The notes under the pieces: model-generated
What the model saw: only the letters and a program-made list of their open reading frames with translations
Told to the model about the DNA's origin: nothing
Databases searched by the model: none
Translations under genes and position numbers: made by a program
Shown: piece by piece, positions 1-64,000 of the stretch
Layout: each line of letters begins with the position of its first letter
Numbering within the stretch: the stretch's first letter is position 1
Source: Deltaproteobacteria bacterium
GTDB lineage: Bacteria > Desulfobacterota > DSM-4660 > Desulfatiglandales > Desulfatiglandaceae
NCBI GenBank assembly: GCA_019309145.1
Contig: JAFDGR010000004.1
Span: 1 to 64,000, forward strand
Length of the DNA: 64,000 nt
Direction of reading: 5' to 3'

Positions 1-18
1 GTGAGAAAAGGAAGGCTC

Positions 19-47
19 TTGACAGGTTTTCCCTGGATGTGTATAGT
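19..47 (+). promoter_or_regulatory. sigma-70 promoter of the first hdr-like operon
   Basis: A perfect -35 box TTGACA (19-24) and a -10 box TATAGT (42-47) are separated by 17 bp. They lie about 120 bp upstream of the HdrC-like start. A second AT-rich stretch with TATAAT (61-66) follows but lacks a matching -35. The roughly 115-nt leader shows only short imperfect hairpins. Confidence 0.6.
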
Positions 48-165
48 CCCACCCTGAAGCTATAATGTAACTGTTATGTAATTATTTTCGGCAATGGTCG
101 GGCCTTCGAGCCTGACGTGGCAAGCCTTAATGCTTGAGGTCTTGTGTCGGTAGAGGGGAGGAAGA

Positions 166-642
166 GTGCCTGAGTTTCAGATGGAAAAGAGCTCGTCCGG
201 TTTTGCCGCCCTGGTGGTCCGGGAACCGGGGGCCGAAGGGATTCGATCCTGCTACGCCTGTGGCACCTGTACAGCGGGCTGCCCGGTCAGGAGGGTCACC
301 CCTGCATATAACCCGAGGAAACTGATTCGCATGGTCCTGCTGGGGATGCAGGATGAAATCCTGGCGGGAAAAGAGATCTGGCTGTGTTCGAGCTGTTATA
401 CCTGCCAGGAGCGGTGTCCCCAGGGAATCAGGATCACGGACACCATTATTGCACTCAGGAACCTGGCCGTCCGGGAAGGTCACGCGCCGTCGGGCATCTC
501 CATGCAGGCAAATCTCATCAAAGGCCAGGGCAGACTCTATGCGCTCGATGCATTTGACGACAAGAAACGGAAAAAAGCAGGCCTTCCCAGTTTGCCTTCT
601 GAGGTTGAGGGGGCCAAAAAGCTCTTGGAAAAGAAAGAATGA
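166..642 (+). CDS. hdrC: HdrC-like iron-sulfur subunit
   Basis: A 158-residue heterodisulfide reductase subunit C-like protein, expected to carry two [4Fe-4S] clusters and pass electrons between a flavoprotein HdrA and the catalytic HdrB. Two cysteine clusters are visible: C29, C32, C35, C39 and C74, C77, C80, C84, each in the C-x2-C-x2-C-x3-C spacing. The start is GTG at 166, with a GGAGG ribosome site just upstream. No membrane segment is seen, so it is the soluble HdrC type and not a QmoC/DsrM-type membrane fusion. It overlaps the HdrB gene by 4 bp, which indicates translational coupling. The family call is secure; the physiological substrate is not known. Confidence 0.9.
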   Translation: MPEFQMEKSSSGFAALVVREPGAEGIRSCYACGTCTAGCPVRRVTPAYNPRKLIRMVLLGMQDEILAGKEIWLCSSCYTCQERCPQGIRITDTIIALRNLAVREGHAPSGISMQANLIKGQGRLYALDAFDDKKRKKAGLPSLPSEVEGAKKLLEKKE

Positions 643-1523
643 AATACGCCCTTTTTTTAGGATGCACCATACCTGCACGATCACGCAACTATGAACTGTC
701 CGCACGGGTCGTTGCCCACAGGCTGGGCATTGAGTTCGCGGATATTTTCGATTTTTCCTGTTGTGGTTTTCCCCTGAAATCCTCGGATATGAAGCAGGCG
801 GGCCTCCTGGCGGCTCGAAACCTGGCCCTGGCGGAGGCGCAGGGGCTTCCCATCTGCACGCTTTGCAGTGCCTGCACATCCATGCTTGCCGAAGAAGCGC
901 ACCAGCTCAAGCAGGACAAGGCCCTGCTCGATGAAGTGAACGCTGAACTCGAAAAGGTGGGTCTTTCCTATGGCGGTCATGCAACGGTTAAGCATTTTGC
1001 CAGGGTCCTGCTGGAAGATGTGGGCCTGGATCGCATCAGGGAGGAGGTGCGGGTCGATCTCAAGGGCCTGCCCGTGGCCACGCATTACGGGTGTCACTAC
1101 CTGAAGCCGTCTGAAATCTATGAAGGGGTTGAAGATCCTGAAAATCCGTCTTCCCTGGAAGAGCTTGTCAATGCTGCCGGAGCACGGTCTGTGGAATACG
1201 CGCACAAGAAAGATTGCTGCGGTGGTGCGGTTCTGGTGGCCGATGAAGAAACGGCTCTTCGTATGGCCAAGAGGAAACTGGATCACGTGAAAGAGGCCGG
1301 TGCAAAGGCGATGAACGTGGTTTGTCCCTTCTGCAGTGTCATGTACGATGATAATCAGAAAAGTATAGAAAGCCAGTTTGAGGTGAGCTACCAGATCCCG
1401 GTCCTGTATCTCCCACAGATCCTCGGGCTTGCCATGGGGTTTGACCGGAAGGAACTGGGGCTCAATATGAATGTGGTGAAGACAAAAGATCTTACGGAAG
1501 AGATCATTGGTGGAAAAGAGTAA
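639..1523 (+). CDS. hdrB: HdrB-like CCG-domain subunit
   Basis: A 294-residue HdrB-type protein with two cysteine-rich CCG domains, which in HdrB bind the noncubane [4Fe-4S] clusters that reduce disulfides. The first domain shows C9, the pair C41-C42 and C73/C76/C79; the second, around residues 150-235, shows GCHYLKP, DCCGG and CPFC motifs. It starts inside the end of the HdrC gene and its own end overlaps the next flavoprotein gene, so the operon is translationally coupled. The likely substrate is a protein or low-molecular-weight disulfide; DsrC trisulfide is an attractive but unproven candidate. Confidence 0.9.
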   Translation: MKYALFLGCTIPARSRNYELSARVVAHRLGIEFADIFDFSCCGFPLKSSDMKQAGLLAARNLALAEAQGLPICTLCSACTSMLAEEAHQLKQDKALLDEVNAELEKVGLSYGGHATVKHFARVLLEDVGLDRIREEVRVDLKGLPVATHYGCHYLKPSEIYEGVEDPENPSSLEELVNAAGARSVEYAHKKDCCGGAVLVADEETALRMAKRKLDHVKEAGAKAMNVVCPFCSVMYDDNQKSIESQFEVSYQIPVLYLPQILGLAMGFDRKELGLNMNVVKTKDLTEEIIGGKE

Positions 1524-2529
1524 AAAAGTCCTGATTGTCGGTGCAGGCATCGCCGGTCTCACCGCCGCCCTTGAGCTCGGCAGAAGAGGTGTTTCTTCCT
1601 TGGTGATCGAAAAAGAGGGAAGCATCGGGGGGCACGCCGGCACCTACGCCTGCAAGGCAGTGGACGGCCGTTGCCAGAAATGCGGGGCGTGCCTGATCCG
1701 GGACGCCATACGGGACATCAAGGAAACCCCGGAGATCGGGATATCCCTGGAGACAAGTCTTGCTGCCCTCCATCGGGAGGAAAAAGGGATTGTCGCCCGC
1801 CTCAAAAAAGGTGAAAAAGAGACTCCAGCCCGTTTCTCCGCGCTTGTCCTGTGCCATGGGTTTCAGCCTTTTGATCCGGCGAAAAAATCCAATTTCAGGT
1901 ACGGCGAGATTCCCAATCTCATCACGGGTGTTGAGCTCGAGCAAATGATGAAAGAAAAAGGGAATGTGTTTCGTCCCTCTGACGGGAAGCCCGTGAAAGA
2001 CATGGCGTTTGTCCAGTGTGTGGGAAGCCGGAATCCCGCCCTGGGACGGCCGTATTGCTCCCAGGTATGCTGTGGCTATGCCCTTCGCATGGCCAGGCAG
2101 ATAAAGACCGGGAACCCTTCTACCAGCATCACCTTTTTTTACATGGACGTGCAGACCTTCGGTCGGGATTTTGATCGTATGTTGTGGGAATTCAGGGACG
2201 CCTTCTACTGGATACGGGAAATCCCCGGGGATTTTTTCAATACAACCGGGGACCGGGTGGGTGTGGTCGTAGAGGATGAAGGGGAAATAGAAGAGATGAC
2301 CTTTGACCTCATGACCCTTTCAGTGGGCATGGGACCTTCCTCTGATCAGCCGGTTTTTGAGGAATGGCTGGATTTGAGCCTGGGCCCTGAGGGGTTTCTG
2401 GTTTCACCCAACCAGCATGGCGTATTCGTCGCCGGCAGTGCCACGGGTCCCATGAGCATCCCGGATACCGTTGCCAATGCGCGAGCAACCGTCGCCCACG
2501 TGATGGACTACCTGGAGGAAACCTCATGA
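1507..2529 (+). CDS. short HdrA/QmoA-like FAD protein
   Basis: A 340-residue flavoprotein of the HdrA/QmoA family. It has an N-terminal dinucleotide-binding GAGIAGL motif (12-18), a glutamate-terminated strand and GG (34-42), four cysteines at 49, 56, 59 and 62, and the HdrA signature CVGSRN followed by YCSQVCCGYA near residues 170-195. The C-terminus ends with the FAD-binding GVFVAGSATGP segment. It is shorter than a full HdrA (about 650 residues) and lacks C-terminal ferredoxin motifs, as QmoA also does. The next gene supplies a second flavin-like domain, ferredoxin and MvhD modules, so the pair resembles QmoA-QmoB with HdrBC in place of QmoC, an arrangement known from Gram-positive sulfate reducers. 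Confidence 0.85.
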   Translation: MVEKSKKVLIVGAGIAGLTAALELGRRGVSSLVIEKEGSIGGHAGTYACKAVDGRCQKCGACLIRDAIRDIKETPEIGISLETSLAALHREEKGIVARLKKGEKETPARFSALVLCHGFQPFDPAKKSNFRYGEIPNLITGVELEQMMKEKGNVFRPSDGKPVKDMAFVQCVGSRNPALGRPYCSQVCCGYALRMARQIKTGNPSTSITFFYMDVQTFGRDFDRMLWEFRDAFYWIREIPGDFFNTTGDRVGVVVEDEGEIEEMTFDLMTLSVGMGPSSDQPVFEEWLDLSLGPEGFLVSPNQHGVFVAGSATGPMSIPDTVANARATVAHVMDYLEETS

Positions 2530-4091
2530 ATCCTTTGCCTGCGGAGAAAAAGGTCGCAGTCCTTGGAAATGGGGGAACCGCTTGCCGGGTAAGCGAGGAG
2601 TTCCTCAAGAGGGGCTTTCCGGTCCTGCTGGTCATGCCTCAGGAAACGGATGCCAACGAAGTCCCTCCAGGCACGGAGTGTATGCAGGGTGCCGCCCTTG
2701 GTTCCGTGAAAGGGCAGGTGGGTGATTTTTCCCTTACAATCCAGGTTGAGAACAAAAGAGAGGAACATCGTGCCGGTTTCATCGTGGTCGCTTATGAGTC
2801 CGTCCGCGAACCGGTGTATGATATCCTTGGGATGCCTCCGCACGATCGCATCTGGAGTCTTTCCCGTCTTGAAAAGCAACTGGCTGATGATGGTTTCCCG
2901 GAAAAATACGGGAAAGTCCTTTTCCTTGACCGGCTGGATGGGGTGAATACCGTGGCAGGGAGCGAGCGCCTCCTGAACCTGGTAGGAACGCTCCAGGAAG
3001 AATACGAGACCGCGTGCTGTCTTCTTACCTGCCAGGTGAAAGTGGCGTCACCCGGGCTTGAAATGCTGTACGGAAGGATACGGGACAATGGGTGTTTTGT
3101 TGCCAGGACAGATCTCTTGAGCCTGGAAGTGGGCTCGAAAGGAGTGCGCGTCCGGTTTGATGATATTGTGTTGGACGAGGTCCTGAATGTGTCCGGGGAC
3201 CTGCTCGTTGTGGCGGAAAGGGAACGCCCCGCACCGGAGCTGGAAAGGCTGGCTGAAGTCCTCAGGCTGGAAACGGATCAGGAGGGATACCTCCAGGGAG
3301 ACAACCTCCTGCGGGTCCCCTGCCTGACCAATCGTCGCGGGGTTCTCGTGGCGGGTGGGAGCGTTGCCGGATTGAGCGAATGGGAAAGAGCGCAGAATAT
3401 CCCGTCCGTGGTTGAGGAGGTGAGTAGTCTTTCCAAGTGGCTCGATGAAGTAATTCCGGTTGAGCAGATCATTTATGACCGGGACCGTTGTGCCACCTGC
3501 CTCACCTGTTTCAGGGTATGCCCCCATGGGGCCATCCTTTTTACGGACAAACCGCACTTCCAGCACCTGGCCTGCCAGCGGTGCGGAATCTGTACGAGCC
3601 TGTGCCCCAATGAAGCCATCGAGCTTTCAGGATTTGAAAAGCCGTCCTTTTTTGAGCGGTTATTTCCCGAAAAATCCGCCGCCGAACAGGCAGGGTCTAC
3701 GGCATTGACCGGATTCGTGTGCCAAAGATCTGTTGACCTGGTGCGCCAATACCTGGAGGAGGATGATCCGGTATTTCATGCTGTTCGATGGATCGAGGTG
3801 CCGTGCGCCGGGACCCTCCGGAGCCAGTATGTCCTTGAGACCCTGGCCAGGCCGGAAGGTGCTGACGGAGTACTGGTGGTTTCGTGCCACCGGGACAACT
3901 GCCGGTCCGGCGATGGAACCATCAGAGCGGCAAATATAGTCCAACAGGTGAAGGGCCTCTTGAAAACCCTGGAAATGGACGAGGGGCTGGTGGAGCATAT
4001 CCTCCTGGCCCCGAACGAGGGGGAAAGATTGAAACGGGAAGTGACGCGGATTCAAGGGGAAGCGAAAAAAAGCTTGACAGATCGGAAATAG
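2526..4091 (+). CDS. HdrA-like / ferredoxin / MvhD-like fusion (QmoB-like)
   Basis: A 521-residue three-part protein. Residues 1-300 form a degenerate HdrA-type flavoprotein domain (AVLGNGGTA in place of the canonical GxGxxG). Residues about 318-365 hold two [4Fe-4S] ferredoxin motifs (CATCLTCFRVCP and CQRCGICTSLCP). Residues about 395-500 are an MvhD-like domain with GFVCQ, VPCAGT and VSCHRDNC motifs. This domain order matches QmoB and HdrA-MvhD proteins. It overlaps the upstream flavoprotein gene by 4 bp and is the last gene of the operon. Its degenerate flavin site suggests that it mainly wires clusters to its partner; that is inference. Confidence 0.8.
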   Translation: MNPLPAEKKVAVLGNGGTACRVSEEFLKRGFPVLLVMPQETDANEVPPGTECMQGAALGSVKGQVGDFSLTIQVENKREEHRAGFIVVAYESVREPVYDILGMPPHDRIWSLSRLEKQLADDGFPEKYGKVLFLDRLDGVNTVAGSERLLNLVGTLQEEYETACCLLTCQVKVASPGLEMLYGRIRDNGCFVARTDLLSLEVGSKGVRVRFDDIVLDEVLNVSGDLLVVAERERPAPELERLAEVLRLETDQEGYLQGDNLLRVPCLTNRRGVLVAGGSVAGLSEWERAQNIPSVVEEVSSLSKWLDEVIPVEQIIYDRDRCATCLTCFRVCPHGAILFTDKPHFQHLACQRCGICTSLCPNEAIELSGFEKPSFFERLFPEKSAAEQAGSTALTGFVCQRSVDLVRQYLEEDDPVFHAVRWIEVPCAGTLRSQYVLETLARPEGADGVLVVSCHRDNCRSGDGTIRAANIVQQVKGLLKTLEMDEGLVEHILLAPNEGERLKREVTRIQGEAKKSLTDRK

Positions 4092-4105
4092 TAGCAGATT
4101 GTAAT
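4074..4105 (+). promoter_or_regulatory. possible promoter of the branched-chain amino acid operon
   Basis: TTGACA (4074-4079) is a perfect -35 box at the end of the preceding gene. The best -10 box, TGTAAT (4100-4105), is 20 bp away, longer than the usual 17. If used, it would start RNA near 4112 and place the leader-peptide ATG (4143) about 30 nt downstream. This is a weak call because of the spacing. Confidence 0.35.
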
Positions 4106-4142
4106 GCGAAAATTCAATATTGAACGCCTTTTTGAAAAAAAT

Positions 4143-4256
4143 ATGAAAAACGTGGTGAACAACATTATCGTCATTATCAGCGCAACAGGGATACTCCTGC
4201 CCCTGTTGCTCCTTGTCGTCGTGGGACTCAAACCTCCCGGCCTGATAATGACTTAG
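4143..4256 (+). CDS. branched-chain amino acid leader peptide
   Basis: A 37-residue ORF in which 20 residues are Ile, Leu or Val. It contains an IIVII run, ILLPLLLL and then VVV, closely resembling E. coli IlvL in composition and layout. It sits directly ahead of an attenuator hairpin (4274-4314) and the cimA-leu-ilv operon. Its last codons (4239-4250) can pair with the ascending arm of the terminator. A ribosome stalled on the Leu/Val codons (about 4194-4223) would leave that segment free, whereas one reaching the stop codon at 4254-4256 would cover it. No strong ribosome-binding site is visible. An upstream in-frame ATG at 4104 would give 50 residues but lies over the possible -10 box. Confidence 0.7.
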   Translation: MKNVVNNIIVIISATGILLPLLLLVVVGLKPPGLIMT

Positions 4257-4314
4257 TTTTTTTACGTTTCGCTAAATCCGTTATCAGGCCTGACCTGATA
4301 ACGGATTTTTTTTT
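4239..4314 (+). terminator. transcription attenuator (antiterminator and terminator)
   Basis: The terminator is a perfect 15-bp stem (4274-4288 with 4294-4308), a 5-nt loop and a run of nine T (4306-4314). The alternative antiterminator pairs GGCCTGATAATG (4239-4250) with 4279-4290: ten perfect pairs plus a G-U and a C-G. The two structures share 4279-4288 and so exclude each other. Together with the Ile/Leu/Val-rich leader peptide this is the textbook arrangement for ribosome-mediated attenuation. Confidence 0.85.
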
Positions 4315-4342
4315 GGGGAAACAGCAAAACCGGAGATCTGAC

Positions 4343-5917
4343 ATGCAAAGAAAAATCATCCTTTATGACACCACATTGCGAGACGGCACCCAGGGTGAGC
4401 AGGTGAATCTCTCGGCCGAAGACAAGCTCAGGATCGTTCAGAAGCTTGACGCTTTCGGTATCCCCTATGTTGAAGGGGGCTGGCCGGGCTCCAACCCCAA
4501 GGATGCCAGGTTTTTCGAGCTTGCCCGAAACACCCGTTTCACGAATACCCGCCTCACAGCGTTCGGGAGCACCCGCAGACCCGGGACGACCCCGGAACGG
4601 GATGAGAACATCCAGGAACTGCTGAGAACGGGAACCGAAACGGTGTGCGTTTTCGGCAAATCCTGGGATCTCCATGCACGGGAGATCCTCGGGGTTTCCC
4701 TGGAAGAAAACCTGGCCATGATAGAAGAGAGCGTGGCGTATTTGAAAGAAAAAGGCCTTGAAGTGATCTATGATGCGGAGCATTTTTTCGACGGATACAA
4801 GCGAAACCCCTCCTATGCCATGGAAACGGTGCATGCCGCCGAGCGAGCGGGAGCGGACATCATCGTTCTGTGTGATACAAACGGAGGATGTATGCCCCGG
4901 GAAATGGAGGAGATCCTGCAGCAGACCATGCCGGCGGTTACATCCCCGGTGGGCATTCATGCCCACAACGATTGCGGATTGGCCCTGGCAAACTCCCTGG
5001 TGGCCGTTGAATCGGGAGCGACCATGGTCCAGGGAACCATCAACGGGTACGGGGAACGGTGTGGAAACGCGGATTTGATTGCAGTGATCGGCAACCTCCA
5101 GGTGAAAATGGGGTGCCCCTGTCTTGCAGAGGATAAACTGAAGCAACTGACCGAATTGTCACGCTACGTGAGTGAAGTCGCGAATATCCCTCCCCTGAAC
5201 CAGCGTCCCTTCGTGGGAAAGAGCGCATTTGCCCATAAGGGGGGCGTTCATGTCAGTGCCATTATGAAAAACCCGGCGGCCTACGAGCACATGGACCCGG
5301 AAGCGATTGGAAACCGCAGGCGGGTTTTAGTTTCAGATCTCTCCGGCAAGAGCAATATCGCGTACAAGAGCAGTGAGATGGGGCTCCGGCTTGGGGGAAA
5401 CGGGTATACCAGCCAGAAAATTGTAAACGAGATCAAGCGTCTCGAGAACCTGGGCTACCAGTTTGACGCGGCAGAAGGATCGCTCGAGCTGCTCATCAAA
5501 CGGGTGACGGGTCAATTTGAAGATCCTTTCAGGTTGGAATCGTTCCGGGTCACCATTGAAAAGAATCATGCGGGACCCAGCACCTCCCAGGCGACCATCA
5601 AGATCTCCGTGGGGAATGAGGAGGAGATTACGGCAGCGGAAGGAGACGGGCCCGTGAACGCCCTGGACAATGCTTTGCGGAAGGCCCTGACCAAATTTTT
5701 CCCGCAGGTCGAGGAAATGGGGCTGGTGGACTTCAAGGTGCGGGTTATTGATGCCGGCGGCGGAACCGCGGCCAAGGTCAGGGTGCAGATTGAATCCAGG
5801 GATGCAAAAGAGATCTGGTCGACCATCGGGGTGTCTGAAAACGTTATTGAGGCGAGCTGGCAGGCCCTGGTGGACAGTGTGCAGTATAAGCTGTCCAGGG
5901 AATCCAGTGGTGGATAG
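4343..5917 (+). CDS. cimA: (R)-citramalate synthase
   Basis: A 524-residue HMGL-like synthase that condenses pyruvate and acetyl-CoA to citramalate, the entry step of threonine-independent isoleucine synthesis. It has the TTLRDGTQGEQV start and the YVEGGWPGSNPKD segment that marks the CimA branch as distinct from LeuA, metal-binding HAHND (about residue 209) and a C-terminal LeuA-type dimer/regulatory domain. I chose ATG at 4343 because GGAG lies 7 nt upstream; a longer TTG start would run into the attenuator. It is the first enzyme gene of the operon. LeuCD and LeuB downstream can process its product as well as the leucine intermediates. Confidence 0.93.
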   Translation: MQRKIILYDTTLRDGTQGEQVNLSAEDKLRIVQKLDAFGIPYVEGGWPGSNPKDARFFELARNTRFTNTRLTAFGSTRRPGTTPERDENIQELLRTGTETVCVFGKSWDLHAREILGVSLEENLAMIEESVAYLKEKGLEVIYDAEHFFDGYKRNPSYAMETVHAAERAGADIIVLCDTNGGCMPREMEEILQQTMPAVTSPVGIHAHNDCGLALANSLVAVESGATMVQGTINGYGERCGNADLIAVIGNLQVKMGCPCLAEDKLKQLTELSRYVSEVANIPPLNQRPFVGKSAFAHKGGVHVSAIMKNPAAYEHMDPEAIGNRRRVLVSDLSGKSNIAYKSSEMGLRLGGNGYTSQKIVNEIKRLENLGYQFDAAEGSLELLIKRVTGQFEDPFRLESFRVTIEKNHAGPSTSQATIKISVGNEEEITAAEGDGPVNALDNALRKALTKFFPQVEEMGLVDFKVRVIDAGGGTAAKVRVQIESRDAKEIWSTIGVSENVIEASWQALVDSVQYKLSRESSGG

Positions 5918-5962
5918 TGGTGATATGCTTCTGAGAAAATGTGAGAAAAGTGAGGGATCGTA

Positions 5963-5998
5963 CGCCGCAGGGTTCGGGATAACCGGAACCCTGCGGCG
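5963..5998 (+). other. intercistronic hairpin between cimA and leuA
   Basis: A perfect 13-bp inverted repeat (CGCCGCAGGGTTC at 5963-5975 with its complement at 5986-5998) with a 10-nt loop. There is no T-run after it, so it is unlikely to be an intrinsic terminator. It could stabilise the upstream mRNA or act as a processing site. The rest of the 216-bp spacer shows nothing else recognisable. Confidence 0.6.
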
Positions 5999-6133
5999 AG
6001 TGCTTGTGGAAAAGCCGCCCTTGAGGAGGGCATTGCGGGTTGCCGGGTGCTGGTGCAAGTGAGCCGTTCATAGGATCAACCGGCAAACGGGCAATCGGAT
6101 CAACCATGAAAGAACAAGGAGGGAGGTTATTCC

Positions 6134-7678
6134 ATGAGTGAACGAGTCATAATCTTTGATACAACGCTCCGGGACGGAGAGCAGTCTCCGGGCGCAAGCA
6201 TGAATGTGGCGGAAAAAATCCGTCTTGCCGTCCAACTGGAGAAACTGGGGGTGGACGCCATTGAGGCGGGCTTTCCTGCGGCCTCGGCAGGCGATTTCGA
6301 GGCGGTAAAACTCGTCTCTGAGAAGATCCGCAATGCCCAGGTCACGGCCCTGGCCCGGGCAGCCGGCAGGGATATCGACCGGGCATGGGGGGCCATCAAA
6401 AAGGCCGCTCATCCAAGAATTCATACCTTTATCGCAACCTCAGACATCCACCTTGAACATAAGCTCAGGATGACCCGTGAACAGGTGATCGAAGCGGCTG
6501 TGGATGCCGTACGGCATGCTGGAAATTATACGGAAAACATTGAGTTTTCAGCAGAGGATGGTTCCAGGAGCGACCCTGATTTTCTCTGTCGCGTTTTTGA
6601 GGCCGTGATCGATGCAGGGGCCACAACCGTGAACATCCCGGATACAGTCGGCTATGCACTCCCTGATGAGTTTTTCAGGCTCGTAAGTCATGTGAGAAAC
6701 AATACGTCGAATATTGAAAAAGCGGTTTTGAGTATCCACTGCCATGACGACCTTGGCCTGGCAACGGCAAACACCCTGGCCGGTCTGCGGGCAGGGGCCC
6801 GCCAGGCGGAAGTGACCGTAAACGGGATCGGTGAGCGGGCAGGCAATACTTCTCTGGAAGAAGTGGTCATGAGCCTTTATACACGCAAGGACATGGTGGG
6901 CCTTGAAACAGGCATTGATACCCGCCAGATCCATCCCACGAGCCGGCTTGTGAGCATGGTTACCGGGATCGTGGTACAACCCAACAAGGCTGTGGTGGGG
7001 GCAAATGCCTTTGCCCATGAGGCGGGCATTCACCAGGACGGTGTGCTCAAGAACAGGATGACTTACGAAATCATGGATCCCGAGACAGTGGGGCTTTCAA
7101 AAAACCGCCTCGTGTTGGGCAAACACTCCGGGAAGCATGCTGTGCAGAAGAAACTCGAGAACCTGGGGCATGAGCTTTCTACAGAGGAACTGGCGAGATT
7201 TTTCCAGAAATTCAAGGAGCTGGCGGACAAACGCAAGGAAATCCTGGATGAGGATATCGAGGCCCTTGTGGCGGAGGAGATCTTACGGGTACCGGATACT
7301 TACGAACTGGATTACCTGAATGTGGTGAGCGGCACGGTTGCCGTTCCCACCGCCACGGTGAAACTGAAAATCAGGGGTGAAGAGGTCCAGGGGGCCGGGT
7401 TTGGTGTGGGACCCATTGATGCTGCCTTTAACACCATTGCCAAGATGACCGGGTCCAGGTGCAAGCTCATGCGGTTCTCGGTCAATGCCATAACCGGCGG
7501 TATGGATGCCCAGGGCGAGGTCACCGTGCGGCTCCAGGAAAACGGGCTCCTGGCCCTGGGAAAAGGGACCGACCCCGATATTATTACCGCCAGCGCCAAG
7601 GCATATATTAACGGTCTCAATCGCCTTGAGTATATGAAGAAAAACCCGGTGCTGTCACCCACGGACAACGTTGTTTGA
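6134..7678 (+). CDS. leuA: 2-isopropylmalate synthase
   Basis: A 514-residue enzyme condensing acetyl-CoA with 2-oxoisovalerate, the first committed step of leucine synthesis. The N-terminal HMGL TIM barrel shows [16 protein letters not shown], the metal-binding HCHDDLG (about residue 201) and the [11 protein letters not shown] motif (about 232-242). The C-terminal 130 residues form the LeuA allosteric domain, so leucine feedback is expected. A strong AAGGAGG site precedes the ATG. Length matches the LeuA1 family (about 510-520). It is the paralogue of the upstream CimA, which suggests duplication followed by specialisation. Confidence 0.95.
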
Positions 7679-7740
7679 TGAGAAGGGCAATTGAGATCGC
7701 AGCGCATGGATTAGGAGAAAATGGAGGGTTTTGAAAAACG

Positions 7741-9006
7741 ATGCCCATGACAATTACAGAGAAGATCCTGGCAGCGCACGCGGGAAAGGAATCGGTCCGC
7801 CCCGGTGATCTGGTCCAGGTGGATGTGGACCTGGCCCTGGCAAATGATATCACTGCCCCGCTGGCTATTGGGGTGTTCCAGGAGCTTGGTTGGAAAAAGG
7901 TTTTTGACCGGGAAAAGATCGCGATGGTCCAGGACCATTTTGTGCCGAACAAGGATATCCAGTCCGCCCAGCAGGTCAAGCTCATGAGGAGATTTGTGCA
8001 GGAGCAGGGAATCAGGCATTTTTTCGAGCTGGGGGAGACTGGTATTGAGCATGTGATCCTGCCGGAAAAGGGTCTTGTTTGCCCCGGTGACCTGGTTATC
8101 GGCGCTGACAGCCATACGTGCACCTATGGGGCATTGGGTGCCTTTTCCACCGGGATGGGGAGTACTGATCTCGGGGCTATCCTTGCCACCGGCTCAACGT
8201 GGCTGAAGGTGCCCGAGTCCATACGACTGGTGTATGAGGGAAATCTTGGCCCCTGGGTGGGCGGAAAGGACCTCATCCTGCATACCCTGGGGATTCTCGG
8301 GGTAGCAGGGGCGGTCTACCGATCGCTGGAATTTACGGGTGAAGGTGTTCGGCACTTGTCCATGGCGCATCGGTTTACCATGGCGAACATGGCCGTGGAG
8401 GCGGGTGCGAAAAACGGGATTTTCGGCGCGGACGACATTACTGCGGGCTATATGAAAGACCGGAGCAATCGCACCGGCTCTTTTCTCCGGAGCGATCCGG
8501 ACGCAGCGTATGTGCAGGAGATCCACGTGGCCCTGGACACCCTGGAACCGCAGGTGGCGATACCTCATTCGCCGGACAACGCCAGGCCCATCTCCGAAAT
8601 AGGTTCGGTCCGGCTGGACCAGGTCTTTCTGGGTTCGTGCACCAACGGGCGCCTGGATGACCTGCGGGAAGCGGCCGCTCTCCTGAAAGGACATAGGGTG
8701 GCGAGCGGCATCCGGTTCATCGTCATCCCGGGATCTCCGGCCATTTATCGGGAAGCCCTCCGGGAAGGGTTCATCGAGGTGTTCCTGGACGCGGGGGCGG
8801 TGATCGGTCCTCCGTGCTGCGGGCCCTGCCTGGGAGGGCACATGGGTATCCTGGCGGCCGGAGAAAAGGCGCTTTCCACGAGCAACAGGAATTTTGTGGG
8901 CAGGATGGGGCACCCGGAGAGTGAAGTCTATCTCGCGGGTCCCGCGGTTGCGGCGGCTTCTGCCATTGCAGGAGAGATTATTTCCCCGGCGGAAATAGGG
9001 TCGTAG
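7741..9006 (+). CDS. leuC: 3-isopropylmalate dehydratase large subunit
   Basis: A 421-residue aconitase-family large subunit that isomerises 2- to 3-isopropylmalate and probably also citramalate to beta-methylmalate. Cluster-binding cysteines are visible in GSCTNG (about residue 300) and GPPCCGPCLGG (about 359 and 362). The DSHTCTYGALGAF segment (about 122-134) is typical. The 420-residue length matches the short LeuC/HacA type of archaea and many anaerobes, not the 466-residue E. coli form. LeuD follows after a 164-bp spacer in which nothing is recognised. Confidence 0.94.
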   Translation: MPMTITEKILAAHAGKESVRPGDLVQVDVDLALANDITAPLAIGVFQELGWKKVFDREKIAMVQDHFVPNKDIQSAQQVKLMRRFVQEQGIRHFFELGETGIEHVILPEKGLVCPGDLVIGADSHTCTYGALGAFSTGMGSTDLGAILATGSTWLKVPESIRLVYEGNLGPWVGGKDLILHTLGILGVAGAVYRSLEFTGEGVRHLSMAHRFTMANMAVEAGAKNGIFGADDITAGYMKDRSNRTGSFLRSDPDAAYVQEIHVALDTLEPQVAIPHSPDNARPISEIGSVRLDQVFLGSCTNGRLDDLREAAALLKGHRVASGIRFIVIPGSPAIYREALREGFIEVFLDAGAVIGPPCCGPCLGGHMGILAAGEKALSTSNRNFVGRMGHPESEVYLAGPAVAAASAIAGEIISPAEIGS

Positions 9007-9170
9007 GGAAAGCATGCTTCGTCAGGCACGAAAAAAGGTATCATATGCTGTGCCCTTATAGGTAGCCGTTGATTGAAGCATTTTGTGCCGGGGAATCAAG
9101 TTTTTTCATTTACTGAAGGATCCGGCAAGAGCTAGGGCGGGATTTTGGAATTTTTGGAGGTTGTTGGTTG

Positions 9171-9707
9171 ATGAAAATACAGGGAAGGGCATGGAAGGTC
9201 GGAGATCACGTGGATACAGACCTGATTATCCCCGCGAGATTTCTTAATATATCTGATAAGAACGAATTAGCAAAACACTGTTTCGCGGACTTGAAACCGG
9301 ATTTTGTTGAAAGGGTATGTCCCGGGGATATCCTGGTTGCCGGGGTCAATTTCGGGTGTGGATCCTCAAGGGAACATGCGCCATGGGCCATGAAGCAAGC
9401 CGGAATAGGCGCGGTCATCGCCAAGAGTTTCGCGAGGATTTTCTACCGGAACGCTTTTAATATCGGGCTGCCCATCCTCGAGTCGGAAGAAGCACCGGAT
9501 CAGATTGAAGAAGGTGACGCACTGGCCCTGGATTTCTCCACCGGGGAAATCGTAAACGAAAACAGTGCAAAAAGATTCCAGGCAAGGCCGGTTCCCGCGT
9601 TCATACGTTCCATCATAGATGCGGGTGGCCTAGTGGAGTATGTGAGAAAGACGCAGGGCCAAGGGGCTATCCGCCGCAGTAGATTGCCTGTGAGAAATGC
9701 GGGCTAA
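9171..9707 (+). CDS. leuD: 3-isopropylmalate dehydratase small subunit
   Basis: A 178-residue swivelling subunit that completes the LeuCD isomerase. It begins MKIQGRAWKVGDHVDTDLI and contains the conserved FGCGSSREHAPWA motif (about 62-74). The start is taken at ATG 9171; a TTG immediately before it is less likely. The C-terminus runs about 15 residues beyond the usual 163 with a basic tail (IRRSRLPVRNAG). The next gene, ilvB, follows within about 14 bp with its ribosome site overlapping the leuD end. Confidence 0.93.
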   Translation: MKIQGRAWKVGDHVDTDLIIPARFLNISDKNELAKHCFADLKPDFVERVCPGDILVAGVNFGCGSSREHAPWAMKQAGIGAVIAKSFARIFYRNAFNIGLPILESEEAPDQIEEGDALALDFSTGEIVNENSAKRFQARPVPAFIRSIIDAGGLVEYVRKTQGQGAIRRSRLPVRNAG

Positions 9708-9720
9708 AAAGGAGATTGGC

Positions 9721-11409
9721 ATGAAAACGTTCACAGGAGCGGAGATCCTGCTCAAAAGTTTGAAGGAAGAAGGGGTTGATACCATTTTCGGGTATCCCGG
9801 GGGAGCAGTCATTGATATTTATGATCAGCTCGCCAAAAGCGACATACGTCATATCCTGGTTCGTCATGAACAGGGAGCCGTCCACGCAGCCGACGGGTAT
9901 GCGCGGGCATCGGGGAAAGTGGGAGTGTGCCTGGCCACGTCCGGTCCAGGTGCTACCAATACGGTGACCGGCATTGCCACGGCCTATTCGGATTCCATCC
10001 CCATTGTCGTGCTGACCGGACAGGTGCCGAGGACACTCATCGGGAACGACGCATTTCAGGAGGTGGATATTGTTGGGATCACCCGGCCCTGTACCAAGCA
10101 CAACTACCTCGTGACCGATGTCAATGACCTGGGGAGGGTGATCAGAGAGGCCTTCTACCTGGCCCGGTCGGGAAGGCCGGGCCCGGTCCTGGTGGACCTT
10201 CCAAAGGATCTTATGAGCATGCAGGGGCCATATCATCAGGGCAGGGATGTCACCCTGAAATCCTATCAACCAACGTATAAACCGCACCTGAAACAGCTCT
10301 CCAAGGTGATCGACCTCATAAAAGAGGCCAAAAGGCCCATGATACTCGCGGGGGGAGGTGTGGGGCTCTCAAAGGCATCCGACGGATTGAGAAAACTGGC
10401 AAGAAAGATCGTGGCGCCCGTCAGCACGACACTCATGGGCCTGGGCACTTTCCCGGCCAGTGATCAACTCTGGCTGGGTATGATAGGAATGCACGGGACC
10501 TACCGGGCCAACATGTCCACTGGGGCATGTGACCTGCTTATCGCCGTGGGTGTTCGGTTTGATGATCGGGTAACGGGAAAAACCGATGCCTTTGCTTCCC
10601 AGGCGAAGATTGTTCATATCGATATTGATCCCACCTCCATCAGGAAAAATATCCCGGTCACCATCCCTGTGGTCGGTGATTGCGGGTTGACCCTAGAGAT
10701 CCTGAATGATTTGCTTGAGAAAGAGACCATGAACGGGATCAGGAAGGTGCGGGAGCCCTGGCTTCAGCAGATCGAGGAATGGAAGAGCACGAATCCTCTC
10801 GCGTATGAACAACAAGAGGTCACCAAGCCCCAGTTTGTGATTGAGAGGCTTTACCGGCTTACCAGGGGGGAGGCGATCGTGGCAACAGAAGTGGGGCAGA
10901 ATCAGATGTGGGCGGCCCAGTATTACCACCTGGACGCTCCCCATTCATTCATTACCTCGGGAGGGCTGGGATGCATGGGTTTTGGTCTCCCCGCGGCCAT
11001 CGGCGCCCAGGTCGCGAACCCGGGAAAGCTGGTGGTGGATATCGCCGGAGACGGGAGTATCCAGATGAACATCCAGGAATTGGCCACGGCAGTACAGTAT
11101 AAACTGCCGGTCAAGGTGGTGATCCTCAATAACCAGTACCTGGGCATGGTGAGGCAGTGGCAAGAGCTCTTCTACGAAAAATGCTACGCATGCACCCACA
11201 TGGAGCATGCGCCCGATTTCGTAAAACTGGCCGAGGCCTATGGGGCGGCAGGATTGCGGGCCACAACACCGGACGAGGTGGAACCGGTACTGAAGGAGGG
11301 GCTTGCCCTGGAAGGACCCGTGCTGATGGATTTTCACGTGGAAAAGGAAGAAGGGGTTTATCCGATGGTTCCGGCGGGTGCCCCCATTACGGAGATGCTG
11401 CTGGTGTAG
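9721..11409 (+). CDS. ilvB: acetolactate synthase large subunit
   Basis: A 562-residue thiamine-diphosphate enzyme making acetolactate (valine, leucine) and acetohydroxybutyrate (isoleucine). It shows GYPGGAVIDIYDQL with the catalytic Glu region RHEQGAVHAADGYAR at the N-terminus and the ThDP motif GDGSIQMNIQELATA near residue 445. ATG 9721 is preferred, with AAGGAG 6 nt upstream; the ORF opens 24 bp earlier over the end of leuD. It works with the regulatory subunit encoded next. Confidence 0.95.
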   Translation: MKTFTGAEILLKSLKEEGVDTIFGYPGGAVIDIYDQLAKSDIRHILVRHEQGAVHAADGYARASGKVGVCLATSGPGATNTVTGIATAYSDSIPIVVLTGQVPRTLIGNDAFQEVDIVGITRPCTKHNYLVTDVNDLGRVIREAFYLARSGRPGPVLVDLPKDLMSMQGPYHQGRDVTLKSYQPTYKPHLKQLSKVIDLIKEAKRPMILAGGGVGLSKASDGLRKLARKIVAPVSTTLMGLGTFPASDQLWLGMIGMHGTYRANMSTGACDLLIAVGVRFDDRVTGKTDAFASQAKIVHIDIDPTSIRKNIPVTIPVVGDCGLTLEILNDLLEKETMNGIRKVREPWLQQIEEWKSTNPLAYEQQEVTKPQFVIERLYRLTRGEAIVATEVGQNQMWAAQYYHLDAPHSFITSGGLGCMGFGLPAAIGAQVANPGKLVVDIAGDGSIQMNIQELATAVQYKLPVKVVILNNQYLGMVRQWQELFYEKCYACTHMEHAPDFVKLAEAYGAAGLRATTPDEVEPVLKEGLALEGPVLMDFHVEKEEGVYPMVPAGAPITEMLLV

Positions 11410-11446
11410 CACTACGGTGAGAGGACGGGTAAAGGAGAAGAAAGAG

Positions 11447-11944
11447 GTGAATAGGGAAGAAGGCGAAAGGCATATCCTGTCCATCCTGGTGGAAAACCAG
11501 CCCGGCGTGCTGTCCAGGGTGGCGGGACTTTTCAGCGGGAGGGGCTTTAATATTGAGAGTCTGTGTGTGGCAGAGACAATGGACCCCGATGTCTCCAGGA
11601 TTACCCTGGTGACCATTGGGGATATGGGGGTGGTGGAACAGGTAAAGAAACAGCTGAACAAGCTGGTTGATGTGTTGAAGGTTGTTGATTTTACCGGTGA
11701 AAATTTTGTGCAGCGGGAAATGGCCCTGATCAAGGTTCGTGCGAAGCCTGAAAACCGTGCCGAAATTCTCCGGATGGTGGATATTTTCAGGTGCCGGATC
11801 GTGGATGTGGGGGCTGAATATTACACGGTCGAGCTTACCGGTGATGAAGGGAAGATGCGGGCATTCTTGAATCTCTTGAAGCCCATGGGAATGAAGGAAA
11901 TAGCAAGGACCGGGGCGTTGGCCCTGGCCCGGGAAAAAAAGTAA
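11447..11944 (+). CDS. ilvN: acetolactate synthase small (regulatory) subunit
   Basis: A 165-residue regulatory subunit that gives valine feedback inhibition. An N-terminal ACT domain (ILSILVENQPGVLSRVAGLF) is followed by the typical C-terminal domain. GTG at 11447 is chosen because AAGGAG lies 9 nt before it and the length fits IlvN/IlvH (160-170). The open frame extends upstream over the end of ilvB, but those residues are unlike the family. It is followed 10 bp later by ilvC. Confidence 0.92.
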   Translation: MNREEGERHILSILVENQPGVLSRVAGLFSGRGFNIESLCVAETMDPDVSRITLVTIGDMGVVEQVKKQLNKLVDVLKVVDFTGENFVQREMALIKVRAKPENRAEILRMVDIFRCRIVDVGAEYYTVELTGDEGKMRAFLNLLKPMGMKEIARTGALALAREKK

Positions 11945-11954
11945 AGGAGTAATT

Positions 11955-13010
11955 ATGGCAGAAATAGATTTTGGTGGAGTGGTGGAAGAGGTCGTAACGT
12001 CGGAGGAATTTCCCCTTGCAAAGGCCCAGGAAGTCCTCAAGGATGAAACGGTTGCGGTCCTGGGATACGGCGTGCAGGGACCGGGGCAGGCCCTGAACAT
12101 GCGTGATAACGGCATCAGGGTGATCGTGGGTCAGCGCGAGGGAGGCAGTTCGTGGCAGCGGGCCATGGATGACGGCTTTATTCCCGGAGAGACACTCTTC
12201 CCGCTTGAAGAGGCGGCGAAAAAAGGCACCATCATACAATACCTGGTCTCAGACGCGGGACAGGTTGCCACGTGGCCGGCCATAAAAACGTGCCTGCAGT
12301 CGGGCGATGCGCTGTATTTTTCGCACGGATTCTCAATTGTCTACAAGGAGCAAACAGGGATCATCCCGCCTGCTGATGTTGATGTGATCATGGTGGCCCC
12401 GAAAGGTTCCGGTCGTACGGTCCGGGCCAACTTTCTAGAGGGAAGCGGCATCAACTCCAGTTACGCGGTTTTTCAGGATGCTACCGGCCGTGCTGAAGAA
12501 AGGACCCTGGCGCTTGGCATAGCGATCGGGTCAGGATATCTTTTTCCCACGACGTTTGAGAAGGAGGTACACAGCGATCTGACCGGGGAGCGGGGCGTCC
12601 TGATGGGGTGCCTGGCCGGCGTGATGGAGGCGCAGTACGAACTTCTTCGAAGGCACGGGCACAGCCCGAGCGAGGCATTCAACGAGACGGTGGAAGAGTT
12701 GACCCAGAGCCTGATCAGGCTGGTGGCGGAAAACGGGATGGATTGGATGTTCGCGAACTGCAGTACCACGGCACAGCGGGGCGCACTGGACTGGAAAGAC
12801 CGGTTCAAGGAGGCGGTCAATCCTGTTTTCGAAGAACTCCACCAGCGTGTTGTGTCCGGAGAGGAAACAAGGATTGTGCTTGAGGCCAACAGTGCACCCG
12901 ATTACCGCGTAGGACTTGAAAAGGAACTGGAAACCATAAGAAACTCCGAGATGTGGCGCGCAGGGGCGGCGGTCCGGGCACTCAGGCCGGAAAACCGGAA
13001 GAGGACCTAG
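11955..13010 (+). CDS. ilvC: ketol-acid reductoisomerase
   Basis: A 351-residue NAD(P)H-dependent reductoisomerase of the valine/leucine/isoleucine pathway. The Rossmann motif reads LGYGVQGPGQALN, unlike the GYGSQGHAHALN of the E. coli class. The cofactor-selectivity loop is GQREGGSSW. Metal-binding acidic residues occur in the C-terminal knotted domain (GERGVLMGCLAGVMEAQYE). The GYGVQGPGQA form is known from plant, fungal and some bacterial enzymes. Class I length. ATG with AAGGAG upstream. It is translated immediately after ilvN. Confidence 0.93.
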   Translation: MAEIDFGGVVEEVVTSEEFPLAKAQEVLKDETVAVLGYGVQGPGQALNMRDNGIRVIVGQREGGSSWQRAMDDGFIPGETLFPLEEAAKKGTIIQYLVSDAGQVATWPAIKTCLQSGDALYFSHGFSIVYKEQTGIIPPADVDVIMVAPKGSGRTVRANFLEGSGINSSYAVFQDATGRAEERTLALGIAIGSGYLFPTTFEKEVHSDLTGERGVLMGCLAGVMEAQYELLRRHGHSPSEAFNETVEELTQSLIRLVAENGMDWMFANCSTTAQRGALDWKDRFKEAVNPVFEELHQRVVSGEETRIVLEANSAPDYRVGLEKELETIRNSEMWRAGAAVRALRPENRKRT

Positions 13011-13013
13011 CCG

Positions 13014-14096
13014 GTGGAAAGGGAAACGAAGAAGGATAGAACCTATGCCATCGGCCTTATCCCCGGCGACGGGACCGGACCGGAAGTGGTGACCGAAGGC
13101 GTTAAGGTACTGGAGGCGATCTCAAATAGATTTGGAGTGGGATTTCAGTTCACAGCCTTTGACCTGGGAGGAGAAACCTACATGAGGGATGGGACCTTGC
13201 TGCCGGACCCGGTTGTTGAACAGTTGAGATCCCTGGATGCACTCTTTCTCGGCGCCATCGGACACCCCGATGTGAAACCCGGTATCCTGGAAAGGGGAAT
13301 ACTGCTGCAACTGCGTTTCGCACTGGATCTCTATATCAATCTGCGGCCGGTCGTCCTTTTTCCCGGGGTTTTTACTCCGTTGAAGAACAAAATGCCTGAA
13401 GATATTGATTTCATCGTCATACGGGAAAACTCTGAAGGGATGTATGCGGGGGGTGGTGGTTTTTTCAAGAAAGGCACCCCTGATGAAGTGGCTCTCCAGG
13501 AATCCGTCAATACCAGGAAAGGGGTGGAGCGGTGTGTCAGATATGCTTATGAATACTGCCGGAAAAGGGATCGGAAAAAACACCTCACCCTCTGCGCCAA
13601 GACCAATGTCCTGGCCTACGAATCTGACCTATGGTACAGGGTATTCCAGGAACTGCATGATTCCTATCCTGACGTGGAAATTGATTACCAGCACGTGGAT
13701 GCCCTCTGCATGTGGATGATAAAAAATCCTGAGCAGTTTGATGTGATCGTGACAAATAATCTTTTTGGAGATATTATCACGGATATCGGGGCTATTATCC
13801 AGGGTGGAATGGGAATCGCGGCCGGAGGGAACATCAATCCTGAAGGCAATGCCATGTTCGAGCCCATTGGCGGGTCGGCACCCAAGTATACGGGCCTTGG
13901 GAAGATTAATCCCATGGCCGCCATCTCGGCTGTGCAGATGATGCTCGATTACCTGGGAGAGGACACTGCTGCTCAAGCGGTTTTAGCGGCGATCAAGAAG
14001 GTTGTGAAAAATGATCTCCAGAGCCTCAGCGCCGGCAGGATGGGATATTCTACCAGCGAGGTTGGGGATCTGGTGGTAAGGGCCCTCACGGGGTAA
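13014..14096 (+). CDS. leuB: 3-isopropylmalate dehydrogenase
   Basis: A 360-residue beta-decarboxylating dehydrogenase that oxidises 3-isopropylmalate. In this pathway it probably also handles beta-methylmalate from citramalate. It begins IGLIPGDGTGPEVV and shows the NAD-binding EPIGGSAPKYTG segment (about residue 283). The region RENSEGMYAGGGGFFKKGT resembles tartrate dehydrogenase/LeuB relatives, so substrate range is not certain from sequence alone. The start is GTG, 4 bp after the ilvC stop. The operon context makes LeuB the best reading. Confidence 0.85.
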   Translation: MERETKKDRTYAIGLIPGDGTGPEVVTEGVKVLEAISNRFGVGFQFTAFDLGGETYMRDGTLLPDPVVEQLRSLDALFLGAIGHPDVKPGILERGILLQLRFALDLYINLRPVVLFPGVFTPLKNKMPEDIDFIVIRENSEGMYAGGGGFFKKGTPDEVALQESVNTRKGVERCVRYAYEYCRKRDRKKHLTLCAKTNVLAYESDLWYRVFQELHDSYPDVEIDYQHVDALCMWMIKNPEQFDVIVTNNLFGDIITDIGAIIQGGMGIAAGGNINPEGNAMFEPIGGSAPKYTGLGKINPMAAISAVQMMLDYLGEDTAAQAVLAAIKKVVKNDLQSLSAGRMGYSTSEVGDLVVRALTG

Positions 14097-14109
14097 TGAT
14101 CGGGGAACA

Positions 14110-14922
14110 ATGGAAGACGTGACCATCGGAGCCGTGTGCATGCATGCAGAGCCGGGTCAGGTGGATGAGAACCTGGCTGTGATTGCCCGGTTCACTGCCG
14201 AAGCAGCAGCAAAAGGTGCAGGTATCGTCTGTTTCCCGGAATGCAGCCTGACCGGCTATTCCCTGGATCCCGGGCAAGCGAATGCCTGTGCCATTTCCCT
14301 TGATCGGGCAGGATCCCTTCTGAACGCTGTTGCCAGGGATTCCGGCGTTGTGGTCATTGCCGGGCTGGCAGAGGATTCCGGGGATGCAGGATTCTTTATC
14401 ACCCAGGTTGTTGTGGACCCTGAAGGACTCATCGGTGTGCACAGGAAATCGCACCTGGGTCCACCGGAAAGAGGTCTTTACCAGGCGACCGGTACAATAG
14501 GAACGGTCTCTTTCCGTGGTATTACTGCCGGGATACAGCTCTGTTACGAGACCCACTTCCCCGAGATCAGTACTACCATGGCCTTGAGCGGGGCCGAGGT
14601 GCTCTTTTGCCCCCATGCATCACCCCGTGGGACCGGGGAAGAAAAGCTCTTAAGCTGGCTCAGGCATCTGCCTGCCAGGGCCTTTGACAACGGTGTCTTT
14701 GTGGTGGCATGCAACCAGGTGGGGAAGACATCAGCAGGATTTTCTTTCCCGGGCGTTGCCGTGGTCATTGGGCCCGATGGACGGGTCGATGCCACGTACA
14801 CCGGAAACGAGGAAAGGATTCTTCTCGCTTCGCTTCAAGCTACAAAACTCATCAATATCCGGGAAAATCGCATGGCGTATTTTCTCCCCCACAGAAGGCC
14901 GCCCCTTTACAAAACGGAATAA
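14110..14922 (+). CDS. nitrilase-superfamily carbon-nitrogen hydrolase
   Basis: A 270-residue member of the nitrilase/omega-amidase superfamily. The Glu-Lys-Cys catalytic triad is visible: E44 in FPECSLTGYS, K113 in HRKSHLG and C145 in QLCYETHFPE. Such enzymes hydrolyse amides, N-carbamoyl compounds or nitriles; the substrate cannot be read from the sequence. It begins 13 bp after leuB and is probably the last gene of the leu-ilv transcript, ending at a hairpin shared with dsrC. A role in repairing or deaminating pathway by-products is possible but unsupported. Confidence 0.8.
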   Translation: MEDVTIGAVCMHAEPGQVDENLAVIARFTAEAAAKGAGIVCFPECSLTGYSLDPGQANACAISLDRAGSLLNAVARDSGVVVIAGLAEDSGDAGFFITQVVVDPEGLIGVHRKSHLGPPERGLYQATGTIGTVSFRGITAGIQLCYETHFPEISTTMALSGAEVLFCPHASPRGTGEEKLLSWLRHLPARAFDNGVFVVACNQVGKTSAGFSFPGVAVVIGPDGRVDATYTGNEERILLASLQATKLINIRENRMAYFLPHRRPPLYKTE

Positions 14923-14984
14923 TGCACCGGCGCATCCTGGGGAGCTCTGTTCTTCTCTTGGTTTTTGTAGTGGGTTCCTGAAAT

Positions 14985-15028
14985 AGAAAAGGCACACGAG
15001 GCCGGATTTCGGTCTCTTGCGCCTTTCT
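14985..15028. terminator. bidirectional terminator between the nitrilase gene and dsrC
   Basis: An imperfect long inverted repeat (AGAAAAGGCACACGAGGCCG and its near-complement TCGGTCTCTTGCGCCTTTCT) lies between two convergent genes. Both arms end in A- or T-rich stretches, as expected for a terminator working in both directions. Confidence 0.6.
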
Positions 15029-15055
15029 TGTTTCGGATTATCCCGATTGGACGGG

Positions 15056-15373
15056 TTATACGCAACCGGTTGGTTTGGGAAGGCCTGCCATTTTACAGGC
15101 GCCTTTACCCGGTCCACTTGGAAACAGCTCGTAGATGTACTTCAGTTTGTAGCCGGTGACTTTGGAGAGAATCCGCACCATGGGGGCAATTCCATTTTTC
15201 TTGTAGTAGTCCTGGAGAACTTTGATCACCTTCCAGTGCTCATCGGTCAATTCCTCGATTCCCTCGGTGGTCTTGACGTGTCTGACCCAGGCTTCATTCC
15301 AATTGTTGAAATCATCGATGAAACCATCTTCATCAACATTGAAGGTCTGTCCTTCAAATTCCACTGTTGGCAT
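15056..15373 (-). CDS. dsrC: DsrC sulfur carrier / sulfite reductase substrate protein
   Basis: A 105-residue DsrC/TusE-family protein. DsrC takes up the sulfur of sulfite as a trisulfide on DsrAB and carries it to a membrane or soluble reductase. The C-terminal arm is intact: C93 (GACKMAG) and the penultimate C104 (TGCV) are both present, which distinguishes true DsrC from TusE-like proteins with only one. A strong AGGAGGG site precedes the start. It has its own near-consensus promoter just upstream (15442-15470). It lies within 2 kb of dsrABD; in many sulfate reducers dsrC is elsewhere. Confidence 0.96.
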   Translation of the reverse strand: MPTVEFEGQTFNVDEDGFIDDFNNWNEAWVRHVKTTEGIEELTDEHWKVIKVLQDYYKKNGIAPMVRILSKVTGYKLKYIYELFPSGPGKGACKMAGLPKPTGCV

Positions 15374-15441
15374 ACCTTTTACCCTCCTTTTTTTAGAAAT
15401 AATGCTACCTTAGATAGCTTTAGTCCCCATTTAGAAGATTG

Positions 15442-15470
15442 AATATAGGACATATTTTTCATGATGTCAA
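15442..15470 (-). promoter_or_regulatory. dsrC promoter
   Basis: Read on the minus strand: TTGACA (15470-15465), a 17-bp spacer, then TATATT (15447-15442). Near-perfect sigma-70 promoter, giving a leader of about 60 nt before dsrC. It lies just downstream of the dsrN stop, so dsrC can be expressed independently and strongly. Confidence 0.75.
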
Positions 15471-15483
15471 TTATTGTTTTTGC

Positions 15484-16893
15484 TCATTTGTGAATTTTTT
15501 CTATTTTTCTTTTCAGAGCCGCACCACAGAAGGTCCTGGCCCAGGTGGGATCCCCGGCCCCGTGAATATGAGTATAGGTGGCAAGGAGATTATGCTTTAC
15601 GATGCCGTCATGGACCCCGTCAACGCCATGGCCTCTTTCTACGCGAAAAGCAAAGTGGAGGTCTTCCTCTGACATCAGAACGGCCCTTGAATAGTGAAAC
15701 TCATGGCCGCGGAGGCTTTTGCCGATGGGATAGAAGGGGTTTGGCGCTGTTACTCGCATCACGGTATAACCATGTCCCTGGGGTTTCTTCTCAAGGAGAA
15801 ACTGGATGGGGAGCGCTCCAACCATTGGGTAGGACCGCTGATCCACGACAAGCGTTTCGCCCAGGTACATGAGCCCGCCGCATTCCGCGTACACCGGCAA
15901 CCCCTGGTTGATGGATTCTTTCAGGGAATGCCTGAACCCCGCGTTCCCGGCAAGGAGTTCAGCCTGCGTTTCAGGGAATCCGCCACCAATGTAAAGTGCA
16001 TCCAGATCAGGCAGACAGGGGTCGGAAACGGCATCCACCTTCACCAGGGTGGCACCGAGCCGTTCCAGTTGTTCCAGGTTTTCGGGATAGTAGAACCAGA
16101 AAGAGCGATCCAGGATATAGCCGATTCGCGGGCTGTCACCCTGTAACGTCGAGAGCTCTTTCGGAAATATCCCGGAGGAGGGAACGGCCAGCGGTTCCAC
16201 CTTTCGTGCCAGCTTCAGAATGCTGTCCATTTCGAGATGTTCATGTACGGCATCCCTTGCCCAGCGAATCGCCTTTTCGGAATGGTCTCTTTCCTGGTAG
16301 GGGACGAGTCCCATATGACGTTCCGGGAAGATGTTGCCGGCCAGTTTCGGGATCACGCCCAGTACGGGAATTTGACAGTATTCTTGAATGGCTCCGGTGA
16401 TCAGCGCGATTTGCCGGGGACCGGCGGCCCGGTTGAGTATCACTCCCGCGATGGTGAGGTCCGGATCAAAAGCCTGGCATCCCTTGACAATGGCCGCGAT
16501 GGTCCTGGTTGCCATGGAAACGTCCACGATCAGTATAACCGGGGCTTTCAGGACCTTGGCCAGTTCCGCGGTGCTGCAACGCCCGTGGATGTCAAGGCCG
16601 TCATAGAGACCACGGTTCCCTTCTATGAGCGAGATATCTGCCCCCCGGGACCGGGAGGCGAATGATGACAGGATCTGCTCATGGGTCATGAGGAAAGAAT
16701 CAAGGTTATAGCACTGCCGTCCGGCGGCGAAACTGTGCCAACCCGCGTCAATAAAGTCGGGCCCTTTTTTGAACGGGGCAACATCATATCCCATCTCCCG
16801 CCACGCGGCAATAAGCCCGAGGGTCAGGAATGTCTTGCCGGAGCCTCCTCGCAATCCCGCAAGAATCAGCCTTGGTTTATCGAACATTTTCAT
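15484..16893 (-). CDS. dsrN: cobyrinic acid a,c-diamide synthase-like amidase (DsrN)
   Basis: A 469-residue CbiA/CobB-family glutamine amidotransferase. A P-loop GGSGKT (16-21) starts the ATP-dependent N-terminal half. The C-terminal class I glutaminase half has its nucleophile C338 in YAECGGLMYLG and a downstream GHEFHYS. Next to dsr genes this protein is called DsrN and is thought to amidate siroheme to the siroamide form found in DsrAB; a role in cobalamin synthesis is equally compatible with the sequence. It is divergent from dsrA and lies 110 bp upstream of dsrC on the same strand. A second ATG two codons in is an alternative start. Confidence 0.88.
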   Translation of the reverse strand: MKMFDKPRLILAGLRGGSGKTFLTLGLIAAWREMGYDVAPFKKGPDFIDAGWHSFAAGRQCYNLDSFLMTHEQILSSFASRSRGADISLIEGNRGLYDGLDIHGRCSTAELAKVLKAPVILIVDVSMATRTIAAIVKGCQAFDPDLTIAGVILNRAAGPRQIALITGAIQEYCQIPVLGVIPKLAGNIFPERHMGLVPYQERDHSEKAIRWARDAVHEHLEMDSILKLARKVEPLAVPSSGIFPKELSTLQGDSPRIGYILDRSFWFYYPENLEQLERLGATLVKVDAVSDPCLPDLDALYIGGGFPETQAELLAGNAGFRHSLKESINQGLPVYAECGGLMYLGETLVVDQRSYPMVGALPIQFLLEKKPQGHGYTVMRVTAPNPFYPIGKSLRGHEFHYSRAVLMSEEDLHFAFRVERGHGVDGVHDGIVKHNLLATYTHIHGAGDPTWARTFCGAALKRKIEKIHK

Positions 16894-17345
16894 TTTTCAA
16901 TACCTTGTTCCGACACATGGTGAATCATTTTTGCGTCCAGGTTTTACAATATGGCAATGCGCTTGTGAAAACTTTCATTTTTTTTTATTGACAATGTCAA
17001 GAATTTTTTATTATAAAATAAATGTTAATGCGGGTTAACTATTTGAAAATTGAACTAATTACAATATTCACAAATAGTTAGTGTCTGTTCGCAACCGGAA
17101 TTCAGGCACGCAAGCGTTTCCAGGCCGGGAATGGACTATTTTTGGAATGGAAACAAGGAAATGACCCTGCTTTCTCATCAACACTGGCGAATGCGCCTCG
17201 GGACCGGAGAAAACAGGTGAAGAGAATGAAAAAGGAATAGTGATTTTTATGCAGGGAGGAGGTGAGGAGAGCGGCTTTTTTTATGTTTGTGTGATTTACT
17301 CCTTATAGGGAACGACTCTTCAAATAGCAAAAGGAGGCAATAATA
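16894..17345 (+). promoter_or_regulatory. dsrN/dsrA divergent regulatory region with the dsrABD promoter
   Basis: A 452-bp AT-rich spacer. A likely dsrA promoter is TTGACA (16988-16993), an 18-bp spacer and TATAAA (17012-17017). The -35 box is the left half of a perfect palindrome, TTGACAATGTCAA (16988-17000), a plausible operator for a CRP/FNR-type regulator. Just downstream in the 5' untranslated region lies an inverted repeat, TAACTATTTG (17036-17045) with its complement (17071-17080). The remaining 260 bp hold no clear element before the AAAGGAGG site of dsrA. Confidence 0.6.
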
Positions 17346-18764
17346 ATGGCTTTTGAACCAAAAGAGGAACAGAAAGAGCTAAAGTACGATGAGCTCCGCA
17401 TATATAGCGATGAGGAACTCAATAACTACACGGAAGAAGAGCTCAAGAACTTCAAAGTAAAGCATGATATCCCGGATGTGGAGGAACTGGAAAAAGGTCC
17501 GTGGCCCAGCTTTGTGGCGGATGCCAAGCGGGAAGCCCTGCATCGGCACAAGCTGGCTGATGACCGCATGTTGATTGATCGAGACGTGGTTGAAGATATG
17601 CTGGGGCAGCTCCAGATCTCTTTTGACGAAGGAGAAACCCACTGGAAACACGGCGGTATTGTCGGTGTATTCGGGTATGGCGGGGGTGTTATCGGGAGGT
17701 ATTCCGATCTCCAGGAAAAATTTCCCTCAATTGCCCATTTCCACACGCTGCGGGTGAATCAACCAGCCAGCAAATTCTACAACACCGATTACCTGCGAAG
17801 CCTTTGCGACCTGTGGGAGTACCGCGGAAGCGGTCTGATGAACATGCACGGCTCCACCGGTGACATTGTTTTCCTCGGGACGTTTACTGAACAGCTTGAG
17901 CCTATTTTTTATGAACTCGGCCATGTGCTTCAACAGGACCTTGGCGGATCAGGGTCCAATCTCAGGACCCCGTCCTGCTGTCTCGGCAGGGCACGCTGCG
18001 AGTGGGCGTGCTATGATACCCAGCAGATGTGCTACGAGTTGACCCACTACTACCAGGACGAACTCCATCGACCTGCCTTTCCGTACAAGTTCAAATTTAA
18101 GTTTGACGGATGTCCCAATTGCTGTGTCGCGTCCATTGCCCGGTCCGACATGTCCTTCATCGGCACCTGGCGTGATAATATCAGGATCGACCAGGAAGCT
18201 GTCCAGGCTTATATCGGCGGCGAGATTGCGCCAAACGGTGGCGCGCATGCCGGCAAGGACTGGGGGAAATTTGACATCCAGAAAGAGGTCATTGATCTCT
18301 GCCCGACCGAATGCATGTGGATGGAAGACGGGAAACTGATGATCGATGACAAGGAATGCACCCGCTGCATGCACTGCATCAATGTCATGCCCCAGGCCCT
18401 GAGGCCGGGCACGGATACGGGAGTAAGCATTCTCTTTGGTGCCAAGGCGCCTATTCTCGAAGGGGCCCAGATGGCCACGCTCACCGTTCCCTTCATGAAG
18501 GTCGAGGAACCATACGACAATGTGAAGGAACTCGTTGAAAAAGTCTGGGATTGGTGGATGGAAGAAGGGAAGAACCGGGAGCGCCTTGGTGAGCTGATCC
18601 AGCGCTACGGTATTCCGAAATTCCTGGAAATGCTCGATCTGCCGCCCATGCCGCAGATGGTGAAGGAGCCCAGGAGCAATCCCTACATCTTCTGGAAAGA
18701 AGAGGATGTCCCAGGCGGATTCAAGCGTGATATCAACGACTACAGAGCCAGGCATAAGAGATAG
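17346..18764 (+). CDS. dsrA: dissimilatory sulfite reductase alpha subunit
   Basis: A 472-residue DsrA, subunit of the alpha2beta2 siroheme enzyme that reduces sulfite in the cytoplasm. Siroheme-linked [4Fe-4S] cysteines are at 212, 218, 256 and 260 (CCLGRARC and CPNCC). The inserted ferredoxin domain has C319, C323, C338, C341 and C344. The N-terminus is longer by about 30 acidic residues than the common 437-residue DsrA. AAAGGAGG precedes the ATG. It is the first gene of dsrABD; dsrB follows after 12 bp. Confidence 0.98.
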   Translation: MAFEPKEEQKELKYDELRIYSDEELNNYTEEELKNFKVKHDIPDVEELEKGPWPSFVADAKREALHRHKLADDRMLIDRDVVEDMLGQLQISFDEGETHWKHGGIVGVFGYGGGVIGRYSDLQEKFPSIAHFHTLRVNQPASKFYNTDYLRSLCDLWEYRGSGLMNMHGSTGDIVFLGTFTEQLEPIFYELGHVLQQDLGGSGSNLRTPSCCLGRARCEWACYDTQQMCYELTHYYQDELHRPAFPYKFKFKFDGCPNCCVASIARSDMSFIGTWRDNIRIDQEAVQAYIGGEIAPNGGAHAGKDWGKFDIQKEVIDLCPTECMWMEDGKLMIDDKECTRCMHCINVMPQALRPGTDTGVSILFGAKAPILEGAQMATLTVPFMKVEEPYDNVKELVEKVWDWWMEEGKNRERLGELIQRYGIPKFLEMLDLPPMPQMVKEPRSNPYIFWKEEDVPGGFKRDINDYRARHKR

Positions 18765-18776
18765 GAGGGACCAACG

Positions 18777-19964
18777 ATGGCATTATCTACTGAAAGATTG
18801 GGACTTTATAATCCGGACAAACCAATGGAGAACAGGTTGACGGACCTCGGTCCGCGGCATTTCTGGCAGTATTTTCCCCCGATTATTCAAAATAATTACG
18901 GGAAATGGAAGTACCATGAGATCCTGGAGCCGGGAATCCTGGTCCATGTATCCGAGACCGGGGACAAGGTTTTTACGATCCGCTGCGGCGGCTGCCGGTT
19001 CATGACCGTGGAGAACGTCCGGGAGATTTGCGAGATAGCTGATAAGTATTGTGAGGGGTATGTGCGCTTCACCACCAGGAACAACATTGAATTCATGGTG
19101 GACAGCGCTGATAAGATGGAGGCCTTGAAAAAAGACCTGCAGAGCAGAAAGCATGTCTCCGGCAGTTACAAGTTCCCCATCGGGGGGACCGGAGCAGGTG
19201 TGACCAACATCGTTCATACCCAGGGCTTTCTCCATTGCCATACACCGGCCACGGACGCGTCCTCCATGGTCAAGGCGGTCATGGACGACCTTTTCGAGTA
19301 TTTCCAGGGCATGACCCTGCCCGCGCAGGTACGGGTCTCCATGGCGTGCTGCCTCAATATGTGCGGTGCCGTGCATTGTTCGGATATCGCGCTTCTGGGG
19401 TACCACCGGAAACCCCCGGTGATTGACCATGAGGTGATCGATAAACTCTGTGAGATCCCCCTGGTTATCGCCGCGTGTCCCACCGGGGCCATTTCACCTG
19501 CAAAAAAGGAAGACGGCGGAAAGACCGTGAAGATCAAGGAAGAACGGTGCATGTTCTGCGGGAACTGCTATACCATGTGCATGGCGGTGCCCCTGGCGGA
19601 CAAAGAAGGCGATGGTGTGACCATCCTGGCGGGCGGCAAGATCTCCAACCGGATCAGCACTCCGAAATTTTCCAAGGTGGTCGTTCCTTTCCTGCCGAAC
19701 AACTTCCCGAGGTTTCCGGAAGTATGTGCAACGGTGAAAAAGATCATCGAGGCCTATGCTGCTGATGCCAAGAAATATGAGCGGCTCGGTGACTGGGCCG
19801 AGAGAATCGGCTGGGAAAAATTCTTTGAAAAGTGCGACCTGCCGTTCAGTGATCATCTGATCGATGATTACAGGCTGCAATACGATACGTACCGGACGAC
19901 GAGCCAGTTCAAGTACACCGAGGCGGCCTGGGAAGTATCGAGGGCAGCCGGCGGCATCGACTAA
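18777..19964 (+). CDS. dsrB: dissimilatory sulfite reductase beta subunit
   Basis: A 395-residue DsrB that carries the catalytic siroheme. Cysteines C154 and the group C191-C192-C196-C201 ([11 protein letters not shown]) bind the coupled cluster. The ferredoxin insert has C234 and C258, C261, C264, C268 ([11 protein letters not shown]). Length is close to the family norm of about 380. An AGGAGGG site sits between dsrA and dsrB. DsrC inserts its C-terminal arm between DsrA and DsrB in solved complexes. Confidence 0.98.
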
Positions 19965-20001
19965 CTGTTTTTCTAAACCATCTTCGTAAAGGAGCAAACA
20001 G

Positions 20002-20232
20002 ATGGAAGACATAAAAAAGGCCATTTTGGATTTTGCCGAGAACAGCAAGAAGACCAAGTTTTACTTCAAAGACCTGGAAAAAGCAGTGCAGAAGACTATC
20101 CCGGACGCAAAGGCCAGGATGATCAAAAAGGCTGCTACCGCCCTGATCAATGAAGAAAAGTTGATCTACTTCTCGACCGGCAGCAGCACCATGTATGGCC
20201 TGAAAGGAAGAGGTGTTACCGAGGATCACTAG
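20002..20232 (+). CDS. dsrD: DsrD, sulfite reductase activator
   Basis: A 76-residue winged-helix protein, the usual third gene after dsrAB in sulfate and sulfite reducers that work reductively. It starts MEDIKKAILDF with a lysine-rich helical core and ends LKGRGVTEDH. DsrD has been shown in other organisms to stimulate DsrAB allosterically. Its presence argues for the reductive Dsr pathway and against sulfur oxidation. AAAGGAG precedes the ATG, and a terminator follows. Confidence 0.96.
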   Translation: MEDIKKAILDFAENSKKTKFYFKDLEKAVQKTIPDAKARMIKKAATALINEEKLIYFSTGSSTMYGLKGRGVTEDH

Positions 20233-20279
20233 CATCTGTTTGCAGTGATTTTTGTGTACCAAGAAATGTGTTCTCTTGC

Positions 20280-20322
20280 AGAAGAGGTCGCTGTTCCTGT
20301 TGGATCGCGGCCTCTTCTTTTC
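20280..20322 (+). terminator. terminator after dsrABD
   Basis: A 12-bp stem (AGAAGAGGTCGC with GCGGCCTCTTCT, one G-U pair), a 15-nt loop and a short T-rich tail. It closes the dsrABD transcript ahead of the TPR gene. Confidence 0.75.
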
Positions 20323-20427
20323 TCATTCATGCCCATCAGAAAGTGAAAAGAGGTGAGAGCTCAATACGCCGGGGCATGAGAAGATTGAGAAACGAGGAAA
20401 CAGAAAGAGAGTGTGTAGAGGAAAAGA

Positions 20428-21054
20428 ATGAAAGAACCACAGGGAGCTGAAGAATTTATTGCGCAGCAGAAGGCAATACTGGCAGAGAATTCCGAGTGTG
20501 CCAGTTCGAGCTACAACCTTGGGGTCGGCCTGATGGGCCAGGGAAAGCTGGACGAGGCAATAGAGGCGTTCAACGAGGCCATCAGGAACAGCGGCCGGAT
20601 GTTTGAGGGATATGTAAATCTTGGGTATATCTATTTCAAGAAAGGGGATCTCGAGCAGGTCATCGAGGTCAACAAAAAGGCCATCGAGATAGAACCACGG
20701 TATGCCAGAGGATATGCCAACCTGGGATTCGCCTACCTGCAGCTTGCAAGGACTGAAGAGGCTATTGAGGCCCTTGAAAAGGCCATTGCATTGAACCCGG
20801 ATATTGTGCAGGCCTGGAGCAACCTGGTAAACGCCCACCTCCAGAAGGGCGATGTGTCCAAGGCCATCGAGACAGGCGAGAAACTCGTTGAGAAGGCCCC
20901 GGATTTTGCCCTTGGCCAGAACAATCTCGCCTTTGCGTACTATAGCAATGAAGAATATGAAAAGGCGATCGCCCACTTGGACAAGGCTGTTTCCCTTGGA
21001 TTCCAGGTCCATCCTGAATTCCTGGAAAAACTGGAGCCTCATCGCACGAAATGA
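20428..21054 (+). CDS. TPR-repeat protein
   Basis: A 208-residue soluble protein built of about five tetratricopeptide repeats from residue 20 to 190 (for example YNLGVGLMGQGKLDEAIEAF, YVNLGYIYFKKGDLEQVIE). TPRs bind partner proteins. No signal peptide or enzyme domain is seen. It sits behind dsrABD but after a terminator, and its stop codon overlaps the start of the broken CxxC-rich gene, so these two form a unit. A link to Dsr assembly is only suggested by position. Confidence 0.8.
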   Translation: MKEPQGAEEFIAQQKAILAENSECASSSYNLGVGLMGQGKLDEAIEAFNEAIRNSGRMFEGYVNLGYIYFKKGDLEQVIEVNKKAIEIEPRYARGYANLGFAYLQLARTEEAIEALEKAIALNPDIVQAWSNLVNAHLQKGDVSKAIETGEKLVEKAPDFALGQNNLAFAYYSNEEYEKAIAHLDKAVSLGFQVHPEFLEKLEPHRTK

Positions 21055-21690
21055 TGGTCACACCTCTTTTCGAGAAATACGAGGTTCTGGTTGCGACGGC
21101 GGATCTCGCATTCAGAGAAATGCGCAGTCAATATCCTTCCTGCGTCAAGTGCGAACCTCTGTGTTCTGATTGCTGTCATGCTGTGTTCGGCCTGTTCCTG
21201 ATCGAAGCGGCCTATCTGAGATCCCAATTCGAGATCCCAATTCGAAAAGCTTGACAGGAAAGAGAGACGCCAGGCCGTTTCCAGGGCCGCCAGGGCTGAA
21301 AAGGAAATGGGAAGAATGGTAAGCACGGCGCAAAAAGGGGGAGAACCCCAGGGTTCCTATTCCCTTGAAAAAGCGCGTGTCCGGTGTCCGCTCCTGAATG
21401 AGGTCGATGCGTGTGTGCTTTATCAATACCGCCCCATCACCTGCCGGGTGTATGGCATTCCAACTGCGATTCAGGGAAAGGCCCATGTTTGCTGGAAGGC
21501 GAAGTTTGAAAAGGAAAAAGCATATCCCGCGTTTAATCTCGACGAGGTAAACAGGAAACTTTACTATTTATCCAGGGAGTTCCTGCAGGGGATGGGGGGA
21601 AGCGATCCATCAAAGGCAACTTTTCTGGTCAGTGTTTCCAAGGTTATTGCGACCAGGACACCCGATTTGATAAGGGAAATTTTTCTGTAA
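21051..21690 (+). pseudogene. YkgJ-like CxxC-rich protein, disrupted by a 13-bp duplication
   Basis: Two partial ORFs in different frames make one protein of the zinc/iron-chelating YkgJ family. The first part (21051-21254) has the CVKCEPLCSDCC cluster; the second has VRCPLL and ITCRVYG motifs. The break is an exact 13-bp tandem repeat, GAGATCCCAATTC at 21218-21230 and again at 21231-21243. Removing one copy restores a continuous frame (AYLRSQFEKLDRKERRQ) of about 208 residues. This is a recent mutation, a slippage-prone phase switch or an assembly error. The start overlaps the TPR stop. Confidence 0.85.
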
Positions 21691-22816
21691 TAGAAGAGAG
21701 TTCTTCCACGTGACCCGGCAGATGTTCTATGATGAGCCCCAGTTCTTCCGGGTCTCCCTCCCGGTAGATTTCCACGAGTGGTTCGAAGGCGGCAATCAGT
21801 TCTGCCGGGGAAAAGGAGGTGAGGAGAGCAAGAAAATCCCGGGCAACGGTTTCCGTGAAATACCCTTCATCGGTCATCGTCTCGATTGCCGAGAAAAAAC
21901 CCTCCGTCACCGCCGGCAGGATATTCCCTTCAATCCAGGTCACCTGTCCCTCCCCGTCGAGCCGGTCAAGCCGCATTCTCAGCCCCATATCAAGAAAGAA
22001 AAAGAGGAGATTCCCTAGTATCTTTTTCGGACCCTGCCCGGGGAGCCTGAGCAATGGTTCATATCCCCGGGCAGTGGTGAGTCTGGCAGTGGGTGCATCT
22101 GCCAGGTTCCCGATGACGAAATCGCCTGCAGCGTGATGCCACGGACGAACCTGGCGTGAAGTCTCAGGGTCATAGAGGAGGGTCAGGATCCGGGCGGCCT
22201 GCCGGAAGAGTTGAAAAAAGAGTTTCTCCGAAGCAGTGTAATACCCCTTTTCCTGGTCCCAAACGCGGAGGCACTGTTTGCCTGTGCCATCCCGGGAAAC
22301 ATGCCACTCATGATACCCTTCCAGCCATTCTTCGAGCAGGAAGGAAAGGCTTTCCGTTTGCCTGCCGTGGACAATATCCTGGTTTCCCTTGCAATAGGCG
22401 TTTGGAAGGCCGCAGGATGGATGCATTTTGTTTAGGAAGGTCAGGGTGTTATATTCCCGTTCCAATGCCTCCCTGCTCTTTTCGGTCATGGCCGCGACCA
22501 GGGAAAATTTGGCGGAAACGCTCTTTCCTTCAATTTCAACACTGGCCACATGGTACAGTGCCCCCTGTTTCTCACTGCGTATCAGAAGCTTCCTGATCCG
22601 TTCCTCGGGGGAACGCTTTTCCTCCCGGGGTTGGAGTGTGTTCAGGAAAGATTCAAGGTTATGCTCAAGCAGGAATGCCTGTGCGGCATTGAAATAATCC
22701 CCGAGTTTGAGAAACGGGTGTTGCATTGAAGGGAAGAGGAACAAAGGCTTTTCAAGGTCTTTCGGGGTGAGAAAAATGTCCCCGTCCGGCGAAGAAAAAA
22801 GGAAAAGGATGTTCAT
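21644..22816 (-). CDS. uncharacterised protein with kinase-like (APH-type) features
   Basis: A 390-residue protein that I do not recognise with certainty. The segment from about 90 to 300 (HVASVEIEGKSVSAKFSLV, a helical EREYNTLTFLNKMH, LLEEWLEGYHEW, PWHHAAGDFVI) resembles the layout of aminoglycoside phosphotransferase or lipopolysaccharide kinase folds. A clear catalytic HxDxxxxN motif is not seen, so the resemblance may be only structural. No signal peptide or transmembrane helix. It overlaps the upstream HEAT-repeat gene by 4 bp and is the last of four genes transcribed together. Its 3' end overlaps the broken YkgJ-like gene on the other strand by 47 bp. Confidence 0.65.
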   Translation of the reverse strand: MNILFLFSSPDGDIFLTPKDLEKPLFLFPSMQHPFLKLGDYFNAAQAFLLEHNLESFLNTLQPREEKRSPEERIRKLLIRSEKQGALYHVASVEIEGKSVSAKFSLVAAMTEKSREALEREYNTLTFLNKMHPSCGLPNAYCKGNQDIVHGRQTESLSFLLEEWLEGYHEWHVSRDGTGKQCLRVWDQEKGYYTASEKLFFQLFRQAARILTLLYDPETSRQVRPWHHAAGDFVIGNLADAPTARLTTARGYEPLLRLPGQGPKKILGNLLFFFLDMGLRMRLDRLDGEGQVTWIEGNILPAVTEGFFSAIETMTDEGYFTETVARDFLALLTSFSPAELIAAFEPLVEIYREGDPEELGLIIEHLPGHVEELSSITEKFPLSNRVSWSQ

Positions 22817-23907
22817 AACCGTGCGTAGGCCTCGGCAGCAACCTGTGCCACCGTCTTTTTTTCAAGAACACCGTGTTCGTATATTTCTATCCGGGTTGTT
22901 TCGGCCCGAAGCCCTTCCAGGTCTTTCTTTATTTCAGTTGCGCCGAGGTTGCCGAGAAGGCGGGCGGCATACCCTCTTACCGCAGGGTCCTGGTCTTTCA
23001 GGTAGGGAATGAAGTGAAGGGTATACTTTCGCAACAGATCAGGCCGTTCCCCGGCAATGGATCCGAGGGTACGAAGGGTTATGGCTCTCCTGGTTTCATC
23101 GCCGAGAAACTGGTAAAGCTCAGGGATATATCCGGCGAAAAGGTCTATCTTGTGGCGTATGATTTCTCCGATGGCCTCGAATGCTCCCCAACTGGATGCG
23201 GCGGTATCGGAAATGGCGGTGAAGAGGCGCTGGAGGAGTTTGGAAATGCTGGCGGGCTTGTCCACGGCGATCCTGGCGGCTACACACCCGAGCGCTTCTG
23301 CTGCGCGGTGCCGGAACTGCGGGTCCGCTGAATAGAGGAGTCGCATCAGGTTTCTCTCCATCTTCCTGTCTGTTTCTGCAGCCTCAATCAATGGGTCCAG
23401 CCGGTAAGACCTGACCAGCGCTTCCACTTCCTCTTTTGTGAAGGACTTTCCTTTGACCGGTGGCCTCTTTTTCCCTGGAACGGGCTTGGCGGTTTCCAGT
23501 TTTTTCCTGACCCCATCCGCGGTGACTTCCAGCACATCCTCGTGAAATCGCACGAAGAAAAGGGCACCGGAAATCCTTCTGCCTTCGAAGACACCACCCG
23601 GGACAATAAGGTGATTCACATAATCGTAATTGTCGATTTGCTCTTCCTGGTAATCTTCATCCGGTGCCAGGTTCCAGGCCAGATCCCAGTCCATGTTGCA
23701 TCCGAACACCAGTGCTTCTATCTGGGCCGAACCCAGGTTGTGGCCGGTGACGTCGCAGGCATAAACAGCCCCGCAAGAACAGGCTCCTACCGGCATCTCG
23801 CCGGGTCGGCGGAGGTTCAGTTCTTTGGGCTTTTCTATCATCATCCCACAGAAGGGGCACGTGGGCCTCTTTATGAAGTCTCTCCCGAGGAGTTTATTCT
23901 CACGCAT
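22813..23907 (-). CDS. HEAT-repeat protein with an N-terminal zinc-ribbon-like segment
   Basis: A 364-residue soluble protein. Residues 15-50 contain CPFCGMM and CSCGAVYAC, a likely metal ribbon. The C-terminal half (about 190-350) is a run of HEAT-like helical repeats (RHRAAEALGCVAARI, VRGYAARLLGNLGATE). Proteins of this layout occur in sulfate reducers, but the function is unknown to me. It follows the 78-residue gene by 23 bp and overlaps the next gene by an ATGA, so it is part of a compact operon. A scaffold or assembly role would fit the repeats. Confidence 0.75.
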   Translation of the reverse strand: MRENKLLGRDFIKRPTCPFCGMMIEKPKELNLRRPGEMPVGACSCGAVYACDVTGHNLGSAQIEALVFGCNMDWDLAWNLAPDEDYQEEQIDNYDYVNHLIVPGGVFEGRRISGALFFVRFHEDVLEVTADGVRKKLETAKPVPGKKRPPVKGKSFTKEEVEALVRSYRLDPLIEAAETDRKMERNLMRLLYSADPQFRHRAAEALGCVAARIAVDKPASISKLLQRLFTAISDTAASSWGAFEAIGEIIRHKIDLFAGYIPELYQFLGDETRRAITLRTLGSIAGERPDLLRKYTLHFIPYLKDQDPAVRGYAARLLGNLGATEIKKDLEGLRAETTRIEIYEHGVLEKKTVAQVAAEAYARL

Positions 23908-23930
23908 ACATGTCTTCCATGGTTTCCGCT

Positions 23931-24167
23931 TCAGGTCCGGACTTTCAGGTCCAGGTCCCGCGAATCTTCATCGTATTCGAATGCAGTGATCTCGAAATCG
24001 GAGCGGGTTTCCCGGAAGTAGATGAGCCAGTTGCTGTATCGGGGACCGGCGAACGCGCAATTGAGCGTCCCGATTCGCGCGTTCAGTTTTTTCAGTTTCG
24101 GGACCACTTCCTCTGAGAACGCGGTCATGATCTGGAATTTTTCGTCTTCTGTCAGTTCTTCTGTCAT
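23931..24167 (-). CDS. small acidic protein of unknown function
   Basis: A 78-residue, strongly acidic protein beginning MTEELTEDEKFQIMTAFSEE and ending EDSRDLDLKVRT, with a single cysteine (TLNCAFAG). No known domain is recognised. The frame is open for 27 more residues upstream, but those overlap the end of the FmdB-like gene and look unlike coding sequence, so the internal ATG at 24167 is chosen. It lies between the zinc ribbon and the HEAT-repeat genes in the same operon. Confidence 0.6.
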   Translation of the reverse strand: MTEELTEDEKFQIMTAFSEEVVPKLKKLNARIGTLNCAFAGPRYSNWLIYFRETRSDFEITAFEYDEDSRDLDLKVRT

Positions 24168-24222
24168 GGCTAATCCGATCAAACGCAAGCGCCATTGATG
24201 ATCTGCGTTGAACCCTGTTTTT

Positions 24223-24468
24223 CTACTTGCTTGGACCGGGGAGATCAAGGGTCATGCACTGGCTGGAAGGGCCACACGACTTGGCGGTGATCTTCGGCTG
24301 GTTCCCGCCGGGGCCGGCACCAATGGTATAGTTTGTTCGGCTCACGACTCGTTCAAAGGAATCCGATTGGCATGCAGGGCAGGTTATCTCTTCTTCCTCC
24401 CCGGCACTCGTGAACAGTTTCTCAAAAATGTTGCCGCATTTCAGGCATCTGAACTCAAATATGGGCAT
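24223..24468 (-). CDS. FmdB-family zinc ribbon protein
   Basis: An 81-residue protein starting MPIFEFRCLKCGNIFEKL, the diagnostic FmdB/CxxC_CXXC_SSSS start. Its zinc-ribbon cysteines are CLKC (about 9-12) and CPAC (about 31-34). A Gly/Pro-rich tail with two more cysteines (SCGPSSQC) follows. The family is a presumed regulator or chaperone-like factor of unknown role. AGGAG lies 8 nt before the chosen ATG. It is the first gene of the four-gene minus-strand operon. Confidence 0.85.
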   Translation of the reverse strand: MPIFEFRCLKCGNIFEKLFTSAGEEEEITCPACQSDSFERVVSRTNYTIGAGPGGNQPKITAKSCGPSSQCMTLDLPGPSK

Positions 24469-24519
24469 TGCAATGCTCCTTGGTTTGGAAATATAATACA
24501 ACAACTACTCAGGTTGACT

Positions 24520-24570
24520 GGTTCACGGTTCACAGTTGGCTTTTTGCTCGCCAACCTTGAACTGTGAACC
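24520..24570. repeat. REP-like inverted repeat
   Basis: A long imperfect inverted repeat built on GGTTCAC...GTGAACC half-units (GGTTCACGGTTCAC with CTTGAACTGTGAACC), about 20 bp per arm with a short T-rich loop. It lies between two divergent genes, has no coding capacity and lacks a terminal T-run. Its repeated GTTCAC units look like a dispersed palindromic repeat. Confidence 0.6.
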
Positions 24571-24626
24571 ACGGAACTTTGAACCTCAATAATTTAATAT
24601 ATAGCCATATATGGGGACAAAGTCAA

Positions 24627-25487
24627 ATGACGATTCTCTCGTTTCATCCCTGTTTCGGGGCAGACAAACAGATAATCCTCGGCGCCAGGTCTCTCAGCCG
24701 GGAAGACCGAATGTCCATTGACCGGGCAGACGCTATTCTGCTGCCCCAGGGGTGTTCCGAGGAACTCTACCATGCCTGCGCTCAGTCAGGGGCGCCCGTT
24801 TTCCCGGAATATGGGGTCCGGTTTCAATATCCGGGAAAAACCGGCCAGGCGCAACTTTTCCGGGAATTGTTACTCCCCCATCCCGAAACATATTGCTGGA
24901 AGAATGTCGCTGACTTCAGGTTGTTTTTGGAAAAGAGAGCATCCCCATCCCACAGGTTTCCTTTTTTTGTCAAAATCGACGGGGCCCATGAAGGGGAGGG
25001 AGTGTTTTTCATTGAAGACGAAACTCACCTTCAGGATGTTCTTGGGCAATTGAAGCAAAGGGAGGCGTCAGGTACTTCCGGTTTTCTGACGCAGGCTGCT
25101 GTGCCCACTCGTGGAAACGTCCTTCGCGCAGTGATTATCGGGAATGACATTTTTTCGTTTTGGAAACGGCCGTCCGAAAAGGGCGGGATGATCACCAACA
25201 TTAGCAAAGGAGGCCTTCTCGACAGGAAATGGCGGCCCGATCTCCAGGAAAAGGCGGTCGTGGAGACAAGGAATGTATCCCGGAAGACGGGACTCAACCT
25301 GGCAGCCATCGATTTTGCCGTGGCGGTGGACGAATCGGATCCGCGACCGCTCTTTCTTGAGATCAATTACTTTTTTGCGCGCAGGGGCCTGGGAGGAACA
25401 ATGCCCTATTACCGGTACCTTTATCGTGCCATACGGGAATGGCTTGCGCAGAAGAATCTTGACCCTGATCGGATCGTCCTCTATTGA
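24627..25487 (+). CDS. ATP-grasp family ligase
   Basis: A 286-residue ATP-grasp protein. ATP-binding features are visible: FPFFVKIDGAHEGEGVFFIED (first lysine and glycine-rich loop), GFLTQAAVP, VLRAVIIGND, and the metal-binding LFLEINYFFARRGLGG near the C-terminus (E and N ligands). These enzymes join a carboxylate to an amine or thiol; the substrate is unknown. ATG 24627 is chosen; the frame is open 21 codons upstream over the inverted repeat. It converges with yjbQ with a 3-bp gap. Confidence 0.75.
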   Translation: MTILSFHPCFGADKQIILGARSLSREDRMSIDRADAILLPQGCSEELYHACAQSGAPVFPEYGVRFQYPGKTGQAQLFRELLLPHPETYCWKNVADFRLFLEKRASPSHRFPFFVKIDGAHEGEGVFFIEDETHLQDVLGQLKQREASGTSGFLTQAAVPTRGNVLRAVIIGNDIFSFWKRPSEKGGMITNISKGGLLDRKWRPDLQEKAVVETRNVSRKTGLNLAAIDFAVAVDESDPRPLFLEINYFFARRGLGGTMPYYRYLYRAIREWLAQKNLDPDRIVLY

Positions 25488-25490
25488 ACC

Positions 25491-25883
25491 CTACTGAATT
25501 TTTAGAGCAACCTTCCTGCTCCGGGGGCCGTCAAACTCGCAGAAAAAGATCTTCTGCCAGGTGCCGAGAACCAGCCGGCCGTTCTCAATGAGGACGAGTA
25601 CCGAACTGCCCATGAGGGATGCCTTTATGTGACTGTCGGCGTTCCCTTCGAGATGACGGTAGCCGGCCCCCGCGGGAACAAGCTCGTTTAATTTCGTCAG
25701 GATGTCCTTGCAGACCGCAGGATCTGCGCCTTCATTGATAGTAATACCGGCGGTGGTATGGGGCACATAGACAACGCACATGCCGTCTTGCGTGCCCATT
25801 TTTGATACCTCTTCCTGGACTTTCGCCGTTATGTCGATCATTTCGATCCTGGTTCCTGTCTTCACCGATACAGAGATAGGCAT
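25491..25883 (-). CDS. yjbQ: YjbQ family protein (UPF0047)
   Basis: A 130-residue YjbQ protein, a trimeric beta-barrel family with reported weak thiamine-phosphate synthase activity but no agreed cellular role. The conserved [14 protein letters not shown] (about 40-53), [18 protein letters not shown] (about 77-94) and [18 protein letters not shown] motifs are all present. An AGGAGG site sits upstream of the start. It stands alone, convergent with the ATP-grasp gene. Confidence 0.88.
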
Positions 25884-26231
25884 CGTGACCTCCTTTGAAT
25901 CAACTCATCAGCGGAACTCGTGACATGAAGAAGCTCTCCGAGAGGGAGGAATGCGAGGAGCTTCATCAATATAAATTCGAATATCGAAGCACGAAATACG
26001 AAACAATACTCAATGACAGAAATTCAAATGACAAAAACGCCTTTCAAATCAATTTGTACCTACAATCTTCCTCGGTTTTTTATTTGGAGCATTATAACAT
26101 TCGGATTTTGAATTTGTTTCGGAATTCGATATTCGGATTTTGAATTTAGTTTGTTTCATAATGCGCCTTGAACAGGAGGCCTCATCAATGCTCAATCCGA
26201 TGTTGGGGGGCATTATTTGCGGGCCACTCTT
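25884..26231. repeat. non-coding spacer with a MITE-like inverted-repeat element
   Basis: The spacer is much more AT-rich than its surroundings. From about 25975 to 26148 it holds an inverted repeat: the left end reads AAATTCGAATATCGAAGCAC...GAAACAA and the right end TTGTTTCGGAATTCGATATTCGGATTTTGAATTT in two parts. Arms are about 35 bp and imperfect. The 82-residue ORF across it (25895-26143) is low-complexity and follows the repeat, so it is not taken as a gene. Related ATTCGATATTCG text recurs near 61607-61630. The last 80 bp hold nothing recognised. Confidence 0.6.
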
Positions 26232-27425
26232 TCAAGGCTGGATAATCAGGGGTGACTCATCCTTCAAAGGCTCGGCCTCTCCCTGCGCTTCGTCCCTGAG
26301 TTCTTCGTAATGGGCGATGGTTTTTTCCAGGAGAAATGCAAGAACCGGGCTCATGCCCTGCAAGGCGTCTCCTTCAAGCCCCCGGCAAGCTGCTGAAAGG
26401 GCCAGGATGGCGTAATCTGTTTCATCCCGTTTGTGGAACACATAAGCCATCTCTTCCAGCCGATGTTTCAAGATCGTCAACCTTGCATCCGGGAAGTGCT
26501 CTTCAGCCCATTTTTTCTTGATGCCCTGGATCCGTTCCTCCTGCTGCGCTTCTGAGAGCAAAAGAGGGCCTTCCTCAAGGTTCTCCAATGCAAGCAAGAG
26601 AGGTTCCATTTCGGCAGGGTCGATGAACCATGTTTCCATGGCGGGATGTGAGAATAATTTCTCGAGCTGTGAGGGGGTGAGAACCTCAGGGGAATCAGGA
26701 AAATCAGGCAGAATATCGTAGATTGGCCGTCGTTCCAGGACGTTCCAGCGGGAAAGCATCAAGGACCTGAACGAAAGATAATCCTCGGGCACCTGGAGGG
26801 AGCCTCCCAGGGATTTTTCATAGGCATCTTCCGTCACCGTGAGGGCGTGGGAAATGGATGCGGGCACGTTTACTCCCATTTCTTCCTGGACAGCGGTTTT
26901 CAATTCTTTCATTCTTTTTTTGCTGTAGGAGGCCGCATGGAATTCAATGATCCCGGATTCATCATTCACCAGGCCGATTCCTATGTCGTACCCGGAAGGT
27001 ATTCTGGGGAGTGACAGGTACACCCCCCGGGAACCGTGGCCGTCAATCAGTCCGAGAAACGCCTCTGCTTCGTCTCTGATTTTCGTTCCCTGAGAAAAAG
27101 AAGGACCGGGGCTTTCAAGAGTGAAAGAGGGCACGTCGAAGCCGTTCTGTCTGAGCTTGAAGGCGGTACGCCGGATTGCCTTCCGGACCGTGTTTTGATC
27201 GTAGGCGTTGTGGAGGGATCGAAGGAGATCAACGCTTCGCTTGTCATCGATGGGGAGGCGTTCCGCAAGGGCAAGGGCAAGCGCTGGTGTTGAAATCCGG
27301 GGAAGTATTTGTTCGGGAGATTCGTGTTTGCACTTTTCGAGGAGTGCATCAAGAAGCGCCTTGTCTTCAGGGGGCATCGGTATGGACGGACCCGATTTTT
27401 TCTTTTTCCTCTTTTTTTGCCGCAT
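26232..27425 (-). CDS. conserved hypothetical protein
   Basis: A 397-residue, Glu-rich, mostly helical soluble protein with a very basic N-terminus (RQKKRKKKK) and no domain I recognise. Segments such as AERLPIDDKRSVDLLRSLHN and RKAIRRTAFKLRQNGFDVP suggest a nucleic-acid or ribosome association, but there is no catalytic motif. It starts 2 bp after the pyrR stop and so is co-transcribed with it. No cysteine cluster, signal peptide or membrane helix. Confidence 0.7.
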   Translation of the reverse strand: MRQKKRKKKKSGPSIPMPPEDKALLDALLEKCKHESPEQILPRISTPALALALAERLPIDDKRSVDLLRSLHNAYDQNTVRKAIRRTAFKLRQNGFDVPSFTLESPGPSFSQGTKIRDEAEAFLGLIDGHGSRGVYLSLPRIPSGYDIGIGLVNDESGIIEFHAASYSKKRMKELKTAVQEEMGVNVPASISHALTVTEDAYEKSLGGSLQVPEDYLSFRSLMLSRWNVLERRPIYDILPDFPDSPEVLTPSQLEKLFSHPAMETWFIDPAEMEPLLLALENLEEGPLLLSEAQQEERIQGIKKKWAEEHFPDARLTILKHRLEEMAYVFHKRDETDYAILALSAACRGLEGDALQGMSPVLAFLLEKTIAHYEELRDEAQGEAEPLKDESPLIIQP

Positions 27426-27427
27426 CC

Positions 27428-27976
27428 TCAGGCAGCCTTTTTTTGCTCAATGGCCACGTGGTCCAGGTACCCGGCTTCTTTCAGGTAGACGTTTATTGTT
27501 TGCTCAGGAGCTGTTTCCCAGGTTCCTCCGGTGTAATTGGCCGTGATGGGCAGTTCCCGGTGCTCATCTCCCCGATCCACGAGAATGGCCAGTTCGATTT
27601 TTTTGGGGCGCCCGAAATCCATGAGAGCGTCCATGGCGGCGCGCACGGTCCTGCCGGTAAAAATGACATCATCCACGAGGACGATGGCCTTGTCATCTAT
27701 GGAGAAGGGAAGTTTTGTCTTGCCGACAGACGGGGCCGGGCCAATCCGCGTCCAGTCATCCCGGTAAAGGGTGATATCCAGAATTCCGAGAGGGACATCG
27801 AAACCCTTTGATCCTCGAATGACGTCTTGAAGACGAGCTGCCAGGAACGCTCCACCAGTCCGAATTCCCACGAGAACAAGGTCTTCCAGGTTCCCATTGT
27901 TCTTGACGATCTGTTCCGCGATTTCCCGGATTTTCTCGGAGATCTCTTTCTCTTTTAAGATGACTGTTTTTCCCAT
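27428..27976 (-). CDS. pyrR: PyrR bifunctional regulator / uracil phosphoribosyltransferase
   Basis: A 182-residue type I phosphoribosyltransferase. The PRPP loop reads LVDDVIFTGRTVRAAMD (about residues 98-114), followed by GRPKKIELAILVDRGDEHRELPI, diagnostic of PyrR. PyrR binds pyr mRNA leaders in the presence of UMP and also has some Uprt activity. No pyr operon is in this window. A good promoter lies upstream. The gene after it is the hypothetical protein at 26232. Confidence 0.93.
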   Translation of the reverse strand: MGKTVILKEKEISEKIREIAEQIVKNNGNLEDLVLVGIRTGGAFLAARLQDVIRGSKGFDVPLGILDITLYRDDWTRIGPAPSVGKTKLPFSIDDKAIVLVDDVIFTGRTVRAAMDALMDFGRPKKIELAILVDRGDEHRELPITANYTGGTWETAPEQTINVYLKEAGYLDHVAIEQKKAA

Positions 27977-27996
27977 TGTCTTTTCCCAGGATCTCT

Positions 27997-28024
27997 TTTA
28001 TAGAAAAACTTCATTTATAGTCAA
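27997..28024 (-). promoter_or_regulatory. pyrR promoter
   Basis: On the minus strand: TTGACT (28024-28019), a 16-bp spacer, then TATAAA (28002-27997). The expected start of RNA is about 15 nt before the gene, so the leader is very short and leaves no room for a PyrR attenuator. Confidence 0.55.
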
Positions 28025-28178
28025 TAAAAGCAGTCAAGTCAATAAAAAAGCAGACAAAAGCATTCATGCGTGATTCCCTGGTGTGCTATGATCAAATTTA
28101 TGAGGACCCAGGGTTGAAAAAATGTCTTTGCTCAGGTAATCTCGCAGAAAAAGAGGAAAAGAGACAGGAAAGTAAAAA

Positions 28179-28901
28179 ATGAAGGATCCATCCGCCAAAC
28201 ATCGTTTCCACGAACTCCAGGAACAACTTGGTTACCGGTTCAAGGACACCTCCCTGTTGCAGCAGGCATTCCAGCACGCTTCGTATGTGAACGAAAACGT
28301 TGCTGACAAACTGGAAGATAATGAACGGCTCGAATTTTTAGGAGATGCCGTGCTGGATCTCGCCATAAGCCATCTCTTGATGGATCGTTTCCCTGATGCC
28401 GACGAAGGAACCCTTTCCCGGTTCCGGTCCATGCTCGTGGATGAACAGGGCCTGTGTACTGTTGCATCTCGCTTGAGCCTCGGAGACTATGTTCTCCTGG
28501 GAAAAGGAGAAGAGCAGACCGAAGGGAGAAAGAAGCCCTCCATCCTGGCAAATACCGTGGAGGCTCTCCTCGGGGCCATGTACCTGGATGGGGGTTATGA
28601 GTCCGCTTTCCAGGTGATTCAAGGAATTTTTTCCATGCCGCTGGAACGAATCAATACCCCCGAAATGGTCCATGATTTCAAGAGCAGGCTCCAGGAGTTT
28701 ACGCAAAAAATGAACAGGATGATGCCCAGGTATCGACTGGTGGATGAAAAAGGCCCCCCCCACGACAGGCGCTTTGTGGTGGAAATAGCGTATAACGGAA
28801 GGGTCCTTGCCCGGGGTGAGGGCAGGAGTAAGAAAGAAGCGGAACAGCATGCAGCCAGGGAGGCACTTTTGTGTCTGGAGGCCGACGAAAAACGTTCATA
28901 G
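28179..28901 (+). CDS. rnc: ribonuclease III
   Basis: A 240-residue double-strand-specific endoribonuclease that processes rRNA and other RNAs. The catalytic signature NERLEFLGDAVLDLAIS (about 48-64) and the second acidic site EALLGAMYLDGG (about 128-139) are intact. A C-terminal double-stranded RNA-binding domain covers about 165-235. Length and layout are standard. The following Elp3-like gene starts 31 bp before its stop, and era follows that, an rnc-x-era arrangement related to the common rnc-era operon. Confidence 0.95.
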   Translation: MKDPSAKHRFHELQEQLGYRFKDTSLLQQAFQHASYVNENVADKLEDNERLEFLGDAVLDLAISHLLMDRFPDADEGTLSRFRSMLVDEQGLCTVASRLSLGDYVLLGKGEEQTEGRKKPSILANTVEALLGAMYLDGGYESAFQVIQGIFSMPLERINTPEMVHDFKSRLQEFTQKMNRMMPRYRLVDEKGPPHDRRFVVEIAYNGRVLARGEGRSKKEAEQHAAREALLCLEADEKRS

Positions 28902-29902
28902 TCCCTGTTTTTATCCCCAATCAGGGATGTCCGCACCGGTGTGTTTTCTGTGAGCAGGAGAAAATCACCGCGCAACAGCAAGGTCCTGTGGACGCGCGTC
29001 GGGTCACCCGGATCATCGAGACGGCAATCTGTTCACGGAGATTTGATCCCGCGCACGCTGAAGTGGCTTTTTACGGGGGGACGTTTACCAATCTGAATCT
29101 CCAGGTGATGGAAGAACTCCTCGGGTCGGTTTCGCCCTTCCTCAAGAAGGGAATTTTTACGGGCATCAGGGTCTCCACGCGTCCGGATTCCCTGGATCCT
29201 GAAAAACTCGCACTCATGAAACGCAGGGGGGTCAGAACCGTGGAACTGGGTGTCCAGTCCATGGATGATCACGTGCTCGCGCTGTCGGGAAGAGGACATT
29301 CTGCACGGGATTCAGAGAAGGCTGTGGGCCTTCTGAAGAATCTTGGATTTCTGGTGGGGATCCAATTGATGCCCGGACTTCCCGGGGATTCCAGGGAAGT
29401 TTTTCTGTCCACCGTGGAGAAGGTGATCGGACTTCAACCGGCTATGGCACGGCTCTATCCTGCCCTGGTCATAAAGGGAACAGCTCTTGCCCGGATGTAT
29501 GAAAAAGGGGATTATGTGCCCCTGGGGCTTGCTGAGGCCGTGGAAATATGTGCAGAGAGCTGCAGAATGCTCGAAAAAGCCGGTATCCCTGTGATAAGAA
29601 TGGGGCTTATGTCGTCGCCAACGCTTTTGCTGCAAGGCCAGATCCTGGCAGGGCCGTGGCACACGGCCTTTGGGTTCCTGGTAAGATGCAGGATGTATCA
29701 AGAAGCTATTGCGTCACAGCTTCCTTCCCGTGGCCGCCTGGAAAAGGTCAGCATACGGGTTCGCGACAGGGATGTCCCTCTTCTGCGAGGGTACAGGAAT
29801 GAGGGGATTCAGTGGGTCTCCATGATGACCGGAGCGGAAGTCCTGGCGGTAGAAGGAGATTGCTCCCTTCCCCCGGGCAGGATAGAGGTCTTGGAAACAT
29901 GA
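28871..29902 (+). CDS. Elp3-like radical SAM protein without an acetyltransferase domain
   Basis: A 343-residue radical SAM enzyme with the cluster motif CPHRCVFC (about 20-27), FYGGTFTNL and ELGVQSMDDHVLALSGRGHS, which match the Elp3 radical SAM core. The C-terminal GNAT acetyltransferase of full Elp3 is absent. Short Elp3-like proteins next to rnc/era occur in other Desulfobacterota and Clostridia; a tRNA-modifying role is inferred. It begins with GTG 28871 (GGGAGG 7 nt upstream), inside the end of rnc, and its TGA overlaps the ATG of era. Confidence 0.85.
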   Translation: MSGGRRKTFIVPVFIPNQGCPHRCVFCEQEKITAQQQGPVDARRVTRIIETAICSRRFDPAHAEVAFYGGTFTNLNLQVMEELLGSVSPFLKKGIFTGIRVSTRPDSLDPEKLALMKRRGVRTVELGVQSMDDHVLALSGRGHSARDSEKAVGLLKNLGFLVGIQLMPGLPGDSREVFLSTVEKVIGLQPAMARLYPALVIKGTALARMYEKGDYVPLGLAEAVEICAESCRMLEKAGIPVIRMGLMSSPTLLLQGQILAGPWHTAFGFLVRCRMYQEAIASQLPSRGRLEKVSIRVRDRDVPLLRGYRNEGIQWVSMMTGAEVLAVEGDCSLPPGRIEVLET

Positions 29903-30783
29903 CGTTCGTGAGCGGATTCATCGCGATTCTGGGTCCTCCCAATGTGGGGAAGTCTACACTCCTGAACAGGATCATTGGGGCCAAGCTCGCAATTGTCTCC
30001 CCAAAACCCCAGACAACCCGGAACAGGATATTGGGAGTCCATCACGGGGAGGGATTTCAAATGGTTTTTATGGACACTCCCGGGATCCACAAAACGCGAA
30101 CGCTGCTTCACAAGAGCATGGTGGATTCGGCACGCTCCGCATTTCAGGAGGTGGATATCCTGCTTTTGATGGTTGATCTGAACCATCCTGATGCTCCGGA
30201 AATTCCCTCTCTCATCGGGGCGGCGAGGCATTCCGGAAAACCCGCTTTTCTGGCCATCAATAAGATCGACCGGGGGACCAGGTCTGAAATACTTCCTGTT
30301 ATCGGCAGATTCAGTGATGAACAGCTCTTTGAAGCCATCATCCCTGTTTCCGCGTTGCAGGGGGATGGGGTCTCGGAATTGCTGAAGGCGGTCAGGGCGG
30401 AACTCAAGCCGGGCCCCCCGTTTTTTCCGCCGGACATGAGAACGGACCAACCTGATACCTTCCTGATGTCGGAGATTATCAGGGAAAAGATCTATGTTTT
30501 TGCCCGGCAGGAACTTCCTTATTCCTCAGCCGTGGTGGTTGAAAGAACGGAAGAGGTTGCGGAGAAGAGTCTCCTCAAGATCTTTGCCACGGTGCATGTG
30601 GAGACGCAGTCACAGAAGGGAATTCTGGTAGGGCGACAGGGGAATATGGTAAAAAAGATAGGCAGGGCGGCACGCATGGAACTGGAACGGCGTTTCAATG
30701 TGCAGGTTTACCTGAAGCTGACGATCAAGGTGAGTAAAAACTGGAGCAGGGATACTCGAGCCCTGCGGCGTTTGGGATACTAG
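29899..30783 (+). CDS. era: GTPase Era
   Basis: A 294-residue essential GTPase for 16S rRNA maturation and 30S assembly. G1 is GPPNVGKST (12-20), G3 DTPGIH (about 62-67), G4 NKID (about 124-127). The C-terminal KH domain includes GRQGNMVKKIGRAARMELE. The first half is often mis-started upstream; ATG 29899 fits the MTFVSGFIAILG start of the family and overlaps the preceding stop. A hairpin follows. Confidence 0.96.
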   Translation: MTFVSGFIAILGPPNVGKSTLLNRIIGAKLAIVSPKPQTTRNRILGVHHGEGFQMVFMDTPGIHKTRTLLHKSMVDSARSAFQEVDILLLMVDLNHPDAPEIPSLIGAARHSGKPAFLAINKIDRGTRSEILPVIGRFSDEQLFEAIIPVSALQGDGVSELLKAVRAELKPGPPFFPPDMRTDQPDTFLMSEIIREKIYVFARQELPYSSAVVVERTEEVAEKSLLKIFATVHVETQSQKGILVGRQGNMVKKIGRAARMELERRFNVQVYLKLTIKVSKNWSRDTRALRRLGY

Positions 30784-31078
30784 TGAAGTCCGGCGGAAAT
30801 AAATCAACCGCTCGTTGAGCGGCTGATTTATTTAGGAGAAAAGAGTAATTTGCTTTTGTCCTCTATTCCTGCAAAATGCTTGCCATATCTTTTCATCTGC
30901 CATAAAAAGCATATAACAAATTGAAATAACAATATGTTTCATGAAAAAGGCCTCGCTATCCATTGCGGAAGGAAGCCCGCAAAAGTACAAGATATTGTAC
31001 CGCGGAATGACAATTTACGGAGCGATTGTGATAACATACTGAAATAACTGTATAAAAATAGGTACAAGATTTTGACTC
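30784..31078. other. convergent spacer after era with a hairpin
   Basis: Starts with a strong hairpin at 30797-30833 (17-bp arms AAATAAATCAACCGCTC and complement with one mismatch, 3-nt loop), probably terminating era although no T-run follows the second arm. Further on there is a perfect palindrome, GTACAA-GATA-TTGTAC (30985-31000), of unknown meaning. The rest is AT-rich and I see no gene. Confidence 0.55.
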
Positions 31079-32443
31079 TTATACAACTATTTGATATTTC
31101 TTCATTTTATGCTGCATGAGACTCTTGGTGATCCCAAGCATTCTTGCCGCATGCGCTTGAACATTGTCGCTCTGGAGCAAGGCTCTCCTGATCATGGTTT
31201 CTTCTATCTGGCTCAGCGCCTCCTGGAGGGGTACGTTTGGAGGAATGAAACGGTCTATGTCGAAATGCGACTCGGCCGCTTCGATCTCTTCGGGCAGGTC
31301 CTGGGGCGTGATCACGCCGCCCGAACTCAGGACCAGGGCGCGTTCGATCACATTTTCAAGCTCCCGCACGTTTCCCGGCCAGGGATACCGGTAAAGCAAC
31401 TTCCAGGCCTCTGGAGTCAACTCGATCTTCTTGCCTGCTTTCCCTTCCGTGTATTTGTCAATGAAGGCTTTCACGAGCAGGGGAATATCATCGGCTCGTT
31501 CCCGGAGCGGGGGAACCTCGATGTGAATGACGTTCAATCGATAGTAAAGATCTTCACGAAATGTCCCTTCTTTGACATCCTCTCTGATATTCCTGTTCGA
31601 CGCCGAGAGGACCCTGACATCCACCTTGATGGTCTTGGTGCCGCCGACCCGCTCAAATGCCATCTCCTGCAGGACACGGAGGAGTTTCACCTGGAGGGAT
31701 GGGGGCATATCCCCCACCTCGTCCAGGAAAAGGGTCCCGGAATCGGCCAGTTCAAAACGGCCCTTTTTCATGGAAACCGCCCCGGTGAAAGCGCCCCTTT
31801 CATGCCCGAAGAGTTCGCTTTCAAGGAGTGTCTCCGTGAGCGCGGCGCAGTTCATTGATACAAACGGTCCCTTTCTTCTTGTGCTCCCGTAATGGATGGC
31901 TTTGGCGATGAGCTCCTTGCCGGTCCCGGAAGGTCCTGTAATGAGGACTGAGGCCTTGGATTGAGCCACCTTTTCGATCATGTCATAGATTTTCAGCATG
32001 GGCTTGCTCTTTCCAATGATATTTCCATACCTGAAACGATCTGAAAGGGCTTCACTCAGCCTTCGGTTTTCTTTCACAAGGCGGTATTTTTCCAGGGCCT
32101 TTCTGATGGTCAGCTTGAGTTGCTCATTCTGAAAAGGCTTGGTGATGTAGTCGTAGGCATGCTGTTTCATTGCCTCTACGGCCATTTCTATGGTGCCATA
32201 GGCCGTCATAATGATGACGGGGAGATCAGGCTTCATTTTCCCGCACTCGGAGAGCAGTTCCATTCCGCTCATGCCGGGCATCTTGACGTCCGTTATGACG
32301 AGATCCAGGTCCGCATTCCGGATGCAGTGGAGTGCGTTCCGGGCATTGTCCGCCGTCATGATTTCGTACCCTTCGGAACTCAGGAGGGCTTCCAGTACCA
32401 CGAGGTAATTTTTTTCATCATCAACAATCAATATGGTTTCCAT
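31079..32443 (-). CDS. sigma-54-dependent response regulator (NtrC family)
   Basis: A 454-residue three-domain activator. The receiver has DDE near the N-terminus and phosphoacceptor D52 (LVITDVKMPG). The central AAA+ domain has Walker A GPSGTGKE (about 171-178) and the sigma-54-contacting GAFTGA loop (about 217). The C-terminal Fis-type helix-turn-helix ends AARMLGITKSLMQHKMKKY. It follows its partner kinase by 26 bp. The target genes are not evident from the window. Confidence 0.93.
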   Translation of the reverse strand: METILIVDDEKNYLVVLEALLSSEGYEIMTADNARNALHCIRNADLDLVITDVKMPGMSGMELLSECGKMKPDLPVIIMTAYGTIEMAVEAMKQHAYDYITKPFQNEQLKLTIRKALEKYRLVKENRRLSEALSDRFRYGNIIGKSKPMLKIYDMIEKVAQSKASVLITGPSGTGKELIAKAIHYGSTRRKGPFVSMNCAALTETLLESELFGHERGAFTGAVSMKKGRFELADSGTLFLDEVGDMPPSLQVKLLRVLQEMAFERVGGTKTIKVDVRVLSASNRNIREDVKEGTFREDLYYRLNVIHIEVPPLRERADDIPLLVKAFIDKYTEGKAGKKIELTPEAWKLLYRYPWPGNVRELENVIERALVLSSGGVITPQDLPEEIEAAESHFDIDRFIPPNVPLQEALSQIEETMIRRALLQSDNVQAHAARMLGITKSLMQHKMKKYQIVV

Positions 32444-32469
32444 AGGTTTTGATCCCTCAATCCGTCATA

Positions 32470-33897
32470 TCATGAGGCCCTGGGCAGTTTGATCATGATC
32501 GTAGTGCCGCTCCCTTCCCTGCTCTTGACCGTGATGTCACCCCCGTGACCCTCAACGATTTTTTTCACAATGGAGAGCCCTAAACCGCTCCCCTTGTCCT
32601 TTGTGGTAAAGAAGGGGTTGAAAATGGTCTTCAGGTGTTCCTGGGGGATTCCGCAACCCGAATCTTCTATCTCCACGATGAAATGTGCCTTTTCTTCGCC
32701 GATTTTTACCCGGAGAAGGCCCCCGCTGTTCATGGATTGAATCGCGTTGACGAAGATGTTGAGGAATGCACGGTAAAGCATCTCCGGGTCGGCCTTGATT
32801 TTAAAGGATCGCCCCCTGATGTTGTGTGAGACCGTGATATGCCTCTTTTTCAGCTCAGGCTGGAGGAAGGAAATATTCCTTTTGACCACTTCTTCGAGCA
32901 GGCAGTCCCGGAGGGCGGGCTCTTGGGGCCTGGCAAAATCAAGAAATTCGGTCACGATACTATTGAGGCGCCTGGACTCATCGGTGATCACCGTAGACAG
33001 TTTTTTCTGGCTTTCATCAGCATTCGGCATTTGCCCAAGCAACTCGGCCGTACTTTGAATAATCCCCAGGGGGTTCCGTATTTCATGGGAGACCCCTGCC
33101 ACCATCTGGCCCAGTGCCGCCAGGCGTTCCGCTTGGTTTAACTGCTCCTCGAGCTCCCGCTGTTCCCGGGCTCGTTCATCTATGATTTTCTCGGCCTTGT
33201 GGACGATGAGCAACAAGGCGATAAAAATGAGGGCCATAATACCGGCTGAAAGGGCGAAAATAGTATACTGGAATCTTGTAATGGAACCATATTCCTCTGT
33301 CAAATCCTGAATCAGTTCGAATACGCCGAGGATGAATGCAGGTTTGTCTGAATAGAATACTTCTCCCCGGAAGGGAATGTACGTCCTGAGTTTCTTCTGT
33401 CCACCGATTTCCAGGCCCAAACCCCACAAATCTTTTCCCATGGACAAGAGGCCCGAGGAATGGTCCCCCCGGACCGCACTGAAATACCCGGCGGTTTTTT
33501 CTCCCTTTTTCCCCACCAGCTTCGGGTCCGTGCTGTACGCTATAACCCCCTTTTCAATATCGTATATATTGACCAGATCGATCTTGAAGCTGTGGATGGT
33601 ATTCTTGACGATCCGGTCCATGATCGCATACTGGTCCTGGTCTCGCAGTCGAATTTTCCCGTACCGTCTGCTCACGGGGAGGACGAAATTTTGAAAGACC
33701 TGGTGATTGAGATTCTCTCCCAGGAGAAGCGCGTAGTTCTCATAGCTCTTCATGAGAATGTTCTTTGCTTTCTGCGCGATGATCACGGAAAAGGGAAAGC
33801 TGAACAGGATCAGGATAACGAAGCTGGTATACGCGAAGAACTTCACCAGCCTGAACTGACTTGTCCGCAGGGATATATCTTGTGACGGAGGGTTCAT
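32470..33897 (-). CDS. membrane sensor histidine kinase
   Basis: A 475-residue kinase. Transmembrane helices at about 19-41 and 211-233 enclose a periplasmic sensor domain of about 170 residues (Cache-like, with STDPKLVGKKG). The HisKA helix has H271 in HEIRNPLG; the HATPase has NAIQSM, DSGCGIP and GSGLGLSIV boxes. Layout resembles ZraS/AtoS partners of NtrC-type regulators. It overlaps the upstream dehydratase gene by 4 bp, so it is co-transcribed with an amino acid enzyme, which is unusual. Confidence 0.92.
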   Translation of the reverse strand: MNPPSQDISLRTSQFRLVKFFAYTSFVILILFSFPFSVIIAQKAKNILMKSYENYALLLGENLNHQVFQNFVLPVSRRYGKIRLRDQDQYAIMDRIVKNTIHSFKIDLVNIYDIEKGVIAYSTDPKLVGKKGEKTAGYFSAVRGDHSSGLLSMGKDLWGLGLEIGGQKKLRTYIPFRGEVFYSDKPAFILGVFELIQDLTEEYGSITRFQYTIFALSAGIMALIFIALLLIVHKAEKIIDERAREQRELEEQLNQAERLAALGQMVAGVSHEIRNPLGIIQSTAELLGQMPNADESQKKLSTVITDESRRLNSIVTEFLDFARPQEPALRDCLLEEVVKRNISFLQPELKKRHITVSHNIRGRSFKIKADPEMLYRAFLNIFVNAIQSMNSGGLLRVKIGEEKAHFIVEIEDSGCGIPQEHLKTIFNPFFTTKDKGSGLGLSIVKKIVEGHGGDITVKSREGSGTTIMIKLPRAS

Positions 33898-34868
33898 CCT
33901 TGCATCATCCTGTTCTTCCTCTCCCAGGGAAGGGTTGAAAGGTCCACGTTTCCGCCTGACAGAATAATCCCCACCCTGTGCCCGGGCAATGCCTTTCGAT
34001 GAGCCAACAGGGCCCCAAGCGGCACCGCTGATGAAGGTTCAACGATTATTTTCATCCTTTCCCAGATCAAGCGCATGGCCCTGAGGATGTCTTCTTCGCT
34101 TACTCTCACAATATCGCGCACCAATGCCTGAATGATCGGGAAAGTGAGATCTCCAAGCGAGGTGAGGAGCCCGTCTGCAATGGTGTCAGGGTTTTCCGAG
34201 GGAATAATTTTTCCCGCCTTCAGGGATCGGTACGCGTCATCGGCGTTTTCAGGCTCAGCACCGAAAACAGGGATTGCTGCTGTGGCGCCGGAAACAGCGA
34301 TGGCGGTCCCACTCAGGAGACCTCCGCCACCAACCGGTACAATCACAACGTCCAGGTCAGGGACTTTTTCACAAAGCTCAAGCGCAGCGGTGCCCTGTCC
34401 CGAAATTACCATGGTATCGTTGTAGGGATGAATAAAACGAGCACCGGTGCGATTGACGACCTGGGCGAGAGCCGTTTCACGTCCCCGGAGGGTAGGTTCG
34501 CAGAACGTGATTTCCGCCCCGTACCCGGCCACCGCCTCTTTTTTCACCCGGGGGGCGTTTTCAGGCATCACCACATGGGCCTTGATCCCCCGCCAGCCGG
34601 CGGCAAGGGCAAGGGCGGCCGCGTGGTTTCCTGAGGAATGAGTGGCCACTCCCTTTCCGGCCTCTTCTTCTTCGAGAGAGAATACGGCGTTGGTAGCCCC
34701 CCGGATCTTGAAAGCGCCTCCCCGTTGGAAATTTTCGCACTTGAAAAAGATTTCAGCATCACACAGGTCATTTAATGTGGAGCTGGTGAGCACCGGGGTT
34801 TGATGCACCCATGGCTGAATCCGTTTGGCTGCCTCCCGGATATCACGTATGGTTGGTCGCGTTGCCAT
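33894..34868 (-). CDS. threonine/serine dehydratase-like PLP enzyme
   Basis: A 324-residue fold-type II PLP enzyme related to catabolic threonine dehydratase and serine racemase. The Schiff-base lysine is K54 in FKIRGA; the substrate loop is SSGNHAAA and the phosphate-binding loop VGGGGLLSG. There is no C-terminal ACT domain, so it is the short TdcB/serine-racemase form, not the feedback-inhibited biosynthetic IlvA. It could feed isoleucine synthesis with 2-oxobutyrate, or act on serine or hydroxyaspartate. A threonine dehydrogenase gene lies 3 kb away. Confidence 0.85.
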   Translation of the reverse strand: MATRPTIRDIREAAKRIQPWVHQTPVLTSSTLNDLCDAEIFFKCENFQRGGAFKIRGATNAVFSLEEEEAGKGVATHSSGNHAAALALAAGWRGIKAHVVMPENAPRVKKEAVAGYGAEITFCEPTLRGRETALAQVVNRTGARFIHPYNDTMVISGQGTAALELCEKVPDLDVVIVPVGGGGLLSGTAIAVSGATAAIPVFGAEPENADDAYRSLKAGKIIPSENPDTIADGLLTSLGDLTFPIIQALVRDIVRVSEEDILRAMRLIWERMKIIVEPSSAVPLGALLAHRKALPGHRVGIILSGGNVDLSTLPWERKNRMMQG

Positions 34869-34963
34869 CAGTGAAATCCCCGGCCGCTTTCCCCGGCATT
34901 TTCCGAACGGTCCCTGTTCTGCAAAGGCGTTCGGGTTCTATCACGCATGGATGGAGAGACCTC

Positions 34964-35278
34964 CTACTTCTTTACCTTGATGAGATTGTGGACCTTTTGC
35001 ACCCCGAGGACGGAGTTGGCGAGCCTTGTCGCCCGTTGCTTGATTTCTTCAGAGGTGACCGCACCGGTGAGGGTGACTTCCCCTTCAAAGGTCTGGACGG
35101 AGATGGCGAACCCGCTCATGATGGAATCCCTTAACAGTTTTGTTTTTACCTTGGTGGTGATCGTGGCATCATCCACCACCTGTCCCGCGGTACGGCCGGC
35201 AGGTGTCTGGCACGAGCACAACGCGAAAAAGAAGCAAAGGAATACGGTAAGCGCTGTAAGGGTTTTTATGTTTTTCAT
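34964..35278 (-). CDS. BON-domain lipoprotein
   Basis: A 104-residue protein with a lipoprotein signal peptide: MKNIKTLTALTVFLCFFFA followed by LCSC at about 20-24. The mature part is a single BON domain (DDATITTKVKTKLLRDS ... VHNLIKVKK), an OsmY-type phospholipid-binding module in the cell envelope. The frame extends 100 residues upstream, but the ATG at 35278 has AAGGAGG 9 nt before it and starts the signal peptide, so the longer form is rejected. It is divergent from pyk. Confidence 0.88.
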   Translation of the reverse strand: MKNIKTLTALTVFLCFFFALCSCQTPAGRTAGQVVDDATITTKVKTKLLRDSIMSGFAISVQTFEGEVTLTGAVTSEEIKQRATRLANSVLGVQKVHNLIKVKK

Positions 35279-35578
35279 TTTTCTAACCTCCTTGGGCTGA
35301 TTGAGTCCTTTTTTGAAAACAGGGGAAAAAGGTTTTGTGTTGCATTTCCGCTCTTTTCTTCGTATGAACGGAGAAGAGGCTCCCCGTGCAAGGGCTTCCC
35401 CTGTTGTTCCCTCACGGAAACATGCAGGTTTTCCCCCATTTGTAAACGGATACCGGGGTGCCGTCAAGTTATCTTTTTTGTCTCTTTTGTCCCGCCGCTC
35501 GCGCGCAGGAGAGCGGAAGAAGAGAAAAGGAAAAAGAGCATTGAATCCCCGAGAGACATTTTTTTTGAGGAAGAGCAC
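35279..35578. other. divergent spacer between the BON lipoprotein gene and pyk
   Basis: A 300-bp stretch upstream of both genes. It contains the AAGGAGG site of the lipoprotein gene at one end. Promoter boxes are poor matches on both strands and I see no clear repeat or hairpin. Confidence 0.5.
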
Positions 35579-37006
35579 ATGGCAAACAAGACCAAGATAG
35601 TGGCGACCATAGGACCATCATCGAGCAGGAAGGCGGTTTTGAGAAAGATGATCTCGGCGGGGATGAATGTTGCGAGGCTCAATTTTTCACACGGGGGGTA
35701 CACGGAACATGAAAAGGTGATTAAACATATCCGCTCCCTTTCAGAACAGATGGGCAAACCAGTGGGAATTCTCCTGGACCTCCAGGGCCCGAAAATCAGG
35801 ACCGGGAAGCTGGTAGAGGGGAAACCTGTTTTTCTGAAAAGAAATGCAACCATTGAAATAACCACCAGGGATGTGGATGGAGGACCGGACGGCCTTATTT
35901 CCACGACATACAAGAGGCTCCCAAAGGATGTCGGTGAAGGAGATACCATCCTGATCGACGACGGGATGATCGAGTTGCGGGTCCTTTCCGTTACAAAGAA
36001 TGCAGTGAACTGCAAGGTCATCCAGGGAGGTGTTTTGAAAGAGCACAAGGGGATCAACCTCCCGGGTATCCCTGTTTCCGTCCCTTCCCTGACCGAAAAA
36101 GACAAGAGGGACCTTGCTTTCGGGATCCGGGCCGGCGTGGACTATATTGCCCTTTCCTTTGTGCGGAGAGCCAATGATGTCAAACGGATAAAGTCAGAGA
36201 TTGAGGAGCGCGGATCCGAGATCCCGGTGATCGCAAAGATTGAGAAACCGGAAGCTGTTTCCAACCTGGACAGGATAATGGAAATTGCCGATGGGGTGAT
36301 GATTGCCCGGGGGGACCTCGGCGTTGAGATAAAGCCCGAAGAAGTCCCAACAATCCAGAAACGGATCATCCGGAAAGCGATTTCATCGAATAAGCCGGTG
36401 ATCACCGCGACCCAGATGCTTGAGACCATGATTGAGCACCCTGTCCCCACCAGGGCGGAGGCATCGGATGTGGCCAACGCGATTATTGACGGGACCGATG
36501 CGATCATGTTGTCCGGTGAAACCGCGGTGGGCAGATACCCGTTGAAGGCCGTCAGGATGATGTCCAGAATTGCGGCCGTGGCGGAAGGCTCCCCGTTCAT
36601 GCACTATAACCTGCCTTTCAAGCGGGATCCGAAGGATTTGGTGCCTCATGCGGTGGCCCAGTCCGCAGTGGATATGCTGCATGAGTTGAACGCAAAGGCC
36701 ATTATCGTGTTTTCCGTATCAGGGAAGACGTCCAAGCTCATTTCCAAACAGAGGCCCGCCAAGCCCGTGTTTTCCTTTTCTCCCTCCATGAAGGTCTACA
36801 ACAGGCTTTCGCTGATCTGGGGTATCACGCCGTTCCTGATCCCTTCCATCAGCGATGCCAAAAAGATAATCCAGGCCGGCGAGGATATCCTGGTTGAAAA
36901 ACGGTTTTTGAAGCAGGAAGATCTCATCATTATCGTCACCGGTCTTGCCCTCAAGAAGGGCTCCACGAACATGATCAAGATCCACCGCGTGGGGCATGAT
37001 GATTAG
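35579..37006 (+). CDS. pyk: pyruvate kinase
   Basis: A 475-residue glycolytic enzyme converting phosphoenolpyruvate and ADP to pyruvate and ATP. It starts TKIVATIGPSS, has the active-site MIARGDLGVEI (about 240-250) and TQMLETMIEHPVPTRAE segments, and ends with the usual alpha/beta C-domain. Length is normal (470-480). GAGGAAG lies upstream of the ATG. It is followed by a terminator shared with the cold-shock gene. Confidence 0.95.
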   Translation: MANKTKIVATIGPSSSRKAVLRKMISAGMNVARLNFSHGGYTEHEKVIKHIRSLSEQMGKPVGILLDLQGPKIRTGKLVEGKPVFLKRNATIEITTRDVDGGPDGLISTTYKRLPKDVGEGDTILIDDGMIELRVLSVTKNAVNCKVIQGGVLKEHKGINLPGIPVSVPSLTEKDKRDLAFGIRAGVDYIALSFVRRANDVKRIKSEIEERGSEIPVIAKIEKPEAVSNLDRIMEIADGVMIARGDLGVEIKPEEVPTIQKRIIRKAISSNKPVITATQMLETMIEHPVPTRAEASDVANAIIDGTDAIMLSGETAVGRYPLKAVRMMSRIAAVAEGSPFMHYNLPFKRDPKDLVPHAVAQSAVDMLHELNAKAIIVFSVSGKTSKLISKQRPAKPVFSFSPSMKVYNRLSLIWGITPFLIPSISDAKKIIQAGEDILVEKRFLKQEDLIIIVTGLALKKGSTNMIKIHRVGHDD

Positions 37007-37021
37007 AGGGGCGAATAAAGA

Positions 37022-37058
37022 AACGGGCATCCCAACACCATTGGCTGGGATGCCCGTT
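37022..37058. terminator. bidirectional terminator between pyk and csp
   Basis: A perfect 13-bp stem (AACGGGCATCCCA with its complement) with an 11-nt loop, placed between convergent genes. Confidence 0.75.
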
Positions 37059-37076
37059 CTTGATTGTGGAAAGGGA

Positions 37077-37277
37077 CTAAACGACGGTAACATTGACGGC
37101 AGAGGGGCCTTTTCGTCCTTCCTCTACGTCAAACGTCACTGATTCGCCTTCTCTGAGAGACTTAAAACCGTTCCCGTTGATTCCCGTATGATGAACGAAT
37201 ACATCAGGCCCGTCTTCCTGCTCGATGAAGCCGTAACCTTTTCGATCATCAAACCACTTCACAGTTCCATTAGCCAT
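37077..37277 (-). CDS. cspA: cold-shock domain protein
   Basis: A 66-residue CspA-family RNA chaperone. RNP1 KGYGFIEQ (13-20) and RNP2 VFVHHT (26-31) are present, and it starts [22 protein letters not shown] precedes the ATG. The family has several paralogues, so the symbol is by similarity only. Confidence 0.93.
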
Positions 37278-37594
37278 AGCGGCAACCTCCTTTCAAAAGA
37301 TACTCATGGTTCCGGACTTCAGGTTGCCACTTCTGACAAATAAAACATGCCCTGAATGGAAACCAGGACGCCAAAAAAGCTTCCTTTTTATTGGCTAAGC
37401 AAGAATCATAATCAATTTTGAGAAAAAATCAAGATAAATTTTGATGATTTCCTATGCAGCTCCCTGATCCCGGAAGAATGTTCCCAGATCTTTCTAGTAG
37501 CGGAGAGGGCGGGAAAGTTTTATGATGGTGCTGAATTCGCAGCAATGACGGGATGGTGAGCAAGAAAGAAGATTGCAGAGAAAAGGAGACGGTG
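37278..37594. other. divergent spacer between csp and tdh
   Basis: About 317 bp. The half next to csp is its 5' leader, which in cold-shock genes is often long and structured; only a weak CCTG...CAGG hairpin is visible. The middle (37400-37445) is AT-rich and could hold promoters, but no convincing -35/-10 pair was found. Confidence 0.45.
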
Positions 37595-38632
37595 ATGGGG
37601 AATATGAAGGCCCTGGTAAAGGCGGAACCAGAAGTCGGGCTTTGGATGAAAGAGGTCCCAATACCCGAAATGGGGATAAATGATGTCCTGATCAAGATCC
37701 AGAAAACCGCCATATGCGGGACGGACATCCACATCTATAACTGGGATGAATGGGCCCGGAAAACCATTCCCGTTCCCATGACCATCGGCCATGAATTTGT
37801 GGGCGTCATCGCGGAGATGGGGTCCAATGTGCATGACTTCCAGGTAGGAGACCTGGTGAGCGGGGAAGGGCACCTCGTCTGCGGGCGCTGCCGCAATTGC
37901 CTGGCGGGACGGCGGCACCTGTGCATGCACACCATGGGCGTCGGGGTGGATCGTCCCGGGGCATTTGCAGAATATCTTTCCATCCCGGTCACCAATGTCT
38001 GGTATTGCGATCCCGGCATCTCCCGGAATGTGCTTGCCTGTTTCGACCCCTTAGGCAATGCGACCCATACGGCCCTTTCTTTCGACGTGCTCGGGGAAGA
38101 TGTCCTGATAACGGGAGCAGGCCCCATCGGCTGTATGGCAGCGGCCATTGCCAGGCATGCCGGCGCGCGGTATGTGGTGGTAACGGATGTCAATCCGTAT
38201 CGGCTGAATCTGGCGAAAAAGATGGGCGCCACCATGGTCCTCAACGTGGAAAAGGACCCCATAGAAAAGGCCCAGGAAGACCTGGGCATGAAGGAGGGCT
38301 TTGACGTGGGGCTGGAAATGTCGGGCAGCCCGGAGGCGCTCCGTGCCATGTTGTCGAACATGTGCCACGGAGGAAAGATCGCGCTCCTGGGAATACTGCC
38401 TGATCAAACCCCCATAGACTGGAACCTGGTGGTGTTCAATGGGCTGACCATCAAGGGCATCTATGGGCGGGAAATGTATGAGACCTGGTACAAGATGACG
38501 GTGATGATTCAGTCCGGTCTTGACATTAACCCCGTCATTACCCACCAGTTTCACTATACTGAATACCAAAAGGCCTTCGAGATCATGCGCTCGGGAAAAT
38601 CCGGCAAGGTTATCCTCGACTGGAGTGAATAG
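37595..38632 (+). CDS. tdh: L-threonine 3-dehydrogenase
   Basis: A 345-residue zinc-dependent medium-chain dehydrogenase oxidising threonine to 2-amino-3-oxobutyrate. The catalytic zinc ligands are in [16 protein letters not shown] and GHEFVG; the structural zinc cysteines are in [15 protein letters not shown]. The CGTDxHIYxWDxWA form and [13 protein letters not shown] are typical of Tdh. The NAD fold has GAGPIG. ATG 37595 is chosen for its GGAG site; the frame is open 14 codons earlier. The MFS transporter gene follows after 34 bp. Confidence 0.9.
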
Positions 38633-38666
38633 TAATTGCCGGTCTTGGAAGCATTGGAAAGGAGAA

Positions 38667-39950
38667 ATGATCATCGCCTACCGCTACTTCATCTGTCTTC
38701 TTATTTTTCTGTGCTACGTGCTCGTCTTTTTTCATCGTCTGTGTCCCGCGGTCATAGCCCTTGATATCCAGTCGTCTTTCGGGATCAGCGGGACCCTGCT
38801 GGGTCTGTTGGGATCGGCATATTTCTATTCCTACGCCTTCATGCAGTTGCCCACCGGCCTTATGGCAGACTCATGGGGCCCCCGAAAGACGGTAGCAGTC
38901 TTTTTTGTCCTGGCCGGGATCGGGTCTATCCTCATGGGTATCTCTCCGAACCTGCCTCTGGCCATCGTGGGGCGTATTCTCGTTGGTGTCGGGGTTTCAA
39001 CCGTCTTCGTCTGCAACTTCAAGCTCCTTTCAGAATGGTTTAGCGTCCGTCAGTTCGTTATCATGGGCGGGGTGTTTATGACCATGGGTGGTATTGGTGC
39101 GCTTATTTCCAGTGCTCCCCTTGCGTGGATCAGCAATATGATCGGCTGGAGAATGACGCTGATAGCGGTCGGGAGTGTTACGCTGGTCATGGCCGTCCTC
39201 GTCTATGCCTTCGTGCGCAACCGGCCATCCGACAGGGGCCTTCCTCCCATTACTGAGACGCGGGGAGAAACCGAAACAAGCATCGGATTGGTGAAAAGCC
39301 TCAGCATGGTCATTACGTCCGTTCGATTCTGGCCCATCGCTGCCTGGGCCTTTTGTGTGGTGGGGATGTCGTTTGCCGTTGGAGGATTGTGGGGTGGCCC
39401 TTATCTTATGGAGGTCTACGGTCTGAGCAAAACGGCGGCCGGGGGTGTGCTCTCCACGTTTGCCTTCGCACTCATACTGGGCAGCCCCCTCCTGAGCTGG
39501 CTTGCCAATCGGTTTGGCAGGAAACCTGTTCTTCTAGGCTGTAGCGTGCTCATGCTGATAGTTTCTGTTCTCCTCAGCTGGTTCGTGGACCGCATGGCCG
39601 TGCCTGTCCTCTATGTGTTGTTTTTCTGTTTTTTTCTCTCGGGCGGAGCGGTTGGCCCGATCCTTGCGACGGTCGCCAAGGAATCGTTTCCCATTGTCAT
39701 TTCGGGGACTTCTGTCGGCATGGTCAATATTTTTCCTTTTATTGGGGCGGCCGTGTTCCAGGTGCTCATGGGGGCGGTGTTGAGTGGTGGAAACCACGGA
39801 CAGATCATTTACAGCGTGACGGGCTTTCGCCACATGTTCCTGATCTGTTTGGCCGGTGCCGTTGTGTCACTTGTGGTTGCATTCTTTGTGAGGGAGACAC
39901 TGCTGCACGCGGGCGCCAAGGGAAAGACCGAACAGAGGGGAGCGCGGTGA
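38667..39950 (+). CDS. MFS transporter
   Basis: A 427-residue major facilitator with about twelve hydrophobic segments. The first begins at residue 5 (YRYFICLLIFLCYVLVFFH), and the MFS motif A-like loop GLMADSWGPRKT follows helix 2. The second half has NRFGRKPVLLG at the corresponding loop. Substrate unknown; relatives include sugar-acid and organic-acid carriers. AAAGGAG lies before ATG 38667; the 49 residues of open frame upstream lie inside tdh and are rejected. It converges on the Hdr operon with a 17-bp gap. Confidence 0.88.
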   Translation: MIIAYRYFICLLIFLCYVLVFFHRLCPAVIALDIQSSFGISGTLLGLLGSAYFYSYAFMQLPTGLMADSWGPRKTVAVFFVLAGIGSILMGISPNLPLAIVGRILVGVGVSTVFVCNFKLLSEWFSVRQFVIMGGVFMTMGGIGALISSAPLAWISNMIGWRMTLIAVGSVTLVMAVLVYAFVRNRPSDRGLPPITETRGETETSIGLVKSLSMVITSVRFWPIAAWAFCVVGMSFAVGGLWGGPYLMEVYGLSKTAAGGVLSTFAFALILGSPLLSWLANRFGRKPVLLGCSVLMLIVSVLLSWFVDRMAVPVLYVLFFCFFLSGGAVGPILATVAKESFPIVISGTSVGMVNIFPFIGAAVFQVLMGAVLSGGNHGQIIYSVTGFRHMFLICLAGAVVSLVVAFFVRETLLHAGAKGKTEQRGAR

Positions 39951-39967
39951 AGGACCTCTGTCGGAAT

Positions 39968-40780
39968 TTAGAGGATCTCCTGGTCCAGCTTTTTGCTCAG
40001 CGCCTGGATTTCAGGTGAGACCCTGGGCTTCGTGAGGACCACCACGAGGTCAAACTCCTGGTTTTCGTCCTCTCCGTTCCGGGAGAACGTTACCGTAAGG
40101 GGTTTCCCTTCTTCTTCTCTTTCCACGAACCTTGCCTCTCCATCCACGATCTCGAGGCCGGAGACGCCTTGCGCTTCTCCCAGAAACTGCTCTTTGAAGG
40201 TGCTGGTGAGGGGGGATACGAGGGTTACCTGGAGTCCGTCCGTGTTGTGGAGGGCGAGGATGGCTTCGTTTACGCCCAGGACTGTGGAGGAAAGGAGATG
40301 GCCTTCGTCTCCCCGGCCGTCACCCTGCACGATGGCGACCCGGGTAGGAATTTCGCCGTTCAGCGGGGAGACAACCAGCCCGTCAGTTGGACCGGTGGGG
40401 GAGAGCATCCGCTCAAACTGCAGATCGGTGATAACATCGGCATAGACACCATAGCCGAGATTTTCATCAAAAGGCTCAAAATCATTGTCCTGGCCCCTGG
40501 TCAGGATCACTTCATCAAATTCCAGGTCCAGATTTTCATCAGGGATGCTGAAATCGATGGCTTCCGGCTTGCATTCGGCCCAGCAGAGGGCGCACCCGAG
40601 GCAGCGGCGGCAACTGAGGCAGCGTTTTGCTTCCTGCACGGCCATGTCCTCCGGAAACCCGGTTTCAACCTCGACAAAATTCCCGCGCCGATCGTCCACG
40701 GAAATCTCCGGCATCACCGCCCGTGGCGAAGGCACGTCGTCAAACGGAATGATGTAGCGCTTTTCCTTCTCGTAAATCAT
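39968..40780 (-). CDS. HdrA-type iron-sulfur flavoprotein fragment
   Basis: A 270-residue protein. Residues 48-75 carry closely spaced cysteines (AKRCLSCRRCLGCALCWAEC). The rest matches the middle and Rossmann-like part of HdrA (GYGVYADVITDLQFERMLSPTGP) but lacks the FAD-binding N-terminus and the usual C-terminal ferredoxin. It is adjacent to and translationally coupled with the GltD-like gene, and together the two equal the first 1000 residues of the fusion protein at 48186-52643. It is therefore probably the C-terminal half of a split HdrA-GltD protein. Last gene of the operon. Confidence 0.75.
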   Translation of the reverse strand: MIYEKEKRYIIPFDDVPSPRAVMPEISVDDRRGNFVEVETGFPEDMAVQEAKRCLSCRRCLGCALCWAECKPEAIDFSIPDENLDLEFDEVILTRGQDNDFEPFDENLGYGVYADVITDLQFERMLSPTGPTDGLVVSPLNGEIPTRVAIVQGDGRGDEGHLLSSTVLGVNEAILALHNTDGLQVTLVSPLTSTFKEQFLGEAQGVSGLEIVDGEARFVEREEEGKPLTVTFSRNGEDENQEFDLVVVLTKPRVSPEIQALSKKLDQEIL

Positions 40781-42454
40781 CTACTTGCTCCTCAGGTAGT
40801 CGTGTATGCCCAGGGCGGCACGCTTTCCCGCCGCGATGGCACGAATGGCAATATTCGGACCGGAGACCACGTCTCCGCCGGCAAACACGCCGGGGACATT
40901 GGTGGCCCCTGTGTCTTCATCTATCTCAAAGGTGTTCCAGCGTGTTATATCGAACCTATTGTCCTGGCCCAGGAAGTCCAGGTTTGTGGCCTGGCTGATG
41001 GCGGGCACAATGGTTTCCGCATCAATGACGTATTCCGAGCCTTCGATGGGTACAGGCCGTCTTCTTCCGGAGGCATCCGGTTCACCCAGTTCCATCTTGA
41101 TGCACTTCATGCCGGTCACCTTGCCGTCTTTCCCCAGGATTTCCACAGGCGCGGCAAGGTACTGGAGAATCACCCCTTCATGCTCGGCAGCATCGATTTC
41201 CCACGGGTTGGCGGGCATCTCCTTGCGGGTCCTTCGATAGAGGATGTAGACCTCATCAAACCCCATTCTCCAGCCGACCCGGGCAGAGTCAATGGCCGCG
41301 TTTCCTCCGCCGATGACAATGAGCTTGCCCTTGGCTTCCGGTGCTTCGCCCAGGGCCTGCTCCCGCAGGAAGGTCACGCAGTCTACAATACCCTTGCCTT
41401 CGTATTCGTCCTCTCCCGGAACCCGCAGCTTCAGTCCTTTGTGGCACCCTGCCCCGATAAAGACGGCGTCGTTGTTTTTCCTTAGGTCGTCGAAAGAAAC
41501 ATCCTTTCCCACGCGGGTATTGTACTTGATGTCGATGCCCATGTTGGCGATGAGGTCAACCTCGCGCTTCAGGAGTTCCTTTGGAAGGCGGTATTCAGGA
41601 ATACCCACCCAGAGATATCCTCCGGGTACCGGCAGGGCTTCATAGATCGTGATATTTTCGTAGCCTTCCCTTGCCAGGTCGTGCGCGCACGTCAGACCCG
41701 CGGGACCGGCACCGATAATGGCGATTTTTTCAGAATATTTCTTTTCTGGAGTATCGTAAACAGGTTCTATGCCTTCTTTGATCTCCGCATCGGCGGCGAA
41801 TCTCTTGAGGAAACAGATGCTGATGGGCTCATCAAGGTACTGCCGGTTGCAGGCGGTTTCGCAGGGGTGGGGACACACCCTCCCGATACTGCCGGGAAGA
41901 GGAAGCCGGTCCCTTATGGTGGCCAGTGATTCCAGGGGCTTGCCGTCCGCAATCTGCGCAACGTAAGTCCTGATATTCAGGTGGGCGGGGCAAGCCCGCT
42001 GGCACACGGGCTGGTCTTCCTTGAATATATTGTATTCCCCGGTCCCGGGATTGAAGTAATCCACCGCGGTCCTGAAACCGAACCCCTCGTTGAAATCATC
42101 AAACATGTTTACCGGGCAAACCCGTATACATGCCTTGCAGTCATTGCACTTGGAGTTATCCACGCGCAGGCTGTGTTTCAGGATGTGCGCCTGGACTTTT
42201 CCATCATCTTTTTTGATTTTCTTGAGGTCACTGTAAGGCAGGATCTTGACCTTGTCATGATTGCGCACCCTGTCCAGGGCCGGGTTTACAAAGGCCTTTT
42301 CCGGTTTCACAATCCGGTCCCTCGGTATTCTCTCCGCGCCCAGGGAGGGGAATTTTTCAACGAGGGTAACCTCTGCACCTGCCTCAGCTTTCTCAAGGGC
42401 GGCCTGGATCCCTTGCAGGCCGCCTCCGACGATCAACACATTCTTCTTTTCCAC
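40781..42454 (-). CDS. HdrA-N / GltD-NfnB-like NAD(P)H oxidoreductase
   Basis: A 557-residue protein. Residues 1-90 are a degenerate HdrA N-terminus (VLIVGGGLQGIQAAL, then a diverged segment where HdrA has its Cys/Sec site). Residues about 95-115 form a ferredoxin motif (CNDCKACIRVCP). Residues 145-555 are a glutamate-synthase small-subunit-like module with CxRACPAH, CPHPCETAC, FAD motif GAGPAGL and NAD(P) motif GGGNAAID. Such modules oxidise or reduce NAD(P)H in NfnB and related complexes. Starts with GTG and an AGAGGTG site. No selenocysteine here. Confidence 0.82.
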   Translation of the reverse strand: MEKKNVLIVGGGLQGIQAALEKAEAGAEVTLVEKFPSLGAERIPRDRIVKPEKAFVNPALDRVRNHDKVKILPYSDLKKIKKDDGKVQAHILKHSLRVDNSKCNDCKACIRVCPVNMFDDFNEGFGFRTAVDYFNPGTGEYNIFKEDQPVCQRACPAHLNIRTYVAQIADGKPLESLATIRDRLPLPGSIGRVCPHPCETACNRQYLDEPISICFLKRFAADAEIKEGIEPVYDTPEKKYSEKIAIIGAGPAGLTCAHDLAREGYENITIYEALPVPGGYLWVGIPEYRLPKELLKREVDLIANMGIDIKYNTRVGKDVSFDDLRKNNDAVFIGAGCHKGLKLRVPGEDEYEGKGIVDCVTFLREQALGEAPEAKGKLIVIGGGNAAIDSARVGWRMGFDEVYILYRRTRKEMPANPWEIDAAEHEGVILQYLAAPVEILGKDGKVTGMKCIKMELGEPDASGRRRPVPIEGSEYVIDAETIVPAISQATNLDFLGQDNRFDITRWNTFEIDEDTGATNVPGVFAGGDVVSGPNIAIRAIAAGKRAALGIHDYLRSK

Positions 42455-42458
42455 TTTG

Positions 42459-43241
42459 TTACACCTCTTGGGGAACTCGTTGAAACAGGGGTGACCGATC
42501 TGAAATCCCTTCCACCGCGACCATTCCTTTTCGTTTCAAAGCGGTGATGTAGCGGAAGACCCGCTCAGCCGGGATGGCCAGGGAAGCGGCCAGGTCTTTT
42601 ACTGATTGTGCCCCTTCTTTTAACGCGAGGAGGATCTCCTGCACCTCTGTCTCCTCAACAATAATCATGTCTATTGCACGGCTGAACTCGTGTTCGGTGA
42701 AAATCTCGCCGTACATGTTTCCGGTTGTGAGAAACGGGGTCCTTTTACCGATCACCCATCGGATTTTTTCCCCGGCGAGAACAGCCTCCGCCACCTCCAG
42801 CTTCTTGAAGATGTCTGGGGCATTCAGCCGGTCACCTCCCTGGCCGATGGGACCAAGTTCCCTGATGGTGGCATCAAATTCGGAGATAATCTCCACGAAG
42901 ACAGAAGCTTCACCGGATGAACACTGTCTGAATGCCAGGCGCTCTTCGTTGACACCGATATGCTTCAAGAGTTTTCTCGTCATGTTCATCCTGGCCTGGG
43001 CCTGGTAATTCCCACTAATATAATGGCAGTCTCCGAAATAGCAGCCGACCACCACCAGGCCGTCGAGCCCGTTTTTAAAGGCTTTGGCAATAAGAGCAGG
43101 ATCGAGCCGGCCCGTACACATGAGCCGCACTATCTTGATATCAGGGGTATACTGTAGTCTGGAAACTCCAGCTAGATCAGCAGCTGAGTATCCTCACCAG
43201 GTACAGCAAAAGGTCAGAATCTTGGGGACGAATTCAGCCAA
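42459..43241 (-). CDS. mvhD: selenocysteine-containing MvhD with a C-terminal winged helix
   Basis: A 260-residue protein if the TGA at 43196-43194 (codon 16) is read as selenocysteine. The start TTG 43241 has AGGAGG 6 nt before it. The N-terminus reads [18 protein letters not shown], where MvhD relatives have FxCNWCxY, so Sec replaces the second Cys of the first motif. The second motif keeps Cys (VVGCYFGDCHYISGN). A stem-loop at 43174-43155 lies 19 nt past the TGA. Residues about 195-245 form a winged helix (ALKEGAQSVKDLAASLAIPA). Conventional calling would start at ATG 43130 and lose the N-terminus. MvhD transfers electrons between a donor and HdrA. Confidence 0.85.
43155..43174 (-). promoter_or_regulatory. 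candidate bacterial SECIS in the mvhD-HTH gene
   Basis: Hairpin TAG-CTGGA-GTT-TCCAG-A-CTA on the coding strand, 19 nt after the TGA: a 5-bp core, a one-base bulge, three more pairs and G in the loop. It is weaker than the other three candidates. Confidence 0.45.
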
Positions 43242-43340
43242 TGGAAACCTCCTTTAAGGTCTGTTGCGTGTCGATTGTTGTATGTTGCCCATTGCATCAT
43301 TACATTATTTACCTGATCGAACATTCGACTGCTCGACGAC

Positions 43341-45029
43341 TCAGCCGCCCAGGAACGCGTCGAGTTCGGCGGTTATCTGCTGGTCGGTAAAGGAATTAAT
43401 GGTCAGGGCATGCTGGTAGCAGGTGGCCGCGCATACGCCACATCCTTTACACGCCACATCAATAACATGCACTTTTCTGCCCTTCTCGGTCTGGTGTATT
43501 TCAAGGGCGCCGTACGGGCAGAGGGCCACGCAGAGGCCGCATCCCCTGCAGGCGTCTTCATTTGCCAGCACAGAGATAACCGGCTCCACCACCACTGAGC
43601 CCTTGGAGAGGGGGATGGAGGCACGGGAGGCCGCACCAAGTCCCTGGGCTATAGTCTCTCGGATATTTGCCGGGAAGTGAGCACTGCCACAGATAAAAAC
43701 ACCGTCCGTGGCAAAATCCAGGGGCCGCAACTTGACGTGCGCCTCCAGGAAGAAGCCGTTGTCATCTATCGGGACCCTGAGAAGTTGCGAGGTCTCGTGT
43801 GCGTCCTCATTGGAAACCAGGGGGGTGGAGAGCACCACCAGGTCAGCAGGGAGATCCATATCCCTTCCAAGCAGGGCATGGTGCACCTTGACGCCTTCAG
43901 GGCCCACTTCCGGCGGGTTCGCAGGATCGTAATTGATGTAGCGGACGCCCTTGGCCTTTGAATCCCGGAACATCTCCTCATTTTCAACGCCGTACATCTG
44001 CATGTCGCGGTAGAGAATAGAAACCCGTGCATCGGGAAGGGCATCCCGGATGAGCATGGCATTTTTCACCGCGGTCTGGCAGCATATCCTGGAACAGTAA
44101 GGTCTTTCTTCATTCCGGCTGCCAACGCACTGGATCATCACGACGTTTTTTATCTTGGAGTCCAGGCCCTTCTTGAGGAGACTCTCAAGTTCGATTTGCG
44201 TGATGACCCTCTTTCCGTCGTAACCGTACATGCCCGTGGGGACAAACGGGGTGGCGCCGGTGGCAACCACGATGACGCCGATGTCTATATTCTTTACGCC
44301 CGTCGCGGTCTCAACATCCACCTTGTATTTCCCGATAAAGCCGTCCACGTGTTTTATGTTGGCCTTGGTGAAGACGGTGATTTTGGAATGATCGTTCACA
44401 GCCTTAATCTTTTCAAGGGCAAATGCTTCCGCGCTGTTCATGCCGGGTCCCAGCTTGTGGAGATTGTTGAGCATGCCTCCGAGGTTTTCCTCTTTCTCTA
44501 CTAGCACGACTTCATAGCCACGGTTCCCAAGGGCCAGGGCCGCAGTCATACCGGCAATCCCTCCTCCAATCACCAGCCCGCGGGGACAGACTTCCGACAT
44601 AATGGGTTCCTTGGGTTCCAGCAGGGCCGCCTTGGCAACCCCCATGCGTATGAGGTCCTTGGCCTTGGCGGTGCCCGCCTCTTTTTGGTGCATGTGTACC
44701 CAGGAGCACTGGTCCCTGATATTGGCCATTTCAAAGAGGTAGGGATTCATGCCCGCTTCCGCACAGGAACTCCGGAAAAGGGGTTCATGTGTCCTGGGCG
44801 TACAGGATGCCACGACCACCCGGTTGAGATTCTGCTCCTTGATTCCTTTTTTTATTTCATTGATTCCCGTCTCGGAGCAGGTGTAAAGGTTCCTCTGCAC
44901 GAAAGTCACATGGGGCAGGGTCTTGGCGAACTCCTCAAGTTCCTCCATCTCCAGATACCCGGCAATATTGGACCCGCAGTGGCAGATGAATACCCCAATC
45001 CTGATGTCTTGATCATTGTTCTCAGGCAA
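43341..45029 (-). CDS. hdrA: HdrA second-half flavoprotein with two ferredoxin motifs
   Basis: A 562-residue HdrA homologue of the type that starts RIGVFICHCGSNIAG. It contains [12 protein letters not shown] (about 75), RDQCSWVH, FAD motif [13 protein letters not shown] (about 150), CVGSRNEERPYCSRICC, and C-terminal ferredoxins CRGCGLCVALCP and CKGCGVCAATC. A TTG start at 45029 with AAGGAG 6 nt upstream is preferred; in-frame ATGs at 45050 and 45077 lie inside the upstream gene. It follows the Sec-containing HdrA with an 8-bp overlap and equals the C-terminal half of the large fusion, so the two proteins probably form one split HdrA. Confidence 0.88.
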   Translation of the reverse strand: MPENNDQDIRIGVFICHCGSNIAGYLEMEELEEFAKTLPHVTFVQRNLYTCSETGINEIKKGIKEQNLNRVVVASCTPRTHEPLFRSSCAEAGMNPYLFEMANIRDQCSWVHMHQKEAGTAKAKDLIRMGVAKAALLEPKEPIMSEVCPRGLVIGGGIAGMTAALALGNRGYEVVLVEKEENLGGMLNNLHKLGPGMNSAEAFALEKIKAVNDHSKITVFTKANIKHVDGFIGKYKVDVETATGVKNIDIGVIVVATGATPFVPTGMYGYDGKRVITQIELESLLKKGLDSKIKNVVMIQCVGSRNEERPYCSRICCQTAVKNAMLIRDALPDARVSILYRDMQMYGVENEEMFRDSKAKGVRYINYDPANPPEVGPEGVKVHHALLGRDMDLPADLVVLSTPLVSNEDAHETSQLLRVPIDDNGFFLEAHVKLRPLDFATDGVFICGSAHFPANIRETIAQGLGAASRASIPLSKGSVVVEPVISVLANEDACRGCGLCVALCPYGALEIHQTEKGRKVHVIDVACKGCGVCAATCYQHALTINSFTDQQITAELDAFLGG

Positions 45030-46560
45030 CGGCTTTCTCCTTTTCTCCATTCTCTTGAAAGGCGGTTTCAGCGGCACGCTCCGCGGCGCTCGAGGCCTGT
45101 GCTACGGATTCAGGAACATCCATGGGTGATTCCGCGCACCCGCACACGAAGACGCCTGGAGTCGTGGTATCCACCGGGGAAAGGGGGCTTGTCTTGACAA
45201 ACTGGTAGTCATCAAGCTCGAAACCCACAACCCTGGAAAGCTCGACGATACCCTTGGACGGCGCACAGGCAGTGGCCAGGATCACCATTTCAAACTCCTC
45301 GGCCTTCACTTTCCTCTCCCGTGTGTCTTCGTAAACGACCACCGGGTTATGATTGGGTCCCTCGGTAATTTCAGCCACCCTTCCGCGAACATACGTGATC
45401 CCCGATTGATTGCCGCCCCGGATCTTATACTCTTCGAAACCCTTTCCAACGGCACGGATATCCATCCCGAAGATAGTGGACGTGGTTTCCGGTTCGTGCT
45501 CGTTGGCAATGATCGCCTCCTTGATGGAGTGCATACAGCAGTACCCGGAGCAGAAGGGATAAAATCGAAAGTCCCGTGAGCCCACGCACTGGATAAAGGC
45601 AAGCTTTTTCGCCGGGGCAAAGGACTCCGCCTTTTTCTTCATGTCTTCCAGGGGTTCCACGATGGCCAGGTAAGCCTCGTATTTCTCAGCCCATTTCTTG
45701 TGGTCTTCATCATCGTATTCACCGGACTGAAATTTTCCGTAGAAGGTCTTTGAATCCTCGCCATGCTTTTCTTCGTACCGGGCCAGGGCCTTGGTGGATT
45801 TCTTTGCCTTCTTTTCCAATGCCTGGATTTCCGCTTCAACAGCCAGGTCTGAGGGCCTGTCCACGTGCCCGCCGGTCGGACCGCTGGCACTCAGGAGCCG
45901 TTCAAACTGGATAGCGGTCACCACATTGGGTATTTCCTGGAATCGGTATTCCGGGATCCGTGACGGGTCAAAGACATCGTATCCTATGGCCACAATAATG
46001 GAGGCAACGTCCAGCTCCAGGATCTGATCTTTCTGGTCAAAGTTGATGGCGTCAGCCTGGCAGGTCTTTGCGCAGATGCCGCATTTCTTGCCGTTTAACT
46101 GGCGGCAGTAGTCCGGATCAATCGTCCGGGTGGACGGGATTCCCTGGGCAAACAGGGGATAGATGGCTTTCCTTGTGCCCAATCCTTCCTCGTAGGCATC
46201 GGGAACGATTGTCGGACATGTCTCACTGCAGGCGCCGCACCCGGTGCACTTGTCCTCTTCAACATACCGTGCTTTCTTGCGTACCGTGACTTTGAAGTCG
46301 CCTGCCGCTCCCTCTACCTTTTCCACCTCGCTGTACGTCAGGAGATTTATGTTGGGATGTCGACCGACATCCAGCATCTTCGGCGAGAGTATTCAGATGG
46401 CACAATCGTTGGTGGGAAACGTCTTGTCCAACTGGGCCATCTTGCCGCCGATACTGGGGAGCTTTTCCACCAGGTGTACCTTGATCCCCATATCGGCGAG
46501 GTCAAGGGATGATTGCATCCCGGCGATTCCACCGCCAATCACGAGTATGTCCTTGCTCAC
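45022..46560 (-). CDS. hdrA: selenocysteine-containing HdrA
   Basis: A 512-residue HdrA when TGA 46395-46393 is read as Sec (codon 56). The N-terminus is [22 protein letters not shown]; the Sec lies in TNDCAIUILSPKM, where HdrA normally has Cys. A ferredoxin motif [12 protein letters not shown] and the CVGSRD/FCSGYCC segment follow. A charged helical insert of about 75 residues ([19 protein letters not shown] onward) separates two standard segments and is unusual. The GTG start at 46560 has GGAGG 8 nt before it; ATG 46599 is an alternative. Without Sec the gene would be called as two pieces. HdrA carries the bifurcating FAD in methanogens. Confidence 0.88.
46355..46372 (-). promoter_or_regulatory. 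candidate bacterial SECIS in hdrA
   Basis: Perfect 7-bp stem GGATGTC-GGTC-GACATCC on the coding strand with G at the start of the loop, 20 nt after the TGA at 46395-46393. Confidence 0.65.
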
Positions 46561-46602
46561 AATGTTTTCCTCCGCTTTATGAATACCGAACCGGGGCATG
46601 CC

Positions 46603-47721
46603 TTATTTCATACGTTCCGCCACCAGGTCATACAGATCGTCAATTTCCATTTTTAGGTCAAAGGCCGATTTTGCACACCGGAAGTGGATCTGGCACTTGG
46701 GGCATGCCGTGATAAGGGTTCCCGCACCGGTGCCGCCCGCTTCGTTCAACCGCTGAATCTGGATTTCTTTGGAACAACTGGAGCAATTCATCCAGCCGCT
46801 GGTTCCGCAGCAGACCGCGTTTTCACGGGAGCGGGGCATTTCGACCAGTTCAACGCCGGGCAGGGCTTTCAAGATATCCCGGGGGGCATCGTAGATGCCG
46901 CTGAGCCGCCCCAGCCTGCACGGATCGTGATAGGTCACCTTTTTTTCCGATTCCTCGAACTCCACGGCCCCCTCCTGGATTTTTTCTGAAAGAAAGTCCA
47001 GGATATGGACCGGTTCGAATCCAAGCTCACCGAAATACTCGGGATAAATGTTTTTGAAGGTGTAGTACCCTTCCGGGCAACTGAAAACAACCCGTTTCGC
47101 GCCTGTATTCCTGATAATATCGATGTTCAATTGGGCCAGCTTTTTGAAGGTTTCTTCATCGCCGTTCCAGAGGGCGTCGTGGCCGCAGCATCGTTCATCA
47201 TTGCTCACCACCGGTTCAATACCGCACCCGTTCAGAATCTTCAGAACGTTCCGGGCGTTCTGGACGGAGCCTGCATCAATATCCCTGAAAATAACGTCGA
47301 AGTAAGGCCTGCACCCCACGAAGTAGAAGATATCTCCTTTTTCAACCGTCTTTCCGTCCTCGATCCAGAACGTCCTCTGCTGCGTGATGTCCTTGGTCTG
47401 GATGGCCCAGATACTGTGGAGCATCCCGTTGTGGGTTTGCATGCCGTCAAGTCCTGCGGCACGGGCCTCCCCTCTGATAAGGCGGATGAATTCCGGGAAG
47501 TTAATGTTGGCAGGGCACCGCACGCTGCACTGGGCACAGGTCAGGCAGTTCCAGATGGTGTCATCGGAGACCTCTTCCAGGCCGTAAAGCGACCGTTCGA
47601 TAATCTGCCTTGGCGAAAAATCAGGAAAGACCCTTGCCACGGGACAGCTCCCGGTGCAAACACCGCAGTCAAGACAGTAATAGGTCTGGGTCATATCAAT
47701 CAATTCAGGAATAGCAGTCAT
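46603..47721 (-). CDS. HdrD-like (HdrC-HdrB fusion) iron-sulfur protein
   Basis: A 372-residue protein combining an HdrC part and an HdrB part. Two ferredoxin clusters (CLDCGVCTGSCP at about 16-27, CLTCAQCSVRCP at about 59-70) are followed by two CCG domains (VGCRP, RCCGHDALW; then DPCRLGRLSG, CCGTSGWMNCSSC, CPKCQIHF). HdrD-type proteins reduce disulfides with noncubane clusters. In this operon it is the only candidate disulfide/thiol active subunit. AGGT lies before the ATG. It sits between the two HdrA/MvhD blocks. Confidence 0.9.
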   Translation of the reverse strand: MTAIPELIDMTQTYYCLDCGVCTGSCPVARVFPDFSPRQIIERSLYGLEEVSDDTIWNCLTCAQCSVRCPANINFPEFIRLIRGEARAAGLDGMQTHNGMLHSIWAIQTKDITQQRTFWIEDGKTVEKGDIFYFVGCRPYFDVIFRDIDAGSVQNARNVLKILNGCGIEPVVSNDERCCGHDALWNGDEETFKKLAQLNIDIIRNTGAKRVVFSCPEGYYTFKNIYPEYFGELGFEPVHILDFLSEKIQEGAVEFEESEKKVTYHDPCRLGRLSGIYDAPRDILKALPGVELVEMPRSRENAVCCGTSGWMNCSSCSKEIQIQRLNEAGGTGAGTLITACPKCQIHFRCAKSAFDLKMEIDDLYDLVAERMK

Positions 47722-47747
47722 TACAAACCTCGAAATGTCGGCGTTTC

Positions 47748-48167
47748 TCAGGCCGCCTGTCTCAGGGTGGACGGTCCAAGAGCCTTGATTTTTTCAGTAA
47801 AAGAGGTGGCCAGTTCCGCGAAACGTGTCCCTTCAGCGGAGGAAACCCACTCCAGGCTCAGCCTGTCCAGGTTAATGCCGAGAACCTTTACCAGTTCCTG
47901 GGTCATTTGAAACATCCTTTCGGCCTTTACATTACCGTCCAGGTAATGACAATCGCCGATGTGTCACCCGGCCACCATCACGCCGTCGGCCCCCATTTGA
48001 AAGGCCTTGAGGATGAAGTTGGGATTCACGCGGCCGGAGCACATGACCCGGATGAGTTCCACATTGGGTGGATACTGAAACCGGCTCACGCCTGCCAGGT
48101 CGGCTGCTGAATACGCGCACCAGTTGCAGGCGAATATAACAATCTTGGGACTGAATTCTTCTCCCAT
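47748..48167 (-). CDS. mvhD: selenocysteine-containing MvhD
   Basis: A 139-residue MvhD when TGA 47966-47964 is read as Sec (codon 68). The first motif has Cys ([16 protein letters not shown]14 and C17), the middle VMCSGRV has C43, and the second motif is VAGUHIGDCHY, with Sec where relatives have Cys. The reading continues 71 residues to a natural end, the full MvhD length of about 140. A SECIS-like hairpin at 47948-47930 lies 15 nt after the TGA. AAGGAG precedes the ATG. MvhD bridges hydrogenase or another donor to HdrA. Confidence 0.92.
47930..47948 (-). promoter_or_regulatory. candidate bacterial SECIS in mvhD
   Basis: Perfect 7-bp stem CATTACC-TGGAC-GGTAATG with GG in the loop, 15 nt after the TGA. 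It has the canonical distance and size for a bacterial selenocysteine insertion element. Confidence 0.75.
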
Positions 48168-48185
48168 ATCGACTCCTTCCTTTCC

Positions 48186-51100
48186 CTAGCCCGAGAATGC
48201 AGCTTCTACCATGGTAAGTATTTCCTGGTCATCAAAATGAAAAACCGATGCCGCGCCGGTGGGGCAGGCGACGGCGCAGGCCCCGCACCCCTTGCAGAGC
48301 GCCTCGTGCACAAAAGCCACTGTTTTCCCCGCTTCCTTTTCCTGCAAAACCACCGCATTGTACGGACAGACCTCCACGCATTTCCCACATCCCCTGCAGA
48401 GGATTTCATTCACATGAGAAACAACGCCTTCAGCTGTAATCTCATCCTGCGCGAGTGCTACAGAAGCCCTGGAGGCCGCGGCCTTGGCCTGGGCGATACT
48501 CTCTTCAATAGGTTTTGGGTAATGGGCCATGCCGGCAAGGAAGATCCCGTCCGTCGCAAAATCAACCGGGCGCAGCTTGGCGTGTGCTTCCATGAAAAAT
48601 CCATCCTCGTTCAGGGGGAGCTTGTACATTTGCGCAAGGGATTCATTGTCCCGGGGCACGATGGCGGCCGCGAGGACCAGGAGGTCTGCGCCAATCTTCA
48701 TATCCCGTCCAAGGATATGATCCCTGGCTGTCACGAAGATGTTTTCACCTTCCTTTTCCACCTTCGGTTTTTCATCAAATGAGTAGCGAATAAAGATAAC
48801 ACCCTGTTTCCTGGCTTCCCGGTACAGGGCCTCACGTTCCCCATATGTCCGAATGTCCCGGTAGAGGACATAGATATCCATGTCAGGGTTCAATTCCTTG
48901 AGTTCGAGGGCGGACTTCATGGTATGGGTACAGCAAACCTTGGAACAATAAGGCCTGTCCGGTTCTCTGGACCCGACGCACTGGATGAAGACGGCAGATC
49001 CCGCTCCTTTGACAGCCGGATCGCCCCGCCTGAGGGCATCGTCCAGGCCAAGATGTGTCATAATTCTGTTATCCTGGCCGAAGAGGTACTCGGTAGGCTG
49101 GTATTCTTCAGCGCCCACAGCAACCACTATGGCCCCATGCTCAATGGTTTTCTCGGAACCGTTGTGTGAAATGGTTGTTTCGAAGTTGCCTACAAAGCCA
49201 CTTGCCTCTTTCACCGTCCCACCGGTATAGACATCGATCCGGGGGTGATTTGTTACTGCTTCCACCATCTCCTTTATGTTGGCCGCAATATCTTCACCAC
49301 GCCAGGTTTGCAAGAGCCTGCGGGCGTTGCCCCCCAGTTCGTCAGATTGTTCCACCAGATGGGTGTGAAATCCCTGGTCGGCAAGGCCCAGGGCCGCGGT
49401 CATGCCTGAAATACCTCCGCCAATTACCAGGGCGTCGTGATTGACCGGGATAGAAGGCTGGGGAAGGGGCTGGATCAAATTGGCCCGTGCTATGGCCATC
49501 CGCACAAGGTCCTTTGCCTTTTCGGTAGCTTTCTCCTTTTCCTTGGAATGGACCCAGGAGCACTGGTTCCGGATGTTGGCCATTTCAAAGAGGTACTTGT
49601 TCAGGCCCGCATCCCGCAGTGTCTCCTGGAACAGGGGTTCGTGGGTCCGGGGAGTGCAGGCGGCCACCACGACCCGTGTCAGGTTTTCCCGTTTGATTGC
49701 CTCTTTCATCCTGTCCTGGGTGTCCTGGGAGCAGGTAAAGAGGTTTTCTTCCACGTACGTAACACCCGGCAGGCCTCTCGCGTATTCCGCGACGCCGGGG
49801 ACATCCACGATTCCGCCGATATTGGTCCCGCAATTGCACACAAAGACACCGATACGGGCTCCTTCTTCCGCCACATCTATTTCTTCGGGATAGGTCTTCG
49901 TCTTGACCATGCTGCCCCTTGCTTCTGACAACTCGGCCCCTGCATCACAGGCGGCAGCACTTGCTTCCATAACTGAATAAGGAATATCTTTCGGCTCCTG
50001 AAAGGCGCCGCAGACGTATATGCCCTCCCGGGATGTTTCCACGGGGTTGAACACACTGGTCTGGACAAAGGAATCCTCATCCATTTCGATCTCCAGGCGT
50101 TGAGCCATATCCAGGAGTTCTTGTGGTGTTTCAAGGCCAACTGAAAGGACGATCATGTTAAAGGTTTCGGTCTGCATATCACCGTTTTCATCGGCATAGC
50201 GGATGATGAGATCATGGGTTTCAGGATTCTCACCGATACTATGAATCCTGGAGCGAATGAACCGGACTCCCTGCTCTTCTTTCGCGCGGTCATAGTATCG
50301 CTCAAAATCTTTGCCGTAGGTCCTCATATCCATAAAGAATATGGCTGTGTCCACGTCATGATCCGCATGTTCTTTGGCAACCACGGCCTCTTTTATGGCA
50401 TACATACAGCAGACCGATGAACAATACGCATGATCACAGGTGTTTATATCCCGAGAACCCACACACTGGAAAAAGGCGATTTTCTGGGGTTCCTTTTGAT
50501 CGGAGGGTCTCTTGAGATGCCCCATGTAAGGGCCGGTCGCACTCAGAATTCGCTCGAATTCCATGCTCGTGACCACATTGAGGTAATGTCCATACTGGTA
50601 CGTCTCGTACCTGCCTGGGTCAAAGGGCTCAAACCCGGGTGCCAGGATAACAGAGCCCACATTGATAGAGAGGACTTCCTCTTTTTGGGCGTGTGTCTCC
50701 AGGGTAACTGCCTGGGCCTTGCAGGCCTTTACGCACTCGTAACATTCGCAGCAACCGCCGCAATTGAGGCACCGGGCTGCTTCCTTTTTCCCGGTCTCCT
50801 CGTCCACGAGAAGGTTGACTTCTTTGAACCCTGAAAATCTTTCCTCCACCGGCAAAGTAGGCACTTTCATGCGGTGCATGGTCGGTTCATCGTCGGGAAT
50901 TTCCAACCAATTCGTCCCCACCGGGGGCTCTTCCTGCCATTCTGAGGGGAGTTCTTCACCTTGGAGATACTTGGCCATGTATCTGGCGGCCCTTTTCCCT
51001 CCATCCACCGCTTCAATGACCGTGGCAGGACCGGTTATCGCATCACCGGCCGCAAAGATTCCCGGTATATTTGTCTGCAGGGTCTCCGGGTTTACTTTCA

Positions 51101-52643
51101 GGAGGTGCCATTTCGAAACTTCAATGTCTGTTTTTTCTCCGAGGAAATCAAGGTCGGGTTCCTGTCCGATAGCCGGGATAATATGCTCCGCCTCCACAAA
51201 AAATTCGGAACCTTCGACAGGAATGGGCTTGCGCCGCCCGGTGGTATCCGGTTCCGTCAGGCGTGTGCGAATGCACTCAATACCTTTTGTTTTTCCATTT
51301 TCATCTACAATATTGAGCGGTGCTACCAGGAAATGAATCTTGACGCCCTCTTTTTCCGCCTCTTCTATTTCTTCCGGCTCGGCCAGCATCTCCGTGCGGG
51401 AACGCCGATAAATGATGTGGGCTTCATCAGCACCCAGTCGAAGGGCCACACGGGCACCGTCCAGTGCGGAATGGCCTCCGCCGATAATAACCGCCTTTCC
51501 TTCAATTTTTTTCAGATTTCCTAAATGGACTTCTCTCAGGAAAGACGTTACATCACGGACTCCTTCAGATTCTTCTCCCCGTATGCGGAGCCTCAGACCC
51601 TTCCAGGCCCCGGGCCCCAGAAAAATTGCCTTGGCCCCGTGTTTCTGAAGTTCCTCGATCGTGATATCCCTGCCGACGGCTGTATTCGTAAATATCTCGA
51701 TACCGTATCTCTTGAGATTCTCTATTTCATTGTCCAGTACTGCTCGGGGAAGACGGTGCTCCGGGATGCCATATCGCATCATGCCGCCGGCCTCAGGCAT
51801 TGCCTCGTAAATACTGACCTTATATCCTTGAAGAGCGAGAAAATACGCTGCGGAAAGACCTGCCGGACCTGATCCTACAATAGCAACCTTTTCCTCTTTC
51901 GCCTCTCTTTCCGGTACCGGAATATCACTCAAATTCGTGTGATCGGCCGCCACCCTTTTGAGTTCCCGTATGGCAATCGGTTCATCCACCTCACCACGGC
52001 GGCAGCTTTTCTCGCAGGGATGCGGGCAGACCCGTCCCAGCACACCGGGCAGAGGCAGGTCTCTCATGATGATTTCGGTGGCCTCCCGGTACTTGCCTTC
52101 TTTGACCATCTGCACATAGCCCTGGACATTAATGTTGGCAGGACAGGCCATCCTGCAAGGGGCTTTGTCCAACTTTTCAATGGCGAAAGAACCGGGAATT
52201 GCCTGCGCATATGGTTTATAGGTAGCTTTTCGGATGGCGAGCCCGGTGTCATACTCGCTGGGCCGCACAACCGGACAGACTTCGGCGCAGTCACCGCACG
52301 CAGTACATGCATCAGGGTCTATATATCGCGGCCTTTTTCGAAGGCTTACCTGGAAGTTCCCTTTTTCCCCCTGGATATCTTCCACATTCGCGCAGGTATG
52401 GAGCTCAATGTTGATATGCCGGCCGACCTCGACCAGTTTCGGGGAGATAATTCACATGGCACAGTCATTGGTGGGGAAGGTCTTATCGAGCTGCGACATG
52501 ACCCCGCCGATCGCCGGTGTTTTTTCCACCAGGTGGACAAGAAAACCGGAATCCGCCAAATCGAGTGCCGCCTGCATGCCGGCAATCCCGCCGCCGACCA
52601 CCATCACTGATCCTTGAACATTCTTGGGTGCTTCTGCCTTCAT
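48186..52643 (-). CDS. hdrA: giant selenocysteine HdrA-GltD-HdrA fusion
   Basis: A 1485-residue protein when TGA 52454-52452 is read as Sec (codon 64, in TNDCAMUIISPKL). Order: HdrA FAD N-terminus ([17 protein letters not shown]), ferredoxin [12 protein letters not shown] (about 112), a GltD/NfnB-like module (about 150-600: [40 protein letters not shown]), an HdrA middle part with [17 protein letters not shown] and CVGSRD, then a second HdrA from about 885 ([35 protein letters not shown]) ending in two ferredoxins ([24 protein letters not shown]). It would bind several flavins, many clusters and NAD(P). GAGGAG precedes the ATG. First gene of the operon. Confidence 0.88.
52419..52436 (-). promoter_or_regulatory. 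candidate bacterial SECIS in the HdrA fusion gene
   Basis: Stem CTGGTCG-AGGT-CGGCCGG (7 bp including two G-U pairs) with GG in the loop, 15 nt after the TGA at 52454-52452. Confidence 0.6.
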
Positions 52644-53030
52644 TACTGGCTCCTCAATATTCCTGAAACAAAATGTTCGCTCCGTGTATGCTGGAAATAT
52701 ACCCTTTGCTTCTTATCACTTTCTCTTTTTCTAGCTGGTACCTTTACTCGCTTTCTGATGCAGGCCCTGTCACACCCATCAAAATTGATGGGCTTCGTAA
52801 GAAATCCAGGGGCGGGAGTCCTCACGAATTTTACAAAACCGTGACTATACCAAAGAAACCGCCGTTCTCAGCATCATCAGATACCAGACGTGAAAAAAGT
52901 CACAAGATATCCCTATATAGAAAATGGAGCCTTTTTGTCAAGAGGTATTTCCGGAATTTGTTCTGGATTTTATTTCTTGATCCCCCATATATTTTGTGTT
53001 GTAATTACAGAAAAATGAATCCCTAACATA
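52644..53030. promoter_or_regulatory. divergent control region between the Hdr operon and the sensor kinase
   Basis: Two back-to-back promoters are visible. Minus strand, for the Hdr operon: TTGACA (52941-52936), 16 bp, TATATA (52919-52914), giving a leader of about 265 nt. Plus strand, for the kinase: TTGATC (52977-52982), 17 bp, TGTAAT (53000-53005). In the long Hdr leader lies a palindrome CCCATCAA-AA-TTGATGGG (52775-52792). No sigma-54 promoter was found on either strand here. Confidence 0.55.
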
Positions 53031-55265
53031 GTGAAAATAAGGCACACTTCAGATCCCCTATTGGCGTCGGGAAGAGATTTACAAACACGCCTGTTCCCGG
53101 GTTATGGAATCCTGCCGGTTTTTCAGACTCGTATTTCCTATGAATGGATGTATCGACAATCTCAAGCTATGACCACCGAAAAAAACTTCCAAAAACAGAA
53201 AGATTATCAAGCCCTTATCCAGAGTGTTACGGATTATGTGGTAGCCATCAACAGGAATTACCGCATTATTATGGCAAACGAGCTTTTTAAGAATCAGTTT
53301 GGGGTGCATCCTGGAGGCTTCTGTTTCAGGGGCTGGAAAAATAGAGAAACAAAATGCGAAAACTGCTTGGTAGAAAAATCCTTTCGCGATGGGCAAAATC
53401 ATTCGAATGAAGACACCGTTATTATGAAGGACGGGAGAGTAGCCCACATGCTGATAAAGTCCACGCCCGTGAAAGATGAAAACGGCGATATCTCCTATGT
53501 CTTGGAAACAGCAACGGATATCACAGAAAAGAAAAGGCTCGAAAATGAATTGAATAAGCTGACCGGCGATCTGGAGCACATTGTGGGGGACCGGTTGCAA
53601 AATTTGCAGAAATCAGAAGAACGGTATCGAACAATGTTTGAACGTTCACGGGATGCCATCCTTCTTACTGATGCTGCGGGAAATATTCTTGAAATCAACC
53701 AGGCTGGGGTTGAGATATTTGGTTACAGGAATAAGGAAGAATTGAGAGCGGAAAAAACGGCCAGAGACCTTTTTCAAGACCGGGAAGCGCTTCGCAGGTT
53801 CAGGAGAGAGATTTTTCGAGAAGGTTTTGTGACAGAATTCGAGGCGAAACTTACTGGAAAAGGGAACAGGGCGTTTGATGCGGCTATCACGTGCAATGTC
53901 ATGATCTTGGAAGAAATGGGGAAGGTTACCGGTTATGTGATGATCATCAGAGATGTCACTCAGAGGAACCAGTACCAGAAAAAAGTTGAGCAGCAAAATA
54001 CACAACTTGCCATCCTCAATGCTATTTCCACCACGGTAAGCAGCAGTCTCGATCTTCATGAGTTACTGAAATCGGTGTTGGAAAAGATCCTGGAAATTCT
54101 TGAATCAGACTCTGTCAGAATATATCTCCTTGAAAAGGCTAAGAAAAAACTTGTCCTGGTCGCCCACAAAGGCCTTTCGGAAACCTTTATCCAGGAACAC
54201 CACATACAGGCACGAAACGTTGGGGACGGAATGCTTGGCCAGACGGTGAAAAACGCCGAGCCAAAGGTCGTCAATAACCTTCAGCGCTCAAAAGACAGGT
54301 ATGTGGATTTACTTTTAAAGGAAGGCCTCAAATCTACGGCCTATATCCCGTTGCTTTCCAGGGAGGGGCCGGTCGGCATCATGGCCGTATCCAGTTTAAG
54401 CCCTTTCAGGTATTCACCTGACTATGTGGCATTTTTGTCAGGGGTTGGGAACCAGATCGGAATAGCAGTACACAACGCCCATCTCTATGAAAATCTGAAA
54501 AAGGCCTATAAAGATCTGAAGGATACCCAGGATCAGCTTATTCGCACGGAAAAACTGGCTTCGCTGGGAAAGCTGGCCGCCACCATCGCCCATGAAATCA
54601 ATAATCCACTTGCGGCGGTTTTGAACTATATTCGGCTCATGATAAAACTCACGGCACGGGGTCGTTTTAATGCAGCAAAACTTGATGATATCACGAGATA
54701 TTTATCCACCATGGAATCAGAAACCGCCAGATGCGGTGAAATCGTCAAGAATCTCCTCGCCTTTTCACGTCAGTCCAGGATGACCATGGCGAATCATAAC
54801 ATCAGGGAAATCATCGATAAAACAGTGGCGCTCATTTCCCATGATCTGGGGCTGAAGGAAATCAGCGTTGTCAAAAACCTGCAGGAAAATTTGCCCCCTG
54901 TTTTTTGTGACTTCAGGCAAATTCAACAGGTTCTGTTAAATCTCTTGAGTAATGCTTCTGAGGCTATGACCAATGGCGGGACCCTCACGATATCGGCAAA
55001 GGGCCAGGAGGATGAGGAGTTCCTGGAAATCTGTGTTTCTGATACCGGTTGTGGTATTCCTGAAGATCTCCTGGATAATATCTTCGAACCCTTTTTTACC
55101 ACCAAGGAAGAAGGGAAAGGGGTGGGTCTTGGTTTATCAGTGGTCTATGGTATTATTGCCCGCCATAACGGTTCCATTGAGGTGAAAAGTGAGCCTGGAA
55201 AGGGGACTTCATTCAGGGTGCTGCTCCCCTTCAGCCAAGAGGGCTTGGAAAATTTGAACACTTGA
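53031..55265 (+). CDS. cytoplasmic PAS-PAS-GAF sensor histidine kinase
   Basis: A 744-residue soluble kinase. PAS1 covers about 58-165 and includes a Cys-rich loop ([17 protein letters not shown]) that could bind a metal, cluster or heme. PAS2 covers about 195-310, GAF about 335-490, HisKA about 510-580 (H521 in [11 protein letters not shown]) and HATPase about 620-735 ([26 protein letters not shown]). The start is uncertain: GTG 53031 gives the longest form without a clear ribosome site, while ATG 53148 or 53169 would remove the first 39-46 residues. It precedes its regulator by 34 bp and is divergent from the Hdr operon. Confidence 0.9.
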
Positions 55266-55299
55266 AACATAGCCCATACACAATGGGAGGGCGCATAAC

Positions 55300-56658
55300 A
55301 TGAGTAAGAAACCCCGTATTCTGGTTGTCGACGATGAAGCAGCTATGCGTGAGTCTTTGAAAGACTGGCTGATGGAGGATGGTTATAGAGTTGGTTCTGC
55401 CGAAAGCGGGGAGGTTGCCTTGAAAATGGCGCGCGAAAGCAATTGGGACATTGTCCTGATGGACCTGAAAATGCCCGGTATGGACGGGATTGAGACGATG
55501 ATAAAGCTGAAAGAGTGGCTTCCTGAGGCCGAGGTCCTGCTGATGACTGCATATGCCACCATTGATACGGCGGTTCAGGCTATGAAGGAGGGCGCCTTTG
55601 ATTACCTGGTCAAACCATTTGATCCGGACGAGGTGGAAATACAGATCAAGAAGATCATAGAGCACAAAAACCTGCTTTTACAAAATGTGCTGCTGAGAAA
55701 AAAGCTGGAAGAGAAATACCACTATGATGAGATCATCGGGAAAAGCGACGTGATGCAGGAGGTCTTTGATTTGATCAGCCGGGTCGCGCAGACTGACTCC
55801 ACGGTCCTTATTACCGGTGAGAGCGGAACAGGAAAGGAACTCATCGCCCAGGCCATTCATGGAAACAGTAACAGATGTTTTATGCCTTTCATTGCGGTAA
55901 GCTGTGGCGCATTGCCTGACACACTTCTGGAAAGTGAACTCTTCGGCTATGAAAAAGGAGCTTTTACCGGTGCGACACATACAAAACGCGGACGATTCGA
56001 GCTGGCTGACAAAGGGACCATTTTCCTTGATGAGATTGGAGATATCAGTTTAAAAACGCAGGTAGATCTCCTGCGGGTGTTACAACAGAAGGAATTCTCC
56101 CGATTGGGGAGTGAAGAAATACTAAAAGCGGATGTGAGAATTCTTGCGGCCACCAATCGCGACCTGCAAGCGGCGATCAGGGAGAAACGATTTCGTGAAG
56201 ATCTTTTCTATCGACTCAATGTCATTTCAATCCACGTGCCTCCCCTGCGGGAGAGGAAAGAGGACATCCCGTTGCTTGTCCAGGCCTTCATTCAAAAATA
56301 TTGCCTTGAGATGAACAAAGAAGAAAAGAAAATAGCGCCGTCCGCCTTGAAGTTGCTCATGGACTATGACTGGCCCGGAAATGTGAGAGAATTGGAAAAT
56401 ATCATTGAAAGAGCTCTGGTCATCGGACAAGGCAAGGAAATTGTGACGGATGACCTGCCTTTTTCGCGCAGAGACATGGCGCCGGTAGAATATCCAAAAT
56501 CATTGAAAAAAATGGAAAAGCTTCATATCCAAACGGTCTTAAAAGAGGCAAACTGGAACATAAGCAAGGCCGCGCGTGAATTGGGTATCGATCGGCAGAC
56601 CTTATATAACAAGATGGATAAGTATGAAATTAAAAAAGAGGAACCTAAATCAAGGTGA
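55300..56658 (+). CDS. sigma-54-dependent response regulator (NtrC family)
   Basis: A 452-residue activator with receiver (D55 in IVLMDLKMPG), AAA+ domain (GESGTGKE, GAFTGA loop near residue 225) and a Fis-like helix-turn-helix (KAARELGIDRQTLYNKMDKY). The only strong -24/-12 promoter in the window lies 0.8 kb downstream with palindromes in enhancer position, a probable target. A GGGAGG site precedes the ATG. Its stop overlaps the start of the archaemetzincin gene. Confidence 0.94.
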   Translation: MSKKPRILVVDDEAAMRESLKDWLMEDGYRVGSAESGEVALKMARESNWDIVLMDLKMPGMDGIETMIKLKEWLPEAEVLLMTAYATIDTAVQAMKEGAFDYLVKPFDPDEVEIQIKKIIEHKNLLLQNVLLRKKLEEKYHYDEIIGKSDVMQEVFDLISRVAQTDSTVLITGESGTGKELIAQAIHGNSNRCFMPFIAVSCGALPDTLLESELFGYEKGAFTGATHTKRGRFELADKGTIFLDEIGDISLKTQVDLLRVLQQKEFSRLGSEEILKADVRILAATNRDLQAAIREKRFREDLFYRLNVISIHVPPLRERKEDIPLLVQAFIQKYCLEMNKEEKKIAPSALKLLMDYDWPGNVRELENIIERALVIGQGKEIVTDDLPFSRRDMAPVEYPKSLKKMEKLHIQTVLKEANWNISKAARELGIDRQTLYNKMDKYEIKKEEPKSR

Positions 56659-57209
56659 TAAAATGTGTGACTATTTGTCCGCTCGGTTCAGTCGAGGACG
56701 AGATCCTGAGCCCGATTTCAACATGCATTGAGGAAAAATGCGGGCTCACGTGCAGGTTCTCTCCACAAATGGGAACTCCAAAATATGCCTATGATAAAGG
56801 GCGATTACAATACAATGCAAAGCTGATCTTACGCCGCCTTATCACGCAGGTTTCCCGGAATACTTTCAAGTTCATGGGAGTCACCCAGGTAGACCTCTTT
56901 ATTCCCATTCTGAAATATGTCTTCGGAGTGGCACAGATGGAAGGATCCTGTTCCGTTATTTCTACCCATCGTCTTCGTCCCCAGTTTTACGACCAGCCAC
57001 CGAATCAAGCCCTCTTTCTCGAGCGTGTTCAGAAGACAGCATTGCATGAACTCGGGCACTGCTTCGGCCTGACCCATTGTAGAAATAGGCATTGTGTTAT
57101 GTATTCTTCCACCCGAATTGAAGACACGGACTCAAAAAAGATTGACTTCTGTCCCTCCTGTAAAGACCTTTTTCAATGGCAACGGGAAAAGGAATGCAAT
57201 AGCCAATAA
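56655..57209 (+). CDS. archaemetzincin-type zinc metalloprotease
   Basis: A 184-residue member of the archaemetzincin (AmzA/AMZ) family. The zinc motif HELGHCFGLTHC (H131, E132, H135, H141) is followed by RNRHCVMY and a second-zinc cysteine group ending FCPSC. The family occurs in archaea, animals and scattered bacteria; substrates are poorly known. The start is GTG 56655, overlapping the regulator stop codon, so it is co-expressed with the two-component system. No signal peptide, so presumably cytoplasmic. Confidence 0.9.
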   Translation: MIKCVTICPLGSVEDEILSPISTCIEEKCGLTCRFSPQMGTPKYAYDKGRLQYNAKLILRRLITQVSRNTFKFMGVTQVDLFIPILKYVFGVAQMEGSCSVISTHRLRPQFYDQPPNQALFLERVQKTALHELGHCFGLTHCRNRHCVMYSSTRIEDTDSKKIDFCPSCKDLFQWQREKECNSQ

Positions 57210-57519
57210 ATATTGCCGAAATATTCTACACCCGCCTTATTTTTCGGCAGAATAATTTTATTTCATTCATTTCAATATATTATGCGCATATTATTTTTTT
57301 TGATTGTCCTGTATGCCGATATTTTCGGCATGTCTTCGGCTTTCTGCCTGGAACTTTCGTGAGAGGCTAAACGGTTAATTGATTTGTGATTACAAGAGGT
57401 TACATTGCATTGTATAGTTGTTTGCTGCTCCTGGCACACCTCTTGCTCTTCTCTAAGAGTAAAATGGAAACAAGGAAATCATTTCAGATAATAGCATCAT
57501 TTGCATAAAGGAGGAGAAA
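57210..57519 (+). promoter_or_regulatory. sigma-54 promoter and upstream palindromes of the GcvH-like gene
   Basis: A 310-bp spacer. The sigma-54 promoter is TGGCAC-ACCTC-TTGCT (57432-57447), a near-perfect -24/-12 element with RNA expected near 57458. About 100 bp upstream is a palindrome ATGCCGA-TATTT-TCGGCAT (57313-57331), and further up two TGCCGA/TCGGCA half sites (57214-57219 and 57244-57249) form a wider repeat that may also terminate the preceding genes. These look like enhancer sites for the NtrC-type regulator encoded just upstream. Confidence 0.8.
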
Positions 57520-58449
57520 ATGGCAGCCAAGGCAAAAAGAGAGTCGATGAAGATCGTACCCCCGGGGAAAAAGAAATGTGTTTGGATGGAAGCGGGCGTT
57601 GTTTCTTATAAGCTCTGTGATAACAATTATGATTGTTCGACCTGCGTGTATGACCATGGCATGCAGTTGAAGGTCGCCAGGCAGAAAGAAGCTGCTCTGG
57701 CTATGCCTGAAGGTGGAGGAACTGAAAAGTTCACTGAGACGTGGGTGGAAAAGATGTTGAAACTGCCCTCGTCACAGCGCAAATGTCGTTATATGATCAC
57801 CGGGGAAATTGCACGAAAAATATGTCCAAATAACTACGAGTGCGGTAATTGTGCGTTCGACCAGATCATGCAGGAACGCCTGCAGGCGGAGACAAACCCT
57901 GTCCACGCCACGCAGGAAATTTCAGGATTTGATCTTGCCAAGGATATCTACTACCACGAAGGCCACACCTGGGCCAGGCCGGAATATGGCGGTCGTGTCA
58001 GAGTCGGGCTGGATGACTTTGCTCAAAAACTGCTGGGAAAACTGAAGAGGATTGAAATTCCTCATATCGGACATGAAGTAAATCAGGGAGATGTAGGCTT
58101 CAAGGTACGGCGGAACGGCGATATGGCGGAGGTCCTTTCCCCCATAGACGGTATTGTGGCACACATTAATGAAAAGCTCATTAATAACCCTGGTTTAATC
58201 AATGAATCCCCGTATGAGGAAGGATGGTTGTTTATTGTCGAGCCAACCAAGTTGCGGAAGAATCTAAAGGAGTTGTATTATGGTGAAGAAGCTGAGAAGT
58301 TCACCTCTGAAGAAAAAGAACGGCTCTTCGCCATTGCAAATGATGACCTGAGAATGGCGGCGGACGGGGGTATCTCAGTGGACGATCTCTCAAAAGAACT
58401 CAAAGGTGAGAACTGGAAAAAAGTGGTCAAGGCATTCCTGAGGACTTGA
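57520..58449 (+). CDS. GcvH-like protein with two Cys-rich N-terminal repeats
   Basis: A 309-residue protein. The N-terminal 120 residues hold two copies of a unit with the spacing C-x12-C-x5-C-x2-C: C20/C33/C39/C42 and C89/C102/C108/C111, each with NNY and ending D-x2-MQ. A glycine-cleavage H-like domain follows at about 135-235 (YYHEGHTWARPEYGG, SPIDGIV). The lipoyl lysine of GcvH seems absent: the aligned position (about 200) is Gly or Asp. A helical tail ends it. It cannot be a normal lipoate carrier; it may bind a metal or cluster. It is controlled by a sigma-54 promoter. Confidence 0.8.
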   Translation: MAAKAKRESMKIVPPGKKKCVWMEAGVVSYKLCDNNYDCSTCVYDHGMQLKVARQKEAALAMPEGGGTEKFTETWVEKMLKLPSSQRKCRYMITGEIARKICPNNYECGNCAFDQIMQERLQAETNPVHATQEISGFDLAKDIYYHEGHTWARPEYGGRVRVGLDDFAQKLLGKLKRIEIPHIGHEVNQGDVGFKVRRNGDMAEVLSPIDGIVAHINEKLINNPGLINESPYEEGWLFIVEPTKLRKNLKELYYGEEAEKFTSEEKERLFAIANDDLRMAADGGISVDDLSKELKGENWKKVVKAFLRT

Positions 58450-58478
58450 TTCCAGGATCGTTTTCCTCCTGAAAGAGC

Positions 58479-58516
58479 AAAACCTCCCATTCCTGAACGG
58501 AGTGGGAGGTTTTTTT
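58479..58516 (+). terminator. rho-independent terminator after the GcvH-like gene
   Basis: An 11-bp stem AAAACCTCCCA with its complement, a 13-nt loop and a run of seven T. Confidence 0.9.
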
Positions 58517-58649
58517 GTGAAAAATGGGAGTAGACTTGTGCAGGAAGAGTATTATATTGTCCGCAGTGCGATGCACTGATTGACGAGTTTTGTTGATCCG
58601 GGATGTACAGACAATTTACGCTCTATGATCTGTCGGAGAGGTGCGGCAA

Positions 58650-59105
58650 ATGGCTGATGATTTTGACGATTTTGTGCATGAATTGCAGGACCAGATTTTT
58701 GAAGAGACAAAAGCAGCCTACGGTGAAGTGGCGTTTCAGCGGTGGCTGAAGCCGCTGTACATGGGCAGGATAGATTTGGCGGACGGATATGGCCGTGTCA
58801 CCGGTTCATGTGGCGACACGGTGGAGATCTTTTTGCGGTTTGAAAAAGGGAAGGTGAAACAGGCCTCATTCCAGACCGATGGATGCGGATCAAGCACGGT
58901 CTGCGGGTCCTTTGCTGCAGAGCTTGCCCTCGGAAAGACACCGGATGAACTGGCAGAGATTTCGGGAGAAACCATCCTGGAAATTCTGGGGGGGTTGCCG
59001 GAAGAAGACCGGCATTGCGCGTTTCTCGCGGCGGATGCCCTGCAGGAATCCCTTGAAAATTACATGGCACACCAGAGCGGGAAAAAGAAGAACGCTGATG
59101 CATAA
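58650..59105 (+). CDS. IscU/NifU-like iron-sulfur scaffold protein
   Basis: A 151-residue scaffold-fold protein. The three ligand cysteines of NifU/IscU are present in GSCGDTVEIFL, TDGCGSSTVCGS and DRHCAFLAADAL. The N-terminal extension of about 40 residues (ADDFDDFVHELQDQIFEE) is not found in IscU. ATG 58650 with GGAGAGG upstream is chosen over a GTG nine bases before. Stand-alone NifU-like proteins of this sort occur in Desulfobacterota next to other genes than isc; no cysteine desulfurase is nearby. Confidence 0.85.
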   Translation: MADDFDDFVHELQDQIFEETKAAYGEVAFQRWLKPLYMGRIDLADGYGRVTGSCGDTVEIFLRFEKGKVKQASFQTDGCGSSTVCGSFAAELALGKTPDELAEISGETILEILGGLPEEDRHCAFLAADALQESLENYMAHQSGKKKNADA

Positions 59106-59140
59106 AGAATGTTGTTGAACCTTGCATTCGAGTTGTTTTC

Positions 59141-60001
59141 ATGAAAACCTATCTTGACTGCTTTCCCTGTTTTTTGTCCCAGGCACTCCGGGCGGCAAGG
59201 ATTGCAACGGATGATGAGAAAAAGATAAAACAGGTCCTGGACGCGGTGGGAATGATGCTCAAGGATATCCCCCTTGAGAGTACTCCACCTGAAAGCGGGA
59301 GGCTGATCTACCGAAAAGTCAGCGAAGTCACGGGGATCCTGGATCCGTACAAGAAAATAAAGGCCGAGAGTACCGAGAAGGCCCTTGCTCTTTATCCCTC
59401 GCTGAAAAGCCTCGTTCAAAAATCTGACAACAGGCTCCTCACCGCCGCCAGGATCGCCATTGCCGGAAACGTCATTGATTTCGGTGCAAATTGGAACTTT
59501 GATCTGGAGGCGGAGATAAAGGAAATCTTGAAGAAAGAGTTTGCCATAGGTGATTTCCATACGTTTCAAAACAGCCTGGATGAGGCCGGAGAAGTCCTGT
59601 ATATCGGGGATAATGCGGGTGAATGTGTTTTTGACAGGATTTTAATAGAGGAAATCAAGAAGCCTGTGGTGTATGTTGTCAGGGATGCTCCTATTATTAA
59701 TGATGCCACCTATGATGATGCTGTTGCGGCGGGCATTGAGAGGGTGGCGACCATTCTGTCGTCCGGCACGGACGGACCCGGGACGATCCTTGAGACATGC
59801 AGCGCGGAATTTCTGAGTGTGTACCATAGTGCGGAATGTATCATCAGTAAAGGGCAGGGCAACTACGAGGCCCTTTCCAATGAGAACCGACCTCTTTTTT
59901 TCCTGCTGAAAACCAAGTGTCCTGTCATTGCAAAGGATATCGGGGTTGAGGAAGGGAGTATCATATTGAAAGGCGGAGATATCCCACATGAAGATTCTTG
60001 A
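59141..60001 (+). CDS. DUF89 (damage-control phosphatase-like) protein
   Basis: A 286-residue protein starting MKTYLDCFPCFLSQALRAAR, with YIGDNAGECVFDRILIEE at about 150-167, both diagnostic of DUF89/ARMT1-fold metal-dependent phosphatases. Members remove damaged phosphometabolites. Cysteines at the N-terminus (CFPC) are typical of the archaeal-type subfamily. The end overlaps the next gene by 14 bp. Substrate unknown. Confidence 0.88.
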   Translation: MKTYLDCFPCFLSQALRAARIATDDEKKIKQVLDAVGMMLKDIPLESTPPESGRLIYRKVSEVTGILDPYKKIKAESTEKALALYPSLKSLVQKSDNRLLTAARIAIAGNVIDFGANWNFDLEAEIKEILKKEFAIGDFHTFQNSLDEAGEVLYIGDNAGECVFDRILIEEIKKPVVYVVRDAPIINDATYDDAVAAGIERVATILSSGTDGPGTILETCSAEFLSVYHSAECIISKGQGNYEALSNENRPLFFLLKTKCPVIAKDIGVEEGSIILKGGDIPHEDS

Positions 60002-60713
60002 TGATTTGATAGCAACGTTGGATTTTGATGATACGGTGAAAGATATACGCCAGGGGGTGTTTCATACCGGCGTCATGACCAGATACTGCGGGCTCGCCGC
60101 GACCCTTCCCAGGGACGCCTTGCGCCAGAAGCCTCCCCAGGTGAGGGAACCCGGCCTCCTGCTGGAGAAAGACCCTCAGGAACTGGCGGCCCTGGCCTCC
60201 TCAGAAAGCATCCTCGAGGCGGCCATGGGCATGGCTACCATCAATTCCCTTCTTGAAGTGAATGAAGACACTTGCCGTGAGCTGAACGCTGCCGAACTCA
60301 TCGTGGAAAAGGGTGCGGGAAGGAATGTGGCAATTGTAGGTCATTTTCCGTTCATACCCCGGATTCGTGATCATGCAAAAAAGCTCTGGGTCATTGAAAA
60401 AAATCCAAGAGAAGACGATTTTCCTGAAGAGGAGGCAGACAACCTGATCCCCCTCGCAGATGTGGTGGCCATCACCGGTACCGCTTTTACAAATCACACC
60501 ATTGAGCACTTGCTCACTCTGTGCGACAAGAGGGCCTATGTGCTTATGCTGGGCGATACAACGCCCCTGTCGCCTGTCTTGTTTGATTACGGGCTGGATG
60601 CCCTGTCAGGCACCAGGGTAGTGAATCCTGAACTGGCGCTTTCCTGCGTCAGCCAGGGGGCAAATTTCAGACAAATCAGAGGGGTAAGGCGGCTTACCAT
60701 GACAAGGTCGTAG
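59988..60713 (+). CDS. DUF364 Rossmann-fold protein
   Basis: A 241-residue protein of the DUF364 family (putative heavy-metal chelation, enolase-like N-terminus). The segments SILEAAMGMATINSLLE and NVAIVGHFPFIPRI are characteristic. The family is linked to metal or nucleotide metabolites, without proven function. It is translationally coupled to the DUF89 gene by overlap. A strong terminator follows. Confidence 0.85.
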   Translation: MKILDDLIATLDFDDTVKDIRQGVFHTGVMTRYCGLAATLPRDALRQKPPQVREPGLLLEKDPQELAALASSESILEAAMGMATINSLLEVNEDTCRELNAAELIVEKGAGRNVAIVGHFPFIPRIRDHAKKLWVIEKNPREDDFPEEEADNLIPLADVVAITGTAFTNHTIEHLLTLCDKRAYVLMLGDTTPLSPVLFDYGLDALSGTRVVNPELALSCVSQGANFRQIRGVRRLTMTRS

Positions 60714-60754
60714 AAAAGCCGGTTTATGCCTCTAGCGGCATAAACCGGCTTTTT
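60714..60754 (+). terminator. rho-independent terminator after DUF364
   Basis: A perfect 17-bp stem (AAAAGCCGGTTTATGCC and complement), a 6-nt loop and five T. It also has an A-run on the left, so it can serve the convergent DUF5320 gene. Confidence 0.93.
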
Positions 60755-60769
60755 ACAAGGTGATCGAGG

Positions 60770-61144
60770 TTACGCTTCCGAAGACTCCGATTCAAGCTCT
60801 TCGATGCGCTTGTTGATGGCATCCAGCTCGTTTTTCATGGCCTGGGCTTCTCCCTTGAGCATATTGACCTCTTCATCACGATTCATCTGGTATGGTACTC
60901 CATAGGAGGGCCCTCCATACCATGCGCCCTGGGCCGGATACGCACCGCGCCATCCGAAGCCTCTTCCGTATCCGCGGCCACGGCCGTAACCTGCGCCGTA
61001 ACCTGCGCCGAAACCTCTTCCGAAACCACGGCCGCCACCAAACCGAGGCCATCCATATGACCTTCCATAGGGGTTGCAATAGCCTCTTCCTCCACCGGTC
61101 ATGGGGCCTGCCCCCATGGGCCCTGTTCCATCAAATCCAGGCAT
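60770..61144 (-). CDS. DUF5320 Gly/Arg/Tyr-rich protein
   Basis: A 124-residue protein starting MPGFDGTGPMGAGPMTGGGRGYC. The centre (about 30-80) is a low-complexity run of Gly, Arg, Tyr and Phe, and the C-terminus is a coiled-coil of about 35 residues (LKGEAQAMKNELDAINKRIE). This is the DUF5320 layout, seen in anaerobes near NifX/NifB-like and Mrp-type genes; function unknown. AGGAGG lies 8 nt before the ATG. It is paralogous to, and downstream of, the next one. Confidence 0.85.
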   Translation of the reverse strand: MPGFDGTGPMGAGPMTGGGRGYCNPYGRSYGWPRFGGGRGFGRGFGAGYGAGYGRGRGYGRGFGWRGAYPAQGAWYGGPSYGVPYQMNRDEEVNMLKGEAQAMKNELDAINKRIEELESESSEA

Positions 61145-61197
61145 AATGAACACCTCCTCATCTCGATTCTCCGCAATGAGCGGGATAAATATTCAGT

Positions 61198-61449
61198 TTA
61201 CCACGTTCCCCAACCGCGATAACCGCCTCTGCGACCAAAACCACCGCCAAAACCCCGGCCTCGGCCGAAGCCCCGGCCGTATCCTCTGGCAAAACCCCGA
61301 ACCCAGCCAAAAAATCGGGCCGGGCCCCAGTATCCGGATCTTGGCGGAGCAGCCGGTCCATACGCGGTCCTGGAGGGATTACAATAGCCTCGACCCCATC
61401 CTGTCATCGGGCCTCCGCCCGCAGGGCCTGTTCCATCAAATCCCGGCAT
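61198..61449 (-). CDS. DUF5320 Gly/Arg-rich protein, short paralogue
   Basis: An 83-residue paralogue that shares MPGFDGTGPAGGGPMTGWGR with its neighbour but lacks the C-terminal coiled coil. The tail is Gly, Arg, Phe rich. GGGAGG precedes the ATG. It is the first gene behind the promoter at 61519-61546. The two copies look like a tandem duplication, one of which lost its C-terminus. Confidence 0.8.
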   Translation of the reverse strand: MPGFDGTGPAGGGPMTGWGRGYCNPSRTAYGPAAPPRSGYWGPARFFGWVRGFARGYGRGFGRGRGFGGGFGRRGGYRGWGTW

Positions 61450-61753
61450 GGCATTCACCTCCCTTCAAGGAACTTCAGTGTCCATCACCATGGATGAACG
61501 TTATGAGCTTGTGCTCATAATATAATAGCTCTTGTCAGGCAGTCAAGTATTTTTTTGAGCATGCGCTCTTTAAGACTCTCAACACATCTGCTGTTCGGAA
61601 TTCCTTGTTCGATATTCGATATTCAAAATGCGTCAAGAATCACCCGTTGTCTTAAGCTCATGTGGAACATCATTCCCGGCTTGCTTTTGGTTGCTTCTTT
61701 CGATAAGATACACACCACCAATGCGTCGTAGTGCATTCTAAAGGAGTGGCCCG
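61450..61753. promoter_or_regulatory. control region of the DUF5320 genes and purB leader
   Basis: A minus-strand promoter TTGACT (61546-61541), 16 bp, TATATT (61524-61519) is overlapped by a perfect palindrome TTATGAGC-TTGT-GCTCATAA (61501-61520). A second site with the same half-sites, GAGC-ATGC-GCTC (61557-61568), lies just upstream of the -35. They look like paired operators. Further right is a short AT-rich stretch (61600-61635) like the repeat at 26.1 kb. A weak purB promoter is TTGCTT (61681-61686), 17 bp, TAAGAT (61704-61709). Confidence 0.65.
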
Positions 61754-63049
61754 ATGATCACCCGATATACCAGGCCCCGGATGGGGCGGATCTGGGAGGC
61801 TGAGAATAGATACGCCAAATGGCTGGAGGTGGAAATCGCCGCGTGTGAGGCCATGGCGGAAGAAGGTATCATCCCCCGTGAAGCAATTGAGAATATCAAG
61901 AAAAAGGCGAATTTTTCCGTCAAGCGCATCCTCGAGATCGAGGAAGAAACCAAGCATGATGTGATCGCCTTTCTCACCAATGTGGAGGAATACGTGGGAC
62001 CTGATTCACGGTATATCCACCTCGGTCTCACTTCTTCCGACGTCCTGGATACCAGTTTTGCTCTCCTGCTCAGGGAGGCCATGACCCTGATCATCAGTGA
62101 TGTAAGAGACTTCATGGCCATACTCCGGGAACGTGCCATGGAGCACAAGGAGACGATCATGGTAGGCAGGTCCCACGGAATCCATGCCGAGCCGATCACC
62201 CTGGGACTCAAGCTCGCCGTGTGGTATTCGGAGATGAAACGAAATTTAAAGCGGCTTGAAGAGGCCCTCGAAGTTATTTCATTCGGCAAGCTGTCCGGGG
62301 CAGTGGGCACCTTTGCCAATATCCCACCGGAAGTAGAAGCACGCGCCTGTGAAAAACTGGGACTCAGCCCCGCTCCCATATCAACCCAGATTATTCAGCG
62401 GGACCGCCATGCGGAACTCTTTACAACACTGGCCGTCCTGGCCGGGACTCTGGAAAAGATCGCGGTTGAAATCAGGCATCTGCAACGGACCGAGGTCCAC
62501 GAGGCAGAGGAGCCCTTTTCCAAGGGACAAAAAGGGTCATCGGCCATGCCCCACAAGAAAAACCCGATCGGATCCGAAAACATTTCCGGGCTGGCGCGGC
62601 TCGTGAGGACCAATGCCCTGGCAGCCCTTGAAAACATGCCGCTCTGGCATGAAAGGGATATCAGTCACTCTTCGGTGGAGCGGGTGATCGGCCCTGACAG
62701 CACCATTCTGATCGACTTCATGCTCCACCGGTTGGGCAATATTGTGCAGAACCTTGTGGTGTATCCGGAAAGAATGCTTGAAAATCTCCAGAAGACCGGC
62801 GGGCTCATTTTCTCCCAGCAGGTGCTCATGAGACTCGCGGAAAAGGGGCTGGAAAGGCAGAAAGCCTATGTCATGGTCCAGAGGAACGCCTTGCGGGTGT
62901 GGGAAGAGGGGACGCCTTTCAAGGATCTGTTACTGGCGGACCAGGAGATCAGGACGTATCTCGGCGAGGACGAGATCGAGAAGATTTTCGACCTTGCGTA
63001 CCATCTCAAACACGTGGATGATATTTTTGAGCGGGTTTTTGCCGAATAG
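61754..63049 (+). CDS. purB: adenylosuccinate lyase
   Basis: A 431-residue fumarase-superfamily enzyme acting twice in purine synthesis (SAICAR and adenylosuccinate cleavage). The signature SSAMPHKKNPIGSE (about 258-271) carries the mobile catalytic serine loop; GRSHGIHAEPITLG (about 137-150) holds a catalytic His. It is the short PurB form (about 430) found in Bacillus and many anaerobes. AAAGGAG precedes the ATG. It is followed by a 9-bp stem hairpin. Confidence 0.95.
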   Translation: MITRYTRPRMGRIWEAENRYAKWLEVEIAACEAMAEEGIIPREAIENIKKKANFSVKRILEIEEETKHDVIAFLTNVEEYVGPDSRYIHLGLTSSDVLDTSFALLLREAMTLIISDVRDFMAILRERAMEHKETIMVGRSHGIHAEPITLGLKLAVWYSEMKRNLKRLEEALEVISFGKLSGAVGTFANIPPEVEARACEKLGLSPAPISTQIIQRDRHAELFTTLAVLAGTLEKIAVEIRHLQRTEVHEAEEPFSKGQKGSSAMPHKKNPIGSENISGLARLVRTNALAALENMPLWHERDISHSSVERVIGPDSTILIDFMLHRLGNIVQNLVVYPERMLENLQKTGGLIFSQQVLMRLAEKGLERQKAYVMVQRNALRVWEEGTPFKDLLLADQEIRTYLGEDEIEKIFDLAYHLKHVDDIFERVFAE

Positions 63050-63080
63050 ATTCGGCTTGCAGCAAGAGTGGTGGCTATTT

Positions 63081-63102
63081 TGATACAGGAGATGTCCTGT
63101 AT
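63081..63102 (+). terminator. hairpin after purB
   Basis: A perfect 9-bp stem GATACAGGA-GATG-TCCTGTATC. The T-run begins 9 nt later, so termination is possible but not certain. Confidence 0.45.
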
Positions 63103-63181
63103 CTCGTTAAGTTTTTGCGGCGCATCAATCTACGCAAGGACCGGAGAAACTTTTTCTTCTCAGGATTGCAACGGGGTAGTG

Positions 63182-64000
63182 ATGGGCGGTGATCTCTCCA
63201 TTATGGTTGTCCGGGGTCTCGGCAAGGTCAGGCGTTTCAAGGCGTCTTTCTTCCTCCTCCTTGCGAGTGCCCTTTTTCTGGCCGTTTTTATCATTTTCTC
63301 CATCTTTGCCATCAACGAGTATTTTGCGGGGCGGCGGGAAAACGCTGACCTCAGAAAACAGCTTTCAGCGCTGGAACAGGGGCAAAGTCAAGCCCACCAG
63401 AGGTTATATCGCATGCAGCAAAAGGTTGCCCTGCTGGAAAGCTATATCCGCCTTCTGGAAAAGCCCTCTGCCAGGACCAAACCGGAGGCCTACTCCGAGC
63501 CGGCAGAAAAATCACCTGATGTCCCTGGAAATCCGCCGGAAGTGACAGCCCGGGAAAAGACCGCGGTACCCGTCGTCACCGGCAAACCTCCGAAAGTGAC
63601 AGAAAAAGAAAAAACACCAATATCCGAAGAGCCGAAAAAGGCACCGGCACTGGCAAAACAGGAAAAGGGGCAGGAACAGGCGAAACAGCAACAGGAACCG
63701 GAAACGGAAAAGCCATTGGTTTCGGTCCGGAACGTCACGTTTCAGCGCAAGAATACCCGGCTGATCGTTTCTTTCAAACTGGCAAAGACGGCCGAAGACG
63801 CCATTCCCCTGCGGGGGTATCTGCACATGATTATCGTGGACAAAAATGTTACCCCCCCACAGGTCCGCACCTTTCCTCACGAGGTGCTGAAAGACGGTAT
63901 TCCCGTGAGTTACAAGCGGGGACAACTTTTCGTCATCAAGCATTTCAGGGTCGTGCGCGGGAAATTCTTTCTCGGCGGAACAAAACAATCTCCCACTTCC
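63182..64000 (+). CDS. single-span membrane protein, 3' end beyond the window
   Basis: The reading frame is open for 273 codons to the window end. One transmembrane helix at about 23-46 (FFLLLASALFLAVFIIFS) is followed by a coiled-coil (about 57-95: RENADLRKQLSALEQGQSQA), then a Pro/Glu/Lys-rich linker with repeats of PPxVT and EK (about 100-180), and a C-terminal beta-rich domain starting VSVRNVTFQRKNTRLIVSF. This suggests an envelope-spanning linker protein with a periplasmic domain. I do not recognise a family. The start at ATG 63182 is provisional; ATG 63203 is an alternative. Confidence 0.7.
   Translation, partial: MGGDLSIMVVRGLGKVRRFKASFFLLLASALFLAVFIIFSIFAINEYFAGRRENADLRKQLSALEQGQSQAHQRLYRMQQKVALLESYIRLLEKPSARTKPEAYSEPAEKSPDVPGNPPEVTAREKTAVPVVTGKPPKVTEKEKTPISEEPKKAPALAKQEKGQEQAKQQQEPETEKPLVSVRNVTFQRKNTRLIVSFKLAKTAEDAIPLRGYLHMIIVDKNVTPPQVRTFPHEVLKDGIPVSYKRGQLFVIKHFRVVRGKFFLGGTKQSPTS

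Follow-up and report, generated by a model that had tools for sequence, protein, structure and literature searches.

A putative selenocysteine-containing MvhD-winged-helix protein with a TTG start codon in an Hdr gene cluster of a Deltaproteobacteria bacterium

Gene organisation and domain architecture

The window, the whole 64,000-nucleotide stretch of DNA analysed here, carries on its minus strand a putative MvhD-winged-helix selenoprotein gene of 260 codons plus stop (42459-43241), recognised by the FlpD profile and by alignment with the MvhD structure 5odc_D. The predicted start is a TTG codon (43239-43241, minus strand), separated by a spacer of 6 nt from the ribosome-binding site AGGAGG (43248-43253, minus strand). 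An in-frame TAA (43254-43256, minus strand) lies directly 5' of this site, the minus-strand frame from 43256 reading TAA-AGG-AGG-TTT-CCA-TTG, and between this TAA and the UGA at 43196-43194 (minus strand) the TTG at 43241 is the sole standard start codon. The UGA is codon 16, at the second Cys position of a CxxC motif, and reading through it as selenocysteine (Sec) gives a 260-residue product ending at 42459. Internally, the frame offers a GTG at 43130 and an ATG at 43121, and no Shine-Dalgarno-like site was found upstream of either. The original prediction had held that normal gene calling would choose an ATG at 43130 and lose the motif; the loss of the motif stands, but the codon at 43130 is GTG and the in-frame ATG lies at 43121.

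The FlpD/MvhD [2Fe-2S] domain spans residues 8-130 (42852-43220, minus strand) and was matched by Foldseek to 5odc_D with an E value of 1e-12. Against the extended protein, the Pfam FlpD profile (PF02662, gathering score 22.3) scored 166.7 bits over profile positions 1-123; a protein started at GTG 43130 scored only 113.6 bits, over positions 32-123. Alignment of the extended N-terminus, the check proposed with the original prediction, was run using phmmer and was gap-free from residue 1 against 5odc_D. Cys stands under the UGA in three MvhD structures (5odc_D, 8rvu_F and 7bkb_F), as had been anticipated for codon 16, and C13, C16/U, C42, C67 and C72 are invariant columns in the family alignment.

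A C-terminal helix-turn-helix (HTH) domain had also been claimed, and a winged-helix fold is indeed predicted at about residues 195-256 (42474-42659, minus strand) behind the fully matched FlpD profile. The AlphaFold (AF2) model has two domains and a mean pLDDT of 82.5, with values of 83-95 in the C-terminal block. Foldseek matched the C-terminus to short winged-helix chains with TM-scores of about 0.8-0.86 (normalised to target length) and E values of about 0.02-0.05, and a Pfam TrmB match to this region was below the cut-off.

The gene neighbours encode HdrA-like, HdrC/D-like and GltD-like proteins. Immediately upstream is an HdrA-like flavoprotein gene (43341-45077, minus strand; HdrA2 model, E 7e-159), and downstream lies a gene for an HdrA/GltD-like NAD(P)H oxidoreductase (40781-42454, minus strand). 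Four candidate Sec sites occur on the minus strand within about 9.3 kb; the other three are in an HdrL-like CAMU motif (52454), in an MvhD with the motif GUHIGDCHY (47966) and in an HdrA CAIU motif (46395), each with a SECIS-like hairpin.

The genome encodes the machinery for Sec insertion. A tRNA-Sec was found over the cut-off (73.6 bits), as were SelA, whose gene is partial and at a contig end, SelB, with two matches (G000:C232 and C257), and SelD, which itself contains a TGA and is present as two Sec-containing genes (G000:C250 and C89). The assembly is fragmented, with an estimated contamination of 5.96%, and the paired SelB and SelD genes may be true paralogues or contamination.

The candidate SECIS hairpin

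A candidate bacterial SECIS (bSECIS) hairpin, UAGCUGGAGUUUCCAGACUA (43155-43174, minus strand), has its GUU loop 27 nt after the UGA. Its core, CUGGA-GUU-UCCAG at 43171-43159, has a stem of 5 bp. The published bSECIS model (PMC13188914, Fig. 2) specifies a loop of 3-9 nt with G in the first two positions and a stem of 4-16 bp, located 16-37 nt after the UGA, and the loop, stem and spacing of the hairpin all fall inside these limits. The calculated energy is -4.0 kcal/mol for the core alone, -6.5 kcal/mol for 20 nt and -11.3 kcal/mol for 38 nt, against a bSECIS limit of -7.5 kcal/mol, the lower stem of the longest form not being common to the orthologues. Among the hairpins of the four Sec sites it has the least favourable energy (-4.0 for the core and -6.5 when extended, versus -9.4, -9.1 and -6.6 kcal/mol), in agreement with the earlier remark that it is less perfect than the others. 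When 60 nt were folded for minimum energy, the hairpin did not stand out (z -0.97), and the minimum-energy folds of many orthologues favour another pairing; the hairpin is short. An Rfam scan of the 64-kb window at gathering scores gave no matches.

Codons 24-28 (GCT GGA GTT TCC AGA) had zero nucleotide differences in 26/26 non-redundant orthologues; no other synonymous window in the first 135 codons is as constrained. The motif CTGG.GT..CCAG was present in 37/38 CxxU genes and 0/9 CxxC genes (Fisher p 7e-9, a value that ignores relatedness), the CxxC control set being small and mostly from more distant subfamilies. The peptide AGVSR is common to most of these nine CxxC genes despite the missing hairpin motif. 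With wider sampling and a looser, automatic hairpin test, 68/83 CxxU and 2/9 CxxC sequences passed; 13 of the remaining CxxU sequences share CTGACCTGGCTGGGGTCAG, in which inspection revealed CUGACC-UGGCUGG-GGUCAG, 19 nt after the UGA and inside the bSECIS limits. Pair counting gave no information on covariation in close orthologues, whose stems are almost invariant; in one relative (L126) the U-A pair is replaced on both sides by G-C, giving CGGGA-GUU-UCCCG.

Two other relatives were observed in this comparison. L052 (G060:C199) is a CxxC protein, sister to a CxxU branch, which still carries the hairpin-forming CCGGAGTTTCCCGG, and may have reverted from Sec to Cys while keeping a relic SECIS. 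L021 (G000:C115) is a divergent MvhD with the motif CNFUGY, whose SECIS departs from the common motif.

Conservation of the reading frame and alternative readings

In orthologues from GTDB genomes other than the source, the UGA was found at the same codon in 32/32, and 31/32 shared the start position (23 TTG, 3 GTG and 5 ATG), with a visible, similarly placed Shine-Dalgarno stretch in most. This conservation bears out the proposal that the TTG with its AGGAGG site opens the frame. Over codons 2-15, differences between the window and the orthologues were 0.068, 0.060 and 0.482 at the first, second and third codon positions; the differences lie on third positions, and this segment thus evolves like coding sequence. 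Third-position freedom before the UGA was normal. Exactly one TGA was present in every best match from 61 related genomes (70-99% identity). A CxxW-UGA FlpD string was found in 80/395 genomes drawn from the phylum, and the reversed control pattern in 0/395.

Three other readings of the locus were weighed against these data. Translation might begin at the GTG at 43130 or the ATG at 43121, leaving the upstream UGA frame untranslated; an internal start is what ordinary gene callers would choose, and from there the frame is open without recoding. Such a start would, however, shorten the FlpD domain by its first quarter, including the CxxC motif, and would lack a ribosome-binding site, whereas codons 2-37 evolve as coding sequence behind a conserved TTG, GTG or ATG start. 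We therefore regard it as very improbable. Equally slight are the chances that the UGA is a genuine stop, arising from a sequencing error, a pseudogene or a regulatory short open reading frame. The fragmentation and contamination of the assembly speak for this possibility, but every orthologue found, in independent genomes, has the same UGA, as do two paralogues within the source genome, and the frame downstream of it is conserved. Sequencing error, pseudogene and internal start were accordingly rejected on conservation. Some lineages do recode UGA, yet a general recoding of this codon as Trp or Cys is practically negligible as an explanation in a genome with complete Sec machinery, where four UGAs of the window fall at known Sec/Cys sites, each followed by a SECIS-like hairpin, and where the hairpin accompanies UGA and not Cys codons.

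The Sec reading is supported by the start and UGA conserved in more than 30 genomes, the conserved SECIS-like hairpin, the Cys in homologues and solved structures, and the full Sec machinery. On these sequence grounds, the gene almost certainly encodes an MvhD/FlpD electron-transfer subunit, starting at TTG 43241 with Sec at UGA codon 16.

Family placement and proposed function

Sec in MvhD, VhuD and FrhD has already been published. MvhD is listed as a selenoprotein family with the motif CxxU and two Sec (PMC13188914, Table 1), mvhD1, 2, 3 and 5 of Desulfobacterium autotrophicum are Sec-containing (PMC2702500), FrhD has 19 Sec members in bacteria (PMC1794560), and vhuD of M. maripaludis has two TGA codons (PMC9622424). 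The gene is a well-supported further member. It differs from these published proteins in its fused C-terminal winged helix, in having Sec at the first motif only and in its TTG start. The MvhD of Methanothermococcus thermolithotrophicus (5odc_D) shares its fold and, in the structural match, is 50% identical over the domain, but has Cys in place of Sec and lacks the winged helix. The second MvhD of the window (47721-48167) belongs to the same family and gene cluster, but carries Sec at residue 67, in the second motif, and Cys at residue 16, and groups with the opposite half of the tree. Our search of open-access texts turned up no description of a winged-helix MvhD whose conserved start is other than ATG, although one may exist elsewhere; this fusion subfamily and its easily missed start may be less recognised.

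Ten FlpD domains were found in the source genome, five with one TGA each, three at the first motif (the same first-motif UGA recurring in two paralogues) and the other two at the second. In a non-random sample of 181 domains or fragments, shaped by the searches, positions 16/67 were U/C in 80, C/U in 45, C/C in 13 and U/U in 13, the rest being unclear. In a tree built by a quick method from few columns, with positions 16 and 67 masked, nearly all first-motif-Sec rows were placed apart from second-motif-Sec rows (97*); position 16 changes 4 times on this tree and position 67 changes 9 times. Both motifs carry Sec (CTWUAY + GUxxG[DE]CHY) in L109, L115-L117, L119, L120, L197, L224, L225 and others, and double-Sec relatives have a different SECIS register, CUGACC...GGUCAG. 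After a similar linker, CxxU MvhDs end in one of two C-terminal modules, a winged-helix-like stretch or a double Fer4 domain (L022 versus L052/L093).

From the sequence we infer Sec insertion, complex membership, a direction of electron flow and a role for the selenol, as follows. The ribosome would start at TTG 43241 and meet the UGA at codon 16, where SelB and Sec-tRNA-Sec would bind the mRNA hairpin downstream, and Sec would be inserted to give CxxU instead of the usual CxxC. The protein would most likely dock on the neighbouring HdrA/HdrL-type flavoproteins. The winged-helix domain, as modelled, may serve for docking rather than regulation, given that a Fer4 domain takes its place in other CxxU MvhDs. 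Electrons would then pass between the HdrA flavin and a donor linked to NAD(P)H or Hdr. In homologous MvhD, one [2Fe-2S] cluster takes electrons and feeds the HdrA flavin, and how the gap between cluster and flavin is crossed is described as unknown (PMC12350162, PMC6019823). By analogy with these homologues (PMC12350162), and from its hdrA neighbours, the window protein presumably carries a [2Fe-2S] cluster and makes contact with HdrA. The open-access texts searched gave no direct answer as to which cysteines bind the MvhD cluster. Five conserved Cys/Sec residues (13, 16, 42, 67 and 72) are more than the four ligands required by a [2Fe-2S] cluster; residue 16 could thus serve either as a ligand or as a free redox selenol. 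We tentatively suggest, with more doubt than confidence, that the selenol of residue 16 (67 in other subfamilies) is a direct ligand or immediate neighbour of the cluster, and that a natural selenolate-tuned cluster bridges the gap to the HdrA flavin.

Normal annotation would truncate this gene and lose its redox motif, and the same is expected for many relatives sharing the start and UGA. The division of Sec by motif, at the first, at the second or, in one branch, at both, points to the two cysteines as a functionally critical pair.
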